A DNA stretch of 46,814 nucleotides from a virus, in the IMG/VR virus record IMGVR_UViG_3300034374_004182, positions 1 to 46,814 of that record; one strand, given 5' to 3'. The position numbers and the translations under genes are program-made. A model generated the notes under the pieces. The model did no database searches. It was not told where the DNA came from and saw only the letters and a list, made by a program, of their open reading frames with translations. Position 1 is the stretch's first letter. Each line of letters begins with the position of its first letter. Positions 1 to 46,814 of the stretch are shown here, piece after piece.

Positions 1-51
1 ACTCTGTAAGCGTCCTTCCTTGATGTTGCTCTGTACCCAGTCCCGTATCAT
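1..51 (-). CDS. Start of an unidentified gene, cut by window edge
   Basis: On the minus strand an ATG at 51-49 opens a frame that stays open to the window edge, encoding MIRDWVQSNIKEGRLQS. Its ATG overlaps the TGA of the upstream nuclease gene as ATGA (positions 48-51). This is the coupled junction seen throughout the window and is the main reason to believe it. Only 17 codons are visible, so no function can be given. By position it belongs to the same minus-strand operon as the nuclease and is probably a non-structural gene. Confidence 0.5.
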   Translation of the reverse strand, partial: MIRDWVQSNIKEGRLQS

Positions 52-824
52 TTCTTGCGTCTTGGTCTTGTCTTACACTCATCGAGCCGTCCCTTGACGA
101 TCTCTGGATCATTATAGAGTGGGCAGATGGATTTGTAAGAACACCAGTTGCAGAAATCGTTCTTCTGTGGGTAAAGGTCATCGGACTTACACTTACGGAT
201 AGTCCAGACATCATCTACAACAGACTTAATGTGTTGCCTAATAGTCGCCTCGGTGTAGGTAGCTGCGACAAGATTGTTTGATAGAGGATAATAGTGGGCG
301 AAGGTAATGTTTCGTATAGGGACACCCGTAAGCTTGTGTGCTGCGTAGACATAAGATTTCCCTTGGCTATCATTGAAGAGTTCGAATTTGGTCTTCTCTC
401 TTCTTGATGTCTTGTAATCCACGACAAGAATATCTCCTGTTGGTGCTTTGATAATCCTGTCAATATATCCCTCATGTTTGATTCCATCAGCAATCTCCTC
501 TGCAAAGTGGTGCTCGACAATAGACTCCTTTGGAAGCTGGGCGTTGAATCGAAGGAAGTTCTTGAAGCACTTCTCTATGTCCTTATTATACTTCTCTGGG
601 AACTTATACTTATCTTTTATTTCAGTAGCCTTTGTCCAAAGCTGGTCGATAGTGGTGGCGTTAACACTATGCTCAAATACTTCGTGTATAAAGGATCCAA
701 AGTGTAGTGCACCAGTGTTCCCAGGGTCAGTGTCTTCGTAACGGTTCACATAGTTATATTTATACTTGAGCCGACACTGACGGAAAGTTTCTCGCTTCGA
801 GTTGCTGATAGTATCACAAAACAT
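48..824 (-). CDS. Cas4/RecB-type PD-(D/E)XK nuclease with Fe-S cluster
   Basis: Probable DNA exonuclease or endonuclease of the RecB/AddB/Cas4 fold, likely used in phage replication or recombination. Numbering from the ATG at 824, the nuclease core is visible in order: GSFIHEVFE with His47, EGYIDRI with Asp122, and ILVVDYKTS with Asp136 and Lys138, followed by a QGKSYVYAA helix (the usual QxxxY motif). A cysteine at residue 17 (FRQCRLKYKY) and a C-terminal C-x2-C-x5-C at 225, 228 and 234 match the four ligands of the [4Fe-4S] staple in Cas4 and AddB. A GTG three bases upstream (827) is a possible alternative start; ATG is preferred because it makes a TGATG junction with the gene before it. 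No cas1/cas2 or CRISPR array is present, so this is a phage recombination-type nuclease rather than a CRISPR gene. Family call strong, exact role inferred. Confidence 0.82.
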   Translation of the reverse strand: MFCDTISNSKRETFRQCRLKYKYNYVNRYEDTDPGNTGALHFGSFIHEVFEHSVNATTIDQLWTKATEIKDKYKFPEKYNKDIEKCFKNFLRFNAQLPKESIVEHHFAEEIADGIKHEGYIDRIIKAPTGDILVVDYKTSRREKTKFELFNDSQGKSYVYAAHKLTGVPIRNITFAHYYPLSNNLVAATYTEATIRQHIKSVVDDVWTIRKCKSDDLYPQKNDFCNWCSYKSICPLYNDPEIVKGRLDECKTRPRRKK

Positions 825-1096
825 CACATCACCATCGGATAGTAGATCTCAATCTCAATAGCATCAAAGAAGTCTTCTATTTGATCATCACTGTATTTAC
901 ATTTTTTAGACAAGAAGTGATGTAAACTTTTCTTTTTAATAGGCTTCTTATTTTGAATGGCGTTTAAAAGCTTAAACTGAAATTTCTTAATAAAGGCTAT
1001 AGAAAATCTATATCTCCATTTCTCTATAAACTTATCACTGAATGTATAATCTAGTAAGTCTATAAACTCTATAATCTCTATGTTTTCATTATTCAT
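824..1096 (-). CDS. Small hypothetical protein
   Basis: A 90-aa protein, not recognised. It is rich in Lys, Ile and Phe and looks alpha-helical, with an acidic N-terminus (NNENIEIIEFIDLLD), a basic middle (KKPIKKKSLHHFLSKK) and an acidic patch near the end. No signal peptide, membrane segment or catalytic motif is seen. Its TGA touches the ATG of the Fe-S nuclease (TGATG), so the two are probably co-translated. A DNA-binding or nuclease-accessory role is possible, but that is a guess from context. No convincing Shine-Dalgarno sequence precedes the ATG. Confidence 0.6.
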   Translation of the reverse strand: MNNENIEIIEFIDLLDYTFSDKFIEKWRYRFSIAFIKKFQFKLLNAIQNKKPIKKKSLHHFLSKKCKYSDDQIEDFFDAIEIEIYYPMVM

Positions 1097-1156
1097 GTAT
1101 ATATTAATGTATTAATACATGATAGGGGCCTAACTGCCTATTTTTGAAACTAATCT
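1097..1156. promoter_or_regulatory. Divergent intergenic control region
   Basis: These 60 bases separate the minus-strand nuclease operon from the plus-strand tail operon, so they should contain promoters for both. They hold a perfect 14-bp palindrome, ATGTATTAATACAT, at 1107-1120, inside a run of TATA-like steps (TATATATTAAT). No pair of sigma70-type boxes with normal spacing is convincing. The palindrome could be an operator or part of a middle or late promoter. Assignment rests on position and symmetry only. Confidence 0.35.
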
Positions 1157-1624
1157 ATGAAAAAATCACCCTTTCAAGAAGTGCCTCCTGGAATCTTGAG
1201 TAAAGGCTCTAAACTCGTTACGATATCTAGTTTGAGGTCTGGTAATTTCTGTACTCTTAGATATCAGAACAAGGTGACTAGTAATAGGCCCTCTAAATCC
1301 AAGGTGTTTGATGTGCTTATTGTATCTAACAATCGCACCAGCCCTAATTCAGGTATGTATTCATACATGTCAAAGAAAGGGGTTAGAGACAAATATTTGT
1401 CCTGCTTCAGGATTGATCACCTAAGCTATGAAACCATTAGTACACTACAAAAGGGACTAGATAAGTATAAAGGAAACCCTAAAGTAAAAAGCTACAAGTA
1501 TATGAAAACCCTGTTTGGGCTATTTATAGGACCAAATAATTATAGAACACTTTCCATAGCCCAGGGCTCGATAGATGCAATAATTAAATATGACATGAAG
1601 TTATTGTCTAAGGAATTAAGCTAA
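1157..1624 (+). CDS. Small tail/baseplate-assembly protein, unknown
   Basis: First gene of the tail operon, 155 aa. No family is certain. It is basic and soluble, probably a single mixed alpha/beta domain, with a strand-rich centre (KVFDVLIVSN, then DKYLSCFRIDHLS) followed by a helix-rich tail. In T4 the small hub-assembly genes 51, 26 and 28 lie close to the tape measure gene 29, and this gene directly precedes the tape measure, so a hub-assembly or tape-measure chaperone role is plausible by synteny. Its TAA overlaps the next ATG (TAATG). No Shine-Dalgarno is visible before the start. Confidence 0.55.
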   Translation: MKKSPFQEVPPGILSKGSKLVTISSLRSGNFCTLRYQNKVTSNRPSKSKVFDVLIVSNNRTSPNSGMYSYMSKKGVRDKYLSCFRIDHLSYETISTLQKGLDKYKGNPKVKSYKYMKTLFGLFIGPNNYRTLSIAQGSIDAIIKYDMKLLSKELS

Positions 1625-3342
1625 TGGACCCACAATTATTACAGCTAATACAAAGCATTCAGAACCAACAGAGGGGTTTAGCTACTCTAAGTAGATCTGT
1701 AGATAGCCTCGGCAAACAGATTCAGAATCAAATAGCTGCTATAGGAGCCCAGGGAACAGGAGGCGGTACTCCTCCCCCATCACCAGAGCCTACAGGATTT
1801 CTTGACCAACTAACCAATACTATAAAGGGTGCTTTTACTAATGTAGCAAACTCATTCGTATTAGATCTTAAGGAGTTCGTAACCCTTTCCGACAGACTCG
1901 CAGGACTAGGTTCTGACATTAGTGTTCTTGGGGATAGTGTAGTAGGTCTTGATGGGGGTTTACTAACAGCAGCTAAAAACTCATCAGCCCTTTTAGAAAT
2001 GGGCTTTGATCCTCTTAACAGACAAGTGCTAAACCTAGCTGGTAGGATGGATGTAACAGGACAATCTACAGCAGTCCTATTCGGTAGCATTGAGAAACTT
2101 GTTAGACAAACTGATTTATCAAACAGTGAGATAGGGGATCTAGCGACAACTGTACAACAAAACTCAGAGGAAACTGGAGTAAGTACAGAAAGAATAGTTA
2201 AAGGACTCGACTCACTATCAAAGAGTTTGGATTTCTTAAATATAGCAGGTCTTTCAACTGAAGTTCAGTTCCTCACTGTAGAGTTACAGAAAGGATTACC
2301 CGCATCACTACAAGCTCTTCCTGGACAACTAATAAGCGGATTAGTTGAAGGAGGCGAAGGTTTAAGATCTGTTCTTGGTGTAGGAGGCGGTCGTTTAGAA
2401 GAAATTTTAGCGATGGGGACTGAAGGTGGTCCTGAGTTCCAATTAGCAATTGGCGAACTTAGAGATAGACTAGATAAGCAAATAGGTCTATCTCAATTAT
2501 CGTTCGCAGAGCTAGAAGCAATTGGACCAGCTTTCGGAGGACCTCAGATATTAAATGCTATAAAGCAATTAGATGATGCGTTTAAGGAAGGGCCACCAGA
2601 AGCAAATATACAAGACGCCTTCGACGGTAGCATCAAAAACCTCGTTAACACACTGAAGGAACCCCTTCAATTCATAGCGTCTGTGCTTATTGAAAACTTT
2701 GTGGAGTTTATTAAACCTATAGCCGTTTTCTTAAAAGATAATAGGGAGAAGGTAATAGATGTTATAAAAGAAGCAGGTAATAAACTATTTCAAGGTATCC
2801 TAGCAACCGCAACCTTACTAGGAAATATTCTAAAACACACAGATAAGATTATAGGTGTTTTAGTAGCATCCAAGATAGCAGGCTCAATAGCTCCAACTTT
2901 AACTTCTCTCGGCATGGTATTCGGAGGTCCAGCGGGAGCAGCCGTAGGCGGGTTGTTAGGTGTCGGGGCTGGCGTTTTAGGTGGAGCGTTTGCAGCCGAT
3001 AAGGTTTCCAAAATTACAGATCCTATAACAGACGGACTTGGAGAACTTAAAAACTTACTTCAAGGAGCTAATGATCTAACTGAACAGCAGATTACTGAGG
3101 ATAGACTTTCAAGAATTTCTACACCTCCAGAAAGACAGCAGACGGATTTTGAGTTGTTCATAGGTAACTTTATGAGAGAAAGCTTTACAAACCTATCTAT
3201 GTCGCAGTCAGGTAGAGCAGTTATAGAAGAAAGAATGCTTGACGCATTAGAGAATATTGGGAATAATCAACTCGGTACAACCAGAGCCGTCATAGAATCT
3301 AGCGACGACAGCGTTTTAAGGAGTAATAATTTAGATGGATAA
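1624..3342 (+). CDS. Tail tape measure protein (gp29-like)
   Basis: At 572 aa this is close to T4 gp29 (590 aa), the baseplate-hub tape measure that sets tail length and is ejected ahead of the DNA. It starts with a Gln-rich coiled-coil-like stretch (LIQSIQNQQRGLATL), then a Gly/Pro linker near residues 40-56 (GTGGGTPPPSPEPTG), long amphipathic helices, and a hydrophobic Gly/Ala region at about 385-465 (GPAGAAVGGLLGVGAGVLGG) typical of the membrane-active part of tape measures. It is followed by the tube-initiator, gp53-like and hub genes, the expected neighbours. Junctions are TAATG upstream and an 8-nt overlap downstream. The assignment comes from composition, size and synteny rather than a catalytic motif. 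Confidence 0.72.
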   Translation: MDPQLLQLIQSIQNQQRGLATLSRSVDSLGKQIQNQIAAIGAQGTGGGTPPPSPEPTGFLDQLTNTIKGAFTNVANSFVLDLKEFVTLSDRLAGLGSDISVLGDSVVGLDGGLLTAAKNSSALLEMGFDPLNRQVLNLAGRMDVTGQSTAVLFGSIEKLVRQTDLSNSEIGDLATTVQQNSEETGVSTERIVKGLDSLSKSLDFLNIAGLSTEVQFLTVELQKGLPASLQALPGQLISGLVEGGEGLRSVLGVGGGRLEEILAMGTEGGPEFQLAIGELRDRLDKQIGLSQLSFAELEAIGPAFGGPQILNAIKQLDDAFKEGPPEANIQDAFDGSIKNLVNTLKEPLQFIASVLIENFVEFIKPIAVFLKDNREKVIDVIKEAGNKLFQGILATATLLGNILKHTDKIIGVLVASKIAGSIAPTLTSLGMVFGGPAGAAVGGLLGVGAGVLGGAFAADKVSKITDPITDGLGELKNLLQGANDLTEQQITEDRLSRISTPPERQQTDFELFIGNFMRESFTNLSMSQSGRAVIEERMLDALENIGNNQLGTTRAVIESSDDSVLRSNNLDG

Positions 3343-4225
3343 GTATCAAAAAATAGATTCTCGTATAGAAGAAAGGGCTAGACTGACCTTTAATTTCTAT
3401 GACGCAGGGGATACCAAAAGGATTGCACTACCTTTCTTTGAAAATGTTACTATCAAAGAATCTAAAAAATCTAGATTAGCCAAGTACGACCCTATAGGAA
3501 GATCCAGTTCTGTGTTCGCATACTTAGGAGCACAAGCCCGTGAGATAAAGCTATCTTTCAATATTACTACACCTTTAATTGTTGAAAGATACCTAACTCT
3601 TGAGAATAGAATATCCGCTAACAAGACACGATCTGAGATTGTCGAGGATTACAGAAAGCTTATTGATGATGCTCAAACAACCGAAGGCCCTATTGATTCA
3701 ACGGTAGGAAAGTTTTTAGGCGTTCTCCCAGATACTGAAAAGTATCATTACGATCACGACGGCATAGATCCCATTTCTATAGTTACTGAAGCGGCAGCAA
3801 ACGCTGGGCTGGCTGCTCTTGGATTTCCAACTCAGAATAATCCCATAAACGATCCAAAAAGAATTAACAGATCAGGACAGAGAAAAGGTCATGCGGCTGT
3901 CATAGAGTTTATAAATCTTATCAGATCCTCATTAGTTAACAATGTGGATCGTCCTGTTGACGGACCTCCTATTGCTGTTTTAGATTACGGAGTGCAGTAC
4001 ATTAATGTTCCATGCGTAGTTCAAAACTACAGCATAGCGTTTAACGATAAGTATGGATACGACTTGGAGCTTATGCTTCCAAGAGTTATTGAGTGTTCTC
4101 TAGATCTCATAGAAGTTAGACCTAGTGGAACTCTCGGTAGAGGAACCAACAACGCATTCAAGTTAACTGGTTGGGAATCTACCCTAAATGATCTAAAGAG
4201 AGGTAACAACCCAGAGGTGGTTTAA
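3335..4225 (+). CDS. Tail tube initiator / baseplate tube protein (gp48/54-like)
   Basis: A 296-aa baseplate protein that probably sits between hub and tail tube. The N-terminal part has an FFENVTIKES segment, then a DPIGRSSSVFAYLGAQ turn and the strand REIKLSFNI, a pattern shared by tube-initiator proteins of contractile tails. The C-terminal third (VPCVVQNYSIAFNDKYGYD, then LMLPRVIECSLDLIEVR) resembles the strand-rich end of T4 gp48 and gp54. Gene order (tape measure, this gene, gp53-like, hub) matches T4 genes 29-48-54. Alternatively it could be a LysM-type inner baseplate protein as in contractile injection systems. Confidence 0.6.
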   Translation: MDKYQKIDSRIEERARLTFNFYDAGDTKRIALPFFENVTIKESKKSRLAKYDPIGRSSSVFAYLGAQAREIKLSFNITTPLIVERYLTLENRISANKTRSEIVEDYRKLIDDAQTTEGPIDSTVGKFLGVLPDTEKYHYDHDGIDPISIVTEAAANAGLAALGFPTQNNPINDPKRINRSGQRKGHAAVIEFINLIRSSLVNNVDRPVDGPPIAVLDYGVQYINVPCVVQNYSIAFNDKYGYDLELMLPRVIECSLDLIEVRPSGTLGRGTNNAFKLTGWESTLNDLKRGNNPEVV

Positions 4226-4518
4226 TGCTAGTATATCCCACAAGATATGAATACGGATACTCAGAGATTGAGCATAAGGGAAAGAAGATATCAACTTCTT
4301 TATCTCCTGAGATGGACAATTTTATTCAAAACCTAGAAGTATCTTTTGATATTGAGAACGGTAAGATACCCATATATCACAATAGCAGACCGGACTTAAC
4401 TTCTCACGCATTTTACGCAACTCCAAAGTACTGGTGGTTCCTCCTCATGTTCAACACGATAGAAGACCCATTTAACAGCTTTGATTCAGGTGATATAATA
4501 AGAATACCTAAGTTATGA
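4225..4518 (+). CDS. Baseplate wedge protein, gp53/LysM-like
   Basis: A 97-aa protein whose second half has the layout of gp53 and tail protein X/LysM-like baseplate proteins: SRPDLTSHAFYATPKYWWFL, then LMFNTIEDPF, and a final GDIIRIPKL. In these families the conserved 'start-up Tyr-x-x-Trp-Trp, Asn, closing Gly-Asp-x-Ile-x-Ile-Pro' fold attaches wedge to hub. It is about half the length of T4 gp53 (196 aa), so only the core domain is kept. It overlaps the hub gene by ATGA and follows the tube initiator by TAATG, placing it in the inner baseplate operon. Confidence 0.72.
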   Translation: MLVYPTRYEYGYSEIEHKGKKISTSLSPEMDNFIQNLEVSFDIENGKIPIYHNSRPDLTSHAFYATPKYWWFLLMFNTIEDPFNSFDSGDIIRIPKL

Positions 4519-6821
4519 AAGTAGGGCTTACAGCAGGAGATCTTCAGTCAGATAACTTTTCCATAGTTCCACAAGCTATGGTAGCTCTTGCATTTAATAG
4601 GGAGTCTATAAATTCTTTTTTTAACGGTTCTCTAACAGACAGCAGCGACGATTTTTTTGTATTTTCAAAAGGTGATACTGGGTTTATTGAATTCTCTCAT
4701 GAATACGGAGCGGGCACTTCAGGGAAATCAAGTCTTAAATTTAGACTAAAGATTCTAGACGAGAACAATACCTTTCTTAATGCTTTGTTTGGTCAACGCT
4801 TTGAAGATTACATGAAGAGGGCTAAGGAAGCGTTACCAGAAGCTAGAGAAGAAGCTGGAGAATCCATAAGTGAATCTTCCGTATCGGACAGCTTTCTTCA
4901 ACGAAACCCTGGATACTTTGATTTAGAATTACTATCAAAATTAGAACAGAAGCTTAATATTAGAAACAACTTCTATTTAACTTACGGAACAGGGCCTAGC
5001 AATAAGTATTGGGCTGGGCCATTCGTATGTACCTTATCAAAAGGTATTTACAAGGAAGACTCTGAAGGTGCTACTTTATTAGAACTTGAGTTTGTAGGAT
5101 CATCTTCTGAAAAGGATATAAAGTCCAATAAGGTAGATACGGCAACAACCACATATTCATTTAACGATAGTATTCCATTTTTCAAAGTGACCACTACTGC
5201 CACTTTAGGTGAGATGTGGGCATTTTCAGATACCCTTAGAACTGATTTGCAAATAAGTTTCTTATACGACTCAACTCAAAAAGCCGTAGAAGATCTAGTA
5301 GTAACCTATTTAAAAGGTTTGGGTATAAAAAATGTTTTACTATGCTTTAGAGATATACCTAGAGCTTTTGAAGATATAGTTATAGATACACCTGATACTA
5401 TAGCGAGAGGGGAATCAGTAGATTATGTTCTTAGTAATAGGCCCACGGATTCGTCCTACTTTATTCAAGGAAGCAACCCAGTCCTAGAGTTCGGTAGACT
5501 ACAGAATTATTTCAATATTTTAGGTATAAGTTTCACAATGAATAATTCTGATAATACCAGACTTTATTCATTAGGAGAAGATGTTAATAATCTTACTAGA
5601 ACTTCCATATCGTATCAAGAAAATACTAGAAGTGATATGCCTGAGCTTTCCCTCTACCCAGGTAACAATATAAATAACCCTTTGGTAGACACTAGCCAAG
5701 AGAAAATAGTAGAAGAATGGTCTTTGGCTCTAGACACTTCAAAAGTTGAAGAAACTGGTGAGACTATAGCTCCTGTCATGAGTTTATTAAAATCATTACA
5801 GTCTAGCTCCAGTAAACTTCTAGATCCAGTATTTAGATTTGAGAACAATGCTGAAACGGTAAATAAGCTTCACGAAGTTTACCCTGAGTATGTTACAGAT
5901 CCTGGTGAATCTGTACTTATCATAGGAGAGAACTTTTTAATACAGAGTGTTCTTTATGGAAAAGAAATTAATGTCGATACTGCTGAATATATGCAGGGAA
6001 CTGACGGAAGCATTGTATCAACAGTAGAGTCTCGAAAGGGTGATATGAAAGGCTTCTTTAATGACAGGAAAGTGAGAAAGCCTTACATATCTATTTTTGA
6101 TGAAAGGGCTCAACTCGTTCCTGACGAGTTTGCTTTGGCTCAATCTGTTGTAGACAATATTAGAAAATATAATATTCCAACATTCAGAGTAGGTACTACG
6201 AATCCTAATGTTACAAGGATGACTGTAACTAGCGACGGGTTCCTTATAAGCACCATATCAGAAACCTGTAGACAGATAGCACAGTATGTAGCTCAACAAG
6301 TTTCTGATACTTATAACCAACAGCTTTTAAGTCCCGATAACGAAAGCACTCTTAGAAACTCTATAGAGAGAATACTATCGTCATTTCATGAAGAAAACTT
6401 CATTAATAATGTCGAGGAAGTAATAGACGCAGGAAATCCAGATTTTGCTAACATAGCATCAGAGGTTACGCAGCTAATTATAAACTCTCCGTCATTAAGA
6501 TCACACCCTATTACAACTAAAAACACATCAGCTTCGTTAGTTGCCTATCTTTACAACTTCTACAGGCTGTTCAGCTTCTCTCACAAAGCAATATTGAAAA
6601 CACTACCCCAGTTTAACTTCTCAGAGACTGACTTGTTAGGAGATAACTGTATATTATTCAAGGATATAAATAAGACCTTACTAGGAGATACCTCAATAAC
6701 TAGAAGTATTTATACAGGAGTTTGGACAATATTAGGGTTTAAGCATGTTATTAGTTCTAACGATGCTTACTCTGAGTTCTCTGTTGTAAAGAAGCCTTTT
6801 TCATTGGAGAGTAACACATGA
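4515..6821 (+). CDS. Baseplate hub protein (gp27-like)
   Basis: A 768-aa hub candidate. Near the N-terminus FVFSKGDTGFIEFSHEYG, then SSLKFRLKILDENNTF, resembles the first beta-barrel of gp27/gpD-type hubs; a second strand-rich segment follows at about residues 150-200 (NKYWAGPFVCTLSKGIYKE). It is much longer than T4 gp27 (391 aa), with a large middle and a helical C-terminal third. It lies directly before the gp5-like spike, with which a gp27-type hub would form the cell-puncturing complex. The junction is ATGA at 6818-6821. No Shine-Dalgarno stands out, so translation probably couples to the gp53-like gene. What the extra ~370 residues do is unknown. Confidence 0.65.
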   Translation: MKVGLTAGDLQSDNFSIVPQAMVALAFNRESINSFFNGSLTDSSDDFFVFSKGDTGFIEFSHEYGAGTSGKSSLKFRLKILDENNTFLNALFGQRFEDYMKRAKEALPEAREEAGESISESSVSDSFLQRNPGYFDLELLSKLEQKLNIRNNFYLTYGTGPSNKYWAGPFVCTLSKGIYKEDSEGATLLELEFVGSSSEKDIKSNKVDTATTTYSFNDSIPFFKVTTTATLGEMWAFSDTLRTDLQISFLYDSTQKAVEDLVVTYLKGLGIKNVLLCFRDIPRAFEDIVIDTPDTIARGESVDYVLSNRPTDSSYFIQGSNPVLEFGRLQNYFNILGISFTMNNSDNTRLYSLGEDVNNLTRTSISYQENTRSDMPELSLYPGNNINNPLVDTSQEKIVEEWSLALDTSKVEETGETIAPVMSLLKSLQSSSSKLLDPVFRFENNAETVNKLHEVYPEYVTDPGESVLIIGENFLIQSVLYGKEINVDTAEYMQGTDGSIVSTVESRKGDMKGFFNDRKVRKPYISIFDERAQLVPDEFALAQSVVDNIRKYNIPTFRVGTTNPNVTRMTVTSDGFLISTISETCRQIAQYVAQQVSDTYNQQLLSPDNESTLRNSIERILSSFHEENFINNVEEVIDAGNPDFANIASEVTQLIINSPSLRSHPITTKNTSASLVAYLYNFYRLFSFSHKAILKTLPQFNFSETDLLGDNCILFKDINKTLLGDTSITRSIYTGVWTILGFKHVISSNDAYSEFSVVKKPFSLESNT

Positions 6822-7837
6822 TAGCGATAGGAACAATTAGAAGCGAGATTGATTTCCTTGAGAGTGGAACCATCAAGGTATTAATAGACAATATAGGCGA
6901 AGAACCAGTTGAGTACACTAGTCCTATGAAAGGGACCTCTGCTGGATTTGTAGCAGTGCCTAAAGCAGGTGCTAGGGTTATTGTATGTAAACCAGATAAT
7001 ATATCCAGATGGTACTATGTAGCAACAATATCAGGACCCAGCAGAGCGTTTGAAAAGGGTAGCCTAGACACAGTTGATAGCGTTCTAGGGGGAGATATAC
7101 AACCTTACTGGTCCATGGAGAACCCCTACTTGCGGAGTATCGTTCCTCAAGTAATTGGAATGGTAACTTCTTTAGGGGCTGGAATGGTGTGTAGCGATTC
7201 ATCTACCCCAAATGTAATACGAAGGTATACCACTTTAAAGTCTGGAGGAGATCATTGTGTTGTTTTAAGCGATGACCCAAAGAATCAAGGCGTTACCATA
7301 AAAACAAACCAAGGAACCCCAGGACAGTTTAACGACCCCGAAACAAAGATCGTTTTAACTGGAAAGGATACTGAAGACCTTCTAGGGCCAAACGGAATAA
7401 ACATTCAAGCTAAAAGAAATATTTGGTTTGAAAGTAGGTTTGGTAACTGGATACAAAGAGTATTTAATGGGGGTCGTATGTTAATCTCAAACAGTTCTAG
7501 ATCTGATAGTTCTGACGCTGAGAAAAAACAAGACGGTGAAATACAAATACAAACTTACCATAACGACATTCATATCTGCGTAAAGAACAATAAAAAGAAT
7601 GTAATCATAGAATCCTGGGGTGACGGTAAAGTTCAGGTGTATGCTCACGATGTTCAAGTTAGAGCAGACGGGAATATTCATTTAGATGCTGAGGATGATA
7701 TTCATATTAATGCTGGAGGTAATGTAAATATTGATGCAGGAAGCGACATATACCTGAACTCACAGAGAGCAGAGCCTGGAGATAGGATAAAATCTAATGA
7801 CGAGCAACTAAACGGCTCATTAACCTTAAGACCTTAA
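6818..7837 (+). CDS. Baseplate central spike protein (gp5/VgrG-like)
   Basis: A 339-aa trimeric puncturing spike. Residues 1-75 look like the OB-fold of gp5/VgrG (MIAIGTIRSEIDF, then GTIKVLID, and later AVPKAGARVIVCKPD). Residues about 268-315 form clear octad repeats (VQVYAHDV QVRADGNI in succession, then HLDAEDDI, HINAGGNV, NIDAGSDI, YLNS) that build the triple-stranded beta-helix needle. T4 gp5 carries a lysozyme domain between these parts; here the middle (about 90-260) shows no recognisable lysozyme motif, so wall digestion may be done elsewhere or not at all. The tip would be capped by the PAAR protein encoded at 32781-33686. Confidence 0.85.
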   Translation: MIAIGTIRSEIDFLESGTIKVLIDNIGEEPVEYTSPMKGTSAGFVAVPKAGARVIVCKPDNISRWYYVATISGPSRAFEKGSLDTVDSVLGGDIQPYWSMENPYLRSIVPQVIGMVTSLGAGMVCSDSSTPNVIRRYTTLKSGGDHCVVLSDDPKNQGVTIKTNQGTPGQFNDPETKIVLTGKDTEDLLGPNGINIQAKRNIWFESRFGNWIQRVFNGGRMLISNSSRSDSSDAEKKQDGEIQIQTYHNDIHICVKNNKKNVIIESWGDGKVQVYAHDVQVRADGNIHLDAEDDIHINAGGNVNIDAGSDIYLNSQRAEPGDRIKSNDEQLNGSLTLRP

Positions 7838-7841
7838 TACA

Positions 7842-10556
7842 ATGACAAAATTCAATCCAAGTATATTATCATCTCCATTAGAATATGCAGAACTTGAATG
7901 GGGCGTTCCAGGATGTTTAATGGACCTTACGAGAGATATTATCTCATTACTTCCATCAGATCTGCTAGGAACATATCAAAGTAGCGTGGCTGAGGGTAGA
8001 GAATCAGCACGGTGTTGGATGGCTACTAAGACAAAGGAGTTCTTTGGAGACAGCGGATTCCTTACATACAACACCACTACAGGTAAGCTAGAATTCTTTT
8101 CACCTACCTCAAAGGCATCTACTTTGGCGGGGTTAGATACTCTAGGGTATTATGCTGGAATAGGACAGGCTGCGTGGCAAGCAGTAGAGGGTGCTTTAGA
8201 TCAGATAGAAGAGATATCAAACTGTATTGATTCTGTTAAACAGTACTTTGATGATCTTAACGACACTAACAAACCGACAGGAAACGCCACCGTAGCACCT
8301 CCTGTTTTCCCAAGTGCAGCCGTAGCAGCAGGGTTTTCAGAGTCTTACAATAGAACTGTAGACTTTGATAACAGGGCCAGTGCCGTAATCAATGATATTA
8401 AGGACGAGCTTGATTTAAGAAGAAGAGATCCTTCAAGAGAGCCTGTCCTCATAACTGATCCTACAGACCCCGATACTTCAGGAGTTGTAGAAACCCCTGC
8501 CATCTTTAGATTAGTATACGGACCCCCTAAATCTAAGTCAGGGCAGTTCTTACTATCAATAGATGGTATTTATTACAACAGTCAGACTTCCTCTTATAGC
8601 ATGGGTGATGTCCCCACTGCCGCAGATATAGGCATGGTCCCATCTCCTGAGAAGTGGAAAATGGAACATCCTGCTAACTTGGGTGGTAAGGGAGATGGGT
8701 TCTCTCTAAAACAAATTAACAGATATGTAGGAACACTGTTTGATATAGACATTATTGATGATTCCACGGCCATGGAGACTTATTACAGTAGCGATAACAT
8801 GTTAAGAACCTTGATAGGTCAGAAGAATGTTGCTGTCAATAAGTTAAGAGATGATAGGCTTGAATACATTGCCTCTGGGTATTCTGAAGATTCTGCGATA
8901 GTGTCCAATCTTAATAATCAAGTTTACTCTGTAGTATCTGAATTCGACTACAAGATTAGCAAGAGAAAGAAGCAGATAGAAGTCGCGGTTAAAGCACCAG
9001 ACTTCTTTGGTATAGGTCAGGTGTTTACCCCAGGGCACATTCCTATCAACGACTTCACCTACTTAAGCTCATTAAATCTTCCAGTAGAAGTAGCCAGACA
9101 ACGGAACTTAACCTTTGATCACGGAGAGGTTGAAGATATTATTCTTCCTCTAGTTCCACGGTTTGTAAAAGCTAAAGATTCTGAATGGAGAGTTACTTTA
9201 ACACCTCTAGAGATTGCTGAGGTAGGAACGGGAGATATTATAGATGTTAACGATACCTCCGCTAACGCCGCCCCAGTTTTAAGAGTTACAGAAGGTATAG
9301 TAAAGGATGATACACTTGAGGCTTCTTACTCTTTCCTAATACCTTCAGTTGAGACTAATGGAAAATCTGGAACTTTTAGGGCTCTGAATGATGATGACGA
9401 TGGGGGATACCATGACGCACAGTTAGTAGGGAACAATGTTTCTTCTGTATTCGCAAGCGGTGTTTCCATTCCAAAGTTAGATGGCATTGTTAGATACAAG
9501 TACAATATAAACGGAAACACAAGTAGTGTCGATTTTGATAAGCTAGGTTCATATGTAAGGCTTCCCGATTCACCTAAGATGCAGAACCTGATGTACAACT
9601 CAAAGGGTTGTTCATTTGATTTCTGGATTCATATGCCAAACTTAGGGGCAGCCTCAAACTTTGCAGAACAGGATCCTGCTGTTGTCCCAAACTTCGCTGC
9701 ATCAGATTCATCCTGGACTGACTACAACTACTACAAGATAATTCTTGCAAACGAGAATATAGGTGGGTCATACCAAGAGGACGACATTACTCTAATGACT
9801 GACAACTTTGGAACAACGAGTGTCAGGGGTATGCTAATGGGCTTTACAAGAGACCCTCAGATAACACAAAATAGCATAGTGGGCAGGGGTTCAGATTTTG
9901 ATATAGGAGATACCCTTGGAGTTACTACGGCGGATACTGTAAATACTACCCACTTCTTTATAGCTCCAACACAGTCTGCAAATGGAACTGATGTAGATTT
10001 TATAAGGAAGGGAGATTGTAATGTTCAGGGGGATGAGTATAGAGCAATGTCAGTTTCAATATCATCCACAGTAGGTATTGGAAACAATACTGTAGCTTTA
10101 TCAGACGCCTCTGAGACCTTTGTACATGTTAGCGTATCCTTTGATGTTACTAATGATGAGGTTTGCATTAGATTAAATGGAAAAGACTTAGCAACAAGTA
10201 GCTATTCCGAACTGTTTGGAACACAACCTGGATTCCCAGCAAAGATACCAACCTTTATATCGCCTGAGGATTCTCAAAACCCAAGTTATAGTTATTCAAA
10301 TATTAGCAAGGGTCCTAAAACCAATACTTATTTCACACCTTGGATTATAGGAGGTGGATATACTGATGGTATAGCTGTAAATCTAACAGGCTCGAACACA
10401 GGATCTGGAGGCTTTATGGCTACATCGCACGGGCTTTACAGCGGTCTAACAGGTCATGTTGGAAGTTTCAAGATTTACTCTAGACCTCTAGATACTACTG
10501 AGGCTTTAAAAAACTACGAAGCTCACAAAGGATATTACGAGGATATTAGAACATAA
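7842..10556 (+). CDS. Virion protein with C-terminal lectin-like (LamG) domain
   Basis: A 904-aa structural protein inserted between spike and gp25-like genes. The first ~220 residues are helical (WQAVEGALDQIEEISNCIDS); the middle contains a coiled segment around FDYKISKRKKQIEVAVKAP. From about residue 490 it becomes beta-rich and matches the concanavalin A-like/LamG layout: YSFLIPS, VRLPDSPKM, GCSFDFWIHMP, SVSFDVTNDEVCIRLNGKDL, then the typical closing GHVGSFKIYSRPLDTTEAL. LamG-type domains bind glycans or proteins, so this is likely a baseplate or fibre protein that touches the host surface or decorates the tail. It does not match any T4 gene at this position. Four bases separate it from the spike gene and TAATG joins it to the next. 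Confidence 0.68.
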   Translation: MTKFNPSILSSPLEYAELEWGVPGCLMDLTRDIISLLPSDLLGTYQSSVAEGRESARCWMATKTKEFFGDSGFLTYNTTTGKLEFFSPTSKASTLAGLDTLGYYAGIGQAAWQAVEGALDQIEEISNCIDSVKQYFDDLNDTNKPTGNATVAPPVFPSAAVAAGFSESYNRTVDFDNRASAVINDIKDELDLRRRDPSREPVLITDPTDPDTSGVVETPAIFRLVYGPPKSKSGQFLLSIDGIYYNSQTSSYSMGDVPTAADIGMVPSPEKWKMEHPANLGGKGDGFSLKQINRYVGTLFDIDIIDDSTAMETYYSSDNMLRTLIGQKNVAVNKLRDDRLEYIASGYSEDSAIVSNLNNQVYSVVSEFDYKISKRKKQIEVAVKAPDFFGIGQVFTPGHIPINDFTYLSSLNLPVEVARQRNLTFDHGEVEDIILPLVPRFVKAKDSEWRVTLTPLEIAEVGTGDIIDVNDTSANAAPVLRVTEGIVKDDTLEASYSFLIPSVETNGKSGTFRALNDDDDGGYHDAQLVGNNVSSVFASGVSIPKLDGIVRYKYNINGNTSSVDFDKLGSYVRLPDSPKMQNLMYNSKGCSFDFWIHMPNLGAASNFAEQDPAVVPNFAASDSSWTDYNYYKIILANENIGGSYQEDDITLMTDNFGTTSVRGMLMGFTRDPQITQNSIVGRGSDFDIGDTLGVTTADTVNTTHFFIAPTQSANGTDVDFIRKGDCNVQGDEYRAMSVSISSTVGIGNNTVALSDASETFVHVSVSFDVTNDEVCIRLNGKDLATSSYSELFGTQPGFPAKIPTFISPEDSQNPSYSYSNISKGPKTNTYFTPWIIGGGYTDGIAVNLTGSNTGSGGFMATSHGLYSGLTGHVGSFKIYSRPLDTTEALKNYEAHKGYYEDIRT

Positions 10557-10996
10557 TGGCACTTTACGGAAGTAATATATCCACTGAGATAAAGGATGCG
10601 TCCATACAAAAAATACAGCAGAAGTATTATGGATGCGGCTTTCCTACAGGTAAGAATAGCAAAAACATATTTAATAAGGAATATGGCTCTGAGCTTGTAA
10701 AGTCTCAAGTGAAGCAGCTTCTTCTTGTAGATAAAGGTGAGCGGGTTATGCTTCCTAACTATGGGATAGGATTGAGGAGCTACCTCTTCTCTAACATAAC
10801 ACCTGAGGATGTTTCTGTAATAAGGACTGACATAAAGGATGCGATTGTTAAGTATATTCCAAACTGTGATGTTCTTGATATAGATGTCGTGCTCGCACAG
10901 AATTATAAGTATGGAGGAATGGATGGACTCCTTATAAAACTAAAGTTGAAGCATTTACAGCTTAATCAAATATTAGATTTCAATGTAGAACTATGA
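10556..10996 (+). CDS. Baseplate wedge protein gp25-like (GPW/gp25 family)
   Basis: A 146-aa wedge subunit of the GPW_gp25 family, which forms part of the inner baseplate and nucleates sheath assembly. The family signature lies at residues 60-81: KGERVMLPNYGIGLRSYLFS, the usual 'GER-x-x-x-P-x-[YF]-G-x-G-L-x-x-x-L-F' segment; helices and strands follow (EDVSVIRTDIKDAIVKYIPN, then VDVVLAQN). Length is close to T4 gp25 (132 aa). It is coupled to the lectin-fold gene (TAATG) and to the gp6-like gene (ATGA), and the 25-6-7 order agrees with other myoviruses. Confidence 0.9.
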   Translation: MALYGSNISTEIKDASIQKIQQKYYGCGFPTGKNSKNIFNKEYGSELVKSQVKQLLLVDKGERVMLPNYGIGLRSYLFSNITPEDVSVIRTDIKDAIVKYIPNCDVLDIDVVLAQNYKYGGMDGLLIKLKLKHLQLNQILDFNVEL

Positions 10997-12585
10997 GTAA
11001 CATACCTTACACAACAGCAGCATCAGATTTCCTTAAAAAGAATATTGTTGATATAGAGAGTCGCGGGGAATTAGTTGATTTCACAGCTACAGACTTTGCA
11101 ACACTTAGATCAGCACTGCTGGATTATATTAAAGCTGTATACCCATTCGATTACCAGAACTTCACTGAGTCAGACTTCGGTGTAATGTTCGCTGAACTCG
11201 TAGCCTACATGGGTTCGATAATGTCATACAAGGCTGATATGCTCGCTCATGAGGGGTTTATTAAGACAGCAAAGAGTAGACATAATGTAAAGAAGCTGTT
11301 GGAGTTAATAGGTATAAGACTTAGGGGTCCATCTGGAGGTGCTGGATCTTGCAGAGCCACCGCTAACATAGAGCTAACCACAGAGTCTTACTCTATTCCA
11401 GTACAGAACCGCGTGGTTAGCGTAGCATCACCTACTGACGGCGGACCAGTAAACTACACTTTGTATACTGTTGAAGGTGGTGTATTAAACCCACCAAGCT
11501 CTGATGGCTCAATAAGCCTTTTAAGTTCAACAGCGGATAACCCAAATGCGCCTCTAGTCTGGAGTAACTTAGCTTTAGTAGAAGGCGCATTAGGAGAGGA
11601 TGTAGGAACCTTTACAGAGCTAGGTGCTTTGAAGCAGGTTACTCTTCAAGAAGGCCCCGTTATTGAGAATAGTATTCAGGTACTTGTAGAAAGCACGGAT
11701 AGTGAAGCAAGCGGAGTGTACACCGAGGTTGAAAGTCTTTTCTCTGCCTCGGGCGCAGATCATAGAGTTTTTTCTGTAGTATACGATGATGATTATAACG
11801 CTACAGTATTATTTGGGGATGGTACAAACGGTGCGGTTCCACCAACTAATGCAACATACAGAATTTACTATAGAGTAGGTGGAGGTGAGCGGGGAAACGC
11901 TCCAACAAGCTATATAAACACCACGGTTCAAAACAGCACAGGCGGTGTATCCTTTGTTATAGAAAATGTCGCTGCTATAACCGGGGGTGCTGATGCTGAA
12001 ACCGTACAGAGAGCCAAGGTTTACGGCCCTCTAGCATTCAAGTCCCAGGACAGGCTAGTGACTCTAGAGGACTACAAAACCTTCGCTACGCGCTTCGTAG
12101 GGCCTACAGGATCAACTGCTAAGGCAGTAGCATCTACAAGGAAAGGGTTCTCATCTGCAAATGTTATAGATGTGTTTGTTCTAGAAAAGGCTAATAACCT
12201 ACAACTTCAAAAATCATCTGCTGCATTTAAAACATCATTACTAGAGGCGATGAATCAAAAGAAGATGCTCACTGATGAGTTAGTTGTAGTGGACGGTTTG
12301 GTAAGAACTGTAGATTTATCCATGACGGTTTTCGTAGACAGATTCTTCCTTAAGAAGGAGATTGAAATATTACAACGATCCTCAGACATGGTTAAGAACT
12401 ACTTCAATGTAGACAATCGAGAGTTTGGAGAAAGAATATGGTTAGATGATATTAACAGGGCCGTATTCAACGGAGTTCAGGAAGTTAAAATAGCAACTAT
12501 AGATAACCTAGATAAGGACATACAACTGAACTATAACGAAATTATTCAATTGAACAACTTAGTTATTAATGTAAGCTATGTATAA
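10993..12585 (+). CDS. Baseplate wedge protein gp6-like (baseplate J family)
   Basis: A 530-aa wedge protein that forms the iris-like inner ring of the baseplate. Its N-terminal half has the expected helical segment (DFATLRSALLDYIKAVYP, then FGVMFAELVAYMGSIMSYKA and ETxxxSRxxxKxLLELIG-type spacing). The baseplate-J signature is seen around residues 275-305: VLFGDGTNGAVPP, YRIYYRVGGGERGNAP. The last third carries the mixed domain used for dimer contacts. T4 gp6 is 660 aa, so this is a compact version. It overlaps the gp25-like gene by ATGA and the following gp7-like gene by 8 nt. Confidence 0.9.
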   Translation: MSNIPYTTAASDFLKKNIVDIESRGELVDFTATDFATLRSALLDYIKAVYPFDYQNFTESDFGVMFAELVAYMGSIMSYKADMLAHEGFIKTAKSRHNVKKLLELIGIRLRGPSGGAGSCRATANIELTTESYSIPVQNRVVSVASPTDGGPVNYTLYTVEGGVLNPPSSDGSISLLSSTADNPNAPLVWSNLALVEGALGEDVGTFTELGALKQVTLQEGPVIENSIQVLVESTDSEASGVYTEVESLFSASGADHRVFSVVYDDDYNATVLFGDGTNGAVPPTNATYRIYYRVGGGERGNAPTSYINTTVQNSTGGVSFVIENVAAITGGADAETVQRAKVYGPLAFKSQDRLVTLEDYKTFATRFVGPTGSTAKAVASTRKGFSSANVIDVFVLEKANNLQLQKSSAAFKTSLLEAMNQKKMLTDELVVVDGLVRTVDLSMTVFVDRFFLKKEIEILQRSSDMVKNYFNVDNREFGERIWLDDINRAVFNGVQEVKIATIDNLDKDIQLNYNEIIQLNNLVINVSYV

Positions 12586-15500
12586 GTACTTCCCTAGAAA
12601 CTACCATGAGATCTTAGATACAATAACCCCTAAGATCTATATTGAAGAGGATCTTAATATAAGCTCTCTTAAGAGCCAAGATTTATTAGATTCAATTCTT
12701 CAAAGTATAATCTATTACTCAGAGAATAGTTTTAAATTCTCTGATCCTGCTGATTATTATAAAAACCCTCTTCTAGTTTCTGGAGTAGGTGCCCTTTCAG
12801 GTATCAATTCTCCATCGGGTATGCTCAAATACTTTGAGCCTCACTCTGAACTTAACACTATTAGACCTGATGATTTTGAGCTTGAGATTCTAAAGCCGTT
12901 AGGTTATTCCTTAAAGGATTTTGATACTTCCACTGCGTTATTTACATTCATTAGAGGAACAATTTACAATAAGATAGGAAGCACCCCCACGGATTTCGCA
13001 GACCTAGCAGATAAAACAGCAAGCGCATTCGGATCAACACCAGAAGAGACCCATGAATATCTAGCCAACTCTATGGGTCTTTGGTATTTTCTAGCTTATC
13101 AGCCTACAAACACTTACTCTAAGGCACCTAGAAACTATACATCAGAGACGATTGCGAGAAAACTATCTCAAGGTAAGACCTTAACAACAGCAGACGCCGT
13201 TAAGGATTACTTCAGATATCTGTGGAATAACTATGAAACCCTAATAGATCCTGTAATTGATTTAGGCGCTCTGATTCCATCTTTCGGGGTTTCTGGTACT
13301 GGCATTCATACTAGCGGTACTCAAGGTCTTGATCGTATTCTTACTTTAGTAGATGTTCTTTACAAAGAAGGTGAGTTAAGAGAGAAGGACAGGTATGTAA
13401 AGGATGTCTTCGACCAATATGTTCAAACAGGATATGTACCAAACACCTTGGTAAGACAAGGACCTTTCTCTAAGTTCATGAGAGCAGTCTCCTATATGAT
13501 GGGAGATATTGATGAGTACAACGCCAAGATAAAAGCATCAAAAGCTATAGACGATTGCCCAGAGTATCTACTCCCGTATCTTGGAGATATTATTGGATGG
13601 AAATTCTATGGTGCCAATTCGGCATCTTGGAGAAGGCAGCTTAGGTCTGCGATAACTCTTTACAAAAAGAAGGGAACTAAAGACGGTCTTATAAAAGCAT
13701 TTACAGCCGTACTCCCAGGAGTTCCAATTGATTTGGATACTAGCATCACAGAGATGTATGAATCATACATTCCTAACCTGATGTACTATCTTCTTGTAAC
13801 TGAGTCTCCAATGCTAAGTAGTCTAGAGGCTTGGACTTTTAACAGGGCTCTAAAGTTTAATCAAGGAGAGTATGCTCCAAATAACCTAGACACCAACATC
13901 AGATATTGCGTAGATCATATTATGCTCCGCGCAGTAGAGAAGTTTCCTGAAATCTTTAACATTAGAGGTTATCCTTTTGATGTTAAGGATCCGAACTTCC
14001 TTTTCAATTATAGAGATCGTGATTTCCATATACCACCTTGGGAAGAAGAGAAGTTCTATATGTCATGCGATCTCCATGAGGAGGTTGTTAAATTCTTTAG
14101 AGACGAGATCGTATGTTTAGGAGTTCCTGATTATTACGGAGATTACTTTGAGAATTATGTTCTTGACAGGACAATACGAGGGTTTCAACCAACAAAGAGA
14201 TACGAGAACACTTTCTTATTCTTCACAGACACTGTTCAGTTCGCACCAAACTACGAAAGGATTACAAAGTATTCTTCAGTAGACTTATTGAAGTACCTAA
14301 CTCTTTGGAGTGGAAAATCTTCTCACTTTGATTTCACTCTTTCAGGGTCATCCTTTGAAGAATCCACCTTACTTGACAATTTAAATTACAGCAAGGAAGA
14401 CTTCTTCGCAGCTTTGGGAGTTGTTAACGACTTCACTCCCGCTAAAGCTGTACCTAGAGTACACTTTGATCTTACAGCCTTAGAGCTTGCGAAGGATGCT
14501 GACCACTTATATCCAAAGGTAAAGTATTCACTAGTAGACTTCCCTACAAGCGGTGTCATGGCATCTCAGGCATATTCTGGTCTAGACATGAGACACCCTG
14601 ATCTAGGGTTATTAGGGGCATATAGAATACCTTCCTTCACTGAAGACCCACACAGAACCCATGTCAGCCACCAGGACTTACCAGTTTTCAAAAGAGAGCA
14701 ATCTGATTACTGGCAATACGGTGTAAAGAACAACTGCTATTCGTTTGATACTACTATATCATCAGGACCTTTAACAGTCTCCGGTCCTTATGACGCAGAA
14801 GCACAGAGAACATCCATAAGAAGAAGGGACTTCTCACAGAAGCTTTCAAAAGGAGAGAATTACTTAAAGAACCATACAGCGGGTCCTAATTTCTATCTGT
14901 CTATGTCGGGAGGTGAAGTATACGAATCCCTAGAATCTTCCGCTGGAGACCCTCCTTATAATTACTTAACGCTTGGACTTGATCCAAGAAGCGGATTGTT
15001 CGCAGAACCAGACATCCATAATTTAAAAAACACTGTATGGGACAGGTGTGAGAACATTTATTCTCCAAATATTTATGGGGGTGCGTCAACCTCTGCTACT
15101 TACGAAATACGAGGACCTCTTGAATGGGATACTAGTGCGATAGATGTAGAGAGGGAGCATCATTTTGTAGACAGAAGTAATACTAGTGAGGTAAGATACC
15201 TTCTCTTTAAATTAATTGATCAGAAGATAGAAGGAGAGGCTGAGGCGATTTTTGGAAATGCTCCTGTTCTATTTTCCAAAGATTTAAACAGTCATGATAT
15301 TATTGGGTCAATAAAGGCTCGTCTTTGGGAAGATAAGGATTTATCAGAAGAAGATTACTTCGAGTTTGCGTTTAATACTTGGAAACCTTCTTGTAGGCAT
15401 ATGTTCTACACGGTACACAGGCTATACGATTTCTATATGAGGAGCTTTGATTACCACAGGCTTTCAGATAAGGAACTTGAAAAGCTAGTTGACGGAGGAG

Positions 15501-17161
15501 GTTCTATAATTTCACACGCATATGGACCCATAGCACATAACGCAGGGTTTAGAGTCCTAGGTCCTTCTAGTCTTTTATTCGGTGCAGGCTTAGTACCACC
15601 AGCCCCAGACAGAAGAATAACAACAGATGTAGCTAACGAGTATGAAAATGCTGTAAGATCAGGAACCTTCGCAAATATTAATGGAATATATAATCAAGTT
15701 TCTAGAGAGCGAGATTTAGTTCCAGGTAAATACAGAGAGGGTAGAACCTTTGGTAACATTAGCGGAGTTGAACTAGTAGATAAAGATTCAGAGATAGACT
15801 CCGTGGGCTATACTTCTAAAAACAAGTTTATGTTATTGAACTTGTCAGATGATAACAACAGAATAGAAGAGCCTAACTTCCTCCATAACAGATACTCCAT
15901 AATTATGAAAAGCCTTGAAAACTTCCCAAGGCTTAGATTTAATATAGGAAGTAATATTTACGAACCCCTACTAACTCAACCTAATGTTCCTCAATATTAC
16001 GGTGATAGGATTAATAAGCTGCTTCCAGAACATGAGTTTACCTTAACATTAAGTTCTCAGTTTTTAAGAGAGTTTTCTAATGTAGCTGGTGGAGGTTCTG
16101 TTGGAGTCTGGATTCATACAATTCCTGAATTAGATACATGGGGTAACTATGTTTTCTGGAACTACATGCCTGATGGAAAGTGGAAACTTATAAAAGCATC
16201 AACCGTACATCAAAAAAAGGAAGGGGTTAAGATTGTAAAGAACGAGTTGTCTCATAGAAAGTATATTGATCTTCTCAATGTAGATGAGCTTGTTTGCTAT
16301 GAAAACTTAAGTGCTCCGAAATCTGTTCTCTTATCCCTTAAAGAAACTGATTTAGATCAGTTTACTATAAAATTTAATACTAAGAATAGAAACATTAAGT
16401 GCCCTCCCGAGTATTACAGAAACCATAAACAAGTCCACAGAGAAGATCAAAATTATGTCATAGAGGTATTCCCTGAAAACTCTTCTGACACTTCAAGATT
16501 TTGGATAACGACTGGAATAAATGTTAGAGATGAGGATCTATACAAGTGTACTTTCTTAAACCATTACTTTAAGCATGATGACTATTCAAGGATCACAACT
16601 CCAACTACAGAATCTTCTCAGTTCATACGACCAGATAATACAGTAGTTCCATTCGGAACCTTGTTGTGGGCTGATTCTAGCGGAGGTGTGTATGAGGGAG
16701 ATACTAGATTAACATTAGCTCATACTTTAAAGAACAACCTTAATGATGAGCTTCCTAAGCTTTATAAGACGGCTGAGATTTATACTGACTCAAAGTGGAT
16801 AATAACTGAAAACATTATTGTTAATGTTGGAAAGGACATTCATGAAGGATACTTTAGCCAGTTAAGTGAGGACGAATTCTCCCCCTCCTCTGTTAAAGTA
16901 TTACCTAAGGACTTAGGAACCCATATAATCAAGGATGGTGAGTATCATACTTCAATATCTCCACAGGATATGATGGTTATTCTAAGGTTCTTTAAATCAA
17001 TGAGTGATGATGATCAATCAAGATTTATAGGATTGTCTGAAAGAGTTCATGGTGAATACGGGGGTAGTAGACTAAATTACAGAATCCACCCAGGAAGCTA
17101 TGAGACAACCACCAGCTATGAGACAAGAGGTGTCTATAATACATTGGAGTTTACTAACTGA
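12578..17161 (+). CDS. Giant baseplate wedge protein, gp7/gpI-like
   Basis: A 1527-aa wedge protein. Residues about 296-395 match the phage tail protein I core: FSKFMRAVSYMMGDIDEYN, then CPEYLLPYLGDIIGWKF, then RRQLRSAITLYKKKGTKDGL. This unit clamps gp6 dimers in T4-type wedges. It directly follows the gp6-like gene, as gene 7 does in T4, but it is about half again as long as T4 gp7 (1032 aa). The long C-terminal two thirds are strand-rich and rich in Tyr, Asp and Ser, and probably form peripheral baseplate domains that hold the fibre proteins encoded next. No enzymatic motif was seen. The start is taken by the 8-nt overlap with the previous gene; the end touches the next start (TGATG). Confidence 0.75.
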   Translation: MYKYFPRNYHEILDTITPKIYIEEDLNISSLKSQDLLDSILQSIIYYSENSFKFSDPADYYKNPLLVSGVGALSGINSPSGMLKYFEPHSELNTIRPDDFELEILKPLGYSLKDFDTSTALFTFIRGTIYNKIGSTPTDFADLADKTASAFGSTPEETHEYLANSMGLWYFLAYQPTNTYSKAPRNYTSETIARKLSQGKTLTTADAVKDYFRYLWNNYETLIDPVIDLGALIPSFGVSGTGIHTSGTQGLDRILTLVDVLYKEGELREKDRYVKDVFDQYVQTGYVPNTLVRQGPFSKFMRAVSYMMGDIDEYNAKIKASKAIDDCPEYLLPYLGDIIGWKFYGANSASWRRQLRSAITLYKKKGTKDGLIKAFTAVLPGVPIDLDTSITEMYESYIPNLMYYLLVTESPMLSSLEAWTFNRALKFNQGEYAPNNLDTNIRYCVDHIMLRAVEKFPEIFNIRGYPFDVKDPNFLFNYRDRDFHIPPWEEEKFYMSCDLHEEVVKFFRDEIVCLGVPDYYGDYFENYVLDRTIRGFQPTKRYENTFLFFTDTVQFAPNYERITKYSSVDLLKYLTLWSGKSSHFDFTLSGSSFEESTLLDNLNYSKEDFFAALGVVNDFTPAKAVPRVHFDLTALELAKDADHLYPKVKYSLVDFPTSGVMASQAYSGLDMRHPDLGLLGAYRIPSFTEDPHRTHVSHQDLPVFKREQSDYWQYGVKNNCYSFDTTISSGPLTVSGPYDAEAQRTSIRRRDFSQKLSKGENYLKNHTAGPNFYLSMSGGEVYESLESSAGDPPYNYLTLGLDPRSGLFAEPDIHNLKNTVWDRCENIYSPNIYGGASTSATYEIRGPLEWDTSAIDVEREHHFVDRSNTSEVRYLLFKLIDQKIEGEAEAIFGNAPVLFSKDLNSHDIIGSIKARLWEDKDLSEEDYFEFAFNTWKPSCRHMFYTVHRLYDFYMRSFDYHRLSDKELEKLVDGGGSIISHAYGPIAHNAGFRVLGPSSLLFGAGLVPPAPDRRITTDVANEYENAVRSGTFANINGIYNQVSRERDLVPGKYREGRTFGNISGVELVDKDSEIDSVGYTSKNKFMLLNLSDDNNRIEEPNFLHNRYSIIMKSLENFPRLRFNIGSNIYEPLLTQPNVPQYYGDRINKLLPEHEFTLTLSSQFLREFSNVAGGGSVGVWIHTIPELDTWGNYVFWNYMPDGKWKLIKASTVHQKKEGVKIVKNELSHRKYIDLLNVDELVCYENLSAPKSVLLSLKETDLDQFTIKFNTKNRNIKCPPEYYRNHKQVHREDQNYVIEVFPENSSDTSRFWITTGINVRDEDLYKCTFLNHYFKHDDYSRITTPTTESSQFIRPDNTVVPFGTLLWADSSGGVYEGDTRLTLAHTLKNNLNDELPKLYKTAEIYTDSKWIITENIIVNVGKDIHEGYFSQLSEDEFSPSSVKVLPKDLGTHIIKDGEYHTSISPQDMMVILRFFKSMSDDDQSRFIGLSERVHGEYGGSRLNYRIHPGSYETTTSYETRGVYNTLEFTN

Positions 17162-19542
17162 TGAAAGGAGAAGTTCAGGTATTTGCCATGGGCAATAACG
17201 GGGAGCAAAGACTCCTAAAAGAATCCAACCTAATAATGGACGGGTTCGGTGAGTGTGTAGCTACAATATTAACCACTCCTTCGTCAATTGTTTCAAATGC
17301 GGAACATGGTGTATCAGATGATGTTTTACAAAGGCTTGATACCTCTAACTTTACAATAGGTTCTATAGCGTTTGGCAAGGGGACTAAAGGTTTCATGCAT
17401 AACGCACATGATATTAAGAATGTGAATATGCTAGGGTTCTCCGAGAACCTATTTGAGAACTTCGATGCTACTGCTACCTGGGTAGCTGGAAACTGGGGTA
17501 ACACTCCCACATGCTTGCTTTCAGTAACCTCATCCACCGAGACCGCTGGAGACTTGAGTAGTTCCGTTACTCACTTAAACGCAAGCTCTGCTTCCACAAG
17601 CAGGGTGGCTAATAATCTTTCCCAGTTCGTTACGACTAAGCCTTTAAACGCTCTTTATGATTCACTGAACTTCTCAGTAGATTTCAAGTTTGATTTTGAA
17701 AATGCTTCACAAAGTTGTAACGCTGACAATGAGAGGTTTTCAGCTATTAGCATATCACAAACAAGTAGTACAGCGACTCCTTATGATTTAATATCTCAAA
17801 GGTTTAATACTATAAAGTGGGATGTAAGTGGAAACGGAACTCTTCTAAACTCTTCAGAAGACCCTAACGGAGATTTCTCACACGGTTACATAAAGAAGCT
17901 TGGAAATGGTTGGCACCGATTAACATGTGTTCTTGAGCCTGCATATTATCAAGCCTTACCTTCTACAGATATACTTTACCCTTACTGGTTCGAACAAGGT
18001 AGTATAACTTCGTCGTTAGACTATAACGGACATCCTTTATACAATGATCAGGACTATGAAACTGAGGAGATTGTGGGATCAGATCCTGTCACTGATAGAG
18101 TTGGGTATATCTATGGAACCAATGGGATAGACTTAGATACTCTAGATTTCGGATATGGTCCTAACACCACCGCACAGTTTAGTTTCTTTTTAAAGAAAAC
18201 AGATTCACATGTTAGGGTATCCCTAACCAAGTATTCTCCAGTAGAGGAAGTACTTGACCTGACCCTTTCTGCAACTAACGGAGATTTAATAACAACGACT
18301 GCTTCGTCTATAAACCATAGCTACGAGGTAATTGATTACAGCAGTGAGTGGTTTAAGATAAATTTCAACATAGTTGATACAGTGGGAGACGCAGAAAGAT
18401 ATCGTATATTAATATATCCAAAAGGAGATGCGTCTGCTCCTACTAATAGTTGTGTTGTATGGGGTCCAAAGCTATTCCTAAAGAGGGATGCGGGGTTCAT
18501 GCCTTCATTAAATCATGACATCACCTGCACAATATATCCAACATTACCCATACCTGCAAAAGCTTTATCTGGAAGTGATAGATTAAACCTTACTGTAGAT
18601 CCTTCCGACTTAACTGGAGGTATTTATATATCAAGACCTAGCTTGTCATACGGTACTTCTCCAGCTATATACACCCCAACGACAGGGTACGATAGCGACT
18701 ACCCAGTGGATCCACTTCATGCATACCTAGTCGAGATGTCTGTTAATTTCTATGGATTATCAGGACAAGGTACGCTATATTCTGACACCTCTTCTGTACA
18801 CCCTATAAGCAATCCTCCTAGAATACCGAACCCTAAGGACAAGCTTCTTGAGTATGGTGTTAGACTTCCTGTGGAATCTTATAAAGATTATGTTTTTGAT
18901 ATTGATAAGAACTTAAACTACTTAGGGTTCCCTACTCATGAATTACCTATTGAAGGGGTGGAGTCTTCTGATAGCATTGATGGTTTTGGTCTTAGAGGAG
19001 ACGCTAGGCACTTTGGAGCCTATTGCCCCTCTGCTGGTGCAGTAATCTCTCTTCTTTCTGGAACAGGTGCCGCAGACTACAGAACACCAGCTTCTTCTGT
19101 TGAGTATAGTGCTGGTGTAAATCATCCTGATAGAAGAACCATGGATAAGAACGGCCATATAAATGCTTATTATCCAACCAGAGGAGAAACCCAGGATGCA
19201 TTTGGAAGACTAATAGTGTCAGCCAACCCAGATTTCTCTTCCACAGGAGAGCTTTCCTGCATATGCATTATACCTTCAGGGGATGCTGCTGTAGCAAACA
19301 TGTATGGTGGCATATTTGAAGCAGGACTGTACGCCATGGACCACGAAGAACTTCTTAAAAATGCCGTCATACCTTTTGGAGTGGCTTCAAAAAGTGTGGA
19401 TATTGGGAAAGACTTCAACTATAAGTTGATAGCTAAGAAGACCTTTAATGATAATATAGTTGTTGCAAGAGATTATCTTACATCAGCAGGGATAGCCCTT
19501 CACGGAAATATAAAATTAGTTTGGAGATTGAAGTTCCTATGA
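17161..19542 (+). CDS. Adaptor/fibre protein A: split core with inserted carbohydrate-binding jelly rolls
   Basis: A 793-aa member of a three-gene paralogous family. The N-terminal half-module (MKGEVQVFAMGNNGEQRLL, ESNLIMDGFGE, then FTIGSIAFGKG) and the C-terminal half-module (GGIFEAGLYAMDHEELL, then FNYKLIAKKTFN and LVWRLKFL) correspond to the two halves of the minimal 194-aa paralogue at 22164-22748. Between them about 550 residues are inserted, with at least two jelly-roll-like modules marked by GNGWHRLTCVLEP and by FSFFLKKTDSHVRVSL with VVWGPKLF and SPAIYTPT; these are the usual signposts of phage carbohydrate-binding modules. It follows the gp7-like gene where T4 has genes 8-10, so it is likely an adaptor linking wedge to fibre, or a short fibre itself. 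Starts at ATG 17161 in a TGATG junction. Confidence 0.62.
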   Translation: MKGEVQVFAMGNNGEQRLLKESNLIMDGFGECVATILTTPSSIVSNAEHGVSDDVLQRLDTSNFTIGSIAFGKGTKGFMHNAHDIKNVNMLGFSENLFENFDATATWVAGNWGNTPTCLLSVTSSTETAGDLSSSVTHLNASSASTSRVANNLSQFVTTKPLNALYDSLNFSVDFKFDFENASQSCNADNERFSAISISQTSSTATPYDLISQRFNTIKWDVSGNGTLLNSSEDPNGDFSHGYIKKLGNGWHRLTCVLEPAYYQALPSTDILYPYWFEQGSITSSLDYNGHPLYNDQDYETEEIVGSDPVTDRVGYIYGTNGIDLDTLDFGYGPNTTAQFSFFLKKTDSHVRVSLTKYSPVEEVLDLTLSATNGDLITTTASSINHSYEVIDYSSEWFKINFNIVDTVGDAERYRILIYPKGDASAPTNSCVVWGPKLFLKRDAGFMPSLNHDITCTIYPTLPIPAKALSGSDRLNLTVDPSDLTGGIYISRPSLSYGTSPAIYTPTTGYDSDYPVDPLHAYLVEMSVNFYGLSGQGTLYSDTSSVHPISNPPRIPNPKDKLLEYGVRLPVESYKDYVFDIDKNLNYLGFPTHELPIEGVESSDSIDGFGLRGDARHFGAYCPSAGAVISLLSGTGAADYRTPASSVEYSAGVNHPDRRTMDKNGHINAYYPTRGETQDAFGRLIVSANPDFSSTGELSCICIIPSGDAAVANMYGGIFEAGLYAMDHEELLKNAVIPFGVASKSVDIGKDFNYKLIAKKTFNDNIVVARDYLTSAGIALHGNIKLVWRLKFL

Positions 19543-22112
19543 TTGGAGAAGTTACAGTTACTAAAGTTTATAAAGATGGCAGACGAGAAGTTGTCATCAA
19601 GAACGATAGGAATATGATAACAGATGGCTTAGGTATATCCTTAGTTAATCTTTTCACATTAAACCCACTAAACCCCAGGTACATTCTTGATAACTTTAAA
19701 CTAGGTTACTTTCAAGTAGGGACATCAGGAGTTTTTGATAAAGGACCAGTACCTTCCGATTTTGAAGATTGGGAATCCTTAGTACCTGATTCAATAGGAA
19801 ACAATTTCTATGAGTTATCAACCCCATTAACAATAGGAGAATATGGGGAAGACACCACCTTAAAACCAGCAACCAGAAAGATTATTACGGTATCTAATCC
19901 CTTTGCTGATGCTAAAGATTTAGACTATTACTACAAGGACGCTAACATAGTTGAATTTGAAGAGGATCCTGTAACTAGGATAACTGAAAGCGCGATTCAT
20001 GTAAAAATAAACATTGATGAAAAGGGGTGTAATGGTCAAGAAATATCAGAGCTAGGGTTATTCATTAAGAACCCTGAAGTATTTCAATCTAGAGAGCGTC
20101 CATGTTTAGCTGCGTACAAACTTCTTTATGAGCCTATATTAAAGAACGAGGAATTTTCTATTGACATTGATTGGGTACTATACTTTTCAGACGCGGAGGC
20201 TGGGTATAAGAAGAACACCGACGCGAATCTACTCTACTTTAGCCCTGCCGTAAAAGCTCAAAATAAACCTGGAAGTGTTTACGCAACCTACATGGAAGAG
20301 AGTGAGGTTTATAAAGTTACAATAGAGACACCTGTTCCTTTAGAGGAAGATGGATACTTGTACTACTCAGTCTCTGGTGATGCTGTTAGTGGTCTTCACT
20401 ATCAAATAGACAAACCATCTCCCGTATTTATGTCTAAAGGATCAACAAAAGTAGAGTTACAAGTTTCCTCTCTAGATGTCTTTACTCATTATTTCTCTCC
20501 AAAAAAGCTTTACATAAATTTATCTAGATTTACAGGACCGAGAAACTTACCCGTTAAGGAAAGAGATCTTCTGTCCGATCAGTTCCTTATTCATCTAAGA
20601 ACTATAAACCCTGCACCTATAGTAAGGTTATTAACCCCAACAGAGGGTGTATTAGATGACAACCCTTTCAATCTTTCAGCCGCAATTGAATTTAATAACG
20701 GTGTTTTAGGTCCTGAGTATTTAAGCGAGGACATTCAGGTTTACTTACAGTTATCTTCAGACAGATCCCTAGAGTTCTCTTCTGGGATATTAACTATACC
20801 AGCAGGTGAGCGTGTTGGAAGTATTTCTATACAGACAACGGGGACGGGTCCTATAGGCGTTTCTTCATACAATACTCTTTCATCTAATTCTCAGTATAAC
20901 TACTTTGCACATTCAAATAACTTCGGATTCTCTAAAGCCCTGTCTTCATATCCTTTAACAGAACCTAGTCAGATTGAAGAGATGATTACTGAAAGGTATT
21001 CGTTTGTCCCTATTAACGGAAGCGGGTGGTATTCTGATAAGTTTATGCCCTGGACTCCTGCCTATGTCTGGTTCCCAGGAGACCCTACCCTTAAAGTACA
21101 TAGTAATTATGATCTGTGGTCAGCACAACCCCCACTTGAGGTTTTTTCACAGCTTAGTTCTTTAGATGCAGCAGCGCCTGATGGTGTTCAAGACGCAACC
21201 TTATGCTATACTCCGTGCTCAGTGTATGCTTGGTATGCCAGGAAACCTGTAGACATAAACAACCCTGGTCTTTTTGCTGGTGCAACTAAAATAAGAAGAG
21301 AGTATACAAGTGATGACCCTAATGGATTGAATATATCACCAGGAGGTGATAGCCAGAGATTCTATTTTGAAAATACTACTGACGGGTCATCAATATCTTT
21401 GTCTGTATATTTCAAGAAGATAGAAGGTACAGTTACGGTAGGCGATCAAACTGTTAAAGCTTCCCCAGTAATTAACATGAGCATCTACTCTAGAGGATTC
21501 CCAGGGCTCACTCCCCAAGAAGCACCTAATCACTCAACAGTTGGAAAATCAGCCACTTTTGTTTGGAACGAGTCCACGGGTGGATTAGAGCTTAGTGGTA
21601 TTACAGCGGAAGGAGCTTGGACTAATAACGGTCAGCTTAGTGATGCTGGCGTCTTTTCTGGAGTTGGTTATGATTCCGCTAAATTCGGGTTTGACGATAA
21701 GTGGGCGAGCGTAGAAAATGGTTGGTATAGAGCATATATAACTGTATTGGTTGACAGAGACTTTACAGACCAAGGAATATATGCGCCATTAACCTATGAA
21801 GGAACGGGTGCTGTTTCTCAATACTTTATACATTACTCTGTAGATTCTGACGGGGATTTATCTCAGCTTCCTGGGTACAACGATGGAACTTATGTGAAGA
21901 GTGACCTTGGAGATCTTACGATACCTGTTGATATGTCAGGAAGTATTTTGGCTTGGGGTCAGTGGGAATATGGTATTAATGAACGATCTGGGGTTTATAA
22001 AGGATTCCCTAGGCAATATCAGCCTAACGGAGATTCAATATTCTCCCCCCTCGGAAACTGCTTCATGAATAATAACTTTTCTTCTGTAGAGGTTCCACAA
22101 GGGATTAGCTAA
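19539..22112 (+). CDS. Adaptor/fibre protein B: core plus Calx-beta-like and lectin extension
   Basis: An 857-aa second paralogue. The ATG at 19539 is chosen over an in-frame TTG at 19521 because it gives an ATGA overlap and because MIGEVTVTKVYKDG then aligns with MKGEVQVFAMGNNG of protein A. The core occupies about residues 1-235: NMITDGLGISLVNLF, FQVGTSGVFD, then NGQEISELGLFIKNPEVF and FSIDIDWVLYF. After it comes a Calx-beta-like strand unit (YLYYSVSGDAVSGLHYQIDK, then GSTKVELQVSS), a second similar unit (NIQVYLQLSS-like, LTIPAGERVGSISIQTTG), and a C-terminal jelly roll (ISLSVYFKKIEG, ENGWYRAYITV, ILAWGQWEYG). The role is probably host-glycan recognition at the baseplate edge. Here the core is intact and the extension is terminal, unlike protein A. 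Confidence 0.62.
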   Translation: MIGEVTVTKVYKDGRREVVIKNDRNMITDGLGISLVNLFTLNPLNPRYILDNFKLGYFQVGTSGVFDKGPVPSDFEDWESLVPDSIGNNFYELSTPLTIGEYGEDTTLKPATRKIITVSNPFADAKDLDYYYKDANIVEFEEDPVTRITESAIHVKINIDEKGCNGQEISELGLFIKNPEVFQSRERPCLAAYKLLYEPILKNEEFSIDIDWVLYFSDAEAGYKKNTDANLLYFSPAVKAQNKPGSVYATYMEESEVYKVTIETPVPLEEDGYLYYSVSGDAVSGLHYQIDKPSPVFMSKGSTKVELQVSSLDVFTHYFSPKKLYINLSRFTGPRNLPVKERDLLSDQFLIHLRTINPAPIVRLLTPTEGVLDDNPFNLSAAIEFNNGVLGPEYLSEDIQVYLQLSSDRSLEFSSGILTIPAGERVGSISIQTTGTGPIGVSSYNTLSSNSQYNYFAHSNNFGFSKALSSYPLTEPSQIEEMITERYSFVPINGSGWYSDKFMPWTPAYVWFPGDPTLKVHSNYDLWSAQPPLEVFSQLSSLDAAAPDGVQDATLCYTPCSVYAWYARKPVDINNPGLFAGATKIRREYTSDDPNGLNISPGGDSQRFYFENTTDGSSISLSVYFKKIEGTVTVGDQTVKASPVINMSIYSRGFPGLTPQEAPNHSTVGKSATFVWNESTGGLELSGITAEGAWTNNGQLSDAGVFSGVGYDSAKFGFDDKWASVENGWYRAYITVLVDRDFTDQGIYAPLTYEGTGAVSQYFIHYSVDSDGDLSQLPGYNDGTYVKSDLGDLTIPVDMSGSILAWGQWEYGINERSGVYKGFPRQYQPNGDSIFSPLGNCFMNNNFSSVEVPQGIS

Positions 22113-22163
22113 ATGCGCTTAATCTGATAATTGCGATATATACTATTATAAAAGTAGACATCC
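22113..22163 (+). promoter_or_regulatory. Short A+T-rich gap, possible late promoter
   Basis: This is the largest gap inside the tail operon (51 nt). It contains TATATACTATTATAAAAG at 22137-22154, which includes a T4-late-like TATAAA(A) box at 22147. There is no well-spaced -35 box, and no Shine-Dalgarno before the ATG at 22164. It may be an internal late promoter for the last adhesin genes. It was called from base composition and position only. Confidence 0.25.
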
Positions 22164-22748
22164 ATGAAAAAAGAAACCACATATAACCCTGTAGGAAGAC
22201 TTCAAATTTGGAAAGTTTTTAACGACAGGGATAAGGATAAGGAGCTTGTTTGGGACGAGCACAATGTCATTACATCTGGAATGGGTGTCGGCTTGTCTCA
22301 TTTATTCTCTGCGTCAGGATCTACATCTATAGCAGATTATCAAATAGTAAATTTTCAGATAGGTACTGGAGGTGATTTTGATAATTATGGAGCTTATACT
22401 TTTAGATTGAATTCTCCTTTAGATGCATCTGACTATGGTAATGAGTCTAGCTTTGTTCAAGAGAGTCTTTTCCCTATAGAGAATGGGGCATTAGGAACAT
22501 CAGGAACTTTTGGAAAGATTCGATTTAGTAACATACATAAAATTAACAAGACTGCTGTAAGGTTTACTATTGTATTGGACAGCAATACAGCAAACATTAC
22601 GGAACAGTTAAGTGAGATAGGGTTGTTTATGAGAAACCCAAGAGGTTTGGTAACGCCCTCTCCAATCCTTGTTGCCTACAGACCCTTCGTTGAAATATCA
22701 AAAACGAGAGACTTCTCGTTAATCTTTATTTGGACAATACAATTCTAA
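22164..22748 (+). CDS. Adaptor protein C: minimal core of the three-gene family
   Basis: At 194 aa this looks like the bare core shared with the two preceding large proteins. First half: NPVGRLQIWKVFNDRDKDKE, DEHNVITSGMGVGLSHLF, FQIGTGGDFD. Second half: FSNIHKINKTAVRFTIVLD, TEQLSEIGLFMRNPRG, PILVAYRPFVEISKT, and the terminal FSLIFIWTIQF. The spacing of the NxIxxGxG, FQxGTxG, SEIGLF and WTIQF-type motifs is kept in all three. It carries no lectin extension, so it probably acts as a structural adaptor or as a plug in the same baseplate position. It ends one base before the beta-helix gene, suggesting it may anchor that spike. Confidence 0.6.
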   Translation: MKKETTYNPVGRLQIWKVFNDRDKDKELVWDEHNVITSGMGVGLSHLFSASGSTSIADYQIVNFQIGTGGDFDNYGAYTFRLNSPLDASDYGNESSFVQESLFPIENGALGTSGTFGKIRFSNIHKINKTAVRFTIVLDSNTANITEQLSEIGLFMRNPRGLVTPSPILVAYRPFVEISKTRDFSLIFIWTIQF

Positions 22749-22749
22749 A

Positions 22750-25700
22750 ATGGCTGGATTCGATATAGATGACCTTTACACTGTTAGTGCTGGCGTTCTC
22801 TTAAGTGACTACTGGAACCCTTTTGTAACTAAGCACGACACTAGTTCCTTCTACAACTGGGAGCAGGACAACCTTCCTCTGTATGATTTAGAGGAGCGCA
22901 CTGATTACCTATGGGAGAAATTAGGATACCCTACTTCATCTCTTCCTGGAATGGTCCTTGCTGTATCATCTTCGATCCCTACTCACTTAGATGTAAGTTG
23001 TAACTTCTTCCTAGATCTTTCATCAGCCATTAAAGCCCTACCTGAAGTTCTGCACATGCCCGTCTTGATTGAGGTCTGTGCTTCAGGGTATCTTGGTGAT
23101 TTAGAGCTAGACAATATAAAATGCATGGGCGATGGAGCCTTGGAAATTATAAACAGGGCTTCTGCTAGAGTTATAGGGTCTGATCCACACAAAACTTCAT
23201 CTTCTGATTTTTCAGCCGTAACATTTGCCAACGACATTAATGGATATGGAGCAATACTTGCAATCAGTTCTGGTGATTATCAGAATGTAGTCGCTGATAC
23301 TTCTTGTTTATTAGCATCTTCTAACGATGTAGAGTTTGTTCAGGACAGTTCGGAAGGGAAGTGTAGAGGTTTTGCTCAAGTAAGACCTCATCTATACGCT
23401 AATTCAATTCAAGGAAGGCACCTAACGGATTCTGTATCCAACACTATGAACAATTTAGCTGATCCTAATAGACCTTTAGTAAATCCTATAGGACAAGCAA
23501 AGTATCCAACCTCTGTGGTGTTAGACTATACAACTACTTCATTAGATTCTTCTTGTAATACTTCTTACGATGATACTTTAATTACAAGAAGTAAGCCCCA
23601 AAATAATACAACGCCTGCACATGCAATAATCACATCTAACTCATTAAGACGAGTTCATATAGAGAACTGTGATGGTCCTATTTATATAAGAAACTTTATA
23701 GTTGACCCTGCTGAAGATAAAGTAACCGTCCCTTATAATTATTCTCACAGTTTCGATGAGGGTGTTGTTATTTCTAATAGCTCCAATGTTACTCTAGAAA
23801 ACTTTGGAGTAATGCGCTCTAGAGGTACGGGCCTTTTACTTAAGAATTCCAATGTAGATCTTAGAAGAGGTTTCGCAGCAAGTAGAAATTATTTACATCT
23901 AGACGCTAATACCAGAGACGAGTCTTACGGAATAAAATCTTATAATTCAACTATTAATATTAAATCTGATAATTATGTTTCTGGTTCGGAATTCTTATTC
24001 AATATTCAGGAGCACACTGTAGGACTATACCTACATAATTCAGTTATAACGGGTGGGGATAGCTTCTCTGAAACCGACAACGGGGTATTTTGTGAACCAA
24101 CAGTTCTAAACTTCTTTTCTAACAAGACCAACATAGAAGCGGTTAATTCAGAAATATCAACTAAGGGATTGATAACATGCTACAACGGTGATAAGGGATT
24201 AAGAGCAGTAAACTCTACTTTAATTCTAGATGGTATAAACATAGAGGCTAATGAAGATGTTGGTATGGAGCTTATAAACTCCCATGTTAGATATGGTGGA
24301 AGTAATTCTAGGCAGTCTGGAGACCTGATGGCTTATGGTGCTGAGGCTTCTTACTTAGCTCACACCCCCTACACTTATCAAATATCCTTTACTAGTAATG
24401 GTCGTCATATGACCATGCATAATTCAACTTTTAAGCTAGATGATGTAGAGACTGGAATCGCTCAAGTTGATGTAGCTCCTTTTGTATTCTTTGCAAACCA
24501 CCACGGATCTGATTCATATAAAGAGGTTGGACACACCCTAGCTCCAGCCGTATACTGTAACGGTTCTCTGTTAGAACTGGCTCATGCTAGAATGTTCTCT
24601 CCTAGAAGTAGTAGCACTACTTTATCTACAGAGTTTGATTTAGATATAAAGAGAACGGTTAAAGGTATTCTCATAAAAGCTGAGAATAATTCTACGGTTG
24701 ATTTCCACGGAAGTCGTTATGGTGCAACTCAACTTGTAGGCCCTAATGAAATGGCAAAGCAACGAAAGTCTGTAGGTGTTTATTCTGGTAATAACTCTAC
24801 TGTACGATTCATGGGTCCAACTTTTATGGGCCAATGCTCAGTAAATGCTTACGCAGATAAGAATTCATCAGTTGAGTTTTGTCCTCATAAAACTCAGGAA
24901 GGTGGCCTAGCCGTTAGCTCTTGGGAACTAATCAATGGATTGAATCACACTATGGTCGAGCTTCATTCCACCAGAGCTTGTTTAGTTGCTGATAACGGTT
25001 CTCTTATAAGTATGAGAGATCTTGGGGACTACCACACATCATGGAATAGAGACGATATAGGAACTTCGGTATCAGCAGCAGACTACGGCACAGGTACTGA
25101 TACTCAAGGGTATGAGTCCTCGTCTTACTTTGCAAGCGGTGGTATGATCTTCTTACCTAATCCAGATGAGACTGTATCTTATCTTAGACGATACGATCTT
25201 GACCCTAATTTTAGCAACAAAGTATCTCCAGTCGCAAACCCACATACTTATGGCGTATTTAGTACACCTTCACTCATAGGTTCATCTACTTATTACTCAA
25301 CATTCTTAGATCAACCTTATGCTTCTATGAGTGAGGCAGACTTCAGTGCTATATCATTAGGGGGCTTCTGTATAAAGGCTATGAATGGTAGTAAGGTTGA
25401 TAGTCTTAATGTTCACTTTGTTCCTGGACCAAACAATACAGACAAAGAGTTTTATTCTCCTGCACACGAAAGTAATAATGCGGGGTGTTATAACTTAAGG
25501 ATTTGGAATATTGGAGACGGTTCTCACTTAAACGCTGCGTACTGCTCAGTCAGTGGAACTTACCCAGGGCAAGCCCCATATTGGGGTCCACGATCCGTAT
25601 GGCAAAAGCCAGGAACCGATTGGTATACTAATCAAGGAAGAGCTAACACTTCGGCAATAGGAGAAACAGCCTTTAGCGGTATAAACTACGCAACTTCAGG

Positions 25701-26511
25701 TACTAGATTCGGAACTGCCGTAAAAAGATACGACCCTGAGTTTAAAAACTATAGTATTCTAGATAGTTATGGAGAGTCTGTTGCTTTAAATACGAACTAC
25801 ACTCTTAGCTATGCTGCTATATCAAAAGCTAAATCGGAATATTTGATAAACAACTCGTTAACAATTAACGATTACTCTGCTGTAGGAGAAATCATGAGAT
25901 ATCCCAATGGTACTGCAATACAGCAACATACGGATACGGGATCACTCGCGGGTGATTACGAAACACTAGCCTGTAGATGGATTGGTATGAACGGATCTAA
26001 TGGACCATTCAATAGAGGTCCGTTCAGACTATACTTTTCTACAAAGCCTTCTGTAAATTACCTGTGTCCTTCTGGATCAACTCCAGGAGATAATACGATT
26101 GCACAAGTATTCGCGCAGGGTTATCATGCCTCTGGAGACTGTAGTGCTGTAAACGATGAGATTGCCGTACTTAATGCTCCTGACCTTATGGTGGTGTCTG
26201 GTTCTTTCTGGGACGAAGTTGAAAATATAGGATTCATAACAAATCAGGACGCTTGGGGTTTTGAAGGTTACTATCATGTAAAAGACTTCGTAGATCCAAC
26301 CTTTAGAAACAGGGTTATGCTAGATGAATCTGCAAGTAATACTTTTGCAAATGCAAAACACTGTTCATCTGAATTCAACGGAAGACCTGCCCTTCTTAAA
26401 ATTTACAGGGCAACGACTACAGAAGAAGGTGAAGGTCACTCACCCAGCTTAAACGAGATAGGTAGAGGATACAGAACATCCAACCTGTTTGATTTCGATA
26501 GGAGAAACTGA
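22750..26511 (+). CDS. Tail spike/fibre protein with right-handed beta-helix
   Basis: A 1253-aa protein with an N-terminal attachment motif (YNWEQDNLPLYDLEERTDYL, residues about 35-55) also found in the next protein. Most of the rest reads as a parallel beta-helix: SNSSNVTLENFGVMRSRG, GLLLKNSNVDLRRG, NSTINIKSDN, GLYLHNSVITGG, GLRAVNSTLILDGINIEAN and later rungs NNSTVDFHGS, NNSTVRFMGP, KNSSVEFCP. This architecture is usual for phage tail spikes that bind or cleave surface polysaccharide. I cannot identify catalytic residues, so lyase or hydrolase activity is unproven. It starts one base after adaptor C and overlaps the next gene as TGATG. Confidence 0.72.
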   Translation: MAGFDIDDLYTVSAGVLLSDYWNPFVTKHDTSSFYNWEQDNLPLYDLEERTDYLWEKLGYPTSSLPGMVLAVSSSIPTHLDVSCNFFLDLSSAIKALPEVLHMPVLIEVCASGYLGDLELDNIKCMGDGALEIINRASARVIGSDPHKTSSSDFSAVTFANDINGYGAILAISSGDYQNVVADTSCLLASSNDVEFVQDSSEGKCRGFAQVRPHLYANSIQGRHLTDSVSNTMNNLADPNRPLVNPIGQAKYPTSVVLDYTTTSLDSSCNTSYDDTLITRSKPQNNTTPAHAIITSNSLRRVHIENCDGPIYIRNFIVDPAEDKVTVPYNYSHSFDEGVVISNSSNVTLENFGVMRSRGTGLLLKNSNVDLRRGFAASRNYLHLDANTRDESYGIKSYNSTINIKSDNYVSGSEFLFNIQEHTVGLYLHNSVITGGDSFSETDNGVFCEPTVLNFFSNKTNIEAVNSEISTKGLITCYNGDKGLRAVNSTLILDGINIEANEDVGMELINSHVRYGGSNSRQSGDLMAYGAEASYLAHTPYTYQISFTSNGRHMTMHNSTFKLDDVETGIAQVDVAPFVFFANHHGSDSYKEVGHTLAPAVYCNGSLLELAHARMFSPRSSSTTLSTEFDLDIKRTVKGILIKAENNSTVDFHGSRYGATQLVGPNEMAKQRKSVGVYSGNNSTVRFMGPTFMGQCSVNAYADKNSSVEFCPHKTQEGGLAVSSWELINGLNHTMVELHSTRACLVADNGSLISMRDLGDYHTSWNRDDIGTSVSAADYGTGTDTQGYESSSYFASGGMIFLPNPDETVSYLRRYDLDPNFSNKVSPVANPHTYGVFSTPSLIGSSTYYSTFLDQPYASMSEADFSAISLGGFCIKAMNGSKVDSLNVHFVPGPNNTDKEFYSPAHESNNAGCYNLRIWNIGDGSHLNAAYCSVSGTYPGQAPYWGPRSVWQKPGTDWYTNQGRANTSAIGETAFSGINYATSGTRFGTAVKRYDPEFKNYSILDSYGESVALNTNYTLSYAAISKAKSEYLINNSLTINDYSAVGEIMRYPNGTAIQQHTDTGSLAGDYETLACRWIGMNGSNGPFNRGPFRLYFSTKPSVNYLCPSGSTPGDNTIAQVFAQGYHASGDCSAVNDEIAVLNAPDLMVVSGSFWDEVENIGFITNQDAWGFEGYYHVKDFVDPTFRNRVMLDESASNTFANAKHCSSEFNGRPALLKIYRATTTEEGEGHSPSLNEIGRGYRTSNLFDFDRRN

Positions 26512-28958
26512 TGTCACACAATAATTACGCAGAAGGTCAAGTCCCTGAGCCTCCAATTCAGTGGAAAGAAAGCCCATACAAGTTCACTGAACCAGTCAGA
26601 TACTTTAAATCAAACGATCCTTACTACTGGAAAGTTGATAACATTCCAGTAAAGCAGCTTGAGGAGAATATTCTTTGGCTAAAAGATCAAGTAGGTGGTG
26701 GAGGAGGATCCGTAGGACTAACCTCTGGTATAGATCGTGTACAGATAAACGAGTTAAGACCTTTTGCTACGGAGGCCGACTTCAAGATTAATGTTAAGCC
26801 TGGGCGTTACTCTGCAAGAGTTAACGACGCTAGAAACCAAAACATCTACGAGGCTATTGTAACAAGAGCCGCTGATGTATATGAGCTTGGACTAGACGAC
26901 TTTGAATTTGATGTAGATATAGATCTTATAAAAGCTATAGCAGGAGACATAACATCCAGGGTTGTTAGCAATAACGGTTTATACGATACTGTTCTACATC
27001 ACATGTGTACTCCATACCAAGGATTTCTTACTGGGTGGAGTGGAACTAAAGGTGAATATACTCAAAACTTCAAGGTTGGTATTGATAACCTACCAATCCT
27101 TAAAAGCCCTACTATTAGACAAGAGAATACAGAAGGTGTTGGAGGAGGTAGCACTCCCTCGAATTCTCCTTCATACTCGGACCTACAACAACTCTTCTCA
27201 TCCTTCATAAAGTATTGGGGTGGTGTAGCAAGAACCGCCATAGTAAATGTACCAGAGACTTTATCAATAGATGTCGCACCTTTTGATGCATCTGAGTTTG
27301 CTAATAACACAGTGTTCGAGCCTTCTTATAGAATCGACCTTCTATTCGTTTATTCACATCCTATTGATGCCTCTTCTAGCACTATTCTGAAGAGAGACGG
27401 CAACTCCCTAGCTCAAATTACAGCACCTCAATTAGGTATGTTGAAGGGTGCAGGCATCATAGGTCTTCAGGGTAGAGGTCCTGAGTTTGAAAACTACAAT
27501 ACTACTGAAGATGGAACTGATTGGATAACAAACTTTGAAGTAGGAGATTGGTTCAACGGAAAGAACGATATAAGAAATTACTTTGAGTTTGTAAACAACG
27601 AGGATTATCAGTATGGATATAAGCAAATCCTCGCTACTGTAAGTGATCAGACTCAAGATGTTATAGGAATGGAGGGTTACTACGGTAACTTCCCATCTCC
27701 TGATGACCTTCTAAACATAGCTCCTCTTCTACAGATTGGGCTTGAGAAAAACAACTTAGCATTAGTAGGCCAGTCTGTTCTTCCAATAGCTTATGTTATA
27801 GTTAAGAAAGACTCAACAATAATAACCAACAATGATATTATTGATATCAGACCTTTCCTAAGAACAACAGAGCTTGCTTATAATGAGAGAGCGGGAATTG
27901 CAGCAGCATTCCCACCACTATCTTTTGCAAACCCTGCCGTTGGAAAAACTGAACTAGCCGATACCCTCACTAAGGTTAGAGCCGAGATACTAGAAAGGAT
28001 ACCAATAGTTCCTGATGCACCCGCGCAGACTCCTAGAATTGTAGGTTCTGGTTTTATATTTGGTGGACTTCGTTATGGTGTTGAAGGTGCTTTATTAAGA
28101 ATGGCTATCGGTCGTCCAGGAAGCAACCTCAACTTTACAGACTCTGAGGCTAGGTACGCTTTCCTAAGAAACCAAGGACACCTTCCATATAGTTCTCAGC
28201 TTAGAGATCTTCCTGATTGGGAAATAGCTCCTTGGTGTTTATCAAAAAACAACCCAGGAACTAAAAGAAACGATAGAACTTGGATTGCTAGACAGAAAGG
28301 AAACGGTGAAGTAACTTTAGGAAACGAAAGCACTATAGATGTAAACCTAGATCAGACTTTAGGATTCCATGATCCTATTAAGAATATAGGAGCCTTTAGT
28401 AAAGATGTTGCTGGAGGTGCTGTAGCTTTCTGTAGAAAGAGAATTGAGATTAACAAACAACTAGTTCCTTGGATGAGAGATTTTGAGGTTATCGTTGAAT
28501 ATGTTAACTGTGTACCATCAACTTCTACGGAGTATTATCACAAGTTACAAAATGATGCAGATATTTTCTATCCTCGACAATACGCAGGGCTAACTGTTTC
28601 TAAAGAAGGAGATTCGTTTACAATTATTTCTGCTCACAACTCATTCTTTAGCTCAAGAACTGAAGCTTATCCTGGGTCTAACCATCCCTGGGCTGATAAC
28701 GGTCAAGGATATAACAAAGCTATTTTAAGCTACGGAACGGATTGGTTTAGAAACGCTGGTCCAACTTATCCTAACTTCGCTGTATGCCATAGCCTTCTCG
28801 ACTGGGATCAAAATGATGCTTACACTGGCGATGGAGATAAATCTCCAACTCACCCAGTAGTTTCATGTACTTATCCAACAGTTAAGTATACTATAATTGG
28901 ATACCCTGATACTTACGCTCCAAAAGTAGACGGAGGTTCAACTATCACTCTAAAGTAA
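26511..28958 (+). CDS. Large fibre-like structural protein sharing the spike's attachment motif
   Basis: An 815-aa protein of unknown family. Residues about 28-60 (VRYFKSNDPYYWKVDNIPVK, QLEENILWLKDQ) resemble the N-terminal motif of the beta-helix protein, implying the same docking site or mechanism. A GGGGGS hinge follows at about 63-68, then an acidic helical and strand-rich body (DDFEFDVDIDLIKAIAGD), a second GGG/Ser/Pro linker near 205-215, and a large C-terminal part that includes LRYGVEGALLRMAIGRPG. No known enzyme motif is seen. Its place between the spike and the Cys-rich protein suggests a distal fibre, a spike partner or a decoration protein. Confidence 0.55.
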   Translation: MSHNNYAEGQVPEPPIQWKESPYKFTEPVRYFKSNDPYYWKVDNIPVKQLEENILWLKDQVGGGGGSVGLTSGIDRVQINELRPFATEADFKINVKPGRYSARVNDARNQNIYEAIVTRAADVYELGLDDFEFDVDIDLIKAIAGDITSRVVSNNGLYDTVLHHMCTPYQGFLTGWSGTKGEYTQNFKVGIDNLPILKSPTIRQENTEGVGGGSTPSNSPSYSDLQQLFSSFIKYWGGVARTAIVNVPETLSIDVAPFDASEFANNTVFEPSYRIDLLFVYSHPIDASSSTILKRDGNSLAQITAPQLGMLKGAGIIGLQGRGPEFENYNTTEDGTDWITNFEVGDWFNGKNDIRNYFEFVNNEDYQYGYKQILATVSDQTQDVIGMEGYYGNFPSPDDLLNIAPLLQIGLEKNNLALVGQSVLPIAYVIVKKDSTIITNNDIIDIRPFLRTTELAYNERAGIAAAFPPLSFANPAVGKTELADTLTKVRAEILERIPIVPDAPAQTPRIVGSGFIFGGLRYGVEGALLRMAIGRPGSNLNFTDSEARYAFLRNQGHLPYSSQLRDLPDWEIAPWCLSKNNPGTKRNDRTWIARQKGNGEVTLGNESTIDVNLDQTLGFHDPIKNIGAFSKDVAGGAVAFCRKRIEINKQLVPWMRDFEVIVEYVNCVPSTSTEYYHKLQNDADIFYPRQYAGLTVSKEGDSFTIISAHNSFFSSRTEAYPGSNHPWADNGQGYNKAILSYGTDWFRNAGPTYPNFAVCHSLLDWDQNDAYTGDGDKSPTHPVVSCTYPTVKYTIIGYPDTYAPKVDGGSTITLK

Positions 28959-28959
28959 A

Positions 28960-31900
28960 ATGTCAGTATTCCTCAACTGTCTCTTAAGAGCAAAAAACTT
29001 ATTAACAGGAGGGGGATATGATCCACCTGACTGTTGTGGGGACTTTAATGGTGACGGTCCTGACGATCCTATAGATGACGGTGATGAAAGCTGTAACCCT
29101 TCTGAGGCGGGGTATTCATATTGTACTAGAAGCACTCAAGATGAAACTGGTACAACTAAAATAGTTTCATTTAGTGTAACCTTTCAAGAACTTCTAGACA
29201 ACGGAATTGTTACTGAGGATGATTGCACAGGTGCTGGTAATACCTACACCAACTGGCCTCTTCAAATAGGGCCTGGGGCTACGGGAGATAGGGTACATGA
29301 TTATATACTAGCTGTGTATATGCCAGTGGGCCACGGCGCTCCTGCTCGTTTAGGAGGTATTGATGCTAGTGAATGCACAACTTTTGATTGCAATGCAATA
29401 GAATGTGTTGATGCTACCGTAGAGTGTCCGTTAGACGGCTGCCAAACGATTACTTATAAGACAGATATATTTAAATGTAGCGAATTCATGCCCCCAGGCG
29501 CTTGTTACAACGGGTGTGATAACTACTTCTTCGCAAATCCTTTGATAGATCCTCTGTTCGAGACTTATGAGGAATGTAGGGCCAAGCCTTGTTGTGATGA
29601 TAGCGGTGGAGGCGGAGGAGGAAGTGGCCCAACCACACCCACCCCTACTAGTCCAAGACCCACCTCACCTCAAGCACCATGTTATTTATTCAAGTGTAAT
29701 CAAGTTACTAATGAATGTGACCGCGTTGAAAAAACACCTTTAGAATGGTTTACTGAGCTAGGTATCACTACTACTGTAGTAAATCCAAGCTGTCAAACCT
29801 TGTTCGCACAAATACAAGGTCAATCTATAGATGCTCCTAATGGAATAACTTATTATAAAAGTAAGTTTACTTGTGACTCTGAATGTGGGCCTCCCCCACC
29901 TCCTGAATGTGAATTAGATGTTTGCAAATTCTTTGGAACGCCTTTAGCACAGTGCGGGACTGAATCTAAAACTGCTTCAGAGTGGGCCGCGTTTTTCAAC
30001 TTTACAGGAAGTTACGACTGTGCAGGAATAATTCAACAAGTATCCAATGGAGGAGGCATTCAGGTAGGTGTCAACAAGTACATGGCTCCTGGATCTTGTG
30101 GACCTACTAACTGTTATCCTACTAACCCTCCTGGAACTGGTATTGACCCAGGAGATATTGATGGAGGAACAAGACCTATAAATGGTTATATATTCTGTAA
30201 TCTATGGTATTGCGATGGAGAGGTTCCTAAAAAAGTAAGCCCAACTCTAAGTCTTCTTGAAATAATAAATCAACTAGGTCCTCCTGTAGCTTCTAATTCT
30301 ACTAACTGCAATGACCTTCCTCCTATATTCACAGGCAGTGATGGTGTGGTATATGCTACAAGCCCTGGAAATTTAGTATGCGAAGGTCCTGGCGGTGGAG
30401 GAGGTGCTGGTCCATTTACTCCTCCTGGAGGAACTGCTGGAGGTAGTCTGTTTGGTGGAGATGTGGGCGGAGGCGGAGGCGGAGGCGGTGGTGCTCCTAA
30501 TCAGCAAGGTGGACTAGGTTCTGCTTTAGATGACGAGCCTGCTCCTCCAGGAAACTTGGGTGGATTTCAAACAGGTATTGATCTTGGAGGAGGTGATACT
30601 GGAGGAGGAGGTGCTGGGCCATTTACTCCTCCTGGTGGGGTTGCTGGAGGTACGAATGTAGGTGGTTTCGGCGGTGGCTCTACTCCTATTGATGGGCCAG
30701 GAGGTGTGTCTAATGGAGGCATATTTAATGATGGTCCTGGAGATAGTGGGGGTCCGAATGCCGCTGGAGGTTTAGGCGGTTTTGATTTTGAGGGGCCAAG
30801 TCCTCCAGGAAATCTTGGCGGATTTCAAACAGGTATTGATCTTGGAGGAGGTGATACTGGAGGAGGTGGTGGTGGTGCTCCTGGAGGAGGAACCGTTATA
30901 GACCCTCCTACAGGAGTTGCAGACCCCGGTCAACCCTTTAACTTCCCAACAGGTTCAAGAACTATAAGTACATCTCAAGGATCTATAAGAAGAGAATTCC
31001 TTAAAAGCCGGGCTTTACGGGCTACTGACCCTGATCTAACAAACTTAAACTATAGAAGAACTAAAAGGTTTATACCTGAAAAGAATGTATCTTATAGAAA
31101 AGATCTTTTTGCTCCTATAGTTCACTACGCATTAGAATCTATAAGACAGATAGAATCTAAAGTTGTTAATGCAACCGATCTTCCTTTTGGAGAATTGTCT
31201 CTTGAGAATATCCAACAGTCTCTTCACTTTAAAATTAGAGAAAAGATGGAAAAGCTTAGACCTAGTGTTATGGGTGACAAGATAAGAAGACAGATCCTAA
31301 GCTATATAAAAAGAAAGATTATACAAGGAGACACCGAAAGTATCTCTATCGTAGAGATTAATAGTATACTTGATAACTTCAATGATCCTGAGGTATTGCC
31401 TAATAGGCACAGGGTTACAGAAGCTGGGGCAGTTGAACATGCTATATCAGAAGGTATACCTCTAGACCCTAATAAGTATGGATCTGAAATAAATAAAGAA
31501 CAGATGAGGCTATGGAAGACTGTAGCAACTGATTTAGATAAGCACCTTACTGTATTATTCTCAGACGGATCCCAAGATAAAATTTTTATTGATAAGACAG
31601 ACTCCTTCGACCTTACATTATCAGACGGGACAACTTCATCAGCGTACATTAGTCCTGGGGATGTTTACTGGACTGCTAATGCTGGTAACATACCTATCCA
31701 ATACGATAGAGATAGAGTCATGGCTTTAAATTTCAAAGATATTGATAAGGTCTTTCACTTATTAAATCAAGAAAACAGCATAGTATTAAATGTAAGCAGT
31801 GCTGAAAATGAAAACTTCCTTGTAGAGAAAGATTCCGATTTAGAATCTGCTAGACCTGAAGCTTATGTACTTAGACTTGATCCAGAAAGCATTGAGGATT

Positions 31901-32781
31901 TAGAAAGAGATCATGATCTAATAAGAATAAGCCAAGCTCGTTATTATTTAATGGACTACTCTGAGATTGATGAGTGGATGTCCTTTAACCCTTTCCCATT
32001 TAATACTTTCTATATTGATAATGAGGATCCTTTCTTAGATCACTTAGAAAGAGATCAGTCGTTGTTTGGAACCTTTAAGGATTTCTCTCTAGATTCTTAT
32101 TTTGGATACAATGATAACATGCCTATATTTCCAAGGAGACTTCCTTGGACAGTTGCGATAATTCCTACTGATAGGGAGGAGCTTCAAACAGGAAGCTCTA
32201 GATCTGAGTTTGTATCTCTTACTGAGCGTAAGATAGTCTTTAAAAGAAATTTAGTAAGAACTAGAAACTCTCTGGACAACCCAATTCTAGACTTAAGTGT
32301 TGTAGGCTATGGTCAAGGTGCTATACCAGACGCACCAACTGATAACCAAGTTCAATTTAGATTTAATATAAACAAGGTTATAGATCAGATAAGGCCATAT
32401 AAGAATGAAAAGGAAAGCCTTCCCAGAAAAGCCAGCCCTATAAGATCTTTATTAACAGCATTAGAGTCTACTAATGTTGAAGAAAATTATATAGATTCTA
32501 GGAAGGCTATCGTACCTTGGCCTGTAGTTCTTAAGAACATGAGCGTTGCTGATAGGAAGTTACTTATAGAAGAAGTTACAGACTATAATAAATTTAGATC
32601 AAGAGTTTCCTTAAACAAATTAGCGACCAAAGAAAATGTTAAGGCACTGTTCCCTAAACTATCAAGTGTTCCTATTCAGGACAATGATATAAAAATTGAT
32701 AACTACACACCTCCTCCTAAAAAAGTAACACGCCTAGACGGTGATGATTACAGAGCAGAAACTCCCGAACCTTTACCCTAA
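28960..32781 (+). CDS. Cysteine-rich, glycine-repeat virion protein
   Basis: A 1273-aa protein in three parts. Residues 1-475 contain about 33 cysteines, whereas the rest appears to have none. Several repeats of about 65-70 aa can be aligned here: a C-x4-5-C start (CYLFKC, CELDVC, FCNLWYC), an aromatic/hydrophobic helix (PLEWFTELG, ASEWAAFFN, LLEIINQLG), then further Cys and a Tyr (YYKSKFTCDSEC, NKYMAPGSCGPTNC, VVYATSPGNLVC). A Thr/Pro linker (PTTPTPTSPRPTSP) separates early repeats. Residues about 475-660 are Gly-rich with a duplicated module. Residues about 660-1273 form a Cys-free mixed domain (ALESIRQIESKVVNA, NEDPFLDHLERDQSLFGTF). It is probably an exposed fibre or decoration protein stabilised by disulfides or metal. 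I know no family that matches. Confidence 0.55.
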   Translation: MSVFLNCLLRAKNLLTGGGYDPPDCCGDFNGDGPDDPIDDGDESCNPSEAGYSYCTRSTQDETGTTKIVSFSVTFQELLDNGIVTEDDCTGAGNTYTNWPLQIGPGATGDRVHDYILAVYMPVGHGAPARLGGIDASECTTFDCNAIECVDATVECPLDGCQTITYKTDIFKCSEFMPPGACYNGCDNYFFANPLIDPLFETYEECRAKPCCDDSGGGGGGSGPTTPTPTSPRPTSPQAPCYLFKCNQVTNECDRVEKTPLEWFTELGITTTVVNPSCQTLFAQIQGQSIDAPNGITYYKSKFTCDSECGPPPPPECELDVCKFFGTPLAQCGTESKTASEWAAFFNFTGSYDCAGIIQQVSNGGGIQVGVNKYMAPGSCGPTNCYPTNPPGTGIDPGDIDGGTRPINGYIFCNLWYCDGEVPKKVSPTLSLLEIINQLGPPVASNSTNCNDLPPIFTGSDGVVYATSPGNLVCEGPGGGGGAGPFTPPGGTAGGSLFGGDVGGGGGGGGGAPNQQGGLGSALDDEPAPPGNLGGFQTGIDLGGGDTGGGGAGPFTPPGGVAGGTNVGGFGGGSTPIDGPGGVSNGGIFNDGPGDSGGPNAAGGLGGFDFEGPSPPGNLGGFQTGIDLGGGDTGGGGGGAPGGGTVIDPPTGVADPGQPFNFPTGSRTISTSQGSIRREFLKSRALRATDPDLTNLNYRRTKRFIPEKNVSYRKDLFAPIVHYALESIRQIESKVVNATDLPFGELSLENIQQSLHFKIREKMEKLRPSVMGDKIRRQILSYIKRKIIQGDTESISIVEINSILDNFNDPEVLPNRHRVTEAGAVEHAISEGIPLDPNKYGSEINKEQMRLWKTVATDLDKHLTVLFSDGSQDKIFIDKTDSFDLTLSDGTTSSAYISPGDVYWTANAGNIPIQYDRDRVMALNFKDIDKVFHLLNQENSIVLNVSSAENENFLVEKDSDLESARPEAYVLRLDPESIEDLERDHDLIRISQARYYLMDYSEIDEWMSFNPFPFNTFYIDNEDPFLDHLERDQSLFGTFKDFSLDSYFGYNDNMPIFPRRLPWTVAIIPTDREELQTGSSRSEFVSLTERKIVFKRNLVRTRNSLDNPILDLSVVGYGQGAIPDAPTDNQVQFRFNINKVIDQIRPYKNEKESLPRKASPIRSLLTALESTNVEENYIDSRKAIVPWPVVLKNMSVADRKLLIEEVTDYNKFRSRVSLNKLATKENVKALFPKLSSVPIQDNDIKIDNYTPPPKKVTRLDGDDYRAETPEPLP
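30397..30866 (+). repeat. Duplicated Gly-rich linker module with GGCGGA microsatellite
   Basis: Inside the Cys/Gly-rich gene. A segment coding GGGAGPFTPPGG occurs at 30397 and again at 30604 (one mismatch in 32 nt). A second segment coding PPGNLGGFQTGIDLGGGDTG occurs at 30543 and 30801; its last 47 nt (30562-30608 and 30820-30866) are identical, while the preceding NLG codons differ only at synonymous sites. A GGCGGA triplet of hexamers lies at 30466-30483. All copies are in frame, so repeat slippage or recombination would only change linker length. Confidence 0.85.
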
Positions 32782-33686
32782 TGCCTAGAGTAGCAAGACT
32801 TGGTGATACCTCCGATCATGGAGCAGCAAACATTACAGAGCTTTCAACAGAGCCTACTGTATATGTGAATGGAGTTCCTATAGCTATATTCGGTCCTGTT
32901 GGTCCTGCGGTTGCAGGAACTGCCCCTTGTGCCTTATGCAGTCCTTCACACCCTATAGGATGTTCAATCCCAGGACCGATAGAAGGAAGCCCTAACATCT
33001 TTGCAGGTGTTCAAGCCTACCCAATACACCGATACAACGATGCTAGGGGATGCGGTGCTGAAACTAACTTTGCAAGCCCCGATGTTTACGCTAACGATCC
33101 TAGACAAATTAGAGTTCAAGGTGGAACGGTTGCTGGACCCTTAGCTTCCCCTGCTGCTCCCATATCGTTTAAGTATCCTCACTCTCTTGTGATGATGTTT
33201 ACAGGAGATGATAACTTCTATGTATTTAAGGAAAACTTCTCATGGTCTGACCTCTTATCACTAGATGTTCTGGACTCTGTGGGTAAGGTATTAATTCCTG
33301 AGATTAAATTCCAAGAAGACTTAGATCCTATATTTGAAGTCCCTGATCTAGACTTTGCTGTTAAGACAAACATAGGAGAGAATGATGCTATGTCTCAAGT
33401 TGTTCTAGGAGGCATTGAAGTAGGAGGGTTCCCTAGCTACGGAAACTATCCTATAGAAGATCTAGGAAAGATTCAAGGAACTCCTACAGTAGAGAACTTT
33501 ACATCATTCTTCAATTTTCAATTAGGAACCGCCCCTACACTAAAACAAGGTATAGGAACTAACTTTACAATAGCTAATGAGTCAGGAACGGTTTCTGGAA
33601 GCTTGACGCTTATCGTATTCCCTGGGTTGGATACTTTGATTGATTATATTCTTGGAAATATTCTTCCTCCAGGCATAGATATATGA
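32781..33686 (+). CDS. PAAR-repeat spike tip protein with C-terminal extension
   Basis: A 301-aa protein. Residues 1-115 have PAAR-type features: MPRVARLGDTSDHGAANI with His13, VYVNGVPIAIFG, then CALCSPSHPIGCSIPGP, a second pass GSPNIFAGVQAYPIHRY, and RGCGAETNFASPDVYAN. PAAR domains fold into a cone holding a metal through His and Cys side chains and sharpen the spike of contractile machines (T4 gp5.4 is the phage example). This cone would cap the gp5-like spike. The last ~170 residues (from FKYPHSLVMMFTGDDNFYVF) are not typical of PAAR proteins and are hydrophobic, with two apparent beta-rich halves; they may be a cargo or a second structural domain. It overlaps the previous gene as TAATG and ends the tail operon. 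Confidence 0.75.
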   Translation: MPRVARLGDTSDHGAANITELSTEPTVYVNGVPIAIFGPVGPAVAGTAPCALCSPSHPIGCSIPGPIEGSPNIFAGVQAYPIHRYNDARGCGAETNFASPDVYANDPRQIRVQGGTVAGPLASPAAPISFKYPHSLVMMFTGDDNFYVFKENFSWSDLLSLDVLDSVGKVLIPEIKFQEDLDPIFEVPDLDFAVKTNIGENDAMSQVVLGGIEVGGFPSYGNYPIEDLGKIQGTPTVENFTSFFNFQLGTAPTLKQGIGTNFTIANESGTVSGSLTLIVFPGLDTLIDYILGNILPPGIDI

Positions 33687-33764
33687 TAAAAAAGAGGAAA
33701 AATCACCGATTAAATTTAATCAGATATACATATCTACAGACGGTTGAACCGTCAGGAGTTTATT
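33687..33764 (+). promoter_or_regulatory. Leader of head operon with two inverted repeats
   Basis: This gap between tail and head modules holds an A-rich tract followed by CACC (33691-33707), a perfect 14-bp palindrome GATTAAATTTAATC at 33708-33721, and a hairpin GACGGT-TGA-ACCGTC at 33739-33753 that ends directly before the AGGAG ribosome site (33754-33758). The A-tract plus CACC also occurs upstream of the scaffold and tail-sheath blocks. It is likely a late promoter plus a 5'-untranslated hairpin that could steady the mRNA or tune translation. Promoter call inferred, inverted repeats seen. Confidence 0.4.
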
Positions 33765-34175
33765 ATGAACAGAGATCAATTAAGAGAAGCCGTACTCGGC
33801 ACCGCAGCCTGGAACAAGGCTGGTTTACTTAACGAGTCCGTTGCTCCCGTTCAGGAGCAAGAGGTCATCGAAGAAGCAAAGGCCGAGGAGACTGCTCCTG
33901 AGGCTCACACTTGCCCTCTCTGCGAGTCCACCCTCGATGGTGAGCTTTCAGACGAAGCTCTTCTTGAGCACGCCTCAGCCATGCTAGGTGTATTCCAAAA
34001 TGCAGAGCAAATCCTTGCTGAGGCCGAGGAAGCCGAAGAAGGTGAGGTTATAGAAGAAGACGAAGAGGAGGAGGAAGTTGACCTCCTTGAAGGTCTTGAC
34101 GAAGAAGATATTCAGACCATCGCTGAGATGTGTGCTGATATGAAGAAGAAGAAGAAAGGTAAGAAAGCTTACTGA
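33765..34175 (+). CDS. Acidic prohead core protein (gp67-like)
   Basis: A 136-aa protein starting at ATG 33765, seven bases after a clean AGGAG; an in-frame TTG at 33744 lies inside the hairpin and is rejected. It is very acidic in its second half (EEGEVIEEDEEEEEVDLLEG) with a sudden basic tail (MKKKKKGKKAY). A CPLC pair followed by Leu and His (HTCPLCESTL ... LLEHASAML) resembles a small zinc-binding knuckle. In T4, acidic gp67 lies just before gp68, protease gp21, scaffold gp22 and capsid gp23, the same order as here. LLNE|S at residues 21-25 is a candidate prohead-protease site. Function is inferred from synteny and charge. Confidence 0.5.
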   Translation: MNRDQLREAVLGTAAWNKAGLLNESVAPVQEQEVIEEAKAEETAPEAHTCPLCESTLDGELSDEALLEHASAMLGVFQNAEQILAEAEEAEEGEVIEEDEEEEEVDLLEGLDEEDIQTIAEMCADMKKKKKGKKAY

Positions 34176-34184
34176 TTTTTAAAC

Positions 34185-34607
34185 ATGGCTTCTCTTAACG
34201 ACATAGGTATGGGGATTGGAGACTTTGCTCTTAATTTATTAGAGCAAGAGTCCTCCAACCCTGTTCCTGTTAAGAACAAGTCTTCTATGAAGGGTAATGT
34301 ACCTGACATAGAGAATGTCCAAGTTTCTAAAGAAGATGTTAACAGTGTGCTTGCTGAATCATTTGGTATTAAAACTGAAAGCAAGCCTCAAGTTAATCTT
34401 CAAGAAGAAAGAAGAAGACAGTTAAAGGAAGAAATTCAACAGAAGCTTGACGAGTTGAAGGTTCTTCTTAATGAACTGGGTGTAGGGATAGGTGCTACGA
34501 CTACAGGGAGCTTTGCTCCTAACTTTTCTGGAGGAAAATCTTGTGAGCCTCATAGACCAAATAAGAAGTCTGCGCGGAGACGAGCAAAAGTTAGAAGAAA
34601 AAAGTAG
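34185..34607 (+). CDS. Head-module protein, probable core/internal protein
   Basis: A 140-aa protein, not recognised by family. Two candidate (L/I)-x-E processing sites occur: LNLLE|QE at residue 20 and VLAE|S at 58. A predicted coiled coil spans about 68-100 (LQEERRRQLKEEIQQKLDEL) and the C-terminus is strongly basic (KKSARRRAKVRRKK), suited to DNA contact. Position between the gp67-like gene and the protease suggests a gp68-like core or internal head protein. No Shine-Dalgarno is seen before the ATG at 34185. The end of this gene overlaps the next by about 65 nt. Confidence 0.5.
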   Translation: MASLNDIGMGIGDFALNLLEQESSNPVPVKNKSSMKGNVPDIENVQVSKEDVNSVLAESFGIKTESKPQVNLQEERRRQLKEEIQQKLDELKVLLNELGVGIGATTTGSFAPNFSGGKSCEPHRPNKKSARRRAKVRRKK

Positions 34608-34995
34608 TCGCTATCCTAATGGTAGAGGCACTTACAAGAGAGGGGAGAAATCCGTATCTAGAAAAAGTAAGGTTCCTAACTACTCAACTATAAAAGACGC
34701 CCTTAAAAAGACAAAGCCTGGAACTATATTCTCAACAAAAGGTTCTTATAGATTGTATGTAACAACCTCTGGAGGATGGGGCAAGAGCAAGCAGCAAAGA
34801 GTTTCTGGTAGAACCGCAAAAGGTTTTACTCCTGGAAGCTCTACCCCAGGTTCTGATTGGAAGAGTATTAAAAGCCACGCCGCTAGAACCTCTGTTAAGC
34901 ATGGCGGCGCAGGAGCAAAGAGCTTAACAGCTAAAGCCCGTAGAGAGGCTGACAAACCGAAGAAATATAAGGCTAAGGCCAAAAGGAGTAAGTGA
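34543..34995 (+). CDS. Basic head-module protein, unknown
   Basis: A 150-aa protein. The frame opens further upstream at GTG 34492, but a GGAGGA at 34530-34535 lies seven bases before an in-frame GTG at 34543, which I take as the start. It is highly basic and low in acidic residues: RGTYKRGEKSVSRKSKVPN near the start, TAKARREADKPKKYKAKAKR at the end, with a small core (YSTIKDALKKTKPGTIF, then SYRLYVTTSGGWGKSKQQRV). It may be a DNA-associated core or internal protein. It overlaps the previous gene out of frame by 65 nt and the protease gene by TGATG, so it is embedded in the head operon. Confidence 0.5.
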   Translation: MSLIDQIRSLRGDEQKLEEKSSRYPNGRGTYKRGEKSVSRKSKVPNYSTIKDALKKTKPGTIFSTKGSYRLYVTTSGGWGKSKQQRVSGRTAKGFTPGSSTPGSDWKSIKSHAARTSVKHGGAGAKSLTAKARREADKPKKYKAKAKRSK

Positions 34996-36275
34996 TGCTA
35001 ATCGAAGATGTATTTATTATTGAGAACCTACAGGTGCTTAACGAAGGTAAGAACGGCCCTATGAAAGTCCGTGGCGTTTTCCAGCGTGCAGACGAGGAGA
35101 ACAACAACAAGCGTATTTATCCCAAGGAACTTCTTTGCCGTGAGATTGAGAAGCTTGAGGAGTCCATGAAGAACCGTCGTCTTATGGGGGAGCTTGATCA
35201 CCCTCAACACGATAGCGTCAAGCTCTCTAATGTTTCACACCTTATCACTAAGCTCGATGTTGATGGTAATGAAATCATTGGTGAGGCAGAGATCCTTGAT
35301 ACTCCTATGGGTAAAGTAGCCAGAGCCCTTATTGAAGGAGGTGTTCAGATCGGTATTTCATCACGCGGCATGGGTACTTTATCTGAGGGTCAGGACGGTA
35401 AGCGTTATGTCAACGAAGACTTCCGCCTTATAACCTGGGACCTTGTAGCAGATCCTTCAACCCGTGGTGCATTCCCTGCACTATCCGAAAGCACAAACCT
35501 TAACAGCATGTTAGTTGAGGAAATCCTTAATGATGTTCTTCCCAAGGTTACTCAAGAGAAAGTATTCTCCACCCTTCTTCGTGAGCGTCTTGATGAAGCC
35601 AAGATGAAAAGATCAAAGAAGAAGAAGGGAAAGAAAGGCCGTAAACTTGATCCCGTTGGTAAGGAAGATGCTGATGTTAACAATGATGGTAAGGTTGACA
35701 GCACTGATGGTTACTTAAAGAATAGAAGACAAGCCATTGGCGCAGCTATGGGCAAGAAGTCCAAGAAAGTAAAAGGTAAAAAAGCTATGAAAGAAAATAC
35801 TGTATTATTTAGCCGTCTTTCTCATGTTTTACTTGAGTCTGATAGTGATAGGTTTGTTAACGCTGGCCGTCAATCTGGCACTGAGATGGAGTCTGATGAT
35901 CCTAGAGTTGATGAGATACTCGGCTTAATTAAAAGGGGTCTTGGGGCAGCCAAGCAGGTAGGAAAGGCTGCTATTGCTGGAGGTGCAGGCGAGGCTGCTA
36001 AAATGGCTTCAAAGGCCAAGCAGCGTACTGCTGGTCAGCAAGGTAGAGAGACCCAGAAGATCAAAAAGATCGGTAGTACAGATACTGGTGGTAGCGTAAG
36101 AGCAACCCTTAAGCAAGCAGGTAGCTTAGTTGCTTCCAAGCTTAGAAGAAAAATTGCTCAAGGTAAGAAAGAGATCTACGGCAAAGTTAAGTCCGGTGCC
36201 GAGGCTGTTCAAAAGAAAATGTCAGAAGAGCTTCAAAGAAGACTTGTAATGCTTCTTGTTAACGAGGGAAAATGA
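34995..36275 (+). CDS. Prohead core protease (gp21-like) with long basic EF-hand extension
   Basis: A 426-aa protein; ATG 34995 is preferred over GTG 34992 because AAGGAG (34983-34988) then has a normal six-base gap. Residues 1-170 carry the gp21 serine-protease core: RRLMGELDHPQHDSVKLSNV with His69, IIGEAEILDTPMGKVA, and VQIGISSRGMG with Ser122/123. In T4 this enzyme cuts capsid and core proteins after (L/I)-x-E. T4 gp21 is 212 aa; here ~250 more residues follow, with poly-Lys (KRSKKKKGKKGRKL), an EF-hand/dockerin loop at 227-238 (DVNNDGKVDSTD) and a long basic helical tail. LSE|S165, LDE|A201 and LLE|S281 are possible self-cleavage sites, so the tail may be released as internal head peptides. 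Confidence 0.85.
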   Translation: MLIEDVFIIENLQVLNEGKNGPMKVRGVFQRADEENNNKRIYPKELLCREIEKLEESMKNRRLMGELDHPQHDSVKLSNVSHLITKLDVDGNEIIGEAEILDTPMGKVARALIEGGVQIGISSRGMGTLSEGQDGKRYVNEDFRLITWDLVADPSTRGAFPALSESTNLNSMLVEEILNDVLPKVTQEKVFSTLLRERLDEAKMKRSKKKKGKKGRKLDPVGKEDADVNNDGKVDSTDGYLKNRRQAIGAAMGKKSKKVKGKKAMKENTVLFSRLSHVLLESDSDRFVNAGRQSGTEMESDDPRVDEILGLIKRGLGAAKQVGKAAIAGGAGEAAKMASKAKQRTAGQQGRETQKIKKIGSTDTGGSVRATLKQAGSLVASKLRRKIAQGKKEIYGKVKSGAEAVQKKMSEELQRRLVMLLVNEGK

Positions 36276-36538
36276 AGTACTACGACAGACTTTTAGAACT
36301 TATCTCTGAGGTCAAGGTTATTGCTAGAAAAGTAGAGCAAAAACCTCAAGAGGTAAAAAAGTATAGTACAGGTAGGGATGATTATAGAAAGGATCAGGAA
36401 GCTGATAGACAAGATGCGAGGAGAATTTTAAGAAGTAAGAGCACTGACTCGAACCAATCGAAAGGTGCAGCATTTAGAAGGGCAACTGATAGAAGACAAT
36501 CAGATAGAGGTCGTGCTTCTAGATCAAATCCTTCCTAA
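36272..36538 (+). CDS. Small basic head protein, candidate internal protein
   Basis: An 88-aa protein that overlaps the protease gene by ATGA. The first residues MKYYDRLLELISE|V are strongly reminiscent of the T4 capsid-targeting peptide (MKTYQEFIAE|A) that gp21 removes from internal proteins. The remainder is polar, basic and probably disordered (DRQDARRILRSK, then FRRATDRRQSDRGRASRS). This fits a packaged DNA-binding internal protein, though no fold is recognised and the call is by motif and context only. Confidence 0.5.
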   Translation: MKYYDRLLELISEVKVIARKVEQKPQEVKKYSTGRDDYRKDQEADRQDARRILRSKSTDSNQSKGAAFRRATDRRQSDRGRASRSNPS

Positions 36539-36562
36539 AAACATTACAATATTCATTCTACT

Positions 36563-36600
36563 CAATAAAAAATAGTAAAAAACAACGACACCTATAATAG
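36563..36600 (+). promoter_or_regulatory. Putative late promoter before scaffold/capsid genes
   Basis: The 94-nt gap 36539-36632 has CAATAAAAAATA at 36563-36574, then AAAAAA, GACACC at 36587-36592 and TATAAT at 36593-36598. The same CAATAAAAAATA 12-mer plus GGCACC recurs upstream of the tail sheath block (41274). A GGAG ribosome site (36622-36625) follows, seven bases before ATG 36633. A shared promoter or activator site is the simplest reading; the -35 equivalent is not a standard sigma70 box. Confidence 0.4.
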
Positions 36601-36632
36601 ATGTATAGATAACAATAGATTGGAGTAAAATC

Positions 36633-37256
36633 ATGGATAAAAAAAGAATTGATAACATAGCTGATTTACTTCCTGAAGGTATTACTGAGGATACTGTCCT
36701 TGAGATTGCCGAACTTATGCAGGATTTAATTGAGCAAAGAGTACAGGAAGAGGTTAGTGACCTTAACGATAAGGTTTTTGCTTACCTATCCATGAAGCGT
36801 CAGCAGATTCAAGAGGCAGCCATTGAGGAGCTTCATGAGTCCAACGATGTTTATCGTGATGCACAAAAGTTCCGTGAGCTTATGGGCTACATGGCAGTTG
36901 AGCACCGTCCTGAGTACATTGATGCTGAGAGCGAGCGTAGATTGTCAGAAGCTTCTGAGCTAGTCGAGGACAATGAAGTCCTTGCCCGTGAGCTTTCTGA
37001 GTCACTAAGAGAGCAAGAGCGTCTTGCTAAAACAATTCAACTGCTAGAATCTAAGGTCTCAAAGCGTGAAAGAGAAATCGAATCACTTAATGAGAGCGTA
37101 CAGTTTCTATCAGAAGAAAAGGAGGCTATACTGATCGAGTCTACCGAGCAGGCTGTAGTCGTTACTAGTAATGTAGACGAAGAGGTTAAGGATGAACAAC
37201 TGGAAAGCATTGGAAATCAGTTCTTGACCGAAGAAATGCTCAAATTAATGAAATGA
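36633..37256 (+). CDS. Prohead scaffold protein (gp22-like)
   Basis: A 207-aa scaffold. It is acidic and almost entirely helical with heptad patterning: DTVLEIAELMQDLIEQRVQE, then DLNDKVFAYLSMKRQQ, and a long coiled coil from residue ~110 to 175 (RLAKTIQLLESKVSKRE, REIESLNESVQFLSEEKE). Such proteins form the core on which gp23 assembles and are then degraded by the protease. It sits between protease and capsid genes as in T4 (21-22-23) and is somewhat shorter than T4 gp22 (269 aa). Arg codons are mostly CGT, like the capsid gene, implying strong expression. Confidence 0.82.
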   Translation: MDKKRIDNIADLLPEGITEDTVLEIAELMQDLIEQRVQEEVSDLNDKVFAYLSMKRQQIQEAAIEELHESNDVYRDAQKFRELMGYMAVEHRPEYIDAESERRLSEASELVEDNEVLARELSESLREQERLAKTIQLLESKVSKREREIESLNESVQFLSEEKEAILIESTEQAVVVTSNVDEEVKDEQLESIGNQFLTEEMLKLMK

Positions 37257-37281
37257 GCATGAACTTTAAGGAGTTGTAAAC

Positions 37282-38811
37282 ATGGAAATTATGGAAATGG
37301 GTGCATCTGACGAGCTAGTCTCCAAGTGGGGTCCAGCCGTTGACGGCATCGAAAATGATTATACCAAGAGAGTTACTGCACAGCTTCTGGAGAACCAACT
37401 AAAGTCTAGCCAACAGGATCGTGTTGACGAGGCTGCTGTTGGTATCGGTACTACCACTGTTGGTAGCATTGGCACTTTCCAGAAGTTCGCATTCCCTCTC
37501 GTTCGTCGGGTATTCCCCGAACTAATCGCTAACAGCATTGTTAGCGTTCAGCCTATGAGCGCACCCGTCTCACAGGTCTTCTATCTTGGTGCTGCTAGGG
37601 CTTACGACAACGCTACTCGTCAGACTATCTACAGCAAGTACAACCTAACCTACCGTGGCCTTACTACTGGCGAGGTTCACGGTCCTCAGGATTCTATGGA
37701 TCTTGATGCTGGTGTGTCTGAAACCTCACAGCAGCTAGGTCTTTCCGCTTTAAGTGGTGAGGGTGTCGTCGGTCAAGGGCCTAACATGGCTTCTGCCATT
37801 TCTGTTTGGCCCGCCGCAAACTTTGCACAAGGTTGGTCAGTATCTGCTGGTGAAGCTCTTGCTGGCGCTAAGATTCCTGAAGTTACCCTTCAGATCGAGC
37901 AACAGCCTGTTATCGCACGCACCAAGAAGATGCGTGCCCTCTGGACCCTTGAGGCTTCACAAGACCTTAAGGCTTACCACAACCTAGATCTTGAGCGTGA
38001 GCTTACTGATCTTCTTGGTAAGGAGATTCGTCTAGAGGTTGACCGTGAGCTTATCGAGAACCTTCGCGGTATTGCTTACGATCTCACTGGTAAAGGTAGT
38101 GATCTTTTCGACATGCAAATGCTCGATCAGGCAAGCAACCAAGATGGTCTTGGAAACTTTGCTGGTGTTAATGGGGATTCAAACTTCAGCAGCTTCCTTT
38201 TCACTAACGACGGTGCTGGAGGTACTGGTGATCTTAAGGCCGCACTTCCTGGCGTAAGTGTTCACAAGAACACTTGGCTTGTTGATCTCACCTCAAGTGC
38301 TTTCAACTTCGCTCCCCGTCACATTGGCGATATCTACTCCAACATCCTTGGTGTAATCAACTTCGCCTCACAGGACATTTACAAGACCACTCAGCGTGGT
38401 GCTGGTAACTGGATGATCTGTGCTCCTGCTGTAGCAACTCTCCTTGAGACTGCTGCCAAGCTTAATGGTGGTATAGATCGTGCTGACGGTCCTACTAACT
38501 TCGGTCCTGGCACCATTTCTTACCGTGGTAAGTTTATGGGTCGCTTCGATCTTTATGTCGATCCTCTCTACCCAGAGGGTGAGATTCTTATGGGTTACAA
38601 GGGTTCTGGTCCCATGGACGGTGGCTTCATCTACGCCCCCTACATTCCATTCCAGGCACTACCAACCGTTACCGATCCTGAGAGCTTCCAGCCCAGAAAG
38701 GGCATCCTTACCCGTTACGGTAAGGTCGCAGTCGCTCCCGCATCACGCTTCTACCGCGTGATCCGTCTGGTCGGTCCTGCTGGTCTTTACAGCCCCTTCG
38801 AGAATGTCTGA
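37282..38811 (+). CDS. Major capsid protein (gp23-like)
   Basis: A 509-aa HK97-fold shell protein close in length to T4 gp23 (521 aa). AAGGAG at 37268-37273 lies eight bases before the ATG. The mature N-terminus is predicted at VDE50|A51 (AAVGIGTTTVG follows), since T4 gp23 is cut at E|AEIGG. Next comes PLVRRVFPELIANSIVSVQP, matching the highly conserved MVRRAIPNLIAFDICGVQP region of gp23. Further gp23-like segments are MRALWTLEASQDLKAYH, LEVDRELIENL and the closing RKGILTRYGKVAVAPASRFY. Codon use differs from neighbouring tail genes: most Arg codons are CGT/CGC, many codons end in C, and G+C is visibly higher, as expected for the most abundant protein. A strong terminator follows. Confidence 0.95.
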   Translation: MEIMEMGASDELVSKWGPAVDGIENDYTKRVTAQLLENQLKSSQQDRVDEAAVGIGTTTVGSIGTFQKFAFPLVRRVFPELIANSIVSVQPMSAPVSQVFYLGAARAYDNATRQTIYSKYNLTYRGLTTGEVHGPQDSMDLDAGVSETSQQLGLSALSGEGVVGQGPNMASAISVWPAANFAQGWSVSAGEALAGAKIPEVTLQIEQQPVIARTKKMRALWTLEASQDLKAYHNLDLERELTDLLGKEIRLEVDRELIENLRGIAYDLTGKGSDLFDMQMLDQASNQDGLGNFAGVNGDSNFSSFLFTNDGAGGTGDLKAALPGVSVHKNTWLVDLTSSAFNFAPRHIGDIYSNILGVINFASQDIYKTTQRGAGNWMICAPAVATLLETAAKLNGGIDRADGPTNFGPGTISYRGKFMGRFDLYVDPLYPEGEILMGYKGSGPMDGGFIYAPYIPFQALPTVTDPESFQPRKGILTRYGKVAVAPASRFYRVIRLVGPAGLYSPFENV

Positions 38812-38826
38812 TAAAGACTAAGCAAT

Positions 38827-38867
38827 AAGTGCCCACTCCTCAAAATCGGGGGAGTGGGCACTTTTTT
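38827..38867 (+). terminator. Rho-independent terminator after capsid gene
   Basis: A perfect 13-bp stem (AAGTGCCCACTCC at 38827-38839 with GGAGTGGGCACTT at 38851-38863), an 11-nt loop, and six T at 38862-38867. It lies 15 bases after the capsid stop codon. This separates capsid transcripts from neck genes and suggests use of host-type RNA polymerase for late transcription. Confidence 0.95.
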
Positions 38868-38889
38868 ATTATGGGAGCTATATATAACT

Positions 38890-39144
38890 ATGAAGTACAA
38901 GTATAGAAGCACCTGTAGGTTTCCGATTCTTGTTTTTTCTGAGAATACAATATTGGAGATCAGACCTAATCAAGTGATTGATTCTGATGTCCCAATATTG
39001 CATCAAAACTTAAAAGACATAACTGAGCCTGTTAAGAGTAGTGCTACTAAGAGGAGAAAGAGATCTAATGGCAACAATAATATATCCAAAAGTAACGACT
39101 TACGGGAACAGCTTCACGGAGACAGCAAGCCAAAAACTGAGTGA
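38890..39144 (+). CDS. Small hypothetical protein upstream of neck gene
   Basis: An 84-aa protein if started at ATG 38890 (an ATG at 38854 lies in the terminator stem and is not used here). N-terminal half is compact and probably beta-rich: MKYKYRSTCRFPILVFSENT, ILEIRPNQVIDSDVPIL, and then HQNLKDITEP. The C-terminal 25 or so residues are polar and overlap the next gene out of frame by 77 nt. It resembles, in length and in the x-P-x-x-V-I/V-x-x-x-x-P layout, the 58-aa protein at 41329-41505. The function is not known; small proteins like this are often head or tail accessory factors. Only a weak GGGAG precedes it, so it may be poorly translated or spurious. Confidence 0.45.
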   Translation: MKYKYRSTCRFPILVFSENTILEIRPNQVIDSDVPILHQNLKDITEPVKSSATKRRKRSNGNNNISKSNDLREQLHGDSKPKTE

Positions 39145-39940
39145 TCACACACCTCCTCACTCTGAAGATATTGATTTAGATAGTTTAGGTAAACTTAAAC
39201 AGTCCGATATCGTAGAATTTTCTGAGTTTGAGGAGCAGATTAGAGACTATGTTTTAGGTATGTTAGGACACCCTGTAGTAAGGGTTGAGCTTACAGACTT
39301 TCAATTAAAGTCTTGTATAGATGAAGCTATAACAGAGCTAGATTACCATGCTCCTCAGTTTACAAAGCAGGTAGCAGCGTTTGAAACAGTAGGTGGTTAT
39401 AATCTATATTCTATTCCACCTTACATTTTAAGAAATCTAACATATCTAACATTCAAAAAGACCCTGCTATCAATTCAGTCACAGGCTGGAACTATTGAGT
39501 TTGATTTCTTCATCAAATACTTCCAAGATAACTTCTTGTTTGATAACTTTACTATTGGAGATTACTATCTATTGCAATCAACCATGGAAACTACAAGAAG
39601 AATCCTGGGTCAGGATGGAGGTTGGGATGTTATAGATGGACAGTTCCTTCAAGTTTATCCCGTCCCAGCAGTAGGAGATGTAGCAATTCTTGAGTACACA
39701 GGTCTTAATGCTAAGACCATAACTCCTAAAATGAAAAGCTGGTTGAAGAAGTATGCAACTGCTTGTGCTAAGGTGGTTCTAGGGCAAGTGAGAGGTAAGT
39801 TCTCTGTAGTTCCTGGTCCAGGTGGAGGAACAATGTTAAATGGCGGAGCCCTTATTCAAGAAGGTATGCAGGATAAGCAAGTCCTAAAGGATGAGCTAAT
39901 GAATGAGGTTGAAGAACCTCCTAAATTTACTACAGGCTGA
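39068..39940 (+). CDS. Neck / head-tail connector protein (gp13-like)
   Basis: A 290-aa neck protein. ATG 39068 (MATIIYPKVTTYGNSF) is preferred over an in-frame upstream start at 39041; GAGGAG at 39051-39056 supports it. The region FEEQIRDYVLGMLGHPVVRV, ELTDFQLKSCIDEAI is the typical start of T4-type neck/adaptor proteins that bind under the portal. A middle segment (FDFFIKYFQDNFLFDNF, then YLLQSTMETTRRIL) and an aromatic beta segment (GQFLQVYPVPAVGDVAILEY) follow. Gene order capsid-13-14-15-sheath-tube supports gp13. It overlaps the gp14-like gene by TGATG. Confidence 0.72.
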   Translation: MATIIYPKVTTYGNSFTETASQKLSDHTPPHSEDIDLDSLGKLKQSDIVEFSEFEEQIRDYVLGMLGHPVVRVELTDFQLKSCIDEAITELDYHAPQFTKQVAAFETVGGYNLYSIPPYILRNLTYLTFKKTLLSIQSQAGTIEFDFFIKYFQDNFLFDNFTIGDYYLLQSTMETTRRILGQDGGWDVIDGQFLQVYPVPAVGDVAILEYTGLNAKTITPKMKSWLKKYATACAKVVLGQVRGKFSVVPGPGGGTMLNGGALIQEGMQDKQVLKDELMNEVEEPPKFTTG

Positions 39941-40503
39941 TGGCAAAGAGATTTAAAGTAAACAGGCAGATGGATAACCTCCCTGAATTAGGAGGTAGTA
40001 CACCCTTATCATTCTATGATCCAAGTAACCCTGATGTTAACTTGTTTAACTTGATTGATGATGAGCTTATCAGAATATCAGGATCTCCTCTGCACTACTT
40101 TAAATCATATGTCGAGTCTGAATATGATGATGTTTATTTAGAGGCTGCCAATAAGACAGTGGCTTCTGAACCTATAACTGTTCACGGTCATTATGAACCA
40201 TCCGTAGTTGAGGAGGTTTTATCTAACTTTGGTATAGAGTTGACCAATGATCAGATGTTTGTATTTAATAAATCGTACATTGAATCAAAGCTAAACAGAA
40301 CTCCTCGCATCGGTGATCAGATATCCCCTGAGTTCCAGAAACAAAAGTATGAGATTATCGAGGTTCAAGAGGACAGCTTTGAAATGTATGGAGTGTACCA
40401 CATTGTCTGCACTGCTAAACTTCTCCGCGAAAGCGAGGATGTTGTTAATCAAGAGGTATCAGATGTGGCTGATGACCTAGGAGGTTACATGGACCTTGAG
40501 TGA
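39940..40503 (+). CDS. Neck protein (gp14-like)
   Basis: A 187-aa neck protein that helps seal the head after packaging. The gp14-type plan is visible: YVESEYDDVYLEAANKT, then VVEEVLSNFGIELTNDQMFV, a strand (FNKSYI), PRIGDQISPEF, then YEIIEVQEDSFEMYGVYHI and TAKLLRESEDV. The motif 'E-x-x-FGIEL.D...F.....P..GD.I....YEI..V....F...G' follows gp14 closely. It is shorter than T4 gp14 (256 aa). It lies between gp13-like and gp15-like genes with TGATG before it and an overlap with a TTG start after it. Confidence 0.75.
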   Translation: MAKRFKVNRQMDNLPELGGSTPLSFYDPSNPDVNLFNLIDDELIRISGSPLHYFKSYVESEYDDVYLEAANKTVASEPITVHGHYEPSVVEEVLSNFGIELTNDQMFVFNKSYIESKLNRTPRIGDQISPEFQKQKYEIIEVQEDSFEMYGVYHIVCTAKLLRESEDVVNQEVSDVADDLGGYMDLE

Positions 40504-41242
40504 TAGCAACGAGTTAGTATTCAAAGGAAGTTTAATAGAATATCTAGAGGATAATCCTAAGACTCCTGATCGAGGAAGGACAGCAAGAGAATTATACTAT
40601 GGTGTCATAGAGGATGCAATCAATGATACCTTCTATAGAAATGATGTATATAAGGAAGTTTTAAGATCCTTACTGTCTCAACTTAACCTGTACTATGTAG
40701 ATTCAAGAAGTGAATCTTCTAAGATCAAGATTCATCACGGAAGACAGGACAGGGCAGTAGCAAAGATGTTCCAAGAGAATAACATCATACTACCTTATGC
40801 ATCTATCTTTCAATTTAATGTTAGTAACGATGGATTTAAAAGGAAGACGGGTAGCATTATTCTAGAAAAGAAAGTCTGGAACGATGAAGCTAGAAAGGCA
40901 GAAAGGGTTATTAGCATTGCTGATGTTCCTGTAAAGGTTACATATCAGTTAGGTATATGGACTCGTTACATTTCAGACATGGATCAGATATCTGCCCTTG
41001 TTAGAAACAAGTTCAATCCAGACCTTAAGCTTAAAACACCCTTCTCTGATAATTTGGTAGCCTTTCTATCTGAAGAGACCGACACATCTGTAGTAGAAGT
41101 ATCCGATAAGGAAGATCGTCTTATAAGGAAAAACTTCTTGATAGATACCGAGTTCTATATCCCAAGTCCACAGTTTAAAGTTACTAGTACAGGACGCATA
41201 GAGAAATTCATAATAGATGCTACCTTGCCTAGAAACAACTAA
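40496..41242 (+). CDS. Tail terminator / sheath stabiliser (gp15-like), TTG start
   Basis: A 248-aa protein. No ATG is available near the 5' end; TTG 40496 overlaps the previous gene and is preceded by AGGAGG at 40479-40484 (11-base gap), so an unusual TTG start is likely. The gp15 signs are a conserved centre (VPVKVTYQLGIWTRYISDMD, then QISALVRNKFNPDL) where gp15 proteins have 'P-x-x-x-x-x-x-L-x-I-x-T-x-x-x-x-D-x-x-Q-I-x-x-x-I-x-x-x-F-x-P', and a late strand-rich part (LIRKNFLIDTEFYIPSPQFK). gp15 forms the hexameric cap that ends the tail and joins it to the neck. Position just before sheath fits. Confidence 0.72.
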   Translation: MSDSNELVFKGSLIEYLEDNPKTPDRGRTARELYYGVIEDAINDTFYRNDVYKEVLRSLLSQLNLYYVDSRSESSKIKIHHGRQDRAVAKMFQENNIILPYASIFQFNVSNDGFKRKTGSIILEKKVWNDEARKAERVISIADVPVKVTYQLGIWTRYISDMDQISALVRNKFNPDLKLKTPFSDNLVAFLSEETDTSVVEVSDKEDRLIRKNFLIDTEFYIPSPQFKVTSTGRIEKFIIDATLPRNN

Positions 41243-41273
41243 TAAACCGAGAGTGACAAATATTCAAATAACC

Positions 41274-41318
41274 CAATAAAAAATAAAAAAATAGGCACCA
41301 AAAGGGCTAACTATATTA
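41274..41318 (+). promoter_or_regulatory. Putative late promoter before small gene and tail sheath
   Basis: The 86-nt gap 41243-41328 contains the CAATAAAAAATA 12-mer (41274-41285) also present before the scaffold gene, then AAAAAATA and GGCACC (41294-41299), and a TATATTA at 41312-41318. The strong AGGAG for the 58-aa gene lies at 41318-41322. The repetition in two independent gaps makes a shared regulatory role likely, though no standard promoter can be drawn. Confidence 0.4.
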
Positions 41319-41328
41319 GGAGAATATC

Positions 41329-41505
41329 ATGAAGGCGATTACTAATCAAAGTTTACAGAGTTGGCAAATCTTTTTCCAAACTCAAAAAGGGGTTGAGTCT
41401 TACAGACTTAAACCTAGAAAAAGTGTAGTAGTTCCTGAGTCCTATATCTCAGATCAGATCAAAACAATGGTCCGTAGAAGACTATTAAAAATAACAAACG
41501 CATGA
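41329..41505 (+). CDS. 58-aa small protein upstream of tail sheath
   Basis: A short gene that fills the gap between gp15-like and sheath genes. ATG 41329 lies six bases after AGGAG (41318-41322); TGA at 41503-41505. The product begins MKAITNQSLQSWQIFF, then VESYRLKPRKSVVVPESYIS, and ends MVRRRLLKITNA. It is basic and probably a beta-rich head with a C-terminal helix. Its P-x-x-S-V-V-V-P layout recalls the small protein at 38890. It may be a tail-assembly or sheath accessory protein; no activity can be claimed. The sheath ATG follows 11 bases after its stop, so both are likely co-transcribed. Confidence 0.72.
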   Translation: MKAITNQSLQSWQIFFQTQKGVESYRLKPRKSVVVPESYISDQIKTMVRRRLLKITNA

Positions 41506-41515
41506 GGTTTTAATT

Positions 41516-43573
41516 ATGGCTAATTTCGTAAGTCCCGGTGTCTATGTAATTGAAAAGGACAATTCAAACTATCCTGTAAGCATCAATCCTTCCGTAGTAG
41601 GTATCGTAGGGTTTGCTGGTAAGGGTCCTGAGAACAAAGCTACTCTAATCACAAGCCAAGAGCAGCTTATTAAAACCTTTGGTAAGCCTAGTGAGGATAT
41701 CGAGGGTCAAGGTATTGAGGCTGCTCTTGAGATTCTTGAAGCAACTAATACTCTTTACTTTGTAAGATCCATCGTAGACTCAGCTAAAGCTGATTCTGGT
41801 GTAACTGTTCCTTTAGGCGCTTGCCCTCATATGGTTGTGAGTGCTAACAACTTCGGTATTAATGGTGGAAATTCTTTATACCTTAAAGTTCAGGTAGTAG
41901 ACGAAAACGGGACCTCTTCCTTTGCTGATCCTAAAGTTTTCTCTATTCCAGCAGGAACCCACCCAGATAGCCAAACTCAAGCACTTATAAACGCTATAGG
42001 TTCTGGTGCCTTCTCATCTAAAGTTTCTGTTCAAAACGATGGCACTAACGACTACCTTGTAGGAGCTTTCGCAGGGAAAAACACGAAGCTACAAGTTACT
42101 GCGGCTAGTAGTTTAGATTTTGACAACGACCTCACTGCGGCTCTTATTCCTGTAGACGAAAAGGGTGCATTAGCACCAGACGACGCATCTTCTACTTTAA
42201 CTGTACAAGGTTATACATTCGATTCTACAGGATCCAACTCTGTAGCTTATCAAGTTGATTCCTTATACGCTGGTGCTGATTATAACTACAGACTAGATGA
42301 TGCTGGTAGAGTGTTAGGAAATACTATAGAAATAGCACCTCTTGGCGGTAAAGATGTTACTCTTACTGTCAACGATGCAGGTGCTGCCGAGGAATCTTAT
42401 GTAGTTTCACTCGTAGGTTCTGGAACATTCATAGAAAAGCAGATTAACACTGGTGAAGTTGATGCTGTATCTAACTATATAAAAGGTAATCTTGTTAGCG
42501 GCGGTTCTGACTATGATGCAATTGAACTTCAAGCTTTCTCTTCAAAGCTTACTGCTCTAGGTGTTGATAATATTAGTGGTGATACTGGAACTACAGCAGA
42601 AACCGACATCGAAGTTCGGTTTGTAAAGCCAATCCAAGGCACATACAACATGACTGGTGGTAACAGTGGTGCTTCTGGAACCTCTGCTCAGATTAAAGCT
42701 GCTGCTATAGGTGAGCAGGCTCTTCACACTGGAATGTTTGCTCTAGATTATGATATACTTAACATAGGCCTTGCTGCTGTTCCAGGTATTCACGATCAAG
42801 ATGTACAAAACAACCTAGTAACTCTAGCCCAGGACTCACAAAACTTCCTCGCAGTAGTGTCTCCTCCATACGGTAAGGACACTGTTCAGGAAGCTCTTGA
42901 TTGGAGTAACGGATTATCTACAGAGAGAAGCGTAGCACTGAACAGTTCTTACGCAGCAATCTACTGGCCTTGGGTCAAGACCTATGATGTTGTAGAAAAG
43001 AAAGACAAGTGGTACGACCCTGCTATCTACGGTATTCGTCAGATGTGCTATACTGATGAGGTTGCAGATTCTTGGTTTGCTCCCGCAGGTTTCCGTAGAG
43101 GTAGACTTACCAAGCCTGTAGAAGTAGAGGTTGATGTAAGCCAGGGTGATAGAGATAACATGTACAGCGGTGGAAATGTTCTCAACCCTGTAGTAAACTT
43201 CCCACAGCAAGGTCTTGTAATCTTTGGTCAAAGAACTGCTCAAAGAACTCCTACTGCTCTAGATAGAATCAATGTTAGAAGACTTATGATAATCATAAGA
43301 AAGATCCTTCTCAACTCAACCAACCAATTCGTGTTCGAGCCTAACGATCCTACGACATGGGAGCAGGTTGCTGCTGTAGCAGAAGGTCTTCTCTCTGACA
43401 TTGTAATTAGAAGAGGCATTACTGAGTACAAAGTTATCTGTGACGAAACCACCAACACACCAACTAGAATTGATCGTGGTGAACTTTGGTGCAAGGTCCT
43501 GATTAAACCAACCAAAGCCGCAGAAATTATCATCTTCGAGCTTAACCTAACTAACCAAGCAGCAAGCCTCTGA
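41516..43573 (+). CDS. Tail sheath protein (gp18-like)
   Basis: A 685-aa contractile sheath subunit, near T4 gp18 (659 aa). The N-terminus MANFVSPGVYVIEKDNSN is the classic sheath start, followed by VGIVGFAGKGPENKATLITS, then QLIKTFGKPSED and NTLYFVRSI. The C-terminal domain has the conserved end: LDRINVRRLMIIIRKILLNS, TNQFVFEPNDPTTWEQV, then ITEYKVICDETTN and the final KPTKAAEIIIFELNLTNQ. The variable middle domains make up the outer surface. Weak GAGG ribosome site eight bases before ATG. It forms a pair with the tube gene. Confidence 0.96.
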   Translation: MANFVSPGVYVIEKDNSNYPVSINPSVVGIVGFAGKGPENKATLITSQEQLIKTFGKPSEDIEGQGIEAALEILEATNTLYFVRSIVDSAKADSGVTVPLGACPHMVVSANNFGINGGNSLYLKVQVVDENGTSSFADPKVFSIPAGTHPDSQTQALINAIGSGAFSSKVSVQNDGTNDYLVGAFAGKNTKLQVTAASSLDFDNDLTAALIPVDEKGALAPDDASSTLTVQGYTFDSTGSNSVAYQVDSLYAGADYNYRLDDAGRVLGNTIEIAPLGGKDVTLTVNDAGAAEESYVVSLVGSGTFIEKQINTGEVDAVSNYIKGNLVSGGSDYDAIELQAFSSKLTALGVDNISGDTGTTAETDIEVRFVKPIQGTYNMTGGNSGASGTSAQIKAAAIGEQALHTGMFALDYDILNIGLAAVPGIHDQDVQNNLVTLAQDSQNFLAVVSPPYGKDTVQEALDWSNGLSTERSVALNSSYAAIYWPWVKTYDVVEKKDKWYDPAIYGIRQMCYTDEVADSWFAPAGFRRGRLTKPVEVEVDVSQGDRDNMYSGGNVLNPVVNFPQQGLVIFGQRTAQRTPTALDRINVRRLMIIIRKILLNSTNQFVFEPNDPTTWEQVAAVAEGLLSDIVIRRGITEYKVICDETTNTPTRIDRGELWCKVLIKPTKAAEIIIFELNLTNQAASL

Positions 43574-43588
43574 TGAGGGAGAATAAAA

Positions 43589-44197
43589 ATGGCTGAATCA
43601 TATTTTGCAAATCAAACTGGTAGAGACATTGAGGGAACTAGTAGAAGTACACTTCCTCAAATCTCACAATCTCTAGACTCAGTAAGAGTTTATCAGTGGG
43701 AGATTACTTTTGATCTTCCACAGGATCTGCTCCTAAACACTGCTACTGGTTCTGAAATCACCAAGCCAATGACCTTTGCTGCAAAGCAGGTTAGAGGTTT
43801 AGGTTATAATCTTCAGGACATCGAGGTTCAGAGACTCAACGACAAGGTTTACTACCCTGGTAGACCTTCATTCGAGGAGCTTGAAGTAACCTTTGATAAC
43901 CTCCTTGCTACTAAGCAAGGTAGACTCCTTTACGAGTACATGAGAAGCGCCTACGACCCTGTTAAAGGTGTTTATGGTACAACTAATGTCGGTACTGGTG
44001 CTGGATCTTCTCCTATTAGAAGACACAAAACTTCTGCTACGATCCTAGAGTTCAACGGTGCAAATGAAGTGCAACAAGAGATTGAGCTTAGAGGTCTATA
44101 CCCCAAAAAGTATAGCCGTGGTGAGAAGAACTACTCTAACAATGATTTCGATACTATTGTCATGACATTCAGGTATGATTTCATGATAGTAAAGTGA
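43589..44197 (+). CDS. Tail tube protein (gp19-like)
   Basis: A 202-aa tube subunit. GGGAG at 43577-43581 lies seven bases before the ATG. gp19-like features are VRVYQWEITFDLPQDLL near the start, AKQVRGLGYNLQDIEVQRLN, DKVYYPGRPSFEELEVTFDN, LLYEYMRSAYDPVKGVYG, and the closing EIELRGLYPKKYSRGE followed by VMTFRYDFM. These are the strands that build stacked hexameric rings of the tail tube. It is somewhat longer than T4 gp19 (163 aa). A terminator follows at 44220-44252. Confidence 0.92.
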   Translation: MAESYFANQTGRDIEGTSRSTLPQISQSLDSVRVYQWEITFDLPQDLLLNTATGSEITKPMTFAAKQVRGLGYNLQDIEVQRLNDKVYYPGRPSFEELEVTFDNLLATKQGRLLYEYMRSAYDPVKGVYGTTNVGTGAGSSPIRRHKTSATILEFNGANEVQQEIELRGLYPKKYSRGEKNYSNNDFDTIVMTFRYDFMIVK

Positions 44198-44219
44198 TAT
44201 AATATATAACTATACCTCG

Positions 44220-44252
44220 CCCAACCCAGCTTCGTGTTGGGTTGGGTTTTTT
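44220..44252 (+). terminator. Rho-independent terminator after tube gene
   Basis: CCCAACCCAGC at 44220-44230 pairs with GTTGGGTTGGG at 44236-44246 (11 pairs including one G-T), with a five-base TTCGT loop and six T at 44247-44252. This ends the neck-sheath-tube transcript. The TATATAACTAT at 44203-44213 is upstream of the stem, so the following gene must depend on read-through or on an element close to its own ATG. Confidence 0.92.
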
Positions 44253-44266
44253 AATATAATAATGTA

Positions 44267-46504
44267 ATGAAGAAGTTTGCTATAGAACTACTGGAAAGCT
44301 ACTCAAAGTTAAGAGAACAAGCTCCTGCTGCCATGACACCTGAACAGGCAATAAGTATGGCAGGTGAAAGTATAAAGGCACCCAGAGTATTAAAAGGTGG
44401 ATCAGGGGGTACAGGAAGGATATGGAAGACTACGCGAAAAACTATAAGCTTTCAAAGAGACGCGCCTAACGCTAGAGCAAACAAAGTAGACGGCCCTGGA
44501 TCCGAAGGTTATGATGACCTAGCTGCATTCCTATCTGGTGCAGCGACAACACAACAGCCTGTTCAAATAAGCAAGGCTGAAAGACAGCAGATGGAACGAG
44601 ATCAAAGACAGCAAGAAACTGTTGATGGTCTTAACGAAGCTTTCCCTGGACTAGGAGACTCTGTTAACTCTTTACACGCAAAACTAACCTCTGTTAGAGA
44701 AAGGGTCCTTAAAGGTCTTAATGAAGAGAGATTACACAGTCAGTTCTTTTCAAACGCAAACAATAGTGTAAGGACTTTAACAAATAAGATGATTGAAAGA
44801 GACATGTTATTTGTAGAGCAGAGTGCTGACACTGAAGAAAAAGGAACCACAGTATTCGAGCGTGAGCCTCCATCACCAGATCAAGCTAGAAGAGCATTTA
44901 AAAACTACGAGAAGCTAATAACATTAACTGATCAACTTATGAGAGGTCAGAGAGATCCTAAAAATGCTATAGAGGATATTAGGAGGATGAAGCAACTCCT
45001 AATGAAAAATGATAAGGGTCAGGTGTTTATAAAAATAGACGGTAGATCTTTAGGTGGCATATGTCTTATGCCCAGCGAAAGGCACTCTCTTAACGAGGTT
45101 ATACAGCAGTATGAGAAAGAGGTAGACAGGTTTACTAAAGATAATTCTGATCTGTTAGACGAAGGGGAGACGCTTGCTCTAGACACCTTCGATTTCTCTA
45201 AGTCTAGCTTCAATCACTCTAATGTTGTAAAGGAAGTATCCGAGACATTAGAGATGGCCGCGCATCATATTGCTAATGGTGATGCATCTTCAGCAAAGCC
45301 ATACCTTCTTAATGTTGTAAGACAATACAAGGATAGTATAGGCAAAGCTCTCCAATTACAGAGAGGTATGTTAAGTGAGGATGATGCAGAACTAGGAGCC
45401 ATGCTCACTGAATTAGGTATAGAGAAAGGAACCAAAGACGAGGTTGAGAAGGCTGTAGTTTCTATTGTCCAAGGTTACTTGAAGCCTAGGATAGATTTCT
45501 ACAACAGATTCAAACCAGACTTTGTATCTAGAGTAGGTGAAGGTGATGTAGGTAAAGGGTTCAAGCCAGACAACATGTTGGTCTGGACAGATAAACCTAC
45601 TGATTCTGCACTAGATCCGTTTGTCCAGAAAGTCAAATTTCAGAACCTTGACAAGAAGACACAACAAGCTATAGTAAAGAGTGGTGGATCACCTACTGGT
45701 GATTATTATGTAGCTGGTGTATCTTTAAAGACTTACCTTGGTGGTACAGAGACTAAAGTAGGATCTACCTATGGATTTGTTGGACTAGGTGAGCGTTACG
45801 GCACTGGTGTAGGTTTAGGAACACACGAAAAGAATGTGCGTCAACGCATGTTAAACGCTGGTCTATCTACACAGCAGTTCGATGCTGCAAGAACTGAGCT
45901 AACTAAACTTACAGGTGCATCAAACTTCTGTAGAGATATTGTTGCAAACGATGCACTAAACCTAGTAGGGAAAACACCAAAGCAAGCTCAAGGTATAGTT
46001 ACATCTCATATAAAACTGATGATGAAAACCCACGGTATTGAAATGCCTTTAAATGACCCACAGTATATAGAAAAACTAAAGGGCGCTGACGGTACTATAG
46101 ATCCAAGATCTTTATCTAGATTCTCTGTACATCTGGAGAAACAGATGCACCTAAAGATTATTGAAAAATCATTATCAGATCGAGGTAAGTCCGAGATGGA
46201 TAATAAAGATCCTATGTTACACGCTCTACTTTTAATGGGTGTAGATGCAGGTATAGACTCTACACAAACAAATGTCATGGGCGTCACAACTAAAACTGAC
46301 ACCAATGAGAGCCATGTATATAACCAGAACGGTGAGATCATGAAGAGTGTAGAAGAGGTGTTAAGTGGTAAGAGACCCTTTACCTTCTCCAGATCAGGAT
46401 TAAGGATTGATAGAGGTATGAAGGTAGAGCTTAACAATGAGAGGAATAGAGTAGCAGTTAACTCCTACATTCCATCTATTCAAGAAAACTTAGATCTAGT
46501 CTAA
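44267..46504 (+). CDS. 745-aa unknown protein, candidate packaged internal head protein
   Basis: Not recognised by family. The N-terminus MKKFAIELLE|SYSKLRE|QAP is like the T4 capsid-targeting peptide (MKTYQEFIAE|A), with a Glu at position 10 after L-x. The rest is soluble: a helical N-terminal half (long polar helices at about 100-300), then a possible enzymatic or binding domain from residue ~420 (KGFKPDNMLVWTDKP at ~430, YYVAGVSLKTYLGGTE at ~480), which looks like the D...S-x-K spacing of divergent PD-(D/E)XK nucleases but lacks a clear Glu. The last third contains conserved-looking Gly and His patches. No Shine-Dalgarno precedes it; it follows a terminator by 14 bases and converges on the last minus-strand gene (9-nt overlap). 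It could be an Alt-like injected protein, or a large virion protein of another type. Confidence 0.5.
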   Translation: MKKFAIELLESYSKLREQAPAAMTPEQAISMAGESIKAPRVLKGGSGGTGRIWKTTRKTISFQRDAPNARANKVDGPGSEGYDDLAAFLSGAATTQQPVQISKAERQQMERDQRQQETVDGLNEAFPGLGDSVNSLHAKLTSVRERVLKGLNEERLHSQFFSNANNSVRTLTNKMIERDMLFVEQSADTEEKGTTVFEREPPSPDQARRAFKNYEKLITLTDQLMRGQRDPKNAIEDIRRMKQLLMKNDKGQVFIKIDGRSLGGICLMPSERHSLNEVIQQYEKEVDRFTKDNSDLLDEGETLALDTFDFSKSSFNHSNVVKEVSETLEMAAHHIANGDASSAKPYLLNVVRQYKDSIGKALQLQRGMLSEDDAELGAMLTELGIEKGTKDEVEKAVVSIVQGYLKPRIDFYNRFKPDFVSRVGEGDVGKGFKPDNMLVWTDKPTDSALDPFVQKVKFQNLDKKTQQAIVKSGGSPTGDYYVAGVSLKTYLGGTETKVGSTYGFVGLGERYGTGVGLGTHEKNVRQRMLNAGLSTQQFDAARTELTKLTGASNFCRDIVANDALNLVGKTPKQAQGIVTSHIKLMMKTHGIEMPLNDPQYIEKLKGADGTIDPRSLSRFSVHLEKQMHLKIIEKSLSDRGKSEMDNKDPMLHALLLMGVDAGIDSTQTNVMGVTTKTDTNESHVYNQNGEIMKSVEEVLSGKRPFTFSRSGLRIDRGMKVELNNERNRVAVNSYIPSIQENLDLV

Positions 46505-46814
46505 GAAGAAGAACTGATTATGTATCTTTAGAAGGTCATCCATATAGAGCATAATATACTCTTTACCTTCTTTACTTATTAATGTACTATATGAATCAGT
46601 ATAGTTTATTATTTCTTCTTTATACTCAAGTATTGATATGATAGGCTGCCGATCCTGGGCCATAAAAAGAATCGGTGCTTTTCCTGCGGACGCCGCGTCC
46701 CGCTCCATATGTTCTATCCACTCCCAAAGTTTTGATTGAAAATCTAACATGGAGTTGAAGCCGAGGTTGTTATACCCCTTCTTGCATTCTATAATGTATG
46801 CAAATGTCTGAGGA
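46496..46814 (-). CDS. PD-(D/E)XK-type nuclease-like protein, 5' end outside window
   Basis: On the minus strand the frame is open from the right edge of the window to TAG at 46496, so the gene is incomplete at its 5' end. An ATG at 46750 is internal: upstream of it the same frame reads FAYIIECKKGYNNLGFNSM. The ECKK is the E-x-K part of a PD-(D/E)XK core, and it is followed by SKLWEWIEHMERDAASAGKA and PILFMAQDRQPIISIL, the helix and strand that usually follow in phage recombination endonucleases and Holliday-junction-resolvase-like proteins. The remaining C-terminus is Tyr- and Lys-rich. It ends tail-to-tail with the 745-aa gene. Confidence 0.55.
   Translation of the reverse strand, partial: PQTFAYIIECKKGYNNLGFNSMLDFQSKLWEWIEHMERDAASAGKAPILFMAQDRQPIISILEYKEEIINYTDSYSTLISKEGKEYIMLYMDDLLKIHNQFFFLD

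Follow-up and report, generated by a model that had tools for sequence, protein, structure and literature searches.

A marine T4-like phage gene that probably encodes a self-cleaving prohead protease fused to hypervariable head cargo

The window analysed here, 46,814 nucleotides of IMG/VR virus record IMGVR_UViG_3300034374_004182 (positions 1 to 46,814), contains an open reading frame of 426 residues (34995-36275), in which a gp21/S77 prohead protease core (residues 1-165) is followed by a C-terminal extension of 261 residues. Sequence comparison on balance favours the view that this gene encodes a self-cleaving polyprotein, the protease being fused to hypervariable cargo of the phage head, and head maturation and the loading of variable peptides may be united in a single gene. 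The architecture, the conservation and enrichment of candidate cut sites, the exchange of cassettes, and the helices and cargo common to free-standing genes are read from the sequences; cleavage, packaging, injection and calcium binding are what we infer.

Residues 10-165 matched Peptidase_S77 in Pfam (9e-26), and the core matched PHROG_207 (1.6e-51) as well as the structure of T4 gp21 (5jbl), the latter both by sequence (1.5e-16) and by predicted fold (Foldseek, 2e-11). In the 5jbl alignment Ser123 was placed opposite the catalytic Ser of T4 gp21, and His69, Ser122 and Ser123 were all invariant among the relatives. The protein thus has a catalytic domain homologous to that of T4 gp21, with its His and Ser, and the gp21-like core with His69 and Ser122/123 named in a preliminary description of this DNA was borne out. 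The long basic tail with poly-Lys noted there was likewise present. Gene order resembles that of T4 (67-68-21-22-23), small acidic and basic genes being followed by the protease, a gp22-like scaffold and the gp23 capsid protein (Table 1); the protease gene hence lies between core genes and gp22/gp23, the capsid gene being assigned by Pfam and the scaffold gene by position. In the capsid protein of most relatives [VIL]DE/A is kept at the expected propeptide junction (a slash marks a predicted cut), and head proteins are therefore expected to be cut with the same specificity. On sequence comparison, the phage is a marine T4-like member of a lineage with no cultured representative. Identity to cyanophage gp21 reaches about 49% in the protease core, and the best isolate matches of the capsid protein are only about 29% identical.

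Table 1. Features of the protease gene and of neighbouring head genes (window coordinates; a slash marks a predicted cut)
Feature	Coordinates	Strand	Basis or remark
Acidic head-operon gene, N-terminal LLNE/S	33765..34175	+	gp67-like by position only; start set from homologues
Small gene with LLE and LLNE sites	34185..34607	+	Sequence
Basic gene, N-terminal propeptide-like segment ending LEE/KSS	34543..34995	+	GTG start inferred from homologues
Protease core, residues 1-165	34995..35489	+	Pfam S77, PHROG_207, 5jbl; His69, Ser123; ends at conserved L-x-E, ALSE165/S
Linker 166-201, ends LDE201/A	35490..35597	+	Probable C-terminal propeptide of the ancestor; gp21 of cultured cyanophages stops close by
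Predicted cargo piece 1, residues 202-281, net charge +16	35598..35837	+	Lys-rich, loop module, boundary helix ENTVLFSRLSHVLLE281/
Calcium-type loop DVNNDGKVDSTD, residues 227-238	35673..35708	+	Sequence, Pfam comparison, loop count versus shuffles
Acidic spacer 282-307, ends VDE307/	35838..35915	+	L023 and L027 have the same [IV]DE before the related block
Predicted cargo piece 2, residues 308-426, basic, predicted helical	35916..36272	+	Further site VNE424
Small Arg-rich gene overlapping protease stop, N-terminus MKYYDRLLELISE/V resembling targeting propeptide	36272..36538	+	Gene of this kind at the same position in relative L047
gp22-like scaffold	36633..37256	+	Assigned by position and a coiled-coil-like sequence; matches no family
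Major capsid protein gp23, likely propeptide site VDE50/A	37282..38811	+	Pfam Gp23 9e-76; site alignment

Relatives were drawn from IMG/VR and comprised 21 close loci and a wider set of 74, with 37 non-redundant sequences for tail counts. Three L-x-E sites had been proposed earlier for the tail, and all three are present in the translation (163-165, 199-201 and 279-281); two further sites, absent from that first list, were found at VDE305-307 and VNE422-424. Directly after the core, [LIV]-x-E-[SN] was seen in 37/37 non-redundant relatives, with x variable. In the distal tails of the window clade L.E was 2.6 times as frequent as in shuffled sequences, a level reached in 0/500 shuffles, and in those of a second clade 2.65 times; because the sequences are related, shuffle statistics and z-scores overstate the significance. 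The excess was weak in the most distant clade (1.37 times). The patterns L..E, LE and L.K were not enriched in the distal tails of the first two clades, nor was L.D when the sets were pooled; for 19 window proteins of tail, neck and baseplate, taken as a control, the L.E ratio was 1.01. In the in-tail helix of the second clade L and E are invariant and x is free. From these patterns the cut sites look selected. AlphaFold modelled the core at moderate confidence and left 158-170 and 253-302, the regions holding sites 165 and 281, unstructured; its low confidence in the tail permits no finer reading than an ordered core versus a mostly disordered or helical tail.

Cores within the window clade were 87-95% identical to that of the window, whereas the tails differ almost completely and have only blocks in common. 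Both length and content of the tails vary; whole proteins of the close loci span 272-622 aa, one with 272 aa being truncated by a contig edge. The gp21 proteins of two cultured-type phages, S-SKS1 and C48C1, end at 217 and 219 residues, and the window cargo therefore starts about where the ancestral protein ended. Whether homologues keep the tail as a conserved part of the protease fold had been named as a check on the preliminary description; instead, the tail is replaced wholesale behind near-identical cores and, judged by this comparison, is outside the fold.

The tails are made up of exchangeable basic blocks with a recurrent helix ending in L-x-E between them. Compared with L023, locus L027 has an extra 46 residues (a Lys-rich stretch and a WAICT block) between LDE/AK and [IV]DE/[AI]LG, the flanks of this cassette being 92% and 86% identical. 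L032 and L041 have a common last block after VLSE/ and different calcium-loop blocks upstream, L005 and L111 a common RGV[KR]RLARV block behind unlike upstream blocks, and L029 and L040 are nearly identical through SKFAALKE and divergent beyond. In block maps of the relatives, the ends of the swaps coincide with [LIV]-x-E-type sites. On these comparisons the tail blocks are exchangeable cassettes. Such clean swaps, together with the specific L.E enrichment and its matched negative controls, make it very unlikely that the tail is a disordered, weakly constrained extension which drifts under compositional bias and in which L-x-E sites are incidental. Low model confidence across much of the tail and its highly variable length would agree with drift, but that explanation is already strained by the conservation of blocks across unrelated proteins.

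A switch of Arg codons near residue 205 had been put forward as the mark of a fusion. The shift itself is real, CGN:AGR changing from 12:1 upstream of residue 205 to 4:12 downstream (Fisher p = 0.0005), and was also seen in close relatives. As evidence of fusion it was rejected: AGR/AGA is the norm in most genes of the window and CGT/CGC dominates only in the protease core and the capsid gene (8:5 CGN:AGR in the scaffold gene), so that the tail follows the majority habit, from which core and capsid gene depart. The shift alone is therefore no sign of a foreign tail; codon selection on conserved, highly expressed segments is more likely.

The preliminary description had placed a canonical calcium loop at residues 227-238. 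The loop, DVNNDGKVDSTD, is indeed there, with Asp/Asn ligands at positions 1, 3, 5, 9 and 12 and Gly at 6, but "canonical" did not hold: position 12 is Asp, the loop is single rather than paired, and its score against Pfam Dockerin_1 (19.7) falls under the cut-off of 22.9. From its sequence it is better called dockerin-like or single EF-type. Like dockerin type I and single EF-hand loops, it has 12 residues, is rich in Asp and leads into a short basic helix; unlike a dockerin, it stands single and below the cut-off inside phage proteins, with no known cohesin-like partner. Calcium-type loops were present in 17/37 non-redundant tails, versus 0.04 expected from shuffles, and always occupy the first slot, starting at residues 208-227 and belonging to several different modules. 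This fixed position is what one might expect if the protease kept its tail and used it, by calcium response or DNA binding, to regulate the timing of its activation. We nevertheless consider such a role very unlikely, as 20/37 tails lack a loop, L-x-E sites stand between loop and core in the window and its clade, and the window module also occurs in dozens of protease-free proteins.

That module, LDPVGKED...DVNNDGKVD...YLKNRR, was found in dozens of unrelated phage proteins and in at least 532 confirmed viral stretches. Five further PHROG families also contain it, and it occurs in proteins that have no relation to the protease, among them a gp67-like core protein (weak PHROG_1064 match) and a 62-residue protein at L165 that consists of a helix, LTE/ and the module. 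Within 12 residues before the module, [LIVM]-x-E occurred in 28/45 non-redundant contexts versus 12.3 expected, and three control patterns were not enriched there. No further copies were found inside the window, and in related contigs the module was seen only in protease tails (3/18 contigs). A link of the module to cytidyltransferases (PHROG_764) was rejected, the common stretch being the module only.

Free-standing counterparts of the tail elements were found in several phages. At L047, a separate gene immediately 3' of the protease begins MSFVNFMRDKLMEA/, and its N-terminal helix recurs inside the protease tails of the same phage and its relatives as STQFVNFMRD[KR]L.E/. The L010 contig, with a weak match (E 0.04) to the profile of window-clade boundary helices, carries three adjacent small basic genes with such helices, one of them continuing into the WAICT cargo that lies in the protease tails of other clade members. 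As to whether the tail exists as a separate gene elsewhere, the separating helices and one cargo block do occur in small genes, but a search for free-standing relatives of cargo piece 2 found none. The only relative of ORF 36272 is in L296, which has an identical capsid protein and is cut off; coming from the same phage population, it is uninformative. The arrangement typical of T4 internal proteins, an N-terminal propeptide ending in L/I-x-E before basic cargo, was seen only in the free-standing relatives, namely the L047 gene, the L010-contig gene beginning MSSVYSRLTGLITE/ and L165. In the window tail the boundary helices are internal, not N-terminal, which is a point against the polyprotein reading.

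C-terminal self-cleavage is known for T4 gp21, phiKZ gp175 and SPN3US gp245 (PMC9026906, PMC7411985, PMC10052503). The window protein resembles these proteases in its catalytic domain, its place in the head operon, the [LI]-x-E just after the core and a C-terminal segment expected to be self-cleaved. In SPN3US gp245 the self-cleaved C-terminal propeptide has 64 residues and is thought to target the protease to the core (PMC7411985), and distal tails are basic in nearly all relatives studied here. Both observations would suit a tail that is no more than a propeptide for targeting or assembly grown large, with basic blocks that anchor the protease to the scaffold core until they are cut on activation and the fragments leave the head. 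This explanation seems rather unlikely to us, since it accounts neither for the exchange of whole blocks behind almost identical cores nor for the same helices and cargo in separate genes. Cargo, rather than a propeptide for targeting alone, is favoured by the hypervariability and the free-standing counterparts; as to whether tail peptides are retained in the head or expelled, the sequence is compatible with both.

In the polyprotein model that we prefer, an uncultured clade would have fused interchangeable basic cargo blocks behind a gp21-type protease and its ancestral propeptide (166-201), each block being bounded by a short helix ending in [LIV]-x-E that would act like the capsid-targeting sequence of T4 internal proteins. 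The protease would enter the prohead core and, once active, cut its own tail after E165, E201, E281, E307 and perhaps E424, the same enzyme also maturing the capsid protein (VDE/A) and core proteins. Predicted products are an 80-residue basic piece with the calcium-type loop and a basic helical piece of about 117 residues. The freed peptides would most likely remain in the head together with the DNA and then enter the host, like T4 internal proteins; such retention and host entry would explain their hypervariability.

T4 internal proteins carry a capsid-targeting sequence of 10-19 residues that is removed by gp21, cleaving after L/I-x-E (PMC9026906), and are injected anti-restriction factors (PMC12373910), so that the variable blocks are candidates for counter-defence. 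In IPI-IPIII and the polymorphic T-even ip genes a short helix ending in L/I-x-E precedes variable basic cargo, as in the free-standing genes described above. Unlike them, the window units are fused in frame behind a protease with their helices internal, and they are predicted cargo for which no homology to T4 internal proteins was shown. The polyvalent proteins of phages and plasmids (PMC5512222) are likewise multi-part and thought to be packaged and injected; they carry large enzymatic domains, whereas tails of the window type are short basic peptides behind a head-maturation protease. Pfam and PHROGs scans of the window and of the tails of five relatives gave no effector or enzymatic domain besides the protease above cut-off. 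Among gp21-type proteases, the C-terminal propeptides known so far are short (64 residues in SPN3US; gp21 of cyanophages ends at 217-219 residues), and descriptions of them include no hypervariable array of several blocks with sites inside it. No account of cargo-bearing prohead-protease tails or of this loop module was found in searches of mainly open-access literature. The gp21-type C-terminal propeptide itself is known; what appears to be new is its combination with predicted cargo resembling internal proteins. If correct, the model means that a head-maturing enzyme carries its own variable cargo, linking head assembly and peptide delivery in one gene. Helix, L-x-E and basic block would together also form a sequence signature by which unannotated peptides of the head interior could be recognised in uncultured marine phages, and the model bears on the role of self-cleaved C-terminal propeptides in gp21-type proteases.

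More tentatively, short mobile cassettes of cargo, with maturation-protease sites at their ends, could be the common property of marine T4-like phages and pass between protease tails, core proteins and free-standing genes; the protease tail would then be a variable cargo array. The module LDPVGKED...DVNNDGKVD...YLKNRR would be the most frequent of these cassettes, and might be a host-delivered peptide or a tag for calcium-dependent docking to the head core.

Several further observations were made in the window and in other loci. The C-terminal part of the gene at 34185 (34470-34520; LLNE/LGVGIGATTTGSFAPNF) resembles the capsid propeptide junction (37420-37480; VDE/AAVGIGTTTVGSIGTF). At 44267-46504 lies a 745-residue protein without PHROG match, possibly a large internal or ejected protein, whose N-terminus (MKKFAIELLE/SYSKLRE/) resembles a capsid-targeting propeptide. 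At more distant loci (L081-L085, L088-L090 and L093), the protease is fused to a long acidic coiled-coil-like extension of 530-664 residues that resembles a scaffold. A 967-residue protein of L113 (around 3001-3111) contains small basic blocks in series with KKEEVEQ[VI]DE-type linkers between them, and looks like a cargo polyprotein without a protease. Another conserved module, GKPGWVQVVSGKPCARQPGQTSTPKCVSS...PTYVSTD, occurs behind a boundary helix in a free-standing small gene of L193 (1686-2093, minus strand) and in at least 580 confirmed viral stretches (loci L201-L280). A second small gene of L193 (1123-1689, minus strand) has 80 C-terminal residues that match Pfam DUF6321 (1e-18) behind a WAICT block, pointing to head cargo as the identity of some DUFs in phage proteins.
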